Shown: one piece after another, positions 1 through 64,000 of the stretch | Layout of the letters: every line of letters begins with the position of its first letter | Numbering within the stretch: the stretch's first letter is position 1 | Assembly: GCF_029873635.1 (NCBI RefSeq) | Contig: NC_080426.1 | Location: forward strand, 50,854,093-50,918,092 | Direction: 5' to 3' | Origin: Malania oleifera | Lineage: Eukaryota > Streptophyta > Magnoliopsida > Santalales > Ximeniaceae | Length of the DNA: 64,000 nt | The notes under the pieces: generated by a model | Seen by the model: the letters and a program-made list of their open reading frames with translations, nothing else | What the model was told of the DNA's origin: nothing | Database searches by the model: none | Position numbers and translations under genes: made by a program

Positions 1-1461
1 AATGTATAGGGATCTACTAGAGTCTTATTGGTGGAGTGGTATGAAGAAGGAGATTGTCGAGTATGTAGCATAGTGTTTGACATTCCAGTAGATAAAAGCT
101 GAGCACCAGAGGACGGCAGGTCAGTTGCAGCCACTTTTTATCCCAGAGTGAAAATGAGATCACATATCTATGGATTTTGTTTCAGGACTATCGTCAGCAT
201 TACATGGCCAGAATGCAATATGGGTGATTGTAGATCGTTTGACTAAGACCGTCCATTTCCTTCTCATCAAGATTAGAAACTTTATTAACAGGCTGGAAGA
301 GATTTATATTCAAGAGATAGTCCATTCTCACGGTGTGTCTGTGTCTATAGTGTCAGATCGAGACCTGCGTTTCACGTCACGATTTTGGAGGAGCTTGTAG
401 GAGGCTCTAGGGTCTTAGTTATCTTTTAACAAAACATTCCATCCTCAATCAGATGGGCAGACTAAGAGGATGATTCAGATATTAGAAGATATGCTTCCAG
501 CATGAGTGTTAGACTTTGGGGGGTAGTTGGACTCAGTTCATGTCGCTGGTGGAATTTGCATACAATAAAAGTTATCAGGTCAACATTAGCATGACACCAT
601 TTGAGGCACTTTATGGTAGAAATGTCATTCTCCTCTATATTGGGATGAGATGGGTGAATGGCGAGTTGTGAGACCAAAGTTAGTGCAGCAAGCGTATGAT
701 AAGGTTCGACTCATCAGAGATAAAATCAATGCAGCTCAGAGCCGACAGAAAAGTTACACCGATAGTCGTCGTAGGAAATTAGAATTTGATATTGGTGATC
801 ATGTATTTTTTTAAAATAGCACCGTTAAAAGGGGTTATGAGATTTGGAAGGAAAGGTAAACTTAGCCCTAGGTTCATTAGCCCGTTTGAGATTTTAGAGA
901 AAGTAGGGCCGGTTGCCTATAGGTTAGCTTTACCACCTGCATTGTCTAGGATACGCAATGTATTCCATGTTTCCATGTTAAGGAAATACGTCATAGACCC
1001 TTCTCACGTAATCAATTATGGTGAATTAAAATTTAGTGATTTATTAGTTTATGAGAAGGTACCAGTACATATTCTGGATAAGAAAAGACAAGAATTATGT
1101 AATAAGAAGATTTCTCTAGTAAAGGTCTTGTGGAGGAATCACGCAATAGAAGAAGCTTCTTGAGAGCTTGAGATACAGATAAGACAGAAATACCTGCAAT
1201 TGTTCCATGGCGTTCAGTTATAATCAAGTAAAGCGTAAGTAATGATGTAATGTTTCTTTTGCAGGTTAGTCAGTATATGTATTAGTTTAGTTAATAAGCA
1301 GTATTTTAGTTTTGGGAGAATTTTATTTTATATATATAATCTCCCAGAACTTTGAATGTAACCACGGTATTCATCCGCCATAAGTGAGGCTATTTAATAA
1401 AATAAGTAGACTGTTTGTTTTAGGGGATATTCGAAGACGAAATTTTATAAGAAGAGGAGAA
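1..1461 (+). mobile_element. Ty3/gypsy element A, 3' part of the internal region (fossil, enters from window edge)
   Basis: This is the end of a gypsy polyprotein region. The integrase core is visible from about position 160 (residues such as WVIVDRLTK and [11 protein letters not shown]). The integrase C-terminal region follows at about 780-1200 ([15 protein letters not shown], then a [11 protein letters not shown]-type stretch). After it comes a non-coding tail and the purine-rich tract GAAGAGGAGAA at 1451-1461, directly before the LTR. The family is a chromovirus-like Ty3/gypsy, related to but clearly distinct from the element at 29809-38572. It is broken, with several breaks, and its 5' part lies outside the window. 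I infer an old copy from its degradation. Confidence 0.88.
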
Positions 1462-2263
1462 TGTAGAAATCTAGTGAATTATATTACTTAAATAATAGGA
1501 GAAGGAGAGAAAAAGGAAATTGTAATTGGAATTCAAACAAGGGTCTCATCGACGAACACAGCACGTTTATCGATGAACACGCTTGATGGGATTGTCGATG
1601 GGGACACATGTTTCATCGACGAGAAGATACCGAGAGGCTATTTCCAGCTCTGAATTTTATCGACGAAGAATAAGCGTTCGTCGACAAACTCCCTTTGTGG
1701 CCTCGTCAACAAAGTGACATGGCTTGTCGATGAGTGCAGATGTATAAATAGACTAAACTCAATTTTTCTGTAGAAATCACAAGAAGAACCTCTCTTTCTC
1801 TTTCTCCTGTTCGTTCCCTCTCCCTTCTCTCTAAGATTTTGGGCTAGGTCGGTCTCTTGCCGGTTCGACTATCCGAGACCACCACGACAGTCCTAGGGAG
1901 TTTCTCTTTAAGTTTGCTGGAGTGCATCGTTGGTGGGGCTAACTTGGACTCCATCCAAATTCAGGGTAATGCTTTTTATTTAGTATTTGGTTTTCCTACA
2001 GTTGTAGAAAATATAGTACTCGAAGAAATACTGAAGTTTTGTTCATGTAGATGTTGTTTTCAGGGTGTTGAACGGGGAACCCTACGGGTGTAGGACTAGT
2101 CATTGTAGGGGCTTTTCAGTAGTCAGGTAAGGGAGTAAACTAAGATAGTCATTTTTCATAAAAATTATTATTATTTAATAGCAAATTAATTTTCAGAAAG
2201 CGTATATTATATATGAGTGTATTTGTGAAAATGTATATTTGGGAAAATACTGCTGTTACATAG

Positions 2264-2298
<35 letters not shown>

Positions 2299-3593
2299 AG
2301 TATGAAATGTCAGGAAATGTGATTTCAGAATAGAATTCATGATTTTATTTAGTATTGTGTGGCATGAATATTATTTTATACATATTGTATTATGTTAAGC
2401 CAATTTTACAGAAAAAGCATGTTACAGTTATTTTCAGGAATAACATGATAATACAGTAAACCATGATTTCAAAATATATGATAAACAGTAATTTATTCAG
2501 GTCACTATGTATGATATGTTCGGTGCAAGGCCATGATTGATATCTGGCGCAAAGCCGTAGTTATGCATGTTTTCGGTGCAAGGTCGCAATTATGAATGTA
2601 TTCAGCGTAAAGCTGTAACTATTTATGTTATTACATAATTCAGAAAATGCTATCAATCTATTTATGTTAAAACAGTATATTATCATGTATTATATGTTAT
2701 CATACTCGAATGATAGTTCAGTTCAGTTCTCAGAAGCACGGTACCGTAACTATACAGTTCAATTCATCAGACTTGTGCTAACTGCCCTTGCTAGTAAAGA
2801 GGGTGGGAGATGGATAATCGATGTGGCTTTCAGTGTAGAGTTGTAGACGTCCATTTGAAAATCCGGACCAGAGTGTGGTGGGCCCATCGTACTTACAGAC
2901 ATTTTTGACTCAGTAGTGGTCGGCCTGCCATTGTCGGGTCCCGCCTTCGAGCTGCACAACCTGTCATAGGGGGTAATACATGACATCAGCTAGCTATTCA
3001 TCCTGAGTAAATTTTAGAATTACTAGTTGTATCATATGATTTTATGAACAGTGAAATACAGTATGATTTAGTAAAACTATGAAATTGTATGTCCATTCAG
3101 TTATGAGATTATCAATGTTTTCAAGCATGTGACATGTACTGTATATTTATTATAGCACGCAAATATTCATGTTGTCACACAACTATATTTACTTTATTTC
3201 TCTTACTGAGAGATGTCTCACCCCAGTTTAAACCATTTTAGGAAACCCAGAAAGACAGGTGGACCAAGCCTGCTGTTGAGGCAGTTTCCACTACCCCGCT
3301 AGGAGGGTGAGTTTGAGCTAGGATCAGCTGGTTTTTGGTATTAGATCCTGATTTTATCTTTTGGTGTTTTGGGGATTGTATATATACATTTACAATACAT
3401 AGTGAAAATGTAGGCAACTCCAGTATAGGTTGGGTGAATGAATTTTATGTTTACTACTACTTAGGTTTCTGCTGTGTATGACAGGTGTGTCCCCGTCATC
3501 CACGGGTTCAGGTTGACGTTGCTATCTCATTAGTTAATGGTATCAGGGTATCTAATATGATTGATTATGTAGTAAATTAAGCAGGTCGTTACA
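1462..3593 (+). repeat. 3' LTR of gypsy element A
   Basis: The LTR begins TGTAGAAATC directly after the polypurine tract and ends GGTCGTTACA, giving TG...CA ends and about 2.1 kb. It contains a TATA-like TGTATAAATAGAC near 1740, a cluster of TCGACGA/TCGATGA motifs at about 1540-1735, roughly 30-bp GGTGCAAGGC-type repeats at 2518-2620, a TA microsatellite at about 2265-2295, and the hairpin CTTACTGAGAGATGTCTCACC near 3204. The partner LTR lies outside the window, so target duplication and age cannot be read. Confidence 0.8.
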
Positions 3594-3599
3594 AAAACA

Positions 3600-4228
3600 C
3601 TCTTCCTCACTTATGCACTATGTGGCCTACGTTGCAAGTGTCCATACCATTTGAGTCGTTCCTCCCTATCTTATCTTTTATAGGAGCTACACCTAACTTA
3701 CCATGAATCTATTCATTCCTTAATTTATCTTTCAATGTTATACCACTCATCCATCGAAGCATTCTCATCTTGGCGACTTTTACTTTTTGGATATTCTATT
3801 TCTTTGTCGCCCGACATTCTGATCCATATAGCATAACTGATCTTGTAGTCGTCCTATAAAATTTCATTTTAATTTTAAGGATATTTTACGATTACAAAGC
3901 ACACTTGAAGCACTTCTCCATTTTACCCAACCTACTTTAACTCTATGCATTACATCATCTTCAATTTCTCCTCCAACTTGCATAATAGATCCAAGGTATC
4001 GAAATCTACAAGTGCTATTTATTTCTTCATCATCAAGTAAAACTTTGTCTCCAATATTACTCTTATTATTAATAAAATTACATTTCATATATTATGTCTT
4101 ATTTATACTTATCCTAAAGCCTCTAGATTCCCAAACTTCTCTCCATAATTCTAACTCGGCCTCTACTTCGCCCTTAGTTTCATCAATTAGTACAATTAAT
4201 ACAATATCATCCAGGAGGAGCTAAAAAA
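3600..4228 (-). mobile_element. RTE-type LINE, 3' end of reverse transcriptase ORF (truncated)
   Basis: Read on the minus strand, the translation shows a DDIVLID reverse-transcriptase box near 4210, then RFRYLGSIMQVGGEIEDDV and KWRSASSVLCNRKISLKLK at 3864-4088. An [17 protein letters not shown]-like stretch lies towards 3750. These are hallmarks of the C-terminal part of plant RTE LINE reverse transcriptases. The upstream part is missing: the sequence passes directly into the LTR remnant of element D at about 4230. Frames are interrupted. A second member of the same family lies at 61745-62152. It is a LINE relic, not a host gene. Confidence 0.8.
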
Positions 4229-4230
4229 TC

Positions 4231-7200
4231 TCACAATTATACAATTTATCTAATGCTGCCATTCTTTCTTACTTCTTCCATTCCTCACTTAAGCATTAGA
4301 AAAATCTTTCAAAGTCCACCTTAAGTCCTCTAAGTTTTTTTTTTAAAATCTCTTTTCATGGAATCGTGATCATGATCAAATTCAATATATTTTAGCAACA
4401 ACAATTTGACATGTTTGTGAACTGAAGGAGTCTTGTTGCCATAGGATCATGGCAACTTTGCACGATTTTGGTTCCAATAACCTAGATGGGAACCATTCTC
4501 TTTAATCAGTTGAATCACTATAATCCTGCTAGCTAGTTTGTCACAAGAAGGAATGGTTCCAGTGAAGCAATTCTTGGATTTTCAAAAAAAAAAGGGAAGG
4601 AAATGCGTGGAGAAATTCTACAACAAAATAATGATTCTCTAATGTAGAATCAAGCAACACTCCTTTGAACATGTAGCCATAAGGAAAAGAAGTTCAAGTG
4701 GTCGTACAACAAGATCAAACTTTTAAGACCTTAATGCCCAAAAAAAAAGAAGAAAAAGAACACTTAGCCTTGAGTATGTGAACAATGTAGACATTGATGA
4801 AGATTACTTTTTGGCATTCGAGGATAAGTTTAAGAATATTGATAAGCTAAAGAAGTTGATGAAGGAAGTTTGTATCAAGTGAACGATCTATTAAACTTTT
4901 AGATCCTTCTTTTACCAAAGAGGTCATGGAGGTGCCATTACTAGCAAAATTAAAGATGTCAAGTTTCAAAAAAAATATGATGGTACCTTAGATAAAGTGG
5001 ATCATCTAGATACCTTTAAGATGCTAATGCAGATGCAGGGCATGACAAATTCTATTGTGTGTCAAACTTTTGTAGCAACATTAAAAGGCATGCTAGATCT
5101 CAATATTGAGCATAAAACCAAGGTCAATTGGTGTCTTTTCAACTATGGAGCAACAATTCATTGAGTGTTTTATTAGTAGCTGAAAGATTGCCAAGACCTT
5201 TGCCTCATCTCATGAGTTTGTTCAAGGCAAAAAGTACTCACTAAAGGAATTTATATGCTAGTTTACGAATGCTACCCTAGAGGTTAGGAATTTAGATCAT
5301 GGGATAGCCATGGTAGTGTTAATATAGGCACTTTGTCATAGAGAATTCCTAACGTCACTAAAGAAGAAGCCCCCAATTGATATGAGAGAATTGATGGCTT
5401 GAGCACTAAAGTATATTAACTTGGATGAAATGATGACAACTAGAGGGAATGGAGTAGATTTAAAAAGGAAGGATGTAAGGATCTTGGAGGAAGCTTCACA
5501 GGGAGAAAGAAGGGCAATAGTGATAAGCGTCCAAATCTCTATAAGGATGTGGGACCAAGCCTTAAGTACAACAATTACACTCCTTTGTATATTACTCAAA
5601 AACATGTATTAATGTATATTGCAAAAAAATTAATGTGAAGATATCTGAGCCTTTGAGGGCACCTTCATTTAAGTGGGATTCCTCAAATTAATAAGACTTT
5701 TTATGGGGATCATGGACATAACATGGAAAATTGCATGCACTTGAAAAATGAGATTAAGGCTTGATTTGGCACGAACATCTCTCAAAATTTGTAAAAAGGG
5801 AAGGACGAAGATCTAATAAGAAGGATGGAAGGAGGTTGGAATCCACACCAAAAGAAAAACATGTAGTAGGTGAAATTATGGTCATATTTTGTAGGCTGAC
5901 TAGTGGTCGAGATTGGAGATTGGTACAAAGGTATGAACGATAAACATTCCTAACTGATGCTCATCAAAATATACAAAACGAATGAGATGGACAAAAGAAA
6001 CTACCAAGGAGATGTAATTACACTCAGATAAGAAGATACAAAGGGGGTGTAGAGACCTTATGATGATGCATTAGTGGTTTCCATGCTTAGTGCAAATAAC
6101 CGCGTTACAAGGATTCTAATTAATAATGAAAACTCAATTGACATAATGTTTTGGTCAGCTCTGCAAGCTATGGAAACAGGATGTAACTGCTTGAAGTAGG
6201 GGTGAGCATAATTCGGCGAAAACAGAATTAACCGAATTAACCGACCGAAATTGGCCGGTTCGGTTCGGGTAAAAATTCCGGTTCGGTTATAATTCTAAAA
6301 AATTCCGATTAATCGGTTTCGGTTTGGTTAAGGGTAAAAAAAATTTTGGTTAACCGATTAACCGAATTACTAATTAATTAGATTTTAAATATAATTTATG
6401 AATATAAATTTTGCTTATGCAAGTGCATTAAGGAGTTTAATTAAGCTTGCTTATACTCGGCATTATTATTATTATTTTTTGTCGTTGTTTTTCTTGTTTT
6501 GGATTCTTTGTTTTATGGTAAAATATTATTTTCATTAATAAAATTAATAAATAAGGTATTTAATTAAGCTGGATTTGGTTTTAAAAAAAAAATTATAATT
6601 GTATTCTATTTCTAGCAATTAATTTTAAATGATTTCGGTTAAAATTGGTTAACCGAATTACCCGAATGGGCAATTCGGTCGGGGTCGGTTTAGTGTCCTT
6701 TGTCTATTCGGTCGGTTCGTTTAATGGTATTATTTGACCGAATTTTTCGGTTAATTCGGTTAATTACTCGAATTGAACCGAACCGACCATTTGCTCACCC
6801 CTAACTTGAAGCCAATGACTGCTCCTTTGGTGGGTTTTGGAGAATATGTAGTTCATCCATTGGGGACTATTATACTCCTTATGACAATGGGCACTCAACC
6901 ACAACAAATTACGATGATGACCAATTACTTGGCGATGAATTGACCATTTGTATATTATTTGATTGTTTGATGCATCAAATTGAACAAAATGCGAGTTGTC
7001 ACTTCTACACGTCACCTAGAGGTTAAATTCCTTACTCCAAATGGGGTAGTAGAAGTAAAAGGAGATTAAATGACACAAAGCTATTATGTAATGACTCTCA
7101 AGGGAAAATTCGAGATATAGGAGGCTTGGACAGTATAAGACCTCTGCTTGAATTGGGGTATGCGACTCAAACGACTCAAAGAAAAGCCCCTTAGCTTGGT

Positions 7201-7508
7201 GATTAGGTGCACAACTTAAACAACTCGAATGGGATACCTAGACTTGAATTGGGGTGCTCGGCTCAAATGGCTTAGAAGAAGAGACCTTCAACTCAATGAT
7301 TGGGTGCATGGCTTGGACGACTCAAAAAGGAGATCTTAGCTCAAATTTAAATCTTAGGTTAGTGAGAGAGCATAAATAGGTTGACACTCATTTAATGGCT
7401 TTTTGGTTTGGTTTTACCTTTGCTAGCTTGACTCTTAAAAAAAAGTAATTAATAAAAAAAGTGGGTTATAAATAACTCTAAAGCCTAGTAAAATAAGGGG
7501 GGAGGAAC
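4231..7508 (+). mobile_element. Gypsy-type element D, old internal region with partial 5' LTR (fossil)
   Basis: Positions about 4231-4397 match about 7705-7867 (shared ATTTATCTAATRYTGYCATT, TTTTCAWGGAATCGT and TCAATAKATTTT stretches), so they are remnants of a 5' and a 3' LTR. Between them is a decayed gag region. Near 5700-5760 it carries a typical plant-gypsy nucleocapsid-like stretch (GHNMENCMHLKNEIK). Near 6100 is a protease-type stretch (RILINNENSIDIMFW), interrupted by a hAT MITE. Near 7000-7090 is a linker resembling RHLEVKFLTPNGVVEVKGD. No reverse transcriptase is seen. Approximate 115-bp repeats occupy 7140-7350. A purine tract AAGGGGGGAGGA (about 7496-7507) precedes the 3' LTR. It is heavily broken and old. 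Confidence 0.65.
6197..6803. mobile_element. hAT-superfamily MITE (607 bp) with 8-bp target duplication
   Basis: Terminal inverted repeats are TAGGGGTGAGCA on the left and TGCTCACCCCTA on the right, perfect over 12 bp. Flanking 8-mers GCTTGAAG (6189-6196) and ACTTGAAG (6804-6811) agree at 7 of 8 positions, as expected for a hAT target duplication. The interior is rich in self-complementary GGTTAACCGAATTAACCG-type sequence near both ends and AT-rich in the middle. No transposase reading frame is present. It sits in the protease region of element D and so is younger than D. Confidence 0.85.
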
Positions 7509-7867
7509 TGATAAGGCACAAAATATATGTAATAAAGTAACACCTTGAGGTGTAACTAAAGGTACTAAAGAGGATAATCCTTGAGTAAAGGGGGTGACTA
7601 AAGGCACGTAACTCTTGTAACCTTCTTGGAATTAAGGCACAAGGAATTAAATATCAAGAGGTTGTTTACTGCTCTATAAAGGACTCCATGAGGAGGTAAG
7701 ATATCTTATAACTATAATTTATCTAATATTGTCATTTTGGTTTATTCCTTCCATTCTTGATTAAGTATCGAAGAAATCCCTTGGAGTACTCCCTGAGTCC
7801 ACCAAGTCTTTTTGCTCTCTTTTCAAGGAATCGTTGGCATAATCAAACTCAATAGATTTTGGTAGCA
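7509..7867 (+). repeat. 3' LTR of gypsy element D
   Basis: The LTR starts TGATAAGGCAC directly after the purine tract and ends GGTAGCA. Its last 165 bases match 4231-4397 with many differences, so the pair is well diverged. The 5' copy lacks its first part where the RTE LINE fragment abuts it. A TATA-like CTCTATAAAGG lies near 7671. Confidence 0.6.
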
Positions 7868-7872
7868 CCCAC

Positions 7873-10126
7873 TGTTAGAATTGGTGTATTCCCAAGAGGG
7901 GGGGGTGAATTGGAATTTAAAACTTTTTCTCCTAGGTTAATCTATCTAACAACAGTATATACTAAACCTAGGGTCAGTCTATGCAATTTCCAAATGTGTA
8001 GATAAATATAATGTGAAAATTAAGTCATACGCATCATTCACCCATAACATACATGTGCGGTAAATATAAAGTACGAAAAAGTAAATGAATACATGATATG
8101 TTATTGAGGTTCGGCCAACTGTGCCTATGTCCCCGCCTCTAGCTCGCAAGCCGAAGGATTCCACTAATAGCTCACTTTAGGGTGGAGCGGCACCGTTTAC
8201 AATCAGGTCAAATTAACACAGGGCTGAACTCAACCTTAACCAGGTCAATTAGCGGGGCTGACCTCAACCTACACGCGTTAACAGGACGACGTACCTAGCT
8301 TTCCTAACCGGGTCTAAGCCAATTCGGGACTATTCCAGGGCTAGTCTCCCTCTTCAGGCCTGTGCCTGGAAATACAATCGTATTTAAAATACAATCAAAT
8401 GGTACAGTGATTGTGCTTTCGTGTAAAACAGATATGTACCCAAATGCGTGCAATAACATACACCACAATATGATTCAATATGTAAGCTTAATGTGGTCTA
8501 GATGGTTCAACTCTCAAAGTATTTTCTATCAGTGTAATGCGTACGTGAGAGTGTTAAACAAACAATCTTTGTATCACAAGAAATGTTCAATAAATAAGCT
8601 TACACAAAGATGTCTAGTCTTAAGCATTTCAATCAGCAAATTAGTTCAAGCATGTGAGTATCAAATGAAGTACAAGCTTGGTTTGCAAAAGATGCGTAAT
8701 CTTTGTATTCAGCAAATAATATATGAGTGAAAGAATATTGCAACAAAGATCGCTATTACAAAAACAAATATCTCTTCGAATATTTTATGGGATAAAAGCG
8801 TAATAGATATTTGGAAGTGTTTGAAAGGTTTTTGCAACCAAAAACAAACACGATCTTCTTAAGATCTTGCAATAAAAATGCAAGCTCAGAAGATCAAACA
8901 AGGTCTTCTTAGGATAGGCTTATTAGCAAAAACCCCTAAGAATCCTTAGGTTTAGCTCTCGATGAAAATAAATTAATCAAATATGAATGGGAGAGCAAAC
9001 CTAATAAAGCAAAAACACTCAATCAACTTACAAGTGATGTAGGCAACAATAGAAGGCAAGTATGAGTGATTTTTGTAAGAAAATGAGTAGTATAGGGTTT
9101 TTATTTTTCAGAGAATTCTTCCCTAATCAAGGTGGCTAATCACACTTAATTTTCTCAAATGAACTTATATATATAGACATGGGAGAAAATATGACCGTTG
9201 GGGACCTATTGGGTATTATTAAGAAAGTTTAATGATGTTTAAAACATTTTAACCCTGTTTAAAAAATATTAACTGAGGTAAAAAATCAGGGCAACCCGAG
9301 AGGTCCGGTCAACCAGAAATGTCTCGGTCGACCAAGACTTAAGTGGTACGGTCGACCAGGGGTATTTTGAATTGAGTGGTCAGTCGACCGGGGCAAGGCG
9401 ATTTTTCAAATTTCTGAGGTTCAGTCGACAAGACCATTTTGAACTAGCTAGTTCGGTCGACCAGACCGCTGGGAATTCTCCCGAGGACCCTCCGGTCAAC
9501 TAGGTAGTTGGAGTACAAAGTTGGTCGGTCGACCAGGAGGTCAAATGTTGACTCCCAGGTGGTTCGGTCGACCGGGGTCAAATGAACTGTAAGGGCTCGG
9601 TCGACCAGGGTCTTGGTCAACAATTGACCCGAACCGATTTCGGTTGACCAGGCCAAAATGTACTGGCTTGGGTGGTCGACCGAAAGTGCATCATGTGTGC
9701 ATTTCGGTCCCATTTTGAAACAAACAAGCCTTATTCAAGTGCCTAACAATCATATGTGTACATGTGTGTGTCTTAGGGTCACTTGGGTCCAAAATAGAGA
9801 CATCGCAAAGGTCCGGTGTCGGTCGACCGAAGGGAAAACCCTAAGGTCTTTCTATGGTCATTTTCTCATTTATGGTTTGTTTGAACTTACGTAGTAAATC
9901 ATACATGTGATGTGTGTGAGCTTATTACAAATCAAGTACCTACTTACTATTACAGACCAATTAAATATATTACAATATGAAGTAAAACTTTGGTCTTCGA
10001 GCTTTACTTGACTTTGTGCACATCTTTATTTTAACACTCTTAGTTCCTGCACAAAACCTCAAACACTCATTAGATACAATGAGTATTTTTCATAATCAAA
10101 ACCGGGCATGACCAATAAGGTCAACA
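7873..10126 (-). repeat. Solo LTR of the element-C family, reverse orientation, 5-bp duplication CCCAC
   Basis: On the plus strand this block opens TGTTAGAATTGGTGTATTCC and closes AAGGTCAACA. It is the reverse complement of the LTR at 22290-24331 (TGTTGACCTTATAGGTCA ... CCAATTCTAACA). It is flanked on both sides by CCCAC (7868-7872 and 10127-10131) and no internal region is present, so it is a solo LTR left by recombination between the two LTRs. It carries a long cluster of GGTCGACC-like motifs (about 9290-9850). Short open frames inside it are not genes. Confidence 0.88.
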
Positions 10127-10131
10127 CCCAC

Positions 10132-11059
10132 ATAAAATTCAAGCACATTGGAATCTTTTGCACCACAAATTCACAATCAAAAAATGCAATGATTGATACT
10201 TTCAATTTCTAGTACTCATCTCTCTATAAATGATCGAAGAAGAGGATACACTAAATAACTACACTAAATAACTTTTGAGTCTGAATTGTGAGTCTTCACT
10301 TTAATCATGAAAGAAGTGTCGATGAAGGAGGCCAAAGGGATGGGTGTGGTAGCCAATGGACATAGTGCTATAGAATTGAGAGTCATTGTCGTCATCAAGG
10401 AAGAGGATATAAGGAGGGGGTGCAAATTTGGAACGACCTTCTTAAACCAACCCTAACTCCTTAAGGGTCAGCTAAATGAAGTTGGGCTTGGTTAGGTTGG
10501 TACTTCTGCCAGCAAGGACCTAGGTGTAATAAGCTAGTTGTTTCTATTTTCAACACTAATTGAAATTTGTATGACAAAACTAAAATCTAAATTGACCTTT
10601 TTACAAGAGTAAAATTTGAACCAAACCAAAATAAACTGAACAAGTTTCAAAACTAAACTAGATGAACCGAATCTATCTTTTTTTTTTTTTAGGTTGAATT
10701 GTGCATAACCCTAGTATGCACACTCGATATGAGACACATAAGTAGGGTGTGCATACACATAGGATGCGCACAAAACTAGTACTCATTAAACAAATCCAAA
10801 ACAAGTTTGTTTACAAATAAATAAATAAATAAGCCTTATTCTTAAATGGTATATGCTTCCAAATAAAAATCAACACATCAAAATAAGGATAAATATGTAA
10901 ATTATCTATATTATTTTCCATCTATTCTAAAAAAAGAAATTGATAAAATTAAATTAAATTTAAATTCTCAAAACATTTTCACATGCATAAGACTAGTCTA
11001 TGATCACTATTATTAATTAAGGAAAGTCACTTATAATCATTTTTCAAAAACACCCTCAA
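10132..11059. other. Non-coding interval
   Basis: No coding region or recognisable element. It contains a short duplication CTAAATAACTACACTAAATAACT (about 10248-10272), a run of T at 10678-10691, and TA-rich sequence towards 11000. Confidence 0.5.
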
Positions 11060-11064
11060 TTCAC

Positions 11065-11774
11065 TGTTGGGCTTTGTGGAGCCTAGTTGCGTTCGATCTG
11101 GATGATGACCCGACCTTTCTTTAATGAGAGATTTCTATCCTAAGGCTTAGTCCATGGAGCGAAGGATATAAAATCGCCGTTATGGTGATTAGGGTAGATT
11201 AGCAGTCACACTTCGCAAGAGAGAGAAAGAGAGAGTATTGTACCACTGCACTTTCTGTATTTTCTTCCTGATAATAGTGAAATCTCTGCAACTCCATGGA
11301 CGTAGGCACAATTTTCGAACTACGTAAATATTGTCTTGTGCGTGTGATTGATTTTTCTTTGGTGTATATTTTTTCTCTATTTTGTTTCTCACAAGTTTCG
11401 GGAATTTGTTATTAATTCCTAACAACTAGTATCAGAGCCTAGGGTTAGGTTCGAGTGAGAAATTTTTGGGCCTGTTTTGTAGCCCATTGCTATGCCCAGG
11501 ATATAAAATCGCTGTTGTAGTGATTAGGGTTGATTAGTCGTCACACTTCGTAAGAGAGCGAGAGAGAGAGAGAGAGAGTATAATACCGCTGCATTTTCTA
11601 TATTTTCTTCCTGATAATAGTGAAATTTCTGCAACTCCGTGGATGTAGGTAAAATTGTCAAACCACGTAAATATTATCTTGTGCATGTGATTGATTTTTT
11701 TTTTTTTTTTTGCGTGTATTCTTTCTATATTTTGTTTCTCACAGGTTTCGGAAATTTGTTGTTAATTCCCAACA
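11065..11774 (+). mobile_element. Miniature copia-type LTR element, 5-bp duplication TTCAC
   Basis: LTR 1 runs 11065-11424 (TGTTGGGCTT ... TTCCTAACA) and is followed by the tRNA-Met-type primer site CTAGTATCAGAGCCTAGG at 11426. After only about 75 bp of internal DNA, an LTR-like second copy begins at about 11499 (AGGATATAAAATCGC). It corresponds to LTR 1 from its 100th base and ends CCCAACA at 11774. TTCAC flanks both ends (11060-11064 and 11775-11779). It has no coding capacity. The two copies differ at many sites but align throughout, including a GAGAGA tract, so it is moderately old. It is a deletion derivative. Confidence 0.82.
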
Positions 11775-11779
11775 TTCAC

Positions 11780-11817
11780 AAATTATCTTATAATTACAAT
11801 AATTTACAAAATTATGG

Positions 11818-11848
<31 letters not shown>

Positions 11849-12960
11849 TACACAAGTAATTTAATAAATTAGTTCTATTTTTAAAAAATCTTTTAACTTC
11901 TCACTATCATTTTTGACTCCTGTTATCCCCTAGAAATAGAAAATTTGAAAAATAAGGCACACTTAAAATTTAAACAAAAACAAATTCCAACAATCTTTTT
12001 TACACAACCATCTTTTCAAGAAAAAAAAAAAAAAAAACGCACACATGCTCATAGTATACCCCTTAAATTGTATATTTTTTTCAAATAATAATAGGGTATT
12101 TTGCAAAATTATCTTCCATTTTAAGCAAACAAATATCATTATTGATTTTAAAATATGTCAACAATTTCTCATCTAAAAATGTAGGAAACTGAAAAGCTAA
12201 TTTGAAGCTTAAACTCTACAAAAATCTGCAAATTTTTTAAGTGATTTTAAAAATACTATGTAAGTGATTCAAATTTTTCGTAATTGCTATTTAAGTCGTC
12301 TCAACTTTGGCTTAACATACATTATAGGGTGTAAATGAGTTGAACCACTAATGATCTAATTGATGTTCGACTTGATAACGATTCGCTTGAACTCATTTTA
12401 TAAGTTAAATGAGTCCAATTGGAACTAAAATTTTGAAATCATAAACTAAACGAGTAGAGTTCAAATTGAGTCATAATAACGTGTTAGGCTCACAAGCTAA
12501 CTCGTTGACCAACTTGTCAAGCATCTTTGCGAGCCAAGCTTATTACTAGCTCATATTAGGTTTATACATATAACTTAGGCTCGTTAATAATTGATTTCTA
12601 AATTTTAAAATATATTTTCCCACTTGCTCAGCTCATTTATTAATTTGAAATGAGCTTTACTAGACCTAAACTTGACTTGTTATTAATGTGAAAAGGATTT
12701 TTGTAGAGTCAAACTCAAGGTAAGCTTGAGTTATATATATATATGCTAAATGAGCCAAACTCAACATATTTAAGATCCTTTCAAAGCAATCCAGCCGAGC
12801 TCGAACTGATAACTTGGCTCAGATGGGCTAGTCCTCTTCTCTGCTTCTCACCCCCACATGTTTTCCTGCTCCGAGCAACAATCTGAGGACTGGGATCATT
12901 AGCCTACATTATCATGAAATTAAAGATTACCTAGAATAGTGGAAAGAGTAAATGGCATAT
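11780..12960. repeat. AT-rich interval with a degenerate hAT-MITE-like segment
   Basis: An AT microsatellite lies at 11818-11850. At about 12324 the sequence TAGGGTGTAAATGAGTTGAAC resembles the left end of a hAT-type MITE. The following 500 bp carry repeated GAGCCAAACTC/GAGCTCG-type words ending near 12835. No clear right terminus or target duplication is visible. There is no coding region. Confidence 0.35.
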
Positions 12961-13796
12961 TGCAGCAAAAGAAAAGAAAGAAGAAAAACAACGATACAAC
13001 GACAACAACAAGAAGAATCAAGGCATCTAATTGGCTCCACACAATCCAATTACTGATCAATTTGGTACAAAAAATTCCACTATACAACACCTTTTTGGAA
13101 ATGCACCTTATTTTTTAGTCAAATCTGAGCAACCTCCATCTCCCTGCAACTCTTGAGCCATTCATAACCAGGTTTGAATTTTGTGTATTGCTCTTTAGCA
13201 ACTCTGTAAGGAAGTCATGACAAGTCTAGTGAAAAGATAGGAGGGTAAAAAACTCATCATCAATCTAAGCATAGAACTCAAACCCACAAAAAACATCAGT
13301 TAAAATGGTTTTCTTCTGTGGCAAGATTGTCCCACGGTTCAAGTAGTGGTGCAAAAGATTTTGTACTACTATCACATGTGCAATCCTGCGAGTGAGCAGT
13401 GGCTACAAGTCTGGTGCAGAGATAAGAGGTTAGGATCTCATCAATCTAGCAAAGCTGCTGAGAACATCAGCTAGCAAGGCAAGATGGCAGCAGAGCTCCA
13501 GTAGCAAAAGTAGAAATCATTAGCATCAACAGAAAGAGGAAAGTGACAACATTAATCAAAATTTTAGAGGCCTTCTGAATTCTAGGTGATCCATCTAATG
13601 GTGTCAATAATAGCACATATGTACATGTAACATCCCAAAAAGTACTGAAGAAAAAGATTAACTAATGCACTGCTTCTATGAAAATACTGCGCCAATATAC
13701 TAAACCAGGAGAAAAGGACATCGGTCACTATTCAGAGTGCAGAACTTCTTGACAAAAAAATTTGCTACTAAAAGCAAATCTGCCTTTCCCATCAAC

Positions 13797-16700
13797 CTAA
13801 AATGAACCTTTGGAAGCTTTTGAGAGAGAGCGCTGCCCCTCTAACCTTGCTTCAAGCAGCTTTGCCTTCAAGGTATTCTCCTTTAGGCTTTGAGGTCGTT
13901 TTGTAGATGATTCAGAGACTTCAGGATCCAAAGATGTGAATCTAGACCTCCACTGTTGCACGGGACTGGTATGACCCACAAATAGAGACTGATCATGGGA
14001 GTCTCCCCTGCAATTATTTGCAGAGCGAAGTTTCTCACCTTGCAATGATGATGAGTGATTTCTGACCAAGTTTTCAAGCCTATGGTTCAAGTTCAATCCC
14101 CGGGTTTCAACTTGTTTATTAGTTCTTTCCAATGAACCTTCCTGCGTAGCCCCAGTTATTTCAAAGTTCTGGCCGTTTTTTATTTGAACTGAGCTGTCTC
14201 CTCCTATTTCTCTTTGTTCTGTGCCCGCAAGCTGGGTCATTTTTTCAATAGAGGGCATGGCCCCAGACATATGTTCTTCAAACTGCATTTGCTGGCTGGG
14301 CAAATTATGAACCTGGACAATTTCCAATGACCCAATTTGTTTTTTTGGATCCAGTTTCCTTACTTCCTCAAGAGGACCTTTGAGAGCATTCTTGTCATGT
14401 TGTTTGCAGTTGCCATTACTCAGCTTTCCTACAGCACGATTGGGCAGTTCAAAACCATGCAAATCGCTGCCAGTAGAATCTTCATCATCTACATTTTTAG
14501 GTGCACTTACAGCCTCCTTCAAGTGGAAGGACTCTAAAGAATGACGACGTAAGCAACTCTCCTTCAGTTCATTCAGGGATGATTTAGTAGATTTAGTGTC
14601 TTCCCTAGGACCAACAGATTCTTTAGCTCGAAGAAAGGTTTCTATTTCAAAGCTTAACTTATCAACAATTGATTTCTTTTCTGCAGTATCAGACCGAGCT
14701 TCTGTGAGTTTCATCTGCATCCGCTCATCAAGCCATGCTTCTGAAATATGAAGAACCAGCCGATCAGGATTTTCCTTGCCAGCTCGATCCTTCTCAGGCT
14801 TGTGCTTCAAGGACCGTACCTTTTGTTCATAATCCCTTATTCCCTTCGCAAACTCATCACATAGGTCTTCCAGAAGAATCCTTGCTCTTCTTTCTCTTTC
14901 AAATTCTTTCAAGGCAATTGAGAAAGAGGATTTCACCTCAGAGAGCTCTCTTGCGAGCTTACGATGGAGGCTTTCAGAATGCTTTCTCAACCTTCTCTCA
15001 TCGTCTAGTTCATCTCGCACTGATTGAACAGCTGCTTTAATTCGATCTTGCTCCTTGCTTTTCCTAACAAGTTTATCCTCTGCAATTTTCTTTATTAAGT
15101 CATCCATTTCTTGCTGATCTCTTCGCTTCTCCTGTAGCAGTTCTTTGATTCGCACTCGAGAATGATCCAGTTCCATTTTCAGTGCTTTCCCCATTGCTAT
15201 ATTTGAGGCATGCTGTTCTTCCAGACTCCAGATGTGATTGAGTACTTTGAGTAACTCTGTAGACGTTTTAAGATTATAACTTGACTCACCAATCCTATCT
15301 TTCAAGTTCAATGAACTTAAGGGAGGGACTACAGGGTTATAGGGTGCCACCTGTAAGGAACAAAAGGAGCTTGTATGAGAATCTAATTACCTGCTTTACA
15401 TAGAGACAAACAGTTTTTTGGTATGTTGCGTGTCGGCAGGGAAGCACTAAAAGTATAATGGGTCTGGGAAATACAATAAAATTACTTGTTTTTAAATTTT
15501 ATCCAGAAGGATTTTTAGAAATGATTGAAGAGATATATTGCATCACTTGATTCCTAAATTTTGTTTTGGAAATTTCCTAACATGGAAAGATCTACAATCA
15601 TTATATGATTTGGAAGGAAAAATATAAAACCAAAGGACAAATAACAGCAATGTCATAGGTCCTTCAGTGCTTTTTTTAATATCGAACTCACATTTTGCTC
15701 AAAATAAAGTTCCTAGGAGAATGCCCTTGGCATTTTACCATGTTCTTTTATTATTCAACCATCCATCATAACCTTAATATCACCTTTTCTTTCAAAAAAA
15801 TCCTCAAAAATCATCAAAACAAGTTGGTTTGATGAAGGCAGATCTTTTAAACATCAATTTACCAGTATCATGTATTCTTCAAAAATTCCAAAAGATAACC
15901 AACATTCCTTAACACTTCGTTCCCCATCCTTCCATATAAGAAGCATTTATTAGATTATGCCTCTACAACTAATTAAGTGAAGACGAGGCAGTCTTCAATC
16001 ACCTTTTTTTTACCTCCCCTATTATTCCAAAAAAGCCCTTTCTCTTCTATGGAATTTCTCAACAACAACAGCAGCAGCAGCAACAACCAAGCCATAAGTG
16101 TCCCTCGGTGGGATCAACTACATAAATCCTTTTTCCACCAATTTGCATCATCTTGGGAAAAGCTGTGAATAGTTAACTGCCATATGCATATAAATTTTAA
16201 AACATTGTCTATAACTACCAAAAGTTGCAGAGCTACCACAACTAGTTATAATTTAAGAATCCAACTCTTGTATTGATAGAATAAATATTGTTTTGAAATA
16301 TTATTTTGAAACAAATTCTATATATTGAACAAAAAAAAAGAGACACATTTAAAGTAATTTCTCTGTTAATTCAGGACACAACAAAGAAATGAGGGACAGT
16401 GTAACGTTCAAGTTATATTCTTCAAAAGTGTAGCAAATCTGCTCATAAATTTTTTTTTGGTGGAACCATCCATTTGTAATCCTAGGGAAATGCAAGGAGG
16501 CAAAATTTTATGCATGGTGAAATTGGCTCGTAATCATTAAGAACAAGAATTGATAATAGTATTAAAATAACACAATACCATTCCTTTATTTTAGTGTAAA
16601 ACAAGAAACATGCATATGGGGCGGGAGGAAATGGGCTTTCTACCTCCATTGAGCTACTGTAACTTGCAGGAGAGACAGGCTCAAGAGCCCGTCCATTCCT

Positions 16701-18905
16701 TTCAATCGGCTGATGGTGCTGCAGGAGTGATGCTACAACATGCCTCCTCAAACTACTTGCACTTTCTGGCTGGAACAAGAAGCAGGACACAGATCAGTTA
16801 CTTAGTGGGGTTTTAAAAACACACAAACACACACACACACACACAAAAAATCAACTGATGAAGCTACCACGAGTTCCAGAGACCTAAAAAGATAAAACAC
16901 TCATGGTACATGCAAACAAGTGGGCACAAACAGAGCAAGAGACAATTCACAAGCATTCACCAACAGGGTATGAAATCATCCTGACAATTAAAAGTATATA
17001 ACCATAGTCTTAAATATCTACAAAATTGTCAAAATTTTCATTGAAATTTCCACTTTGAAATCTCCAATTTTCAAATTTTCAGCGAAATTTGTTGAGATTT
17101 TAACTGTAGAAAGAATTTCACTTGAAATTTAAATAAAGACTCAAAGCTCAAATTGGAATTTATCTCTTAATCCATCTTATTTTCTTATTGAAGTAAATGA
17201 TTTTTTTTTGGGCTAACCCCGAACTCAGCCCTCCAAAAACCAACCCCTCCCCCCACAGCGCCAAATTGGAGGACGCGACCAGCCCCACAGCTCCCTCCTG
17301 ATAAATCAAAGACTGACCTTTGTGCAAAATTGAACCTAAGAACTCCTATTAACAAGAAGCCACCCACTCATGTCCACTTGAGCCAATCCCCAGGGGCAAT
17401 TGAAACTAAAGATTATTACATATAGGATATGGATAGCTTTTCAAAACTTTTGAAGTTATATAAAATAAATAAACTTTGACATTAGTTACAACTTTTTATT
17501 TGACTATTTATGTCTAAGTTATCTATATGTAGATTTATGAACTTCATTTTATCAATTGAATATATTAAATATCACTATTATATTATAGTTATTGTACCTT
17601 ATACAACACATAACTGTCCTTGGTGTATTTTATCTATAATATTTTTAATTCTACAAATTGCATTAAAATCAAAATCTGCATTGAAGCCCCAAAATTTTAT
17701 GCGAAATCAAAATTTAAGACCTCGAGTATAACCTCCTTTCATTTTTCAGAAACTAAACTCACAAATTTAGCCACCCCATGTCCCTTAAGAGACAACAGTT
17801 TGAATATAGGACATCCATATTGGACGTCTCTAGTTCAAGGATGTAGAGGGGCTTGGGATGAAGTGAGGGTTGTGGCCAGTGCAGAATAAGTTTGCATTTC
17901 CAATTCTGCAAGATCGACAACAACTAATGCCAAATGGCTGGGTGCATGATCTAATCAAGTTTAAAAAGGATGAACCCAACAATGAAGTTTCTAGTTTCTC
18001 CACCTTCCTCCTAAAAAAGCAAATATATGAAGAGATTCATTCTCATTAAAATTATATAAGCAACACAGATAAGTGCAATTGGAGATCTGAAAGGACATAA
18101 CTACATAAGAAAGATTTGAATCAAATACACGAACAGAGACAGCACCCAATCATAGTTTTAGCAGACAATAGGAAGAAATAACCAAATAGCTAATCTTCTA
18201 AACTTACGGATGAGAAAGCAACAAAACTAGAGAATTAAGCAGCATCATAATACAAAAATTTAAGCTAAAGGAATGCTAACTGATACTAATTTCGATATTA
18301 AGATGAATCAACCAGTGAAACCAATATCAGCTTAAGATGATAAAATAGCCCCCAACTACATTCCTTACCCATAAAAGTAATAAAGGGGTTCAGAAAGGAA
18401 ATTAGAAAATGAAAAAACAGCAAACACCTTTGGATTCAGAAAACATAACTGAACTAGGCTGTAAATCAAAACCTAAAACAAAAAACAAAAAATCCCAAAT
18501 GAAAATGAAGGATGGTGTGTTATATGGTACCTGAGCGGTTGGGCTATGGGGAGGGTCGTGAGGCAAGTGAGTGGTGGGAAGCTCAAAGGATTGGTCCTTG
18601 AAGCGATGGCGGCGTCGGCGGTGGGGAAGTCCTTTGCTCATCTTAGAAAGAGGGAGGTGGGGCTGAATTTCCCAGAGGTTAGCGCCCAGCTTTCTGGCAG
18701 AGACGGTGGCCCTGAAGCCAGGTTGTTTGATGGAATTGACGCGGCCATCATCATCATCATTATCACCAGAGAACCCAATTCTCCATGTGGGCGATGGAGT
18801 GCAAGGGCCCCCTCTTTTCCCTACCAAACCTCCGCGTTTCAACTTTTTCCCCATTACTCCCTGCTTTTCCGCCTCCCTCTCTTTACCCTTTTCTTCTCTC
18901 TCCAT
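13797..18905 (-). CDS. Coiled-coil protein of the At5g41620/At3g11590 family (3 exons)
   Basis: Minus-strand coding exons are 18531-18905 (start; MGKKLKRGG at 18854 is an alternative start), 16644-16769 and 13797-15350. Donors are CAG|gtaccata and GAG|gtagaaag; acceptors are ttccag|CCAGAA and ttacag|GTGGCA. All junctions are phase 0. Joined length is 684 codons (667 from the second ATG). The N-terminus has the family box GGPCTPSPTWR and SARKLGANLWE. Exon 2 gives SLRRHVVASLLQHHQPIERN and SPASYSSSME. Exon 3 continues VAPYNPVVPP, then TELLKVLNHIWSLEEQHASN, a long coiled coil (about residues 200-420 of the joined protein) with KLVRKSKEQDRI, ARELSEVKSSFS, LLEDLCDEFAKGI and HISEAWLDERMQMKL, and a polar, poorly ordered tail. 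The family is plant-specific and of unsettled function; members are often labelled 'intracellular protein transport USO1-like' by coiled-coil similarity only. The first intron is about 1.8 kb, the second about 1.3 kb. No break is seen. Confidence 0.9.
15351..16643 (-). other. Intron 2 of the At5g41620-like gene
   Basis: Non-coding on both strands. It starts gtagaaag at 16643 and ends ttccttacag at 15351 (minus strand). It holds a short CAGCAG/CAACAA repeat at about 16060-16090; the 63-codon frame over it has no family resemblance. Confidence 0.8.
16770..18530 (-). other. Intron 1 of the At5g41620-like gene
   Basis: Non-coding. It contains a CA microsatellite at about 16820-16845, an AAATTT-rich patch at 17020-17130, and no recognised transposon. 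Open frames at 17185-17367 and 17510-17889 show no family resemblance. Confidence 0.75.
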
Positions 18906-19400
18906 CTCTCCCTGTCTCCCTCTCTTTCTCTTCCAATTTCAAACTCTGGGTCATTCACTTCTCCTTTTCACCCTTTCTTTCTTGACCCATACCATCATAC
19001 CAACATCTGTGTAGCTCTCTTTATCTCTGTCTCTCTCTGTTCATTTCTTGGGTCATAGCTCACCACCCATATCTCCCAAGTTCGATTCCGGGCTTCTTCC
19101 TTCCTTCCACGGTGACCCTTGCCCTGTGTTTGTTCGTTTGTGCAGCGACCCTTTACTCTCTATCTCCTACAACCTCAGATGGATGCACAGTGGACTGGTG
19201 CCTGGTTTCGAAAAGCTAAATTTGAGTGATTATGAAAAGAAAGAAACAGGGGAGGGGGGAGGGATGGTGATGATGATGGCTAATGTTTGTTTTTGGGGAA
19301 GATTAAAAGGTGATTTGGGTGTTAACCCTGTGGTTGACACAGGTGAGTCGAGATTGGTTAGTGGGCATGGAGGAGTGTGAGTGTAGGAGAAGAGCAGCAG
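18906..19400 (-). promoter_or_regulatory. Leader and upstream region of the At5g41620-like gene, GA-rich transcript leader
   Basis: The plus strand from 18845 to 19060 is almost pure pyrimidine (CTCTCT/TTTCCC runs), so the transcript leader would be GA-rich. Similar GA-rich leaders and promoter tracts are common upstream of plant housekeeping genes. The 110-codon open frame at 19049-19380 shows no family resemblance. No convincing TATA box was found. Confidence 0.45.
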
Positions 19401-19689
19401 CACTGCCAGCACCTGGCTTCTTGGTTGACACGTTTTGCTGTCCTGTTCACGACCTTTGTTGCTACTGGTCGATGGTCCAGTAGGGTGTCAGAGGCCCAGT
19501 GGTCGAAACTAACCACAGCATGTTATTGTTGCCGTTGCTCTGATCATGAATTTTGATCCTTCCAAGTTTCAAGCATGAGATGAGCCCAATTCCAATTCCT
19601 CCAGGGCTCCCTGTCCAAGGGAAAGTCAGTAACTTGCTGGGCTATTCCCATCTGCAGCCCAAGGTCCAATAGGCATTATAGTAAATTCA

Positions 19690-20825
19690 AAAGGGCCAAA
19701 AAAGAAAGAGTTTTTTCCCGTTTTATTATTAAAAATAAATAAAATATTAAATAATACTCTGATTGGGAAAAATTTTCCGAAACTAATGCTCACGTAATCT
19801 CGCAGTTTGATGCTGCGAGATTTAAACTGATAAGCCACTGGAAAATTAACACGTGGCACGGAGAGGAGCAAATCTCGCAGCTTGGAGCTGCGAGATTTAA
19901 AGGGAGCAGCCAGTGAAAAAGTGACCTGTGGCAAGGGCCGGAGCAAATCTCGCAGCTTGGAGCTACGAGATTTAAACCAGAGAGAGCAGAGAGGATGAGA
20001 GATTGCAGAGGGGATGGGAGATTGCAGAGATTGTAGTTGGGATGTTTCATAATTTTGTATTGTATTTTCACAATTTACAGCTGAAAGCATGGGCGATGGC
20101 TGTAGTCAAAAAAAAGGCTGATGAAGAATGAAGCTAACCAAACATTACCCAGAATTATAAGAAACCCATCATTACAATAATCATCCACAGAGAAGAAATT
20201 CTTTAGAAGAAAAAAAAAAAAAATGAATCAGCTACATTTAGAAGAATCACATGATTGAAGGAGAGAATAGATTACATACCTGTTATCTTCATCATTCCAA
20301 GTGTATCCAACTAGAACACAGGGCTGATCCTGAGCTTGACCCTCTCCCAATTTATGATAAAGCTCGCCGGATCCGATCAACTGCAAATCTTGCAGAAGGA
20401 TCACATCATGTTTCTGCACATCCTCTGCGCTCTTCTTCCCTCCAACCAAGGCAGCCACAGCTTCCCACCGATGCGGGTCACCTGCACTCTGTGCAATCTC
20501 CCGTCCCCTCTACACTCGCTGACTCCCGCTTTAAATCTCGCAGCTTGGAGCTGCGAGATTTGCTCTAACTCCTGCCACACGTCACCTTCCCACTAGCTGC
20601 TCCTTTTAAATCTCGCAGCTTGGAGCTGCGAGATTTGCTATCTTCCGTGCCACGCGTCAACTTTGCAACGGCCCATCAGTTTAAATCTCGCAACTTCATG
20701 CTGTGAGATTACGTGAGCATTAGTTTGGGAAAAAATTTCCTATTCAGAGTATTATTTTATATTTTATTTCTTGGTAATTATAAAACGGGAAAAAACTCAA
20801 AAAAGAAAAGCAATTTGGGCTCTTC
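19690..20825. mobile_element. Large-TIR transposon carrying a captured gene fragment (Pack-type)
   Basis: The left arm (about 19690-20030) and right arm (about 20485-20825) are inverted copies of each other. Both read GAGTTTTTTCCCGTTTTAT, then an AAATATTA-rich stretch, then AAACTAATGCTCACGTAAT, then three spaced palindromes of the form AAATCTCGCAGCT...AGCTGCGAGATTT, then GGGAGATTGCA. Palindromes lie at about 19797, 19869, 19947 (left) and 20532, 20606, 20680 (right). Between the arms is a fragment of a spliced host gene (20280-20485). Long inverted arms with a gene fragment inside fit a Pack-MULE-like or foldback element; I could not fix the target duplication, so the superfamily is unproven. 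Confidence 0.72.
20280..20485 (-). pseudogene. Captured exon fragment resembling a RADIALIS-type MYB/SANT gene
   Basis: On the minus strand the translation reads GDPHRWEAVAALVGGKKSAE, continues DVQKHDVILLQDLQLIGSGE, and ends at NDEDNR followed by a splice donor (AACAG|gtatgtaat at 20279). RADIALIS/DIVARICATA-type single SANT domains have the same layout: D..RW..VA..VGGKSAEDV..H...LL.DL..I.SG. Only the second half of the domain is present; there is no start codon or N-terminal W-T/S-E-N half, and the intron runs into the left arm of the transposon. It is a captured fragment, not a working gene. The assignment to this family is by eye. Confidence 0.6.
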
Positions 20826-21239
20826 TTTGAAAACCACTTTGGACTTCCTTAACAACACTGACTCAGTGACTAGCAAATATATTGGGCTTAGAACATTATT
20901 TAGACCTATTAGTAAAAAACCTACAACTGTTTACTTGCGAGGGAAAAATTGATAATTGTCAAAGTGATAAAAATAAAAATATCAATTTTGCTCTTCATTT
21001 TTTAAGTAAAGTTAACTTTCGTTCATGTTCTAAAACTTAAAATCAATCTCCTTAACTTGCGTGTCCCTGTCTTCCTGGAGCGTTTGATCTAGCTGCATGA
21101 CCGTTTAGTTATAGTCGTTGAGTAATGAATTGTTGCTACACTAATATTATTTCATAATGGCATAGCCTATATACATACAATTTCGGGACGAATCAAGGAA
21201 TAAAAAGGGTTACAACTAATTACAATTAAAACAAAAAAG

Positions 21240-22289
21240 GAATATATTTGTTACAACTTCTTTGGACTATAACTGGGCTTGTTATAGTAGCTAATACGCC
21301 CCCTCGAGTTCAAAGGGGTGTCAACCACTTTGAGACTCATTGTAAAATGATTAAACTTGTCTGCAACTAATGGTTTGGTAAGAATGTCTGCTAGTTGATC
21401 TTTGGAGCTGCAAAAGGAAATTATGAGTGTGTTGGCAGCGACATGATTCCGAACAAAATGGTAGTCGATGTCCATGTGCTTGGTTTTTGAATGAAACATA
21501 GGGTTGGCACAGAGGTATGTAGCACCAAGATTGTCACACTAAAGCTTAGGAGCTTGAGGTAAAAATAGACCAAGTTCCTTGAGAAGAGACTAAAGCCAAA
21601 TTAATTCAGCTGTTGAGGATGCTAAGGATTTGTATTTAGCTTCAGTGGATGATCTGGCTACTGATTTCTGTTTCTTAAAGCTCCATGAAATGAGATGATT
21701 ACCAAGGAAGATGCAAAAGCCCCACTGGTTAATCGACGATCATCTAGACAACCACCCCAATCTACATCAGAATAAGCATGAAGAACAAAACTTGAGTGAG
21801 AAGTAAAAAATAAACGATGGTTGATTGTTCCCTTGAGATATCGTAGGACTCTTTTAAGTGCACTCCAATGAGTGAGTTTGGGCGAGTGCCTGAACTGACA
21901 AAGCTTATTTACAGCAAAAGAGATATCTAGTCGGGTGAAATTGAGGTATTGAAGACCTCCAACTAGGCTATTATAGAGAACTAGAGCATCAAAATTAGGT
22001 GAATCAAATTTGGAAAGCTTGAGTGATGCAGCCATAAGTGAGGACATGGGTTTGCATTGAAGCATGTTGCTTCGAATGAGTAGGTTGTTGATATATTTTC
22101 GTTGGGAGATGAATAGACCAGCTGCAGTATGATCAATTTCAACACCCAAAAAGAAGGATAAATTTCCAAGATCTCGAACAAGAAAAGCATTACTCATGGC
22201 AGCAATCAAGGTATCAATATCAGAGGAGTTAGATTCAGTAATGACAATGTCATCAACATAGACAAGCTGAAAAATTTTAGCAGTAGTAG
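21240..22289 (-). mobile_element. Ty1/copia pol fragment: reverse transcriptase end and RNase H (fossil)
   Basis: Minus-strand translation gives the copia signature DLGNLSFFLGVEI and HTAAGLFISQRKYI, then VNKLCQFRHSPKLTHW, LKRVLRYLKGT and AYSDVDWGGC, and finally KTKHMDIDYHFVR and DQLADILTKPL at 21251-21500. The reverse-transcriptase active-site stretch (a VDDIVIT-like reading) lies near 22245. The fragment stops where the LTR at 22290 begins. It is broken, with a few breaks. No LTR of its own was confidently identified. Confidence 0.88.
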
Positions 22290-24331
22290 TGTTGACCTTA
22301 TAGGTCAGATCTCATTTTGATTATGAAAAATACCTTGGTACCTAATGTTTGATGAGTTTGTGTGCAGGATCAATTGGAGGTTTCTATATGATGCACATGA
22401 ACTTGAAGAAAATAAAGACCTTGAAGACTATTTTCATTTTGTAATTCATTTTAATTCAATGAGAGTCTGTAATAGTAATTAGAAGAAAAGGTTTGTAATA
22501 ATTATCAGCATATCATGCATATAGGTTAAATTGTAAGCTCAAAAAGACCTAGAATGACCCTAGAACCCACATGCATGCATAATGAAATGTGCTTATATGA
22601 ATAGGGTTATTGTATAAGGGGATTAGAATGAAATGCATAAAAAAAAATGCATGTTCGGTCGATCGAACTAGAATGTATAAGAACATTTGGTCGACCGAAC
22701 CGGTCAAAGGTTAACATTTTGACCATAGCTCGGTCCACCGTACCATGCCAAGTTCATACAACTTGATCGGCTGAACTCCCACCAGGTCAATGTTTTGACT
22801 CCTCGATCGACCGACTAGATTTATACGAGCAACGCTCTGGTCAACCAAATCCCCATGTGGGAGAATCCAACTATGCAATCGACCAACCTACCTAGTTCAA
22901 AATCACCTAGTCGACCAAACTACGTTGAATTGGAAAAATCGCCCTTGAGACCCTTAGTCCGGTCTACCGAACTCTCAGTTCATTTTTTGAACGGTCGACC
23001 GAACTCTATCACTTGGTCAATCGAACCTTAAGTTTGGTCGACCAGTGTTCTCGGGTTGGACAATTTTTTTACCGCAGTTAAATTTTTTAAAAGGGGTTAA
23101 CTTTGCTAAAACGTTCTTAAACAATCCTAATAATACCCCAAATGTCCTAAACAATTATATTTTTGCCTTTGTCTATAAATATGAGTTCATTTGTAAGGAT
23201 TAAGCAGAGATTAGCAAAAATCATTAGCCAAAATCCTCTCTATTTCAAAATCCTATTTTGCTCAAACAGTCTCAAATATTCATTCCCTTGATACATCCTA
23301 GTAGTGTGAGAGCTTATTAATTGTGCTTGTGATTACTAGATATTGCTAATACTCCCATAGTTTTGATTGATTATTTGATATTGATTTTGGGGAGTTTAGC
23401 TAAGTTTTATCTCACAGATTTGAACGTTATAAATCTTGTTTTGGGATAAACTAGCAAGCTTAAGAATCTTTGCATTGTCATTGCAAGATTCCTATAGCTT
23501 TGTTTTTTTTGTGCAAACATATTTTCTACAAGTTATAATATTTTTCAAACTACTCTTATAGTCATTTCATTGAAAGAAATCTTTTGAGGTAGTTTGATTA
23601 TTTGATCAACATCTTTGAAACTCTGATTTGTTGTTGAAATTTGATATAACTTGTTTCAAAGTTATAACTTGATTAGAATACTCATGAGCATACGTGTTAT
23701 CATATCTTGTTGAGTGTTGCTTGGACAAAGACACACATCACTGAACTTACATTTACCTATACTATTGATGTGCATTAATTGATTGATTATACTGTGCTTA
23801 GTGGTACATAATCTGCTTAGTATACGAAGCATATTTCCTAGTACACAAAAATTGTATTACACATTTTTTGTATTCTAGGCACGAGCCTGAAAAGGGAGAC
23901 TAGCCCTAGTAAATAGTCTCGGATTGGCTTAAACCTAGTTAGGAAAGTTAGATGCACCATCCTAGTAAGGTGTAGGTTGAGGTCAGCCCCGTTAATTGAC
24001 CTGGTTGTAACCGGTGCCGCGCTACCCATTAAGTGAGCATTAGTGGAATCCTCGGGCTTGCGAGCTAGAGGTGGAGACATAGGCACAGTTGGCCGAACCC
24101 CGATAACATATCGTGTGTCTTTTTATATTTCCGCAATTTATATTCCTACACATGTATGTTATTGTGTGAATGATGTGCATGATTTAAAATTCCTCTTACT
24201 ATACTTATCTGCGCATTTGGGATTACATAGACAGACTCTAGGTTGTGTAATAGTGCAAATGTCTTGTCAAACCTAGGAGAAATTTTAAAAACTCAATTCA
24301 CCCCCTTCTCAGGAATACACCAATTCTAACA
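22290..24331 (+). repeat. 5' LTR of element C
   Basis: Starts TGTTGACCTTATAGGTCA and ends CCAATTCTAACA directly before the primer site. It carries a cluster of GGTCGACC/GGTCGATC-like motifs at about 22650-23050 and a TATA-like GTCTATAAATATGAG near 23172. Same family as the solo LTR at 7873-10126 (reversed). Confidence 0.85.
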
Positions 24332-25619
24332 ATTGGTATCAGAGTCTCGTAGTATTGAATTAAATATTTTTGTTAAAAGATCGAGATGACTCACATTGGT
24401 ATATCCCCATTCGGAGAGGGCAGTCACCTTCCAATCCTCCATTGTTTTGTGGTGTAAACTACACCCACTGGAAAATTCGAATGAACATTTTTATAAAATC
24501 TATGAATTAGAGGGACTGACAGGTGATTGATAAAGGAATTTGCATACCTGTAGTTGAAAATGATAATAATGTTGTGCATGCAAATTCATATGCCATGGCT
24601 TATTATATTGCTCTTTAGATTCTGATATCTTGCTTGAGTTTGTGGCCTGTAAAAGTGCACAGGAAATCTGGGTTGAACTCAAAAGGAAGTATGGAGTGAC
24701 CTAAGAAATTGAGACTGCCACTCCAAATGTTACGAGCCATAATCATGATCAAATTGCATTGGTAGATGATGAGGTATATGATTCTGATCTACGTTATTCA
24801 CTGATTTGTGCAATAATGCATGTGATGTTTCTTATGCTGAAGCCTGTGATATATCATATGTTGAATCAGTAGTTGCCTCTAATGATTGCCTTGATGGTAA
24901 TGCATATACTGATGATACTATAAATGCCACATGCAATGATTCATGTAATGATTGTGTTAAATTTTGTAATGAATCATGTGTTGTATTTGATGATGAAAGC
25001 ATGCTTTTGAAGAATGAACTAGAAAATGTTTTATGTAAAATGCATAAGCTTCTAGCTAAGGTATCTAAACAAAAAATTTATTTGAAAAATGAAAATAGAA
25101 GGTTGGCAAAACAATTAAAAGATCCAAGAAAATATCATACCACCTTAGAAAAGAAAAAGATCAAGAAAATATTGAAAATTATCATTTTAAAGGAAGAAAT
25201 AGAGAATGATAAACCCTTAGGAATCAAACAAAATAAATCTTTGAAAAAGGGTTCATATTCCAAATCCCACAGTAATAAAAACTCGAACATCTCTTCTGAA
25301 CAAAATAGAACAAATAAGAAAACATGTTTGTATGTACATAATTGGTACCTATGACACATTAGCTCTGCTTATTTGTGTAAAAGTGCAAGAGGCTTAAATA
25401 AGGAAATGATGTGGGTCATCTTAGCAGCCAGTTCCTCAGAGAGAGAGGGAGGAGGAAATCAAACTGAACCATAAGATAGGACTTAGTGGGGTAGATGTAA
25501 CTGACAGCCTGAGAGGTAGTTAAACTTAGAAGACCTTAAAATTGATCCCCCCCTAAGTGGAAATTCTATGTGCTACCTTTTAAAGAAGAGTTTAGGTCAA
25601 AATTTGGTGAAAATTGAAA

Positions 25620-26035
25620 AGCTGTCTGAGTTTGGTCGACCATCCACAAATGAACTAGCCTCTTCGGTCAACCGTACAATAGACTTTGACTCTTCGGTCG
25701 ACTGACGAATTTTGAACTGATGAACTTCAGTCGACCGAATCCACTTCGGTCAACCTCTCGATCAACCGAATTCAAAATCGAATCCTCTTCAGTCGACCAT
25801 CCATTTCAGGTCAAAATACTATCGGTTGACCGAACATGAGCGTTTTGGGAAGAATATTAAACGTCGGTCAACCAAACTTGTCCTTGGTCGACCGAACCTC
25901 GCAGATTTATATATATTCCCCACACAAAAAAGGCTTATTTTCACCCAAAAAAGAAGGTCAGAGTTCCTCCACTGCTTCCTTGAATATTACCCTATATTCT
26001 CAATCCAGCACCAAAACCACTTCCGTCTACATCCA
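25620..26035 (+). promoter_or_regulatory. LTR-like internal region upstream of the PF20167-like frame
   Basis: This stretch is again packed with GGTCGACC-type motifs (about 25630-25890) like the LTR. It then has a TATA-like GATTTATATATATTCCCC at about 25905 and a pyrimidine-rich leader before the ATG at 26036. It looks like an internal promoter or a remnant of a second LTR. This is inference from motif order only. Confidence 0.35.
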
Positions 26036-27280
26036 TGGCACAACCAGATGATCGTATTGATGCTCAGGATGTCGCCTACGCCAAGGACAGCTGGTTTTTG
26101 TCAGAGCATGTCAGGATCAGATATGTGAGGGAGTTTCGCCCCAAGGAAGTTATATTGGGTAAGATTTTCGACCTTTAGTTTATGGAACATCATTTTAGCA
26201 ATATTATGGACATGTTTTGATACCATGGGTGGAGATCTTTTATCACATATCAGCCTAGTGGAGACTATCCCACATATGTTAGGTTATTCTATGTCAACTT
26301 AGGAAATGATGTGAATGGATATTATTCTAGGGTTTTGCAGACTGATATTAGATTCGACGCAAAATTTTTGTCAGATACTCTAAATATAGGGCGTGGTGAG
26401 TTTGAGTGCCCGAACTCTGTGACCTCCTGGATAAATGAACTAGAGTTTACTATTGAGACTTTTGCGAACCTGACTATAACTGATCCACTTGCTGCTAGTC
26501 CAAATGACCCGCCGAACTACAGATCCTTCACCTTAGAAGCAAAGATAGTTCACCACTTGATCACATACAATATTCTGCCTAAGGTAGGATCTAGAGTCCA
26601 TGTTTCTTTCCTCGACTATTTTGTTATGTGGTGTCTGTTTGCGAGAAAGAAACTTGATTTGCCTAGTATGATGATACATTGGATGATGGCTAAGACGATT
26701 GGGCGGAGGATTATTATGCCGTATGGAGGAATTCTAAATAGGTTATTTCTTGCGATGGGAGTCACCCGATCAAATGTGACCATGCTAAGGAGATGGAGGG
26801 GTGCAGATATGCTCTCCTCAGTCACCCTGAGGTTAATGGGGTATGAGCTGGTTGGCAATATGTGGTTGCCCACAGGTGCTAGGGGAGCAGCAGCTCAGGA
26901 GCAGACCCCACAGGAGATGCCTCCACAACTTGCTCAGCCAAGGAATGTTGATATGATGGCTGTCATGACTGGTTTGATGAACTCATTTGCGCAGTTCAGA
27001 GATTCGCAGCATCGGGTTGCTCAGTCATTCAGTCTGACATTAGGGAGTTGAGGGACATAGCTTCGTCATCCAGTGTTCAGTTCTCAGATCTTCGGGACAA
27101 GTTCAGGGAGTTCTCTCTCTCTTCAAAAAACAAGCATAGAGAGCTTGAGAGGGTCATTGCTGTTAATTTCAGTGAGCTAAATGACCGCATCCATGAGTTG
27201 TAGGATGATCAAGATCGGATGACGATGGACTTTGACCTCGATTTGGGCGATGACACTGATGATGGAGGCGACATATAGAT
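26036..27280 (+). mobile_element. PF20167-like 'putative plant transposon protein' region inside element C (fossil)
   Basis: Translation shows VRLFYVNLGNDVNGYYSRVL, DAKFLSDTLNIGRGEFE, EAKIVHHLITYNILPKVGSR and FARKKLDLPSMMIHWMM. This is the pattern of the plant family annotated as putative plant transposon protein: a short N-terminal segment, a REFYANL-like box, then a helical region. The tail is Gln/Pro-rich (QEQTPQEMPPQLAQP) and then coiled-coil-like. Such frames sit in plant LTR elements and their role is unknown. The region is broken. It is not taken as a host gene because it lies between the LTRs. Confidence 0.6.
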
Positions 27281-27289
27281 GCCAAGAGA

Positions 27290-28865
27290 GCACCCTGTAG
27301 GATAAAAAATCAATATTATTATAATTCTTATTATTCTCTAGTCTATAATCTACTTACATTACCTTTATTTCTCTTTCACTGACTACATCATACTTACACC
27401 CACTATTCATTTTGGTTTCTACCGATAGTTGGGTCATTTGCAGTAACATATATTTATCCATAGTTATTGGCTGAGGGGGAGCATTGGTTGTTCATTATTG
27501 ATGTGTATTGTTTGCTCTCATGATCATGTGATTTTATGCATATATCCGGTCGCCATCCTCTGTTCTTTTCATGAATGTTTTATGATGAATAGTATATGTT
27601 TAAATTGTTGACTACGTGGTTGCATATTTAGTTTAGAATGCCTCATGTATGGTAGATGCAGTGGATGTGAAATTGCATGCTAGTAGATAATTAGGTTCTC
27701 GCATGCTCTAAACTTGTGATATACTGTTTGTTTGAGAATCTTCTTATGCAGGTTAATTTGAGAAATGTCCTTTTTACAGACGGCATGCCGCCGGATTTTT
27801 GGTAGACATTTCCCCAAAAACGTTAAAATGTTTTATAAAATGATATTGGATGTGTATGAAAAATCTATTTTTGGATTTTAAAATGTCTGCAGCTGGCTCA
27901 TTTTTAATTTGAATTATCTAGAGCCATCATTTAAATATTTTGAGATTGGCAGGATTCTTTATGGGATAAATCACATTTTTAGATAAAATGTTGTTGAAAT
28001 TTTAAAAAATTTGTTCAAATAAAACAAGTACATTGATGATTATAATGAAATTCAAGTTAAAACATTTTGAAAGGATGAGTGAAAGCTAAATGAAGATAAA
28101 TTTCCATCCTGGCATAATCATCAGACATTTAAAGGAGCTTAGCTCCATCCTTAGGAAAATATCTTAATGAATTTGATATAGGTTATGAGTATCATTCCAT
28201 GCCTTCATATATCTCTTCTCTTGCATGTGTAATCCATAGGGATAGCTCTACTTGTTGCATAGAAGAATAAATTAATCCTTACCAGTATACTTATTTTAAG
28301 AAATTTAAAATGAGTGGCTTATACTCTTGACATACTTTGTAAAATTAATCTTGATGAGTATAAGTAACTTATTTCATCTAAGCTATAACTCAAATTGAAA
28401 GGGGGAGTATCTAAATGTAAAATTTCTATAATGCTATACTTTCCAATATTCTCAGCTTAGATGTATGTTGAACGTCACTGTGGCATATGCTTAAATGAAA
28501 TGCTTTCCTAAACATATTAAATTAATATATAGCTATCTTGCCACTATCATCTGTTTGCCATATGACCCTTGTGTTTATATTTATGAGATCCCTAAGTTTT
28601 ATATGGTTGTTTTTCATCTGGTTAAATTATGAATATGCTTAAAATGCTAAAACTAGAAAATTATGGCTTGCATGATCTTTAAAGTTTCTGTTTTCAACAA
28701 GATATGATTGAGCTTCCCGTTTTGATCCATATTGGACTATTTGAGTTAGCTATTGTGGATAACTGTAAATTTAAACTCAATCAGGAAATTTTTATATAGA
28801 TTGTTTTGGGAATTGATCTATGTTCAAATGACATGCTGCCAAAATTTCTCAAAAACACCTTCCCA
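27290..28865. other. AT-rich internal tail of element C
   Basis: No coding region recognised. AT-rich sequence lies between the PF20167-like region and the 3' LTR remnant, with no clear polypurine tract directly before 28866, because the 3' LTR is 5'-truncated. Confidence 0.45.
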
Positions 28866-29509
28866 ATCATATCTTGTTGAGTGTTGCTTGGACAAAGATA
28901 CACATCACTGAACTTACATATACCTATACTATTGATGTGCATTAATTGATTGATTATACTGTGCATAGTGGTAGATAATTTGCTTAGTATAAGAAGCATA
29001 TTTCCCAGTACGCAAAAATTGTATTACACATTTTTTGTATTCCAGGCACGGGCCTGAAGAGGGAGACTAGCCCTAGTAAATAGTCCTAAATTGGCTTAGA
29101 CCTGGTTAGGAGAGCTAGGTGCACCATCCTAGTCAGGTGTAGGTTGAGGTCAGCCCCGTGAATTGACCTGGTTGTAAACGGTGCCGCTCCACCCATTAAG
29201 TGAGCATTAGCGGAATCATCGATCTTGCGAGCTAGAGGCGGGGACGTAGGCAGTATTGGCTGAACCTCGATAACATATCGTGTGTGTACTTTATATTTTC
29301 GCAATTTATTTTCCTCACTTTCATTTTCAGCACATGTATGTTTTACGTTTAATTCATTATATGTTGTACATGTGTTGTTTGCGTTTATGATTGTATAGAA
29401 AGACTCTAGGTTTGTGTAATACTGCTGCTGGTTAATTAGACCTAGGAGATATATTTTTAAATACCCAATTCACACCCCCCCCCCTCTTGGGAATACACCA
29501 AAGCTAACA
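28866..29509 (+). repeat. Partial 3' LTR of element C
   Basis: Matches 23699-24331 (shared ATCATATCTTGTTGAGTGTT, then the GAGGGAGACTAGCCCTAGTA block) and ends GCTAACA. A C-rich run replaces the poorly conserved stretch near 29473-29485. The first 1.4 kb of the LTR is absent. Confidence 0.8.
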
Positions 29510-29511
29510 AG

Positions 29512-29808
29512 TTAGAACTCTGATAAAGTGTTTAGATGTTAGAAATCTTCTGCTATATGGTTTTAATTTTAGTAATGGCAGGCGTACCATAGATTCCATG
29601 GTTAGGGCGGGTTGCATTTATATATTTGTGTGGTATCAAAGAGTATTTATACGTTTCACTAGCACTTCGGATCCACGTGGTGGGTCAGGGCGCTACACTT
29701 ATTCTCATTCTTGTTACTTCAAACTCACAACTTCATTTCCATTCTCTCATCATCCTCATTCTTATAGGTTCATTCCTAAATCCCAAATGTAGCTTAATTT
29801 AGTGTCTA
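29512..29808 (+). repeat. Duplicated segment, left copy: tail of LTR X plus 111 bp of flank
   Basis: Aligns over its whole length with 38975-39274. The first part (29512-29697) ends GGGCGCTACA and is an LTR tail; the rest (29698-29808, CTTATTCTCATTCTTGTTAC onward) is flanking DNA ending AGTGTCTA. It abuts the 5' LTR of gypsy element B. Confidence 0.8.
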
Positions 29809-31646
29809 TGTAAGAACCCAAACCGTGATAAGTGGGTCTAAATAATTAAGAGAGGGATAAAATTGGTATTTGAACAGGCTTCGTCGATGAAGCCAGAGTT
29901 CGTCGATGAAGGCCTTGCATCTCTTGTCGATGAAGTTCAGAGGCTCGTTGACGAGGAGAAATTGAGGAGTTTCGAGAACTGGTGATATCAGGGTTCTTCG
30001 ACGAATCCTCCATCTCATCGACGAATCCTCTATTTATAGAGCCTCGTCGACAAGGACACCATCTCGTTGACGAGTTTGCCTGAGTCAAAGGGGCTATAAA
30101 TAGAAATTTCATTGCTTAACTACTAAGAAAACTCAAATATCTCTCTCTCTCTCTCTCTCTCTAGAACTCTCCCTACACTTCCTCTCTCTACATTTCTTCA
30201 CTGTTTTTTGCTAGAATCATGAGTCTGAAGTTACCACGAGGATCGTGGAAGGATTCTCTACAAGTTCTACGGATCAGAATCCCATTTTGGAGATTTTTGG
30301 GTTTTGGTGTAAAATCGAGGTAAGGCTCGATTTTCATTTTTGATTTGATAGTTTTATAGGAAATAGTCTTGTGAGTATATTCTGTACTATGATTTGTAGG
30401 TTTTGGAACTCGGTTCGCTGTTCAGGGGGCTTGGAGTTTGGGATTTGCTATTCAGGGAAAAGGTAAGGGAAACTATGTTTATATTGGTTATTTTTGAAAT
30501 TGGACTCAATAGAACTGTGGTTCACGGTCTTGTGTGTTTTGGCTACTCATTTGGGGAGATCTAACGGGGAAAATTTTGAGTTTTTCATTATTACAGTTTT
30601 GGGAAAAAGGGGAGCGACAGGTTGCATCCTTGGTTTTGTTGAAAACCGAGCGTATATGTTGATTTATACTGGGTTATTGGGATGGTTGTGCCTTGACTTG
30701 TTTAAACTGTATTTGTTTGGAAAACCATGATTTAGATTACCAAATGGGTGTGGTTTGTTTGGTTATATAAGCATGTATGTGTGTCTAGCTGTTGAAATGC
30801 TAATAGGAACGGGGTTCCGAATTGCTCCAGGTACTAAGAGTGTCCAGCTCTATATCCGAGGGTGTCTGTTTATCACCTGCCACGTAGGTAAGAGTGTCCG
30901 GCTCTATATCTGAGGGCATGAGCCTATACCAGCAGATTAGGTCGAAGGGTGTGGATCCACCAGTTAGCACCGGTACGATGCCATGGAAGTCGAGGACTAG
31001 TCATGTGTCGGTGGCACCATGTTCGCAGGTTGGCTACGGGCCAACACCATATGTCGCGAGTCGGCTTTGGGCTAAAGGTTGTGACGACACCGGGATTGCT
31101 GATCATGTGTATGTGTGCGTGTATGCACTGTGTAAACTAGTACTGGACTGCATTTAACTGCATGTATGTTGCATCATGATAACACTTAAATGCCATACAT
31201 CGATATAACTTGTGTTTTTCCTTACTGAGAGGTGTCTCACCCCTGTTGTATGTACATTTTAACAGGTCTTTCGAGTAACCGGAACCAACGTCCTGGTGTA
31301 GGGAGCGTAGTGGTTGGTGTACTACGGTTAGCGCTTGTGTAAATGCTAGGACTGTATTTTGGTTGGTTGCCATTTTGAGATGTATTTGGGCACCCGTTTG
31401 TACGTTTTGATAGAGCCTGTTTCTACTCTTGCATAGACTTTGGTATGGTACTGCATATGTATATATAGAATGACCTTTTTTCGCTGCGCATATGATTGTG
31501 TTTGGATGTGTTTAGGTTGCCTGGGAACCCCACAGGGTCGGACCCTCATCCTTGGTACTGTATCTGTGGATGTTTTTATCGGATACAGGGACATGTTAGA
31601 TTACATTTTCACCCTTGGGTCCCATTTCGAGGTTCGGGGCGTGACA
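29809..31646 (+). repeat. 5' LTR of gypsy element B
   Basis: TGTAAGAACCC ... GGGGCGTGACA, TG...CA ends. It holds a cluster of TCGTCGACGA-type motifs (29880-30075), the TATA-like GGCTATAAATAGAAATTTC near 30090, a CT microsatellite at 30139-30162, and the hairpin CTTACTGAGAGGTGTCTCACC near 31222. Confidence 0.9.
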
Positions 31647-34600
31647 ACTTGGTATTAGAGCTAACCAGGTTACTAGATTTTGTAGACTTGGTTAGGCTTA
31701 GTTGTGAGTACATACCAGAGTATAGGATGTTGGACATGGGTAGAGTTCGTTGAGGGTTGTTCGGTTGCTAAACCGGGATTCGTCGACGGTATTCCGTGTT
31801 TTTCCTGGGATGACGATTCTAGTAAAAGTAGGGCAGATCATTGATGACTTTCATGTCGGTGTGATAGGACAGACCTAGACCTGGCAGGGGGTAGTTAACA
31901 TGATTAGTGTAGATCATTGTGTTAACTGTATGTGTTGTAGGAAATACTGATAGATTCCTATTGTGCTGCAGAATGGAGCCCAAGGATAATGACCCGGGTC
32001 GAGGTTTGATGAGGCAGGTGTTACGGGAGATCGGGCAGAGTGTGAGGAGATGCGAGCGCTCTCCTGTTGCTACGGGGTGCACCATTGAGAGGTTCACACG
32101 TATGCATCCTTCGACGTTCTCTGGAGGACCAGACCCAACGATGGCAGAGGACTGGGTGGAGAAGACGGAAAGGATCTTGGAGGTCTTACATTGCACAGAT
32201 AGGCAGCGAGTCCTTCATGCCACCTTCCAGCTGTCTAGGGAGGCGGGTCGATGGTGGACTACTGTGAGTCTACTGGAGAAGTAGAGAGCCAGTTCAAAGG
32301 AGATGACATGGAGCCGTTTAGAGGAGGTGTTCTTCAACAGATACTTCCCAGCTTTCGTACGTGATGCGAAGGCAGATGAATTTTCTACTTTGACTCATGG
32401 GAGTATGACATTGCAGGGGTATGCGACTCGGTATATAGAGTTGTCCCGCTTTGCACCATGTTTGATCTCGAGTGAGTATGAGAAGACTTGGAGGTTCGAG
32501 AAGGGTTTTAGGAAGGATATCCGCAGATTAGTGGGTATGCTTCAGATCCGTGAGTTTTCGGTGTTAGTGGATAAAGCCACGATGATTGAGATCGGTATCC
32601 GAGAGGACGAGGTGGATCAGGAATCGAGGAAGAGGATAGTACCTTCCAGTTCTCAGATAGGATCTCGACAGGGATCGTGGAGGAAAAGGAACAAAGGCTT
32701 GGGCTACCGCCAGAATACCGAGCGCTAGGATTCTCAAGGGGGCCAGACTAGTGGTCGTTGTACCAAGTGCCTCAGATGGCGCGAGGGTGAGTGTCGATCT
32801 TTTGAAGGTAACTGCTATAACTGTGGTCGGCCTGGTCACATGGCTCGTGATTGTCGTGCACCGAAGCGAGATGTGCCTGCACTCAGTGGGAATCGAGGGA
32901 GCAATCAGATACCTTGGGGAACCATTCAGACGAACACAGCTCCGACCAGAGTATATTCTCTTACTCTAGCAGACACTAAGCATGCAGGGAATGTGGTGAC
33001 AGGTACCTTATTAGTGCTTTCGAATAAGGCTTCTGTATTATTTGATTCGGGTGCAACCCACTCTTTTGTATCTGTAAGTTTTGTTGGACGGTGGGGGACT
33101 GAAACCCAAGACATGAATGAGGTGTTATTTGTTACTACACCATCTGGGAGTGTATCTTTCTATAAGAAGATGTTTGTAGACTGCCTAGTGGAAATTCAGG
33201 GAAAGCTGCTACCAGTAAATCTTGTTGTATATAACATGTTGGGGTTCGATGTCATTCTGAGGATGGATTGATTGTTCTCCAGTTATGCTGTGATCGACTG
33301 TCGTAGGAAGGTGGTAGTTTTTAGACCTCCTAGGGAGCAGGAGTACGAATTCGTGGAATCGTGTGTGCATCCAGCGCCACAGGTTTTGTTGGTACTACAG
33401 GCGAGAAGGCTACTCTTGGACGGATGTTAGGGGTACTTAGCTAATGTGAAGGAACCACTGCGGGATGAGTTGAGACTCGAGGACATTCGGGTAGTCAGCG
33501 AGTTCCCAAATGTGTTTCCAGATGATTTACCTGGTTTACCTCTAGATCGTGAGGTGAAGTTTGTGATAGAGTTGCTGCCTGGTAAGGCTCCGATCTCTAA
33601 AGCTCCATACTAGATGGCTCCAGCGAAACTTCGAGAGTTGAAGGAGCAGTTATAGGAATTATTGGACAAGGGATTCATTCGACCTAGTGTTTCGCCCTGG
33701 GGAGCTCCAGTATTATTTGTGAAGAAGAAGGACGGGTCGATGCGGATGTGCATTGATTACTGTGAGATTAACAAGGTAATTGTGAAGAATCGCTATCCTT
33801 TACCGCGTATAGATGATCTCTTTGACCATTTGCAGGGCAAGCGGGTCTTTTCAAAGATCGACTTGCGGTCAGGATATCATCAAGTGAGAGTCAAATCGGA
33901 GGATGTAGCGAAGACAGCTTTCCGAACCACATATGGTCACTACGAGTTCTTAGTCATGCTTTTTGGGTTGACGAATGCTCCAGCGGTGTTCATGGATCTG
34001 ATGAATAGGGTTTTCCATAAGTACCTCGATCGGTTCGTAGTGGGATTCATTGACGACATTTTGGTATACTCGAGGAGTACGGAAGAGCACGTGGAACATT
34101 TGAGGTTAGTGTTACAGATTCTATGGGAGAAGAACCTAAATGCTAAGCTGAAGAAATGTGAATTCTGGTTGAGTCAAATTGCATTCTTAGGCCATGTGGT
34201 AACTGGTGATGGTATCTCAGTTGATCCTAGCAAGATTGAAGTTGTGGTCGACTGGGTGAGGCCAAAGAATGTGTACGAGGTTCGGAGTTTTCTAAGACTG
34301 ACAGGTTATTATCATCGGTTCGTGGAGGGGTCCTCTAAACTATCTGGGCCTCTGACTCGATTGACTAGGAAAGGAGTCCAGTTTAAGTGAACCAGTGATT
34401 GCGAGCAGTGCTTTCAGGAGTTGAAGCACCGATTGGTTATTGCTCCAGTGTTGACCATTCCTTCGGGGGATGGTGGGTTTGTGATTTGTAATGACGCATC
34501 TCTGAAAGGTCTGGGATGTGTGCTTATGCAGCAAGGTAAGGTAATGGCGTATGCTTCTCAGCAATTGAAAGCATACGAGAAGAGCTACCCAAAGCATGAT

Positions 34601-36499
34601 CTAGAATTGGCTGCTGTGGTATATGCACTAAAGATCTGGTGACACTATCTGTACGGGGTACAGTGTGAGATTTTCACTGACCATAAAAGTCTCAAGTATT
34701 TCTTCACACAGAAGGAGTTGAACATGAGGCAGAGGCAGTAGCTAGAGTTGATTAAGGACTACGATTGGACGATTAGTTATCACCCGAGGAAGGCTAATGT
34801 GGTAGCTGATGCGTTGAGTTGGAAGTTAGGGCTTATGGCTGTATCTACGATTGTAACTTAGTGTCACATCAGATGGGATTTGGAGAGCTCAGGTATAGAG
34901 TTGGCGGTTGGTGATCATCAGGCTTATCTTGCTAGTTTGGTGGTCCAACTGACCTCATTTAAGCGTATAAAAATCGCTCAGACTAGTGATGCAGAGTTGG
35001 CAGAGGTTATGGAAAAGGTACAACAAGGACTGGCTACAGAGTTTAACATTTCTGAGGGAGGTGTGTTGAGGTTTGGGACCAGACTATGTGTTCCGAAAGA
35101 TGATGAGATCAGAAGGACGATTCTAGAGGAGGCACATTGTTCTATATATACGGTACATCCTAGTAGTACAAAGATGTATCGAGACCTACACGAGACTTTC
35201 TAGTGATCTGGTATAAAGAGGTAGATTACTCAATTCGTGGAGCAGTGTCTAACGTGTCAGCAAGTGAAAGCAGAACATTAGAGGCCGGCAGGGCCATTGC
35301 AACCCTTGCTATTCCGGTGTGAAAATGGGAGCATATTTCCATGGATTTTGTGACTGGATTGTTGCTCGTACTTCACGGGTAGAATGCTATTTGGGTGATT
35401 GTGGATAGATTGACTAAATCTGCCTATTTCATACCGATGAAAGTTAATTATCCTTTAAGTAGGCTAGCGGAGTTATATGTGCATGAGATTATGAGAATGC
35501 ACAGGGTATCGGTGTCCATTGTGTCAGATCGAGATCCAAGGTTTACTTCTCGATTTTGGACGAGTTTACAGGAGGCACTGGGGACAAAGCTTAGTTTCAG
35601 TACAACGTTCCACCCCCACACTGATGGACAGTCGGAGAGGACGATACAAATATTGGACCATATGTTACGAGCTTGTGTGTTAGATTTCGTTGGTAGCTGG
35701 ATACAATTTATGCCACTTGTAGAGTTCGCTTATAATAACAGCTTCCAGTCTAGTATCAGGATGGCACCATTCGAGGCTTTATATGGTCGGAGGTGTCGAT
35801 CTCCTTTGTGTTAGGATGAGGTTGGTGAATGTCAAGTGTTAGGACCTGAACTCGTGTAGCAGGTGTCTGAGAAGGTGGGTTTGATCCGGGAGAGGATCAG
35901 ATCAGCTCAGAGTCAGCAAAAGAGTTACGCAGATGTTCGCCACCATGAGTTAGAGTTCGAAGTGGGAGGTAAGGTAATTTTGCGTATTGCTCTGATGAAA
36001 GGGGTGATGAGATTTGGGAGGAAGGGCAAGCTGAGCCTGAGGTATATCGGACCGTTCGAGGTACTTGAACAAGTGGGTCCGGTAGCCTACAGAGTTGCAC
36101 TACCTCTAGCACTCTCGAGGGTCCACGATGTGTTTCACGTGTCCATGTTGAGAAGATACGTGTTGGATCCTTCACATGTTATCAGTTACAATGAGTTGGA
36201 AATTGGGGATACTTTAGCGTATGAGGAGATACCTATTATGGTTTTGGACCGTAAAGTTCAAAAGCTTCGTACTCAAGATATACCGTTAGTGAAGGTATTG
36301 TGGCGGAATCACGAGGTTGAGAAAGTTTCTTGGGAACTGGAAACGGAAATACGCCAGAAGTATCCACAGTTGTTTTGAGCACTTGTATGTTATCCTACTT
36401 TGGGTTGGAATAAGTGGTTAGTCGTCGGGAGTGTGTGTATTGTGAACTCTTGAGACAGTTGTATATGTAACCACGGTATTCCTCCGCCATAAGTGAGGT

Positions 36500-36650
36500 A
36501 ATGTATGTATGTATCGTGACGGGGCTGCGTATAAATGGCCACTGTATTCTCTAGAGTATGTATGTATGTATCGTGACGGGGCTGCGTATAAATGGCCACC
36601 GTATTCTCTAGAGTATGTATGTATGTATGTATCATGATGGGGTTGCGCTG
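36500..36650 (+). repeat. Tandem repeat of about 66 bp in the tail of element B
   Basis: Two nearly identical units of GTATGTATGTATCGTGACGG followed by GGCTGCGTATAAATGGCCAC and TATTCTCTAGAGTAT, plus a partial third unit with longer GTAT repeats. It lies between the last coding region and the polypurine tract. Confidence 0.85.
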
Positions 36651-36762
36651 TAGTAGACGCCAGTTTCTTGTTGACAGCTGTCATGTATATGTATTCCGTT
36701 TATGAGTTTGTGAATGAGAGATGGCAAATTTCAAGGACAAAATTTTTGTAAGGATGGGAGAT

Positions 36763-38572
36763 TGTAAGAACCCGAACCATGATAAGTGGGTCTAAATAAT
36801 TAAGAGAGGGGTAAAATTAGTATTTGAACAGGCTTCGTCGACGAAGCCAGAGTTCGTCGATGAAGGCCTTGCATCTCTCGTCGATAAAGTTCAGAGGCTC
36901 GTCGATGAGGATAAGGCGAGGAGTTTCGAGAACTGGTGATATCAGGGTTCGTCGATGAATCCTTTGTCTTGTCGACGAGAGGACTATAGAGCCTCGTCGA
37001 CGAGGACACCATCTTGTCGACGAGTTGGCCCGGGTCAAAGGGGCTATAAATAGAAATTTCATTACTTAACTACTAAGAAAACTCAAATATATATATCTCT
37101 CTCTCTCTCTAGAACTCTCTCTACACTTCCTCTCTCAAATTTCTTCGTTGTTCGTCACTAGAATCGTGAATATGAAGTTACCACGAGGATCGTGGAAGGA
37201 TTCTCTACAAGTTCTACAGATCGAAATCCCGTTTCGGAGATTTTTGGGTTTTGGTGTAAAATCGAGGTAAGGCTCGGTTTTCATTTCTGATCCGGTAGTT
37301 TTATAGGAAACAGTCTTGTGAATATATTCTGTACTTTTATTTGTAGGTTTTGGAACTCGGTTCGCTGTTTAGGGGCCTTAGAGTTCAGGATTTGCTATTC
37401 GGGGAAAAGGTAAGGGGAACTGTGTTTATATTAGTTATTTTTGAAATCGGACTCGGTAGAACTGTGGTTCACGGTCCTATGTGTGTTTTGGCTACTCATT
37501 TGGGGGTATCTAATGGGGAAAACTATGAGTTTTTCATTATTGCAGTTTTGGGAAAAATGGGGGCGACGGGTTGCATCCCTAGTTTTGTTGAAAACCGAGC
37601 GTATATGTTGATTTATACTAGGTTATTGGGATGGTCATGTCTTGACTTATTTAAACTATATTTGTTTGGAAAACCATGATTTAGATTACCAAATGGGTGT
37701 GGTTTGTTTGGTTATATGAGCATGCATGTGTGTGTGACTGTTGAAATGCTAGTAGGAACGGGGTTCCGAATTGCTCCAGGTACTGAGAGTGTCCGGCTCT
37801 ATATTCGAGGGCGTATGTTTATTGCCTGCCACATAGGCAAGAGTGTCCGGCTCTATATCCGAGGGCGTGAGCCTATACCGGCAGATTAGACCAAAGGGTG
37901 TGGATCCACTAGTTAGCGTCGGTACGATGCCATGGGAGTCGGGGACTGGCCATGTGCAGGTGGCGCCGTGTTCGCGAGTTGGCTAAGGGCCAACGACATA
38001 TGTCGTGGGCTGGCTTCGGGCCATAGGGTGTGATGACACCGGGGTTGCTGATCATGTGTATGTGTGCGTGTATGCACTGTGTAAACTAGTACTGGACTGC
38101 ATTTAACTGCATGTATGTTGCATCATGATAACACTCAAATGCCACACACCGATATAACCACTGTTTTCCTTACTGAGAGGTGTCTCACCCTTTCTGTATG
38201 TATATTTTTACAGGTCCTTCGAGTAACCAAAACTAGCGTCCTAGTGTAGGGAGCGTAGTGGCCGGTGTACTGCGGTTAGCGCTTGGGTAAGTGCTAGGAC
38301 TGTATTTTGGTGGGTTGCCATTTTGAGATGTATTTGGGCACCCATTTGTACGTTTTGATAGAGTCTGTTTCTGCTCTTGTATAGACTCTAGTATGGTACT
38401 GCATATGTATATAAAGAATGACCTTTTTTCGCTACGTATATGATTGTATTTGGATGTGTTTAGGGTGCCTGCGAACCCCACGGGGTCAGACTCTCATCCT
38501 TGGTACTGTATCTATGGATGTTTTTATCAGATACAGGGACATGTTAGATTACATTTTCACCCCTGGGTCCCA
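36763..38572 (+). repeat. 3' LTR of gypsy element B, short of its last ~22 bp
   Basis: Aligns with 29809-31646 from TGTAAGAACCC onward, with TATA-like GGCTATAAATAG near 37042, but stops matching after CTGGGTCCCA at about 38572. There it passes straight into the LTR X sequence. Confidence 0.88.
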
Positions 38573-39274
38573 GGTTGTGTCTTTTATGCATATATGGGCA
38601 AATTTACTATAAATGGGCTATATTGAGCCAACAATTTATTATTCAGAAATTATGTATTTTCAGATATACTGAATAGTATAGTTTAAATGTCATTTTCATA
38701 TATAGTTAAATGATGAGATTTTATATTCACACGGGAACTCATACTAGCCAGATACTGATAATAATATAGTCTGTCTTACTGAAAAGTGTCTCACCTTATT
38801 ATACAAATTATTCTTCGAGACCTTCAGGGAATCGTGCCTAGCTTACCTTGGGGGTAAGACTAGACTTTTGGGAATAATAATCAGAACAACTAGGATACCA
38901 GATATTTTATTTTGTTATTTTGGGATTGTAATATGTAGACAGATAGTGTTATGTATGTATGTATTTGGGAATAATTAGAACTCTGGTAAAGTGTTTGGAT
39001 GTTAAAAATCTTCCGCTGTATGGTTTTAATTTTAGTAATGGCAGGCGCACCTGGGATTCCCTGGGTTGGACGAATTGCATTTATATATGTGTGAGGTATC
39101 AGAGAATATTTGTACGTTTCACTAGCACTCCGAGCCCACGTGATGGGTTGGAGCGCTACACTCATTCTCAATATTCTTGTTACTTCAAACTCTCAACTTC
39201 ATTTCCATTCTCTTCTCATCCTCATTCTTATAGGTTCATTCCTAAATCCCAAATGTAGCTTAATTTAGTGTCTA
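38573..39274 (+). repeat. LTR X tail (solo fragment) plus duplicated flank, right copy
   Basis: About 590 bp of a third gypsy-type LTR, with the same CTTACTGAAAAGTGTCTCACC hairpin near 38778, ending GGAGCGCTACA at 39160. Flank 39161-39274 follows. Positions 38975-39274 repeat 29512-29808. The flank parts differ at few sites while the LTR parts differ more, mostly by transitions. Confidence 0.7.
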
Positions 39275-40982
39275 TTTTCCCCTTTATTTCATATCCCTTG
39301 TGCCAAAAAAAAAAAAATGATAATGACTCATTTTATTTGTTGTTCCTTTTGAAAAAAAATAATATTATTGATTTAATTTTATGATGTAGTTGGACAAAAT
39401 TAACCCATTGATATATTTGAAAATTAAGAGTGGGTTTGGTTTAGCAATTTAGAGTTGTTTTGAAGGTTATATGTAGTCTTTCAGTAATTTAAAATTTTGA
39501 TAATCCTCAACGGCTTGTTTGAGATTTAAAAAATGTTACTAAAATAAAAGGAAAAGAAGGATTCCATTTTTTCATATTTCGTTATGAAGAAGAGTAAGAA
39601 AAGAAAATTAAAAAATTTATTAAATTAATAAAAAAATTAATTTTACATATCATTGACATTTTATTTTTCTTAATTTTTAATCACACTATAATAATTTTTA
39701 ATCTTTAACAATATTTAAAATAGAGATTAAATCCATTGAAAAATGAATTTCCTTTCATATTTTTTTTTTCCAAACAAAATCGTGATCCGAATGAGCTCTA
39801 ACAATTATAAAGAGGGAAAATTGAAATTTTTTTTTTAATAAAAGAAACCATGTCTTGGAATCCCCATTTGACAGCCTTGTATTCAAATTTATTAGAAGCT
39901 AATTAGGTAACTTAGTTGTAAAAACGCGTTGTCTCTTTAAATATGGCTGAACTACTCGCCAGAACAGCTAGCTAGCACTGATCTGCTCTTCTGTCATTTC
40001 CAAATTCCAAATCATCTAACCCATTTCAAATAAATGATCTCCAGATCCTGGGAATCCCTAATTCTGCTTATAAGGAAAATTTTCTTTCCCGGGAAAATTG
40101 AGACTGATACATGAGCGAGTGCAATAACTTTTTTTTTTTACTCATTTTTGACATCATGGCATCTTTATCTTTTTAAACTTTGTTCTTATCCTGAAAATGA
40201 AAGGTTTAGTGCCACCCAATTCAGCAACCTTGTATGGAAACCATTAATTTGGAATCAAATTCCAAATGGGATATTGTGCGAGGGGTCTTTCCTTTTACGT
40301 GTTCGTGTGCTTTCATTTTTTTAAATGTTAAATATGTGTTAAATTGATCTTACATTCATTAAGTTAAGCATTTAAAGAGATATATTTATTTTTAATTTGT
40401 AAAAGATTTAGGAAACATGCGCACGAATATGTATACTTTCTCGTTTTAAATATCATTCACAAATACAAAGACCCATTAATGCAAAAAACTTGTCCATTTG
40501 CGACTCATATTATGGTTAAGAACTATTAACCATTAATACAAAGATAATAAAGGAAAAGAGATAGATATTGATCTCTTCATGGTCAGTACTATAGGTATCA
40601 TGGTCTTAGGCCTAACTCTGACGAGATATTATCTACTTTTGCTTATTGGCCTCACGATTATAAGTCCAAGATTTCTCTACAGAATCCCATATAATAATAC
40701 AATCAAATGTTACCATCTCAAAGCCCAATTGGGATAAGGTATTATCTATTTTCGGTCACTAGCCTCATAGTTATGTCCTATAAAAGACGCTTCCGATAAT
40801 TGGAGCCCAAACCATTCTCTTAAGTCTGACACTTAATTTTCTAATACACCTACCTCCGGTATGGGACTATGATGATAACATAGTAACCCGTGAATAGTTA
40901 AAAAATATACCTCACTTGTATAGGCAAGAACCTTTCATGGTAAAACCTTCTCATTTTAATCAAATCCCATCTCGATCTCAAA
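39275..40982. other. AT-rich non-coding interval
   Basis: No gene recognised. The stretch 40560-40920 (words such as GATATTATCTACTTTTGCTT and GGTATTATCTATTTTCGGTC, about 140 bp apart) looks like an internally repetitive old repeat, but I could not assign it. Confidence 0.4.
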
Positions 40983-41797
40983 CAAGGCCGGCTCTTCCTT
41001 TAAACAGCTGAAGTGCTCGCCTTGGGGCCCCTAATTTTTTTTTAATATAATAATATATTTTTGGGGTTTCAAATTTTTTTTAATTAAATAATGTTAACAT
41101 TATTTATTATGCTCTCTTCCCATACATTGACTTCCCAACTAACAAATAAATGAAATTGTATTTTAAAATGTAAAATAAATGCAATTTAATTTAAATTTTT
41201 TTTCAAGTTTCATTGACTTCCCAACTAACAATTTTATTATATTTCGAACTATCTATTACTCTCATCTCTTTCTTAGTCTCTTTGAAAAAATCTTTCCATG
41301 TCTCACACTCTTGATCTCTCTATGATTTTTGCCCCAGCTCTTTTGTTCATCATTTTCAGGCCTCCGATTCTCTCTAATTTTTATCAACCCTAATTTTGAT
41401 TTCAATGTCTGTGCATTATTTTTCTATTATTTTCACTTTGAATTTTTTTTTCTTCTATTTTTTCTTATATTTTGGAAGTTTTGAGGTTAGAACGTTGTAT
41501 CCAGTAAGAATCCGATGTCTCTAAAGTCTCGCTTGCCGATCGATTTGCAATAATAATAATAATAATAAGGTTATATTGTTTCAATCTATTATTTTTATAA
41601 ATTTATTAAATTTATTTTTATTTGTTTATATAATTTGTCAATTTATAGTTAGTGTAAATTTTGAAAATTAATATGTCAACGAAAAAATATGAATCCAGAT
41701 ATGAAAAAAGAAGAAAGAAAAAAAAAATATTAAACAAAATATTAAGGGTCTCGATTAAATCTTGCCTAGGGCCTCATATTATGAAGAGTCAGCCCTG
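40983..41797. mobile_element. Non-autonomous hAT element (815 bp) with 8-bp target duplication
   Basis: Left end CAAGGCCGGCTCTTC and right end GAAGAGTCAGCCCTG are inverted repeats matching at 12 of 15 positions. Flanking 8-mers ATCTCAAA (40975-40982) and ATGTCAAA (41798-41805) agree at 7 of 8. The CAGGGCYGRCTCT terminus is typical of plant hAT elements. The interior is AT-rich with no transposase frame; an ATA trinucleotide run lies at about 41548-41568. Confidence 0.78.
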
Positions 41798-41998
41798 ATG
41801 TCAAATATGATGGTCTAGATTACACATAGTATGGCTTGTGCATGGCCTACAAATATGTGTACTTCTCACATCCCACGTGTGAGGACATATATACCCTTCC
41901 TTAATGATCTCTTTTATTAATCTACCTCACTGATCCTACACGTGATTGTGATATCTAAAATCCAACGGTGTGTATTAGAGCTAGGGTCCTCTCTTAGC

Positions 41999-42008
41999 CT
42001 ATTTAAGG
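41999..42008 (+). promoter_or_regulatory. TATA box of the MIR159 locus
   Basis: CTATTTAAGG, followed about 25-30 bp downstream by a pyrimidine-rich CTTCTCCCCACTTGTCTCAC suitable for a start site near 42030. It lies 150 bp upstream of the miRNA hairpin. Confidence 0.6.
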
Positions 42009-42147
42009 AGCCTTCTTCTCCCCACTTGTCTCACGCCAGACAGCTAGATCAAGCAAATTAAGCTGCCTTAGCTTGCATTCAAATAATAGTTGCTGTTATT
42101 ATTAAGTGTAAGAGTACTTGTCAATAGGTAGAGGTAGGGGTAGGGTT

Positions 42148-42345
42148 TTAGTAATTGGAGCTTCTCTCCACTCCAATTTTGAGGAGAAATGAGAGTGTTC
42201 CATGGCTGCTAGTTCATGAATGCCCCTGGGTGCGCAGGATTCTGAAGTTGCGGTTGCGCAGGCTAAGGGTGGGCATGAGCCAGGAGACATGGTTACCTTG
42301 ATCTTTTCTGGATTGGAGTGAAGGGAGCTCCATTATGCATGGCTC
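42148..42345 (+). ncRNA. MIR159: MIR159-family microRNA precursor
   Basis: The 21-nt mature miRNA lies on the 3' arm at 42312-42332; its core TTGGAGTGAAGGGAGCTCC is the legume/grape-type miR159 variant. The 5' arm at 42154-42177 (ATTGGAGCTTCTCTCCACTC...) is its imperfect complement, so the ends pair. The interior also folds back: CATGGCTGCTAGTTCATG (about 42202) opposes CATGAGCCAGGAGACATG (about 42274). The near-200-nt hairpin with the mature strand near the 3' base is the miR159/miR319 layout. miR159 represses GAMYB-like MYB mRNAs (known biology). A TATA box lies at 42000. No protein frame here is meaningful. Confidence 0.88.
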
Positions 42346-42606
42346 CTTCCCAAACACCCCTCTTTAATTCCCTCCTCCATTTTTCTTCTTCTTCTTCTTC
42401 TTCTTCTTCTTTATCCGTGGCTCCTTCCCAAACACCCCTCTTTTAATTTCCTCCTGCATTCTTCATCTTCTTCTTCTTCTTCTTCTTTATCCATGGCTCC
42501 TTCCCAAAGACCCCTCTTTAATTTTCTCCTCCATTCTTCTTCTTCTTCTTCTTTATCCATGGCTCCTTCCCAAACACCCCTCTTTAATTTCCTCCTCCAT
42601 TCCTCT
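42339..42606 (+). repeat. Minisatellite, four units, directly after the MIR159 hairpin
   Basis: Units start at 42339, 42417, 42493 and 42559 with TGGCTCCTTCCCAAACACCC followed by CTCTTTAATTTCCTCCTCCATT and a CTT microsatellite of shrinking length. Unit lengths are about 78, 76, 66 and 48 bp. The first unit starts 6 bp after the mature miRNA. Confidence 0.92.
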
Positions 42607-42630
42607 GTACGTGTTATTTGATTGTGATTT

Positions 42631-42750
42631 GAAATATGATATCCATCTACTTTGATTTTTCAAAAATATATTTGTTTTTTAGTTTCAGCTGAAATATGAT
42701 ATCCATCTACTTTGATTTTTCAAAAATATATTTGTTTTTTAGTTTCAGCT
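42631..42750 (+). repeat. Perfect 60-bp tandem duplication
   Basis: The unit GAAATATGATATCCATCTAC...TTTTTAGTTTCAGCT occurs at 42631-42690 and again without change at 42691-42750. Confidence 0.95.
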
Positions 42751-43011
42751 GAAACTTTTTTGTTAAAAACGAAAGAAAGAAGGAAAGAAAGAAAGAAAAG
42801 CATTTTGATCGGCTGTTTCCAAATCTCTGAATTAGAAATATTTAGAAATAGTTTGGAAGAAGGCGTAAGCTGATCTGTATATGATTTTTGAAATTATATT
42901 TTGGTAATTTAGTTTCAAAAAACAAACAGAAGAAACCAACACACAATATTCTTACAATTCCATCCTTCGTTTCCCCATTTCAATGTAGATATATATGTTC
43001 ATCACTAGTTC

Positions 43012-43038
43012 ATACACACACACACACACACACACACA
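43012..43038. repeat. CA microsatellite
   Basis: About 12 CA units, downstream of MIR159. Confidence 0.95.
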
Positions 43039-43199
43039 TGATATCTCATGCATGCTGCTGTACCCCCCAACAGCCTAGCTTCATCACCTATTACTTATAC
43101 TTTCATATTCATTTACAGGAAAACTCAGGCAAAAAACAGCTGGTTGGCCCCCTCCTGATGGTGTTGGTGCCTGTAGGAAGCTAGCGTTTGTTGCAACAG

Positions 43200-46100
43200 A
43201 CGAAGTTTTGAAGAAGTTTGAACATTCCCAATTTTTTATTCTTCATTTTTATAGAAGGATCTTGATGAAAACCTACTTGGAGGCTCAAATATCATGTACC
43301 AAAAAGATATATTAAAGCAACAATAATTGTAATTTTTTGGATATTGCGGATTCCTTAATTCTCTCTCTCCACCGTAGATAAATGGTAACTCGATGAATGT
43401 CTATATATATTGGAATTATTTTTTTAATGAATGTTTGGAACCACTTATGTATAAGTGTTTAGAAAAAAATATTTAATTTAATAAGTGTTGATAATGGAAA
43501 AGTATTAAAGTTATAAATAGTGTTTAGCTGTATTTAAAATAAGTAGTATTTGAATATTTATTTCTATTATATGGTACTGTATAATTACTTTTAAGCATAT
43601 TTTAAATTACAAATATTATTATTTTTTTATTAACAATTTTATTAATAATTAATTAATTAATTTATGATTAAAATTTAAATATTTTCTATTAAAAAATAAA
43701 ATAAGATTATTATTTTTAAATAATAATAATCTTGTTTTTAATGTATATCTATAGCATATAACTATCATATGAAATAATGACAAAAATAATAATATTAAAT
43801 AAATTTAAATTTAATCTATTTAATGTTAATTTAAATTAATAAATATTTTTTGTTCAATCCAGAATTGAATTATATTAATAACTAACATATATTTTTAAAT
43901 ATATTTTAAATAAAAAATTTCAATATTTTTATAATTAATAGTTTAAATGATAGTTATACTTCTTATTAACATTTAAATATTTTATATTAAACAAAATAAT
44001 ATAATATTATTTATTGCATATTTATAACATATAATCATCACATTAATTTATGTTAAAAGTAGTATTAATAACTAAATTAAAATTTTATTTAATGTTAATT
44101 TAAATTTATAGATGGTTCTTTTTATTCATTCCAAATTTAATTATATTTTATTAATAGTTAGTCGAGTATAATGCATAATAAAATAATATATAATTAATTT
44201 CTAATTAATAATTTAATTAATAATTATGGTGACTATTGTTTTAATTAATATTTAAGTAATTTTATTGAGTAAAGATAATGTAATATTTTTTTATTGACAT
44301 AATCTTATTCTTAATTTATATTTATGATATATGATTATCATATTAATTTATATTAAAATACTATTATTAATTAAATTAGCACTTTGAATTTTTAATCTCA
44401 ATTTAAATTAGTTGTATTATTTTTTCATTTTTTTTATGTTGAAGATAATATATTTTTGAAAAATATTTGTTTAAATTATCAAAAACAATATCTGCATTTC
44501 AAAAAGTAGTAGATCACGCATGAATTTAGGATTTGGGGTTTATTTATGAATAAAATCTAGTAGCACCCGTTGAGTTTTGTGCATATATCATTTCACCCTC
44601 TTAGTTTTTGAAAATTATATACAAAAAAAACCCTTTAAAATTTAATTTTATTGACAAAGTAAATCTTCTATTAATTAACAACTAGTCGATTGCTAAGTAT
44701 ATGTAAAAAATGAATTTTATCCTAAATAAAATAAGATCCCTTCCCTCCTTCCCCGTCTTCATTCAATTGTGATAGAAAAATGATATTAATTTAATAAATT
44801 AAGTTGAGAAAATTGGTTAGTTGAAAATATTCATAATGGAGATCCTAGATCTCAAATGAACTGGTCCAACTGATTCAATCTATTTGACTCAGCTGATTAA
44901 CATTAGTATGAATCTATTATTGTTTCAAAAAGACTTTAAATATGTGGAAAAAAAAAATTAACAATCATAAAAATACTTAATAAGTTTAACAGTGCAAAAT
45001 GTTTACTACTTAGATTGGGAACTAACCTACTTTATGGATCATGGGTGATTGTCATATATTATAATTAGCAACCATAATAAATTTACCAATGAATTAAATA
45101 GCCAACACGGATAAACAAGCTCAAATAGTAGGATCAATCAATTAATAAAAGTTTGAATTGTTTTTTTTATTGATTTATTTTTTACATTTTATACATATAA
45201 GGATTAACATTCATTTTATAATATTAATTAATGAAGTATGAGCTTTGCATGCATTTTAATTTTTATATATATTTAATAGGATGTTTGATAAGTTGTTACA
45301 ATTTAAAAATTATTAAACTCTATTTTATTTATTTTTAATAAGTTTTTAGTTATTTAATTTGCATAAAAATTATAAAATAAATATTTTGGAATGTCATAAT
45401 CATTTGAGCGTGGTTTTATGATCTGTTAGAATTATTCATTTATTTTTACATATATATATTTTTAAATTTTTTTTTTAAAATTATGCAATTATGTTGTCCC
45501 ATTTATGTTAATTAGTTGACTCGAATTATGATCTGTTAGACTAGTCAACCCGAAAATTTGTTAGACGTATAATTAGCTTACTAGTTTGATTTTTAAAATT
45601 TTATACCTAATTGACTAATTTTCCAACTTAATTCATTAAATTGATCTTAAAAAGTTTTTTAAGTACTATGATCATTCACCAAAAATTTGAAGCAATTGTT
45701 TTTTGTTCAATAGGGTTTCAGTTGGCTTAGATTAAATAACAAGGTAGCACATGTCTCATCTCACAACCCTTTCTAGTTTTTACATTGACTTCTAAGATCT
45801 GAATACATTCAAAATTAAAGTCTCAAATTCTAATAATTTGGATTCAATGTATTTTTATTTTTATTTTTTGTCCATTGAGGCCGACATCGTACCTAAGTAA
45901 TACAACAAGAAGTAATCCATCTCTCATCCTATACACATTTTCATCCCCTCCAATATTCAAGTCCGAAATTTCTAATATGATTTAAAGCTTAAATCAAGAT
46001 GTCCCTAGGGACGACATGAGATAATTACTAATTTAAATTAAAGTTCTTTTTAATGCGTGTGCTAATTAAACAATAGAAAACCACTAACCAACGCAAGTTT

Positions 46101-46506
46101 TGAATATACATGACACAATCTCTTGTTTTCATTTTTAAAAGAACAATAAGAAATTTCTTTTTTGATTCTTAACCGAACAAATGCTCAAGTTTAATATGGG
46201 CTTCACATGATGAGTCAATATTGTTATTGTTACTCTAGACAGTATTGTTTAATTTAAAAAACAAGCAATTTAATGATAAATTAATATTAACATTATTTAG
46301 TCATTTATAAATTATATTTTACTAAGCTATGTAATTAAAACTTATACACAAATATATTTATTAAATTTTAAGAAATATAAATTTATTAATATTTTATAAA
46401 TATAATTTATTTATATATAATTAGTTATTTTAATTCATGTAAAATATATAATAATTAGTAAAATGTTAATCTAAAAAATTTAAAATATTAAATATGTAGC
46501 TATTTG

Positions 46507-46544
<38 letters not shown>

Positions 46545-47085
46545 CTAATTATTATAAATATAGTTGAATTATTTGTTTTAAAATAGCATCATTGGAGTAA
46601 ATTATATTTTAATAATTTAATATAATTCATATATTTTAATGAAATTATAGTATATTATCATAACTAAATTTGTAAAAAAAATAATAATTTATGAGGGCAT
46701 AATTTTAATCTCTTATAATTTTAATTTATTGAGTTTTATATGTGCATTAAAACTACCACAACTTATTAAAGGGTGAAAAGTACATGTAAATCTAACTAAA
46801 AATGCACTATTTGTTATAAATATGAGTAGTTAATTTGCTTATTTTCAGAAGTACTTATAATTAGTCCTTATTCCCAAGCAAAAAAATTCAAAACAAATCA
46901 ACCGATTCCACCGATTGGTCTTTGCAATGTGGTTTACACGATTCTCACCAAGGTATCAGTCAATTGAATAAGACCAATGTCGGATAGTATTATCAGCCCT
47001 TTTAAAGCTAGCTTCATCGCAAGTTGTCATGCTTCTAATAGCATGTATCATTATAACTAAAGAAATATTACATTTCATCAAACGA
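43200..47085. other. Long AT-rich gene-free interval
   Basis: Nearly 3.9 kb dominated by TTAATTAATT and ATATTTAAAT words, with a TA run at 46517-46538. No coding region, RNA gene or transposon end is recognisable. Confidence 0.55.
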
Positions 47086-48251
47086 GCTGAAAGAGCTTAG
47101 AGTGTTATGACCGCTAAAGTGGATCTTGTGAAAGCTGGTGGTAGAGTTGATTGGAATTTATGTTATATGCTATGTGAATTTGGTTTTCCTATTAATTTTA
47201 TTAACTTAATATGAAGTGTGTTAATGGGGCCACTATTCCACCCCCCCCCCCCCCCAAAAATGTTATGGAATGTGGGGAAATTAGATTACTTTAAGCCTCA
47301 CAGGAGTTTGTGGCAAGGAGATCCACTTTCTCCTTGTCTTTTTGCAATTTTTATGGAAAAATTCTCTCTTCCTAATATGAAAAAAGTTAATTCTAAAGAG
47401 TTTGACCTATAGAGACCCTCTCGTATAGGTTTTGCTATTTCTCATCTCTTATTTTTAGACAGTTTTAGGCCATTTTTCAAGGCCTTTTGGGTCCTAGAGT
47501 GTAGCAATTTCAGAAGTTTTTATTGGGATAGATATTATAAACTTAGCTAAGTCCAAAGCCTATGCCGTGTCAAAGGTTTCAAGGAGAGGTTGAGTTTTAA
47601 TTTGTTTCTATCTTGGACATAGCCATTAACAGTAGCCTCAAGAAGTAGTTAGATATTGATCTTTCCACCAAGTGAGTTACAAAAGAACATAACAACCATA
47701 CTAATGCGACTTCCATCTCTGGCTTTGTTCAAAATATTGATTAAACTAATGAGTCACTATATTATTTAAGAAGGGTTTACATAGCTCAAAATGTCTATGT
47801 CTTTGATTCTAAGTTAGTTTACATAAGTAATCAATGTCTTTCTTAGGTGTGGATATGAAATCTTTATGTATTTTTCATAAACTAAACTCCTTTCTCTAAC
47901 TAATGTTTAAGTAAAAACTTCTTACTGATGAAACACGAGCTAAACAAAATCTTGCATTTTTGGCATTTTTGCTTAGTGTGGCTTGCTGTTGAAATGACAA
48001 ATCTATGTGGTGCATGTTATTGCAATTGGTTGACTAACAGGATCTTTTTGGTAAGGATTTGATTGATGGAATCATTGAAAATCTTAAATCCTCATTAGAT
48101 TGAAAAAAAATATCTTTTTTTTCCTTTTATATGTTGAACCATATGGACATCCAAAAATAAGAAAACTATTGAACATAAATTTTTTTTTCCCTTTACATTG
48201 GGCACCTGGGCACCAATGTAGTCCCTTATAATGTTTTAGAAAGATTGATAG
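47086..48251 (+). mobile_element. L1-type LINE fragment, reverse transcriptase part (5' piece)
   Basis: Translation shows LVKAGGRVDWNLCYMLCEFG, FPINFINLI and then SLWQGDPLSPCLFAIFMEK with a KVNSKEF...RPSRIGFAISHLLF continuation. This is the L1 reverse-transcriptase region (family pattern AYDRVEW...GLRQGDPLSPYLF). A C-run at 47240-47256 interrupts it. The frame is degraded by several stops and shifts. The element continues at 49958 beyond an inserted solo LTR. Confidence 0.75.
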
Positions 48252-49957
48252 TGTTAGCCCTGTCAGCTACACTATCTTGATTTATATGTTTTGATGATAT
48301 TAACCTATTTGTTGTTTCTAGTATTTTCCATCCTTGTAGATCTTATCTAGTACAGGTACAAAGTGTCAGATACACAGAGGTACCAAATCAGAAGCAAAGA
48401 TCGGACCTAGTAGACATCAAATAGAAAAGATCGGTAGGACACTGACTCAGAAGCACCAAAGCACATCCCGAAGTTTTTATTGTGTATAAATTAATTGTAA
48501 TAAGGGCCATGTGAGTGAGTGCGTATTATAACTCTTGCGATGTGTATCTTGCATGATTTCTGAGTAAGAGTTGAGCCATTGCATAAGCATATTAGGACAC
48601 ATGAGTTTATAGGATTGCACAAAAGACATAAACACAAACTCACATTTCATGGCTTTCTAAGTTAAAATAAGAGTTTGTCAAATGAATCCTAAAACTCAAA
48701 TATGTTTTCAAATGGATAAGTTTTTAACATTCTAATTTTAAGAACATTTTTACACTTAGTTCCAATTGTATTAAAACAAGTTTAATGTCCTAAAGGTTCA
48801 AAGAAAGTCGAGTATATTTACAAAAGGACATATTAAGCATATAAGATATCAAAATGGGTTTTCAAACGTGTTTTATTAATTAAAATATCTTATATTCAAA
48901 AGTAAACTCATTTGGACAAGTTTTAATCTTCATTAGACTTAATATATTTCATATAATTTTGTCCAAGAATGTTTTGAGTCATTAAAATACTTTTTAACAA
49001 AAAAAAACAAAGTAATCGTCACTGCCGTAGTGCAGTATTGAGTCCTGAACACCTTACGGTATTTTGGGCATAACTTTTTCTACAAAAGTCTAAATGAGAC
49101 GATCTTAGTGTCCCTGAAAAGCTAAGACAAAATTCCACAACTTTAATTTTGGTGACTTTTTCTTATTTAGGGATCTCGTAGACGAAATTCTGAGAATTTC
49201 GTCGACAAATTCAACGGGCAGAAACCACCAACAGGCAGAAAACGGCTAGTTGGACAAATTAAATATTTTTTCTTCCCCCCAACAGCTAGTTAACGGCTCC
49301 TAAGGTTCTTGGGCTATAAATACAAGATTTTAGACTTGTATTAACATGGTTTTGAGCATTATTGATCATATTTGTGAAAAATATCATTTTATCCAAAACC
49401 TAAGTACTTTGCTTTTTACATTTTAGTTATTCTTCACAAGTGCTCAATCCTCTCTTGCTCACTTATCTTATAAGATTCATTCCTTAAGAGAATAGAGTGA
49501 GGATTTGGTTGTGTTTCATATTGGCTCATTTAAGGAGCATTAAATTGTATTTCCAATCTCTTGTAAGGTTCTTTGTGAACCATTGTTGTAAGGTTCTTTA
49601 TGAACCGAAGCAAAGACTCTTGGTGAGCGCAGTAGGGGTTTGTTCCCAAGTGTAGGGATTTGTTCTCGAGTTGTAAGGCTTCTTCGCCGGTGAAGGAGTA
49701 TCTTTAGTGGATTGTGGAATCCTTGGCTTGGTGTTAAGACGTGAACGTAGGCTTGGTGCCGAACCACATAAAAATACCGGTGTTGTTCTTTCTCTCCCTT
49801 ACACTCTTTATTTTATATGCATGATTTATTTTTATATTACGATATAATTTCTTGTATCTTGCCAAGAGTTTTTATTTTGTAGAAAAATACATATTCCGTG
49901 AAAAGAGTCTATTCACCCCCCCTCTAGACTATATACTCCAGGTTGGGACTTTCAACA
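48252..49957 (+). repeat. Solo LTR F (1.7 kb) inserted in the L1 fragment
   Basis: Starts TGTTAGCCCTGTCAGC and ends GGGACTTTCAACA. The flanks GATAG (48247-48251) and GATAT (49958-49962) agree at 4 of 5. A TATA-like GGCTATAAATACAAG lies near 49311; a GTCGACGAA-type motif near 49160-49215; a C-rich CACCCCCCCTCTAGAC near the 3' end, as in many copia-type LTRs. L1 sequence lies on both sides, which supports insertion. No internal region remains. Confidence 0.75.
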
Positions 49958-50215
49958 GATATGATCTTTAGTCCCTCATGGAAGGATAATGTTACTGTCG
50001 GTCAGATGGACTAATTCAAAAGAAAACTTTGTTAAAATTAATAATGACGAAAGCTTGTTTAGTAATCTAAGTGAGGTTGAAGTAGGGGGTCTTATTCATG
50101 GCCATATGGGTTCTTGGCCCTTAGGTTTCACTAATCATTTTGGTCACCTTATATAGGCATATCAATGCATTTTGTGTTAAGTTGAAAATATGTTAGCTTG
50201 TATTACTTTCTCATT
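49958..50215 (+). mobile_element. L1-type LINE fragment, RNase H-like part (3' piece)
   Basis: Translation around 50030-50150 reads KINNDESLFSNLSEVEVGGL followed by IHGHMGSWPLGF, matching the plant LINE RNase H opening (family pattern KINTDGS...GGVIRDH.G.W..GF). It lies directly after the solo LTR and continues the L1 copy begun at 47086. Confidence 0.65.
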
Positions 50216-51100
50216 TATATTAAAAAAAAAGGTAGTATATTTTTTTCTAACACTAGTAAATATTATTACTTTTCTGAACTTATCCAATTGAACACTCATA
50301 ATATCTACTATATATATTAAAAAAAATTAACGCTTATTGATAAATATTGCCAAACGATATCTTAACCTCAACCTCAATCTATTTTCCTTTTTCTTTTGTT
50401 GTTGAGAAAATGAGGTTCCTTTCTAACATCAATAATGTTTTTGTTTTTAATGTTTGACATAGTTAATTAAAAATTAATAGGTTCTTTTAGTAGGAAAATA
50501 AGAAAATGGGAGAAGCAAAATTTTGTTACAAGAAGTCTAGAATACGAAAGAAAGAATGGAAATTGTACTTGTATCGAAATTTGGTCTGAGAAAAAAAAAA
50601 GTATTCGGTTCAAATGTTTTACTCTTTCTTCCCCTATTTTTCAAATTAAAACAAATATAGTCAAACATTCAAACCCATATCATTATTTAATGACAAACAT
50701 GATTACCAAATTGGTTAATCCCATGTCCACAGTACAACTTTTAATACTTAGATTTAAAAATTCGTAAACTTTAAGGACATTAATATAGTTTTATCTTATG
50801 TTTTTTTTATTTAAATTCAAAATTCAAGATTTAAAAATTTACCTTAACACTTCTCTCTCTCTCTCTTAAAAAAATAGGATTAGAATAAAATGAGTAATAA
50901 ATTTTTAATTTTAATTTTTATTGTGTGGTTATTTTGATTAAAAAATATTTATAGACTCTTTTGGCCAACTAACATTTTGTATAAAATAAAATTAAAAAAT
51001 TTAATCTAATGTCCCAGAATGTTATTAATAGGAAGGCAATAAATCATATTTAAAACGTTGGAATTTAGAAAGTAGAAAAAACTGCCTTTTTTATTTTTAT
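50216..51100. other. AT-rich non-coding interval upstream of the POB1-like gene
   Basis: No gene or element recognised. Poly-A and CT runs occur (for example CTCTCTCTCTCTCT near 50852). Confidence 0.5.
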
Positions 51101-51458
51101 TTTTTTAAAAAGAAAATTCAAAACATGGTAGTGAAGTCATAGGAGGCAGAGGTAGTTAGGTAAGGTGGACGCTCGCGCACAGCGCACGCGGTACATAATA
51201 ACAGAGAGGCCCTTACGTACCGACGCCCAAAATTAATAAAATTAAATATTAAAAAATAAACCCAAAAACAAATCCATATGGACCTTTGCATCCCAACCAT
51301 CTGATGCTGCAAAATCCATAACGTCTTCCCCTTTCGCAACCGTTAGGGTTTCAGTTTGGTCTCCGTATTCCTCTTCCTTCCTCCATTTTTTCATCCTGAT
51401 CTTCGTCTTCTTTTCTCTTCTTGGTTTGATTTCAGAGAGGGGATAGGCAGGGGAGGGA
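51101..51458 (+). promoter_or_regulatory. Promoter and 5' leader of the POB1-like gene
   Basis: It contains an ACGT-core site CTTACGTACCG near 51210, the telo-box-like GTTAGGGTTTCAG near 51336, and a pyrimidine-rich leader (TTCCTCTTCCTTCCTCC) from about 51365. GTTTGATTTCAG at 51424-51435 could be the 3' end of a leader intron; this cannot be settled from sequence alone. Confidence 0.45.
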
Positions 51459-54400
51459 ATGAGAGGCTCGAGTTCGGATTTGTTTGACCCGAGGACCGTC
51501 ATGGACTCGGATCTTTCTCCCACGCCCTCCTCCGACGGCGACTTTGGCTTTGCCTTCAACGACAGCAACTTCTCCGACCGCCTTCTACGGATTGAGATCA
51601 TGGCCGGCCTGCCCGATGCCAGGCCCGACGGCGAGGGCTGCTCCACCCTTGCTGATTGGGCTCGCCATCGCAAGCGAAGAAGGGAAGATATTAAGAAAGA
51701 TAACGGTATTTTCATATTCTCTGTGCTTTCCTGTGGAATTTGTTAATTGTTCCGAGGATTTTTTTTTTAAGAAAACAATCTATTTGTCCTTTTTCTGGTT
51801 CCGAAAAAAACTTTTATGAGTTCGTTGGCAACTAAGCGCATTAGCTCCAGTTTTTCTTTATTATTTGTTGTGTTTATTTTTCTGCAAGCTTTATTATGAA
51901 TAACATTGATATTCTATTGCTAATTTGATTTGTATATATTTAAGCTCTCTCGTTCCTCTTGGTTATTTTTCTATTTCATGTTGTGTCCTTGATAGCATTT
52001 TATGTTGAAATGGTTTTGATACGACTTGAAGCTTTGTTATAATTTGGGATTTGGGTTCTCAAAGTGTATCATGTGATAATAATTGGAAAGACAGAGGCAG
52101 CAATTCGCATTTTCTCAGAGACTTAGTCGTTAAAATTGAAAAAAAAAAAAAAATCAGCATTTAGATAAGATACAAGTAATGAAAATCATGAGCTGAAGTT
52201 GGATCACATGATAATAAAAAGAGAGAATTTGAACACTCGTGAGGTGTGGGCGTGCAGTCGCTAATGACTTTGGGCTTGAAAGCTTCCCCTTGCAAGTAGC
52301 CACATTAATTGATGCATCAATTTATAAGCCTGCTTAAAGTATTGTAAATTTTTTTTTTTATTTAAAGATAAACTGAATGAAATTAAGGAAAGGGGTCTTC
52401 ACTTCATGATAGAATATATAAGATCTGAGAGTGATGAGGCTTTGTTAAAACTCCTAAAATGTTTTTTAATATTTCACTATGATTGTGGAATTGGAAATCT
52501 TAAATATGTCATGCGGTGATTGGATGATGCATCAATTGGCTCGTGGTATTTGGATGTCAATTGCTTGTGCAACTGTTGCTTGAAACCAGACTGATGCAGA
52601 ATAGCAATGTGGAATTACTGCCAATAGAGAAATTGGAAGAGAAGTAGAAAAAGGGAACAAGGAAGAAGGAAGAAGGAAGGAGGAAGAAGAGAGGAGGAAG
52701 AAGAAGATTCAGGTGGGGGAAAATCACTTCAATTTTCAAATTCACCCACAACTAACTTATACATGGCCTTTCATACCCTATTTATAAGAAAGCCTTAATC
52801 ACTTATGTTACACATAAAACCTTAAAGATAGATGAAATTACGAATGAACCCCTAAAAAACACATCTACTAAACAGACCCCCAAATACACATCAGACTACT
52901 ATGGATGAACAGACCCAACAATCCCTTGATCAAATTGTTCTGAATTAGTCTCCAACTCTCCATGAGGTTCTACCTATGGTCTGACTTCTTTTTCCACATA
53001 AATTTCCCCTATTTGGAAAAAATCTTTCCTTCAATTTTGAAATGTTGGATAAAAAATAAGAAGTAATGAACGTGAACTCTTCAAAATCTTGTGCTTGAGT
53101 GATGCAAGAACCTTGTTCCTTTGGTAGCTCCAAAGAAAGAGAAGAGCGTAACTGAGAATTAGCATCCGTAAACATATCAGGAATGACAAAACTCAACAAT
53201 GGGAATGTTTTGAAGACTTCGGATGTCTTCAAGTACATGCATGCTCTTGCTTTTAGTGTCTTCAAGTTGAGTAACTTTGAAATGATCAATATTGCCATTT
53301 TTTTTTCTTGGTTGGTGGGTTGGTAGAGCAAGCTTCACAGTTATCATCTTACTATTATAGTGAAAGACATGTCCATCCCGTTGCATCACACTCAAATAGT
53401 CATCCATTTAGATAGGAACCAAACACCTTTCTCAGACTTATAAAATAGTGGTAAACATATCTTCTAAGGCTGTGGGTGGGGTTCAGTATGAAGCAACATT
53501 TGAGTAATTTTAGAAACCTCATTCATAGGCACCTTTTGTCAATGGAGATTTTGCTAAACTTTCTATAAACTCCAGAAAGGTATGAAATGGCTTGTATAAA
53601 GTATGAGAAAATGCATTCCTTTTTCCAATTTTGTCACTCTGTTGCTATAAAATAAAAAATATTGCAACTTTTTATCATCAAAGACCCTTAACAGAATATG
53701 CCCCCAATTATCAATCAGCTCATGCAAAGCCACAAACTTGACCCCAAATTCCTCAAGAATTATCTTCAATTCACCTATTGTAGAGTATCTAACAGAAATT
53801 AAATGAACCCTTATAAACACCTTACAAATTGGCAAATTACAGCAATATGGTTTGACCCCCTTGTTGGCAATACTGATGAATCCGAAAAAATGTGTATCAA
53901 CCTCAAATAATCAACTTTCTATCAAAAAACTTCAAAAGTTGATGGTTTTTGTGGGGGTTGTAAGCAAATGTCTTGCAATAATAGGAGAAAACCACCACTC
54001 GCGCGTTGCCAGTGTAGGAGTTGCCTGCAACGTCTTTCCCATGATTAAACTTTGAGCAAAGTTACATAGAGGGTGGCAATTGCTGTGGTAGTGGTTGTGT
54101 GATGAGAAAAGCACAACAAATTGGGGATTTATCATTCTGGCGGGTGGCATTTGGAGTTCCTTTCGCCAACGCATGGAGCCACACAGATGGTCACACAAAA
54201 TTTTGGAGTTTGCTGGTTGGCATTTCTTGTTTTTGATTAGGGGTGACAAAATTGGTTAACGGCCGTAAATGGGTGGGGGTTAAACGGGTTCGGGTTCGGG
54301 TTGATCTATTTACTAACGGGTGGCTAACATATAAACCCAGACCTGCTCGTTTAATAAATGGATCATAAACGGGTATCCGTTAAGAACCCGTTTAAAAATA

Positions 54401-57400
54401 TAGTTTATTTATTTTTAATTTTTTTTTTAAATATTTCATATAAGAGGACATAAATTTTTTTTTAAAAAAAAAACAGCACTACTTTATTTTATTTATTAAT
54501 ATCTTAACAAAAAACATGAATCGTCCAAATCTGAAACAAACTAGATTAACAAGTCAAAATCCCTATGATTCCAAGCCAATCGGACGAGAAGAGGGGGGAT
54601 TTGGCCCTCTTAACCGATAGATCAAACGAGATGGCAGCAAGGATCAAAAAAGCTCGATCAATTCACAGATTGAGAGCACTAAGCACCAAATCCGGAACTA
54701 ACCAGATCAACAAGTCAAAATCCCTATGATTTTAAGCCAAATTGAAAGAGAAGAGGGGGGGGGGGGATTTGGCCCTCTTGACCAATTGATTGGACGAGAC
54801 GGCAGCAAGGAACAAAGAAGCTCGATTGATTCACAGATCGAGAGCACTAAGCACCAAATCCGAAACAAACCAGATCAACAAGTCAAAATCCCTATGATTC
54901 CAAGCCAAATTGGAGGAGAAAAGGCGGGATTTGGCCCTCTGTGCAGAGTCACAGATTGTGCGCTTGTGTCAGTGCCTCTCAGCCTTTGCAAATTGACCAA
55001 AAACTAACTCTTACATCTCTTTCACACCCTATTTATAAGAAATCCTAGATTATAACCCCTAAAGATGCATGGTTTCGGAAATGATATATTATTTGGCTTC
55101 TCTTTGGTGTGTGGGGTAGGGGAATTTTTAGGGGGTGAGCTTTTTTGAGGTGCAATGCGATTGGTGTTATGTGTTGGAGTGTTAGTTCATGTTGGTTTTT
55201 CTCTCTCTTGTTTTGTAGTTTTTTGGTTGTTTTTTTTTTGTGTTTTTTATTTGGATTTTCCAAACTATGTTAAGGAGATGTCTTATTCTCCTAGCTGTAT
55301 ATTCTTATTCTATTAATGAAATTCTTTTTTTACTATCCCAAAAAATCCCTAAAGATACATGAAATTACAAATGAATCCCTAAAAAGACACATCTATTTCA
55401 AACAAACCCTCAAATACATATAAGCCTACTACGAACAAGCTAAACACATTTGGGGTTTGGATCCAACTGTCTCTTGATCGAATTCTTCTAAATTAGTCTC
55501 CAACAAGGGTCTACTCATGATCTGGCTCAATGTTGCCTAGAATGCAGAATGTTTCCATTCATGGAATAGGAACAAGAATGGGAATGGGATTGTGCTATGG
55601 TACATTCTCTAAAATGTGGAACATTTGGTGTATACTTGTATCGATATATTGGTGGAAAATATGTAATGGCACTAATACATTTTGGGGAGAATGTTGAAGC
55701 ATTTCAAAATCTAGAAGAGATGTTCTTTTGTGAAATAGTAACTAATGAATTATGATGGAATTATAATGCGATAATCTCCACTTTAGTCTTTAACTAATAA
55801 AAATAATATGTTATGTAAATAATACTGAATCAAAACTTAGGATTGTTGGATTTTGCATCATTGAACGAACATGTACCATGTTTCAGAACGTTTGTACATG
55901 GTTTTGGATCCAACTGTCCCTTGATCCAATTCATCTAAATTAGTCTCCAGCAAGGGTCTACTCGTGGTTTGGCTCAATGTTGCCTAGAATGTGTAATGTT
56001 CCCATTCATGGAATAGGAATGAGAATGGGACGGGATTGTGCAGTGGTACATTCTCTAAAATGTGGAATAGTTGGGGTATACTTGTATAGATTTATTGGTG
56101 AAAAATATGTAATGGCACTTATATATTTTGGGGAGAATGTTGAAGTGTTGTAAAATCTAGAAGAGATGTTCTTTTGTGAAGTAGCAGCTAATGAATTAGG
56201 ATGGAATTTTAATGTGATAATCTCCACTTTAGTCTTTAACTAATAAAAATAATATATTATGTGGAAAATATTGAATTAAAACTTAGGATTGTTGGATTTT
56301 GCATTATGGAACAAAAATGTACCATGTTTCAAAACTTTTGTATCAATACATGGTTCACTAGATTGTTAGTGTTTTCTTGTAACTATGGTCCCGTTTCTTG
56401 TTCTACATTATATAAGAATGTCTGCATATAAGATTATATGATTTGCTGGAGTGTGCATTTAAGAGTGTATGTTGGCAATTTTAGGCTGCTTTAGAGAAAA
56501 AAATGTCTCATAAAATAACTCAAATACCATTTTAAGCTTGTATTTTATGTTTAAGTTTAGTAAATTGATATTGGCTGTTTGTTGTTGCTTCATAGATTAT
56601 GATTCACATTCCTTAATTTCAGGGCTGTCCATTTAAATTGATGTCATGCCTCTCTGCAGTTTCATTCTTATGTTATCATACATGTAACATTTAAGGTATT
56701 TCAATGCTCTCTACATGTATTGACTCTCAATATCGTCGGCATTTACTTTTTCTTCTCAGCTCTTGATCTCACCACATGCCCTGAGGAGCAAATTTTGAAT
56801 TGTGACCAGCCTGATATTGACGATGGAATTGAAAATCAAGACGAGGAACCAGTTGCTATGATTGAAGAGTCTCCATCCGGTGTGCTTTGCTTTTTGTTTT
56901 TTAACTTTTGCACATCTCCTAGTCTAAAATCAGTTGGAAATTTAGGGCATTTTCATGAGATTCCATCTAGGAAACAGTATATTTGTTGCTCGTACATGAT
57001 AACTTTGCTTATTCTCCTTTTAAGAAGTAAGGTGCATGACACTTGAGTTTTGTCAAGTCATTTTAAAGGAGTGGTAGTTATTATTTTTGGTAAAGTACTG
57101 GTGGTAATTAATTTTTTAATAATATTTTTATTAGGTAATCATCATTACTTCATTTGAGGTGGGAATGCTTTACTTGCAAGCTTTTGATACTTGCTAAAGT
57201 CGCATATTATAATGTCCTTTTTAGAAAAGCTTAATGATTTTAGTGTTAACCTAAAATGCCACTTTTGAGTATAATTTGTGAGATGGATAGTATGAATTTA
57301 TCTTTATCATTTTAAAAGGGTGGTAATTATAACTAGCAAGTATACAAACATTCTATGCCAAACAAGCATTAAGCTCTTTTATTATAAAAATTTGAACAGA

Positions 57401-60400
57401 TTAAATGAAGCCCATCTTTCTTCTATTAAGATGTGTAGATTCATATTATGTTATGTTTGGGCTTATTGATTATTCACAAATTAGCATAAAAAATCTTATC
57501 CAAAGAATATCAATTCACTAACAATTGAAAACATGTCTAGTATAAAGTATGAAACTAAATTTTAATTAGTAGAATTAACAAGAATATATATATGTGTTAT
57601 ATATATATATAGGCTCTAGGCTCTATAAAAAGAAAAGATGTCTCATATTTTTCTGTGGCCTCTATTTCCATTTCAAACATAGTTCTAAATATTTTAGTTG
57701 TTTCTTTCAAATTATTGACTCCATGTGCCATCCCTTTCTAGAAATACGCAAGCTGTGTTTCTTCATTTGCATTTTGAGCTATAGATTATTATAATATTCT
57801 GACCCTGCATTTGGGATCATGGACTTCTGGGCTTAGATTTGGATATCAGTGGATTTGGATGGAACACAATATAATTTTTGTATTACATTTTGTCCAAATC
57901 CACCCAAATTCAAATCCAAGACCTAAAATCCATGCTCCCAAACACTACATGGGTTTTTCTCATTCTCTTGCTTTTTGTTAGTAGTTCTCATTTTGGCCTT
58001 CAAAACTTTATAATAGAACCAACAAGAACAACCAGATGACCTTCTATGTCATTTTATGCGACAGTGGCTAAAAAACTAAACAAAACATAACTTAAAAAAT
58101 TAAGAGAGAGAGAGAGATCTGGTTACCCAAAAAGCATGAACAGCCAAATGATAGTTTGAAGTTTGAGAATGCAGGTTTCCTATTTTACTTAATATTTCTT
58201 GAAGTTCTCCAGAGAATTATTCCAATGTGTACAGAGGATAAAAGGTTAAGAAAACATGGGAAAAAGGTGGATGGATAACCTGTCTTTAGTGAAATGGACA
58301 GAAATGTCTCCTGTTTCTTCGATGGCTAAAACTCCACAATTCCTACTCGAAAGAATTTCAAATTCCCAATGGTCGGGAGAATCTCAAACCATTAGATGTG
58401 TAACTATCTAGCCAATTCTTCACAGGAGAATTTAAAGAATACTTCTTTGAACATCCTAATAAGTTAGTTCTTGGCCAAGTTGAAAATTCAAACCCCACTA
58501 ATGCAAAACAAAGTGAATCTTAATATCCATGATTCTTGATTTTTATGAATCAGTTTTGGGTGTCAAGTTCTTTTGAAAATAGTTCCAAATCTAAGGAACC
58601 TTTTAGGTTTTCTATGTCTAGTTGCACAAAAGTTGCAAATACTCCAAACATCAATGGGACTAAAATGCAAACTGATGAGATGGAAGGCTAGTGGTACAAG
58701 GCAAGAAGAAAGAAAAAAATAAGCAGAGCAAAAGGAAGAGAGGGTTTTTTACTGTTTTAGTCAACCAAATTGTAGTCAGAAATTGCTCTGCTGTCATTTC
58801 AGAGAGATCAATGGGAGAGCATAATGTAGAGAGGGTATTAACTGCTAGATCAGCCAAAGCAGCTTGGAGAATTTAATAAAAAATGACTTGAATAAATGTA
58901 TGTAATTTTTTTTGGACAGAGTTCCAATGAGTGGGTAATTAGAAGAGGGAAACATTGACTGAGGGATAGAGAGAGGGAGTATTGAAATTTTCCTTTCAGT
59001 AGCTGTTAAATGAATGCAATGAAGAACACACTTTGGGCTGACATGTGAAAACAAATGTGACTTCGCTTTTTAAAATTGTCATGTTGGTGTAAACTTAAAA
59101 TTGCTTTTGTTGAGCTCTTCTGATCTATTTATTAGCGCCAGAAATAGAAATTAATTTTTTCACTTGTGTGGCGGTAGGAACTTTGTTTACCCTTGTGAAG
59201 CTCATGATTACCAACTCTGATATCTGTTTGCTGCACAGAATTTATGCCTAGTTTTTAGTTTCAGGCGATGAAGCTGCAAACAGCAATGATTTGACCTGGA
59301 GTATGGATTGCTCTACTGTTTTGAAAGTTCAAACATTACACATTAGTTCTCCTATTTTAGCTGCAAAAAGTCCATTTTTCTATAAGGTAGGTCATTGTTT
59401 TTGTGAAATGGGTTCGATAGTTGTTAAATTCACTTGAAGTTGTTTATTTCTTCCAATTTTTATTGCTTAATATTTATTTATTTATTTATTTTTTATATAG
59501 CTGTTCTCAAATGGGATGAGGGAGTCAGAGCAAAGACATGTAACCTTACGAATTAATGCCTCAGGTATGAGATGTCACCCTCCCCTCTTGCTAATTCATT
59601 GTTGGTCTCATGTAACTAATATTCTAAGTTTTTTTTTTAAGCTGATAGAAGTATGTTATATGGTGTAATTTATGTCATAAATACATAAAGTACTTTTTAG
59701 TTTCTTTCCATGGTAAATATTTGTTGCTTCTGTAAATAAACTCCTGTAATTGTACAAAGCTGCTTCATGCTCATTTTAGTCACCTTCTTTCTTTTGAACA
59801 GAAGAAGCTCCTCTAATGGAGCTCCTGAATTTCATGTATAGCAATACCCTATCTACAACTACAGCTCCTGCTTTGCTGGATGTGCTGATGGCTGCTGACA
59901 AGTTTGAGGTTGCTTCGTGCATGAGATATTGTAGCCGACTGTTGAGGAACTTGCCCATGACACCTGAATCAGCATTGCTATATCTAGAGCTTCCTTCCAG
60001 TGTCTTAATGGCTGAAGCAGTCCAACCTTTGACAGATGCAGCAAAACAGTATTTAGCTGCTCGATACAAGGACATAACCAAGTAAGCTTCTCTTCTGCAT
60101 GAAACAACTCGCCACCATGCACACAAAAAAATAAAAGGCTTATGCCCCTCTTGGGTTGTGGAATCAGACTTCAAATGGAATCAAATCTCAGGAATGGAAT
60201 TGCCTTCCTGCATTTGGTATGCAGAATCAGGACAGAATCATATTCTGGCTGGAATATGATTCCTGCGAATAGGGGAATCACGGTTCTAGTCCAGATAGGC
60301 TGGAATCAATTTTTATTCCATGGAATGAGATTCATTTTATGATAAAAAAAAAATCTAAAAACAACAACACATGCTAATAATACTAATTATTATTACTATT

Positions 60401-60745
60401 ATAATAAAAATAATAACTAATAATAATTGCAATAATAATAAATAATATTTATTATTTCATATACTAAAAAAGGCTTAAATAATAATAATTATTGTAAGGA
60501 TAATAACTATTATAAAAATAATAAAAAATAATAACTACAATAAAATAATATTTATTATTGTAAAATAATAATAGCAACAAGTCAACAATAATTATAAAAA
60601 GGCAAAAATAATAGTAATTATGATTTCAAGGACAATAATTATTATAAAAATAGTAAAGTAGTAATGATAACAATAAAAAATAATAATTACACTGATAATA
60701 ATCACTATTATGTAAATAATAAAAAATTATAATAAAGCAAAAACA

Positions 60746-60784
<39 letters not shown>

Positions 60785-63266
60785 TGTTGTTGTTGTTATA
60801 TAAAAAGAATAAAAATTAATAATAATTTACAATAACAATAATAAAAACTAGTAATAATATATCTCTACTATTAAAATAATAATAAATAATAAATAATTAT
60901 TAATGTTATTTTAAGGATACTAATTATTATTAAAGTAATAAAAAAATAATAACAACTAATAATAACTACAATGAAAATAATATTTATTATTGTAAAATAA
61001 TAACATCAAGCGCAATAATAATAAATAAAGGAAAAAATAATAACAATTATTATTTTAAGGATTATAATTATTATAAAAATAATAAAAAGTAGAAATAAAA
61101 TAACAACAATAAAAAATAGTAATTACACTTATGACAATCATTGTTATGAAAATAATAAAAAATAATAATAAAATAGAATCAACAACAAATAATAATACGA
61201 ATTGTTTGTTATTATTATAAAAATAATAAAAACTAATAATAATTAAAATAACAATAATAAAATTTAATAATAATATTTACTTCTATCAAAATAATAGTAA
61301 CAACAATAATAACAATAATAAAAATTAATAAAAATTACCATTATAAAATAAAAAATAATACAAAATTAAATAATTATACATTAGGGATTTTTAATAAAAA
61401 ATCATTGTTTTTCATTCCATTATAGAATCCATTGAAGAATACTAAATGTTGGAAAGAAATTGAAACTGAATTCCTACCGTGATTCCATGTTACTAACCAA
61501 ACGCAGGAATTGCATTCCCTAAGCAATTCCATTCCTACCTTGATTCCATTCTTCCCTCGATTTCTTTCCTGCTTCAATTTCATTCCGCAAATCAAATGGG
61601 GGGTTACTGAATTTGTCCTCTATACATATAAACTTATGCATTTAGCCTGTCTAATTTCTTTTGCCAAGGTTTGCTTCTTGTTTGTTCTTTTATGTGGCTG
61701 GTGGTTGTAGGGAAGTGTTGTTGTGGGAACTGATTTTATGGAGGTACATCTTATTTATCATGATCCAAAAAGTAAAATTTGCCGAGATGAGAATGCTTAG
61801 ATGGATGAGTGGTATAACATTGAAAGATAAATTAAAAAATGAACATATTCGTTGTAAGTTAGGTGTAATTCCTATAGAAGTTAAGATAAGGGAGGGACGA
61901 CTCAAATGGTATGGACACTTGCAACGTAAGCCTTATAGTGCACCTATGAGGAAGAGTGATTTATTTATTGTGGGGGGTAGTAGAAGAGGTAGGGGTAGAC
62001 CTAAAATAACTTGAGAGGAGATAGTGAGTAAGGATTTAATATTCTTGAATCTATCAAAAGAAATGGTCCATGATCTCATAAATTAGCGGAAAAGGATTCA
62101 TATAGCTGACCCCACTTAGTGGGACTAAGGCTTGGTTTTGTTGTTGTTGTGTTGTATCTTATTTATCATGAGAATTTGTCATCTTAGTTTCATTGCTCAT
62201 GAAAGGTTGCATCTTGTTTTACTAACTAAAGAAATGCAACCTTTTAAGTAAATTAGCACCTATTCTTTCTTGGCTTGACAAGACTGGATTAAGCTTGATT
62301 TTTTGACCTCTTGTAACATAGAAAGCCAGGCTACCTTCCATTCTGGTTTGTGCGGGTCAATTCAGGATAAGCTCTCTTTTTATCTGATATTAGAGATTAT
62401 TGTCGTTATCATTTGCCATTTTCCTTTTTGAAAGCTTAGCTCTTTTGGTCAGGTTCCATGAAGAGGTGATGGGATTGCCTTTAGCTGGAATTGAAGCAGT
62501 TTTGTCCAGTGATGATCTCCAGGTTGCATCAGAGGATGCAGTATATGACTTTGTATTGAAGTGGGCCAGGGGTCAGTACCCAAAACTTGAGGATCGGCGA
62601 GAAGTCCTTGGTTCACGCCTCGCTCGGTTCATTCGTTTCCCTTACATGACCTGTCGTAAGCTTAAGAAGGTATTAACTTGTAATGACTTTGATCATGACC
62701 TTGCATCCAAGGTTGTGCTTGAGGCCCTCTTTTTTAAGGCTGAAGCTCCACACCGGCAACGAATGCTGGCTGCAGAGGAGTCTGCTGTCACGAATCGCCG
62801 CTTTGTGGAACGAGCCTACAAGTATCGACCAGTCAAGGTGGTCGAGTTTGAACTTCCCCGGCAGCAGTGTGTGGTGTACCTGGATTTGAAGCGGGAGGAG
62901 TGCGCAAATTTGTTTCCATCAGGTCGGGTGTATTCACAGGCATTCCACTTGGGTGGACAAGGGTTCTTCCTCTCAGCGCACTGCAACATGGACCAGCAGA
63001 TGTCTTTCCATTGCTTTGGGCTGTTTTTGGGAATGCAAGAAAAGGGTTCAGTGACTTTTGCAGTAGACTACGAGTTTGCAGCAAGGTCAAAGCCAACGGA
63101 GGAGTACATTAGCAAATATAAAGGCAATTATGTGTTTACTGGGGGCAAGGCAGTTGGCTACCGAAACTTATTTGGCATACAGTGGACTTCCTTCATGGCC
63201 GAGGACAGTCTTTACTTCATAAATGGCAACCTCCATCTCAGGGCTGAGCTTACCATCAGGCACTAA
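51459..63266 (+). CDS. POB1: BTB-BACK protein of the POB1/LRB family (6 exons, 548 codons)
   Basis: Exons: 51459-51705, 56760-56879, 59265-59386, 59501-59564, 59802-60081 and 62453-63266; all introns are GT-AG and the frame is continuous (1647 bases with stop). The N-terminus [20 protein letters not shown] and [20 protein letters not shown] is diagnostic. RHRKRRRED-type basic motif at about residues 70-80 is a likely nuclear signal. The BTB domain (about 140-260) has [20 protein letters not shown] and [24 protein letters not shown] (about 290-390) has [20 protein letters not shown]. The C-terminal part includes [17 protein letters not shown] and [18 protein letters not shown]. Length is close to Arabidopsis LRB1/LRB2 (561). 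Known family role: CUL3 ubiquitin-ligase substrate adaptors acting in the nucleus, with phytochrome B/PIF3 turnover and defence among reported processes. No defect seen. Introns 1, 2 and 5 are unusually long and transposon-rich. Confidence 0.95.
51706..52560 (+). other. Intron 1 of the POB1-like gene, first part
   Basis: Non-coding, T-rich on the plus strand. No repeat recognised before 52560. Confidence 0.6.
52561..54238. repeat. Old repeat in POB1-like intron 1, with direct repeat shared downstream
   Basis: The block 52735-52975 (CACCCTATTTATAAGAAA-like TATA region, then AAATTACRAATGAA and TGAATTAGTCTCCAAC) matches 54985-55510 in the same orientation, as the two LTRs of an old element would. 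The interior has minus-strand frames at 52945-53407 and 53563-53835 that I do not recognise. It is best described as a degraded LTR-type remnant. The assignment is uncertain. Confidence 0.35.
54239..54450. repeat. Left end of a hAT-type MITE-like repeat (degenerate)
   Basis: TAGGGGTGACAAAATTGGTTAAC resembles a hAT-MITE terminus and is followed by GGGTTCGGGTTCGGGTT and AAACGGGTATCCGTT words. No matching right end or target duplication is found. Confidence 0.35.
54525..54935 (+). repeat. Tandem repeat, about 170-bp unit, 2.4 copies
   Basis: The unit CAAGTCAAAATCCCTATGATT ... AGAGCACTAAGCACCAAATCC recurs near 54558, 54713 and 54881, each with GGGGATTTGGCCCTCTT-like sequence and GACGGCAGCAAGGA. 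Units are diverged. Confidence 0.8.
55072..55346 (+). mobile_element. 5'-truncated LINE tail with 15-bp target duplication
   Basis: A 275-bp insert ends CTATTAATGAAATTC, TTTTTTTACTATCCCAAAAAA, as plant L1 3' ends do. It is flanked by CCCTAAAGATGCATG (55057-55071) and CCCTAAAGATACATG (55347-55361), 14 of 15 alike. It splits the direct-repeat copy at 54985-55510. Confidence 0.75.
55455..56340 (+). repeat. Tandem duplication of about 447 bp in POB1-like intron 1
   Basis: GGATCCAACTGTCTCTTGAT near 55459 and GGATCCAACTGTCCCTTGAT near 55906 begin two units that align to their ends (CATGTACCATGTTTCAGAAC-type stretch near 55868 and 56316). By eye about nine in ten positions agree. Confidence 0.85.
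56880..59264 (+). other. Intron 2 of the POB1-like gene
   Basis: GT at 56880 and TTTCAG at 59259-59264. Non-coding. A TA run lies at about 57598-57612 and a GA run at 58105-58117. Short frames inside show no family resemblance. Confidence 0.75.
60143..61603. mobile_element. Harbinger-like TIR element with expanded AAT repeats in intron 5
   Basis: The left end TGCCCCTCTTGGGTTGTGG and the inverted right end (minus-strand CCCCCCATTTGATTTGCGG) match, with GGAAT repeats just inside both arms. The trinucleotide TTA lies on both sides (60140-60142, 61604-61606). The centre (60340-61375) is about 1 kb of degenerate AAT/ATT repeat, including a perfect (AAT)n run at about 60748-60783. No transposase frame. 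The superfamily call rests on a 3-bp duplication and imperfect TIRs. Confidence 0.5.
61745..62152 (+). mobile_element. RTE-type LINE 3' end in intron 5 (truncated)
   Basis: Translation reads [20 protein letters not shown], then [20 protein letters not shown] and [13 protein letters not shown], the C-terminal end of plant RTE reverse transcriptase. It closes with GACCCCACTTAGTGGGACTA and AGGCTTGGTTTTGTTGTTGT, the TTG-type tail of plant RTE elements. It is the same family as the reversed copy at 3600-4228. The frame is interrupted near its end. Confidence 0.85.
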
Positions 63267-63775
63267 CTCTTTCTCAGAGCTTCTAATCAACTTGTCGCTA
63301 ACCTTTTATTTTTTGGGCCCCTTTTTGGCACGAGCAAGACAAAAGCCTAATTATGGAATCATGTTATGCTATTGATGTTATTTGAAGTTAAAAATTATCC
63401 AAAATAGTCCTTTGTGCCAAATTGCAATCGCAATTAGAAAGGTAGCAAATGTAAATGGGGTTGACTTTATGGAGGTTTTAAGGGTTTCTTTTCTGTTCTA
63501 TTTTGTTGTTAACGCAGTCTTGTGATATTTTTGACCAAACTGTTTCAATGTGCTTGTTTGGAAACCTTAAAAGAGGAATAATTGAAAATGGCTGCCAAAT
63601 GTGCAAAATTTGAAATCAGAATGAAAACTACAATTGAATGTTGTCGTGCCATGTTCTTCTGATGAGTAATGCTGCGAAATTTGGATGAATTTTCAATTGA
63701 ATGCTGTTGTTCCCTCCTGTTGGGGTGGTTGTATTAGGACAGATGTTTTTATTGAATTGTCAGAAATAAAAAAAA
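63267..63775 (+). other. 3' untranslated region of the POB1-like gene
   Basis: T-rich sequence after the TAA stop. GAAATAAAAAAAAAAAAC at 63763 could hold a polyadenylation signal, but an exact end cannot be set. The 68-codon frame at 63685-63891 runs into poly-A and is not taken as a gene. Confidence 0.5.
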
Positions 63776-63835
63776 AAAACATATATTTTGACTGGACTGC
63801 GGAAACAATTTATATGTTGGTTGTTGTGGTGGCCC

Positions 63836-63863
63836 AAAAAAAAAAAAAAAAAAAAAAAAAAAA
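63836..63863. repeat. Poly-A run
   Basis: About 28 consecutive A, followed by A-rich sequence. Confidence 0.95.
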
Positions 63864-64000
63864 CAGAAAAAGGAAAAAAAACCAGTTATGATGCCAATGA
63901 AATGGGTGTTCTGCTCGTCACCATATACGGCTGCGAATTTGTCGAGCCGTCTGCAGTTATTCGGTGCTCATTTGATAATAGGTTCATTTGGGTTTACTAT

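Follow-up and report, generated by a model that had tools for sequence, protein, structure and literature searches.

The locus studied here raises the question of whether a hairpin in a stretch of 64,000 nucleotides of Malania oleifera DNA (the window) is a MIR159 gene, and what a G at position 7 of its predicted mature 21-mer would mean for the mRNAs it silences. miR159 is a very old plant microRNA, the targets of which are growth-regulating MYB genes.

The hairpin and its predicted microRNA

To classify the hairpin, the window was compared with the Rfam models. Bases 42146-42344 of the plus strand matched RF00638 over its full length (107.7 bits, gathering score 74, E 1.5e-22, model positions 1-196 of 196), and this was the sole match in the window at gathering level among the six with E values up to 0.5, the hairpin included. 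Rejected as below their gathering scores were the mirror image of the hairpin on the minus strand (63.5 bits), matches to MIR5565 (both strands) and mir-3851 at 57.8 kb, and a match to SCARNA7 at noise level. RF00638 alone cannot separate miR159 from miR319, as miR319-type loci of the same genome pass it as well. Coordinates of the features are listed in Table 1.

Folding of 42130-42360 paired the two arms at -101 kcal/mol (z -4.83), a value that was equalled by none of 200 shuffled sequences. The fold of the precursor itself (-87.2) was not reached by any of 320 segments of 199 nt that were sampled every 400 bases on both strands. The hairpin is a single unbranched stem-loop of 80 pairs, all of which were retained in minimum-energy folds with 351, 371 and 611 bases of context; in folds with longer contexts the pairs of the duplex had a mean probability of about 0.90.

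The predicted mature microRNA differs from classic miR159 at three of its 21 positions, and such a match was absent from 100 shuffles of the window. Of the mature bases facing the star, 18 of 19 are paired: 42312-42320 and 42322-42332 lie in pairs, A42321 is left unpaired, and T42165 is the single bulged star base on the 5' arm. Position 7 of the mature sequence is G (42318) and pairs with C42171 in the star, so that the precursor is consistent with a G7 variant. The exact 19-base G7 core had no match in IMG/VR.

The original prediction of a MIR159 locus with an intact hairpin was borne out by the precursor model, the fold, the duplex geometry, the mature sequence and the grouping of the loci of the same genome described below. 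Its exact placement of the 21-mer on the 3' arm was confirmed by sequence match and fold, and the printed sequences bear out its statement on the G, which takes the place of a T in classic miR159 and of a C in miR319. The partner on the 5' arm had been expected near 42154-42177; the arms do pair, but the star had to be moved to the interval given in Table 1 on the basis of the 2-nt overhangs.

Table 1. Features of the window and related loci in the same genome. Positions without a contig refer to the window.
Feature	Position	Strand	Basis or remark
MIR159 precursor hairpin	42146..42344	+	Rfam RF00638 and fold
Predicted mature miRNA, ATTGGAGTGAAGGGAGCTCCA	42312..42332	+	3' arm by fold; identity to soybean gma-miR159b-3p/f-3p
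Predicted star, 22 nt	42158..42179	+	pairing and 2-nt 3' overhangs (predicted)
TATTTAA, possible TATA element (candidate only)	42000..42006	+	motif
Degenerate tandem array, CATGGCTCCTTCCCAAACACCCC... plus TTC runs	42338..42606	+	units of about 66-78 bases
Copia-type reverse transcriptase piece	21.7-22.3 kb		Pfam
Transposase_32 piece	26.2-27.0 kb		Pfam
Ty3-type protease, reverse transcriptase and integrase C-terminal pieces	32.7-36.4 kb		Pfam
BACK domain	62.4-63.3 kb		Pfam
T7 locus L003/L009	C1:129010108		64% precursor identity to the window locus
T7 locus L015	C13:75086650		51% precursor identity to the window locus

Family loci in the same genome

The window corresponds to C10:50854093-50918092 of a genome of 1.49 Gb in 510 contigs. 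When the whole genome was searched with the 231-base hairpin region, a search that skips very common words, the region matched itself and only one other place, the miR159 locus on C1 (79% over about 80 bases), and in this it is unlike a transposon family. The exact core TTGGANTGAAGGGAGCTC was found at eight places, which carry T at position 7 (T7) in two cases, C (C7) in four, G in the window locus alone and A (A7) in one, whereas the reversed-pattern control gave none. With up to two mismatches the canonical 19-mer occurred at 18 places, against five for the reversed pattern. These counts are lower bounds, being based on one exact pattern and one pattern with at most two mismatches. All seven T7, C7 and G7 places passed RF00638, while the A7 place failed.

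In a FastTree phylogeny of six precursors of this genome, a small set from which the C7 locus L005 was left out because it is identical to L004, the window locus fell together with both T7 loci at a split support of 0.98 and, within these, with the C1 locus at 0.78. The miR319-type hairpins L004 and L005 lie about 72 kb apart on C4 and are identical across 197 bases, to be explained either by a recent duplication at this place or as an artefact of the assembly. L023 looks like a further miR319-type place.

G7 forms in other plants

The exact 21-mer was printed in 2008 for gma-MIR159b from soybean roots (PMC2335117), and the same sequence is reported for gma-miR159b-3p/f-3p, the degradome targets of which are MYB33- and MYB65-like (PMC6599275), where the tags do not show which isoform cut; the likeness is one of the mature sequences. 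G in place of the U of the classic form at position 7 is also given for vvi-miR159a/b of grape (PMC2831844), and G7 further occurs in miR159c of Populus euphratica and ptc-miR159f (PMC8438446, PMC3783389), in zma-miR159h/i of maize (PMC3749131) and in PsmiR159b-3p of tree peony, the reported 21-mer of which begins one base earlier than that of the window (PMC5852092). As printed, the grape, poplar, maize and peony 21-mers differ from the window 21-mer at their ends. With an identical soybean 21-mer in print and G7 forms from several plant families, the locus is to be regarded as an ordinary one: at most the locus itself is new, the family and the spelling of the 21-mer being already known.

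Surroundings of the hairpin

The original prediction had also described a TATA box, the absence of an overlapping protein gene and transposon-rich DNA. The TATTTAA is present, but this heptamer occurs 55 times in the AT-rich window, counting both strands, and is therefore weak evidence for a promoter; judged by this count, no convincing promoter element was found for the hairpin. None of the 27 stop-to-stop frames of at least 120 aa listed in the window lies over the hairpin, so the second statement holds for frames of this length, although four shorter mechanical ORFs (42-62 aa) do overlap it. Ten chosen frames of the window were subjected to a Pfam search, four of them without a match. The Ty3-, copia- and Transposase_32-like pieces that were detected bear out the third statement only in part, the nearest of them ending near 36.4 kb.

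The tandem array adjoins the miRNA. Its first copy extends into the stem of MIR159 at the 3' base, and the array appears as if it had grown out of the flank of the precursor. Further downstream, 42630-42754 is a perfect direct duplication of 60 bases (2.1 copies), which is probably recent as its matches are 100%. Two short tandem arrays that repeat every 75 bases and have a palindrome-like unit, AATCTCGCAGCTTGGAGCTGCGAGATT, in common were observed at 19796-19977 and 20530-20710, and a degenerate TAA-rich repeat of about 1 kb at 60375-61370. The 123 nt at 57815-57937 form a near-perfect foldback of -46.4 kcal/mol, with MIR5565 matches below the threshold on either strand; it is perhaps a MITE.

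Alternative explanations for the locus

Several other explanations of the hairpin were weighed. As RF00638 also accepts miR319-type loci, and as the CTCC at the 3' end of the 21-mer is similar to miR319, the locus might belong to MIR319 or be an intermediate of miR159 and miR319 with TCP targets. However, position 7 is G and not the C that is found at the four C7 loci, and the precursor groups with the T7 loci, at identities of 64% and 51%, as opposed to 47-49% for three C7 loci; membership in MIR319 was therefore set aside as very improbable. Even less can be said for a miRNA-like foldback that arose by chance or from an inverted repeat of a transposon. Retroelement pieces do occur in the window, as does at least one further near-perfect foldback (57815-57937), but the E value of the family match, the lack of the 21-mer at three mismatches in the shuffles, the folds of the shuffled sequences and sampled segments and the count of only two genome matches, with the C1 miR159 locus among them, in a search that skips very common words exclude this for practical purposes.

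A decayed and unexpressed MIR159 copy, the hairpin of which has not yet drifted apart, would explain the long branch, the identity of no more than 64% with the closest locus of the genome, the extension of the tandem array into the stem base and a promoter that is only a candidate. This explanation is improbable, although less so than the two above, given that the 21-mer is unchanged compared with the soybean miRNA, that the C in the star matches G7 and that the fold lies far beyond those of the shuffles. Taken together, we conclude with a probability of roughly 93% that 42146-42344 is a MIR159 gene.

GAMYB-like target sites and predicted binding

For the MIR159 gene to act as known members of the family do, its transcript would have to begin upstream of 42146 and form the hairpin; the 42312-42332/42158-42179 duplex would be cut out by a Dicer-like enzyme, and the 21-mer, once loaded into Argonaute, would silence GAMYB-like R2R3-MYB mRNAs. 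All of these steps are modelled on the known pathway. Pairing and reading frame were inspected at 11 of the 18 places of the canonical 19-mer, the other seven being hairpins already known. A MYB R3 motif in frame was present at only two of the 11, L017 (= L013) and L019 (C2:114571118), the latter with a Pfam match of 18.4 bits, below the cut-off of 24.4. The former is the A7 place (L013/L017, C10:26860259), which, read backwards, is a GAMYB-type miR159 site in an open frame of 353 aa. This frame carries LPGRTDNEIKNYWNTR and KLELPSFQYPE, and a frame or exon upstream of it has Myb domains (E 3.6e-27); based on known GAMYB sequences, we take these three to be marks of a GAMYB gene. The site and the window share a contig.

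The window 21-mer matches this site well, with 19 Watson-Crick pairs, one G:U pair and one mismatch at position 20. Here the predicted binding energy was -35.4 kcal/mol for the window miRNA with its G7; the T7 members reached -33.0 and -31.2, although the C13 member pairs at position 20, where the window base does not. At L019 the window miRNA reached -30.2 versus -33.3 and -29.9 for the T7 members, and across the 11 places it had the best predicted energy of the three family members at six. The two T7 loci share with the window locus the family, the plan of the precursor and the GAMYB-like target site; they differ from it in that T7 mismatches position 7 of the site, whereas the window G7 can pair G:U.

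At GAMYB sites, positions 7 and 20 of classic miR159a are described as conserved mismatches (PMC3953016). The window miRNA, with G at 7 and C at 20, would allow a G:U pair in place of the first of these. On the letters printed for the AtMYB104 site in PMC4773123 and the LoMYB33 site in PMC8495421, the predicted energies of the window miRNA were -38.3 and -38.5, respectively, compared with -33.0 and -33.9 kcal/mol for classic miR159. Weaker binding than for the classic form was predicted at the printed AtDUO1 (-27.1 versus -29.3) and AtMYB101 sites (-25.5 versus -28.9).

Discussion

The function of the MIR159 gene, as modelled from its predicted binding and the known pathway, is likely ordinary GAMYB silencing. 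The energies could also be read to mean that the G7 member has specialised as a tighter silencer of GAMYB, with G7 and A1 improving pairing on the MYB33-type site of this genome and G7 weakening it on DUO1- and MYB101-type sites, so that G7 and T7 members would split the MYB targets between them. We consider this doubtful, because factors other than complementarity govern the efficacy of miR159, as a review holds (PMC6724108), and because G7 members are poorly represented in two printed libraries: in the table for a grape leaf library miR159a/b had 0 reads and miR159c 173 (PMC2831844), and in peony the G7 member had 180-496 normalised reads compared with 18,716-22,752 for the T7 member (PMC5852092). 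No paper on a position-7 wobble of miR159 with GAMYB was found in a search of an open-access library, and the point may already have been published elsewhere.

Described here is a well-formed miR159 locus, and with it a GAMYB-like target site in the same genome to which it can be linked. The above review names sub-functionalisation of the poplar, grape, soybean and maize miR159 variants as a remaining possibility (PMC6724108). With one G7 and two T7 loci of distinguishable mature sequence and two GAMYB-like sites in a single genome, such sub-functionalisation could be examined here.
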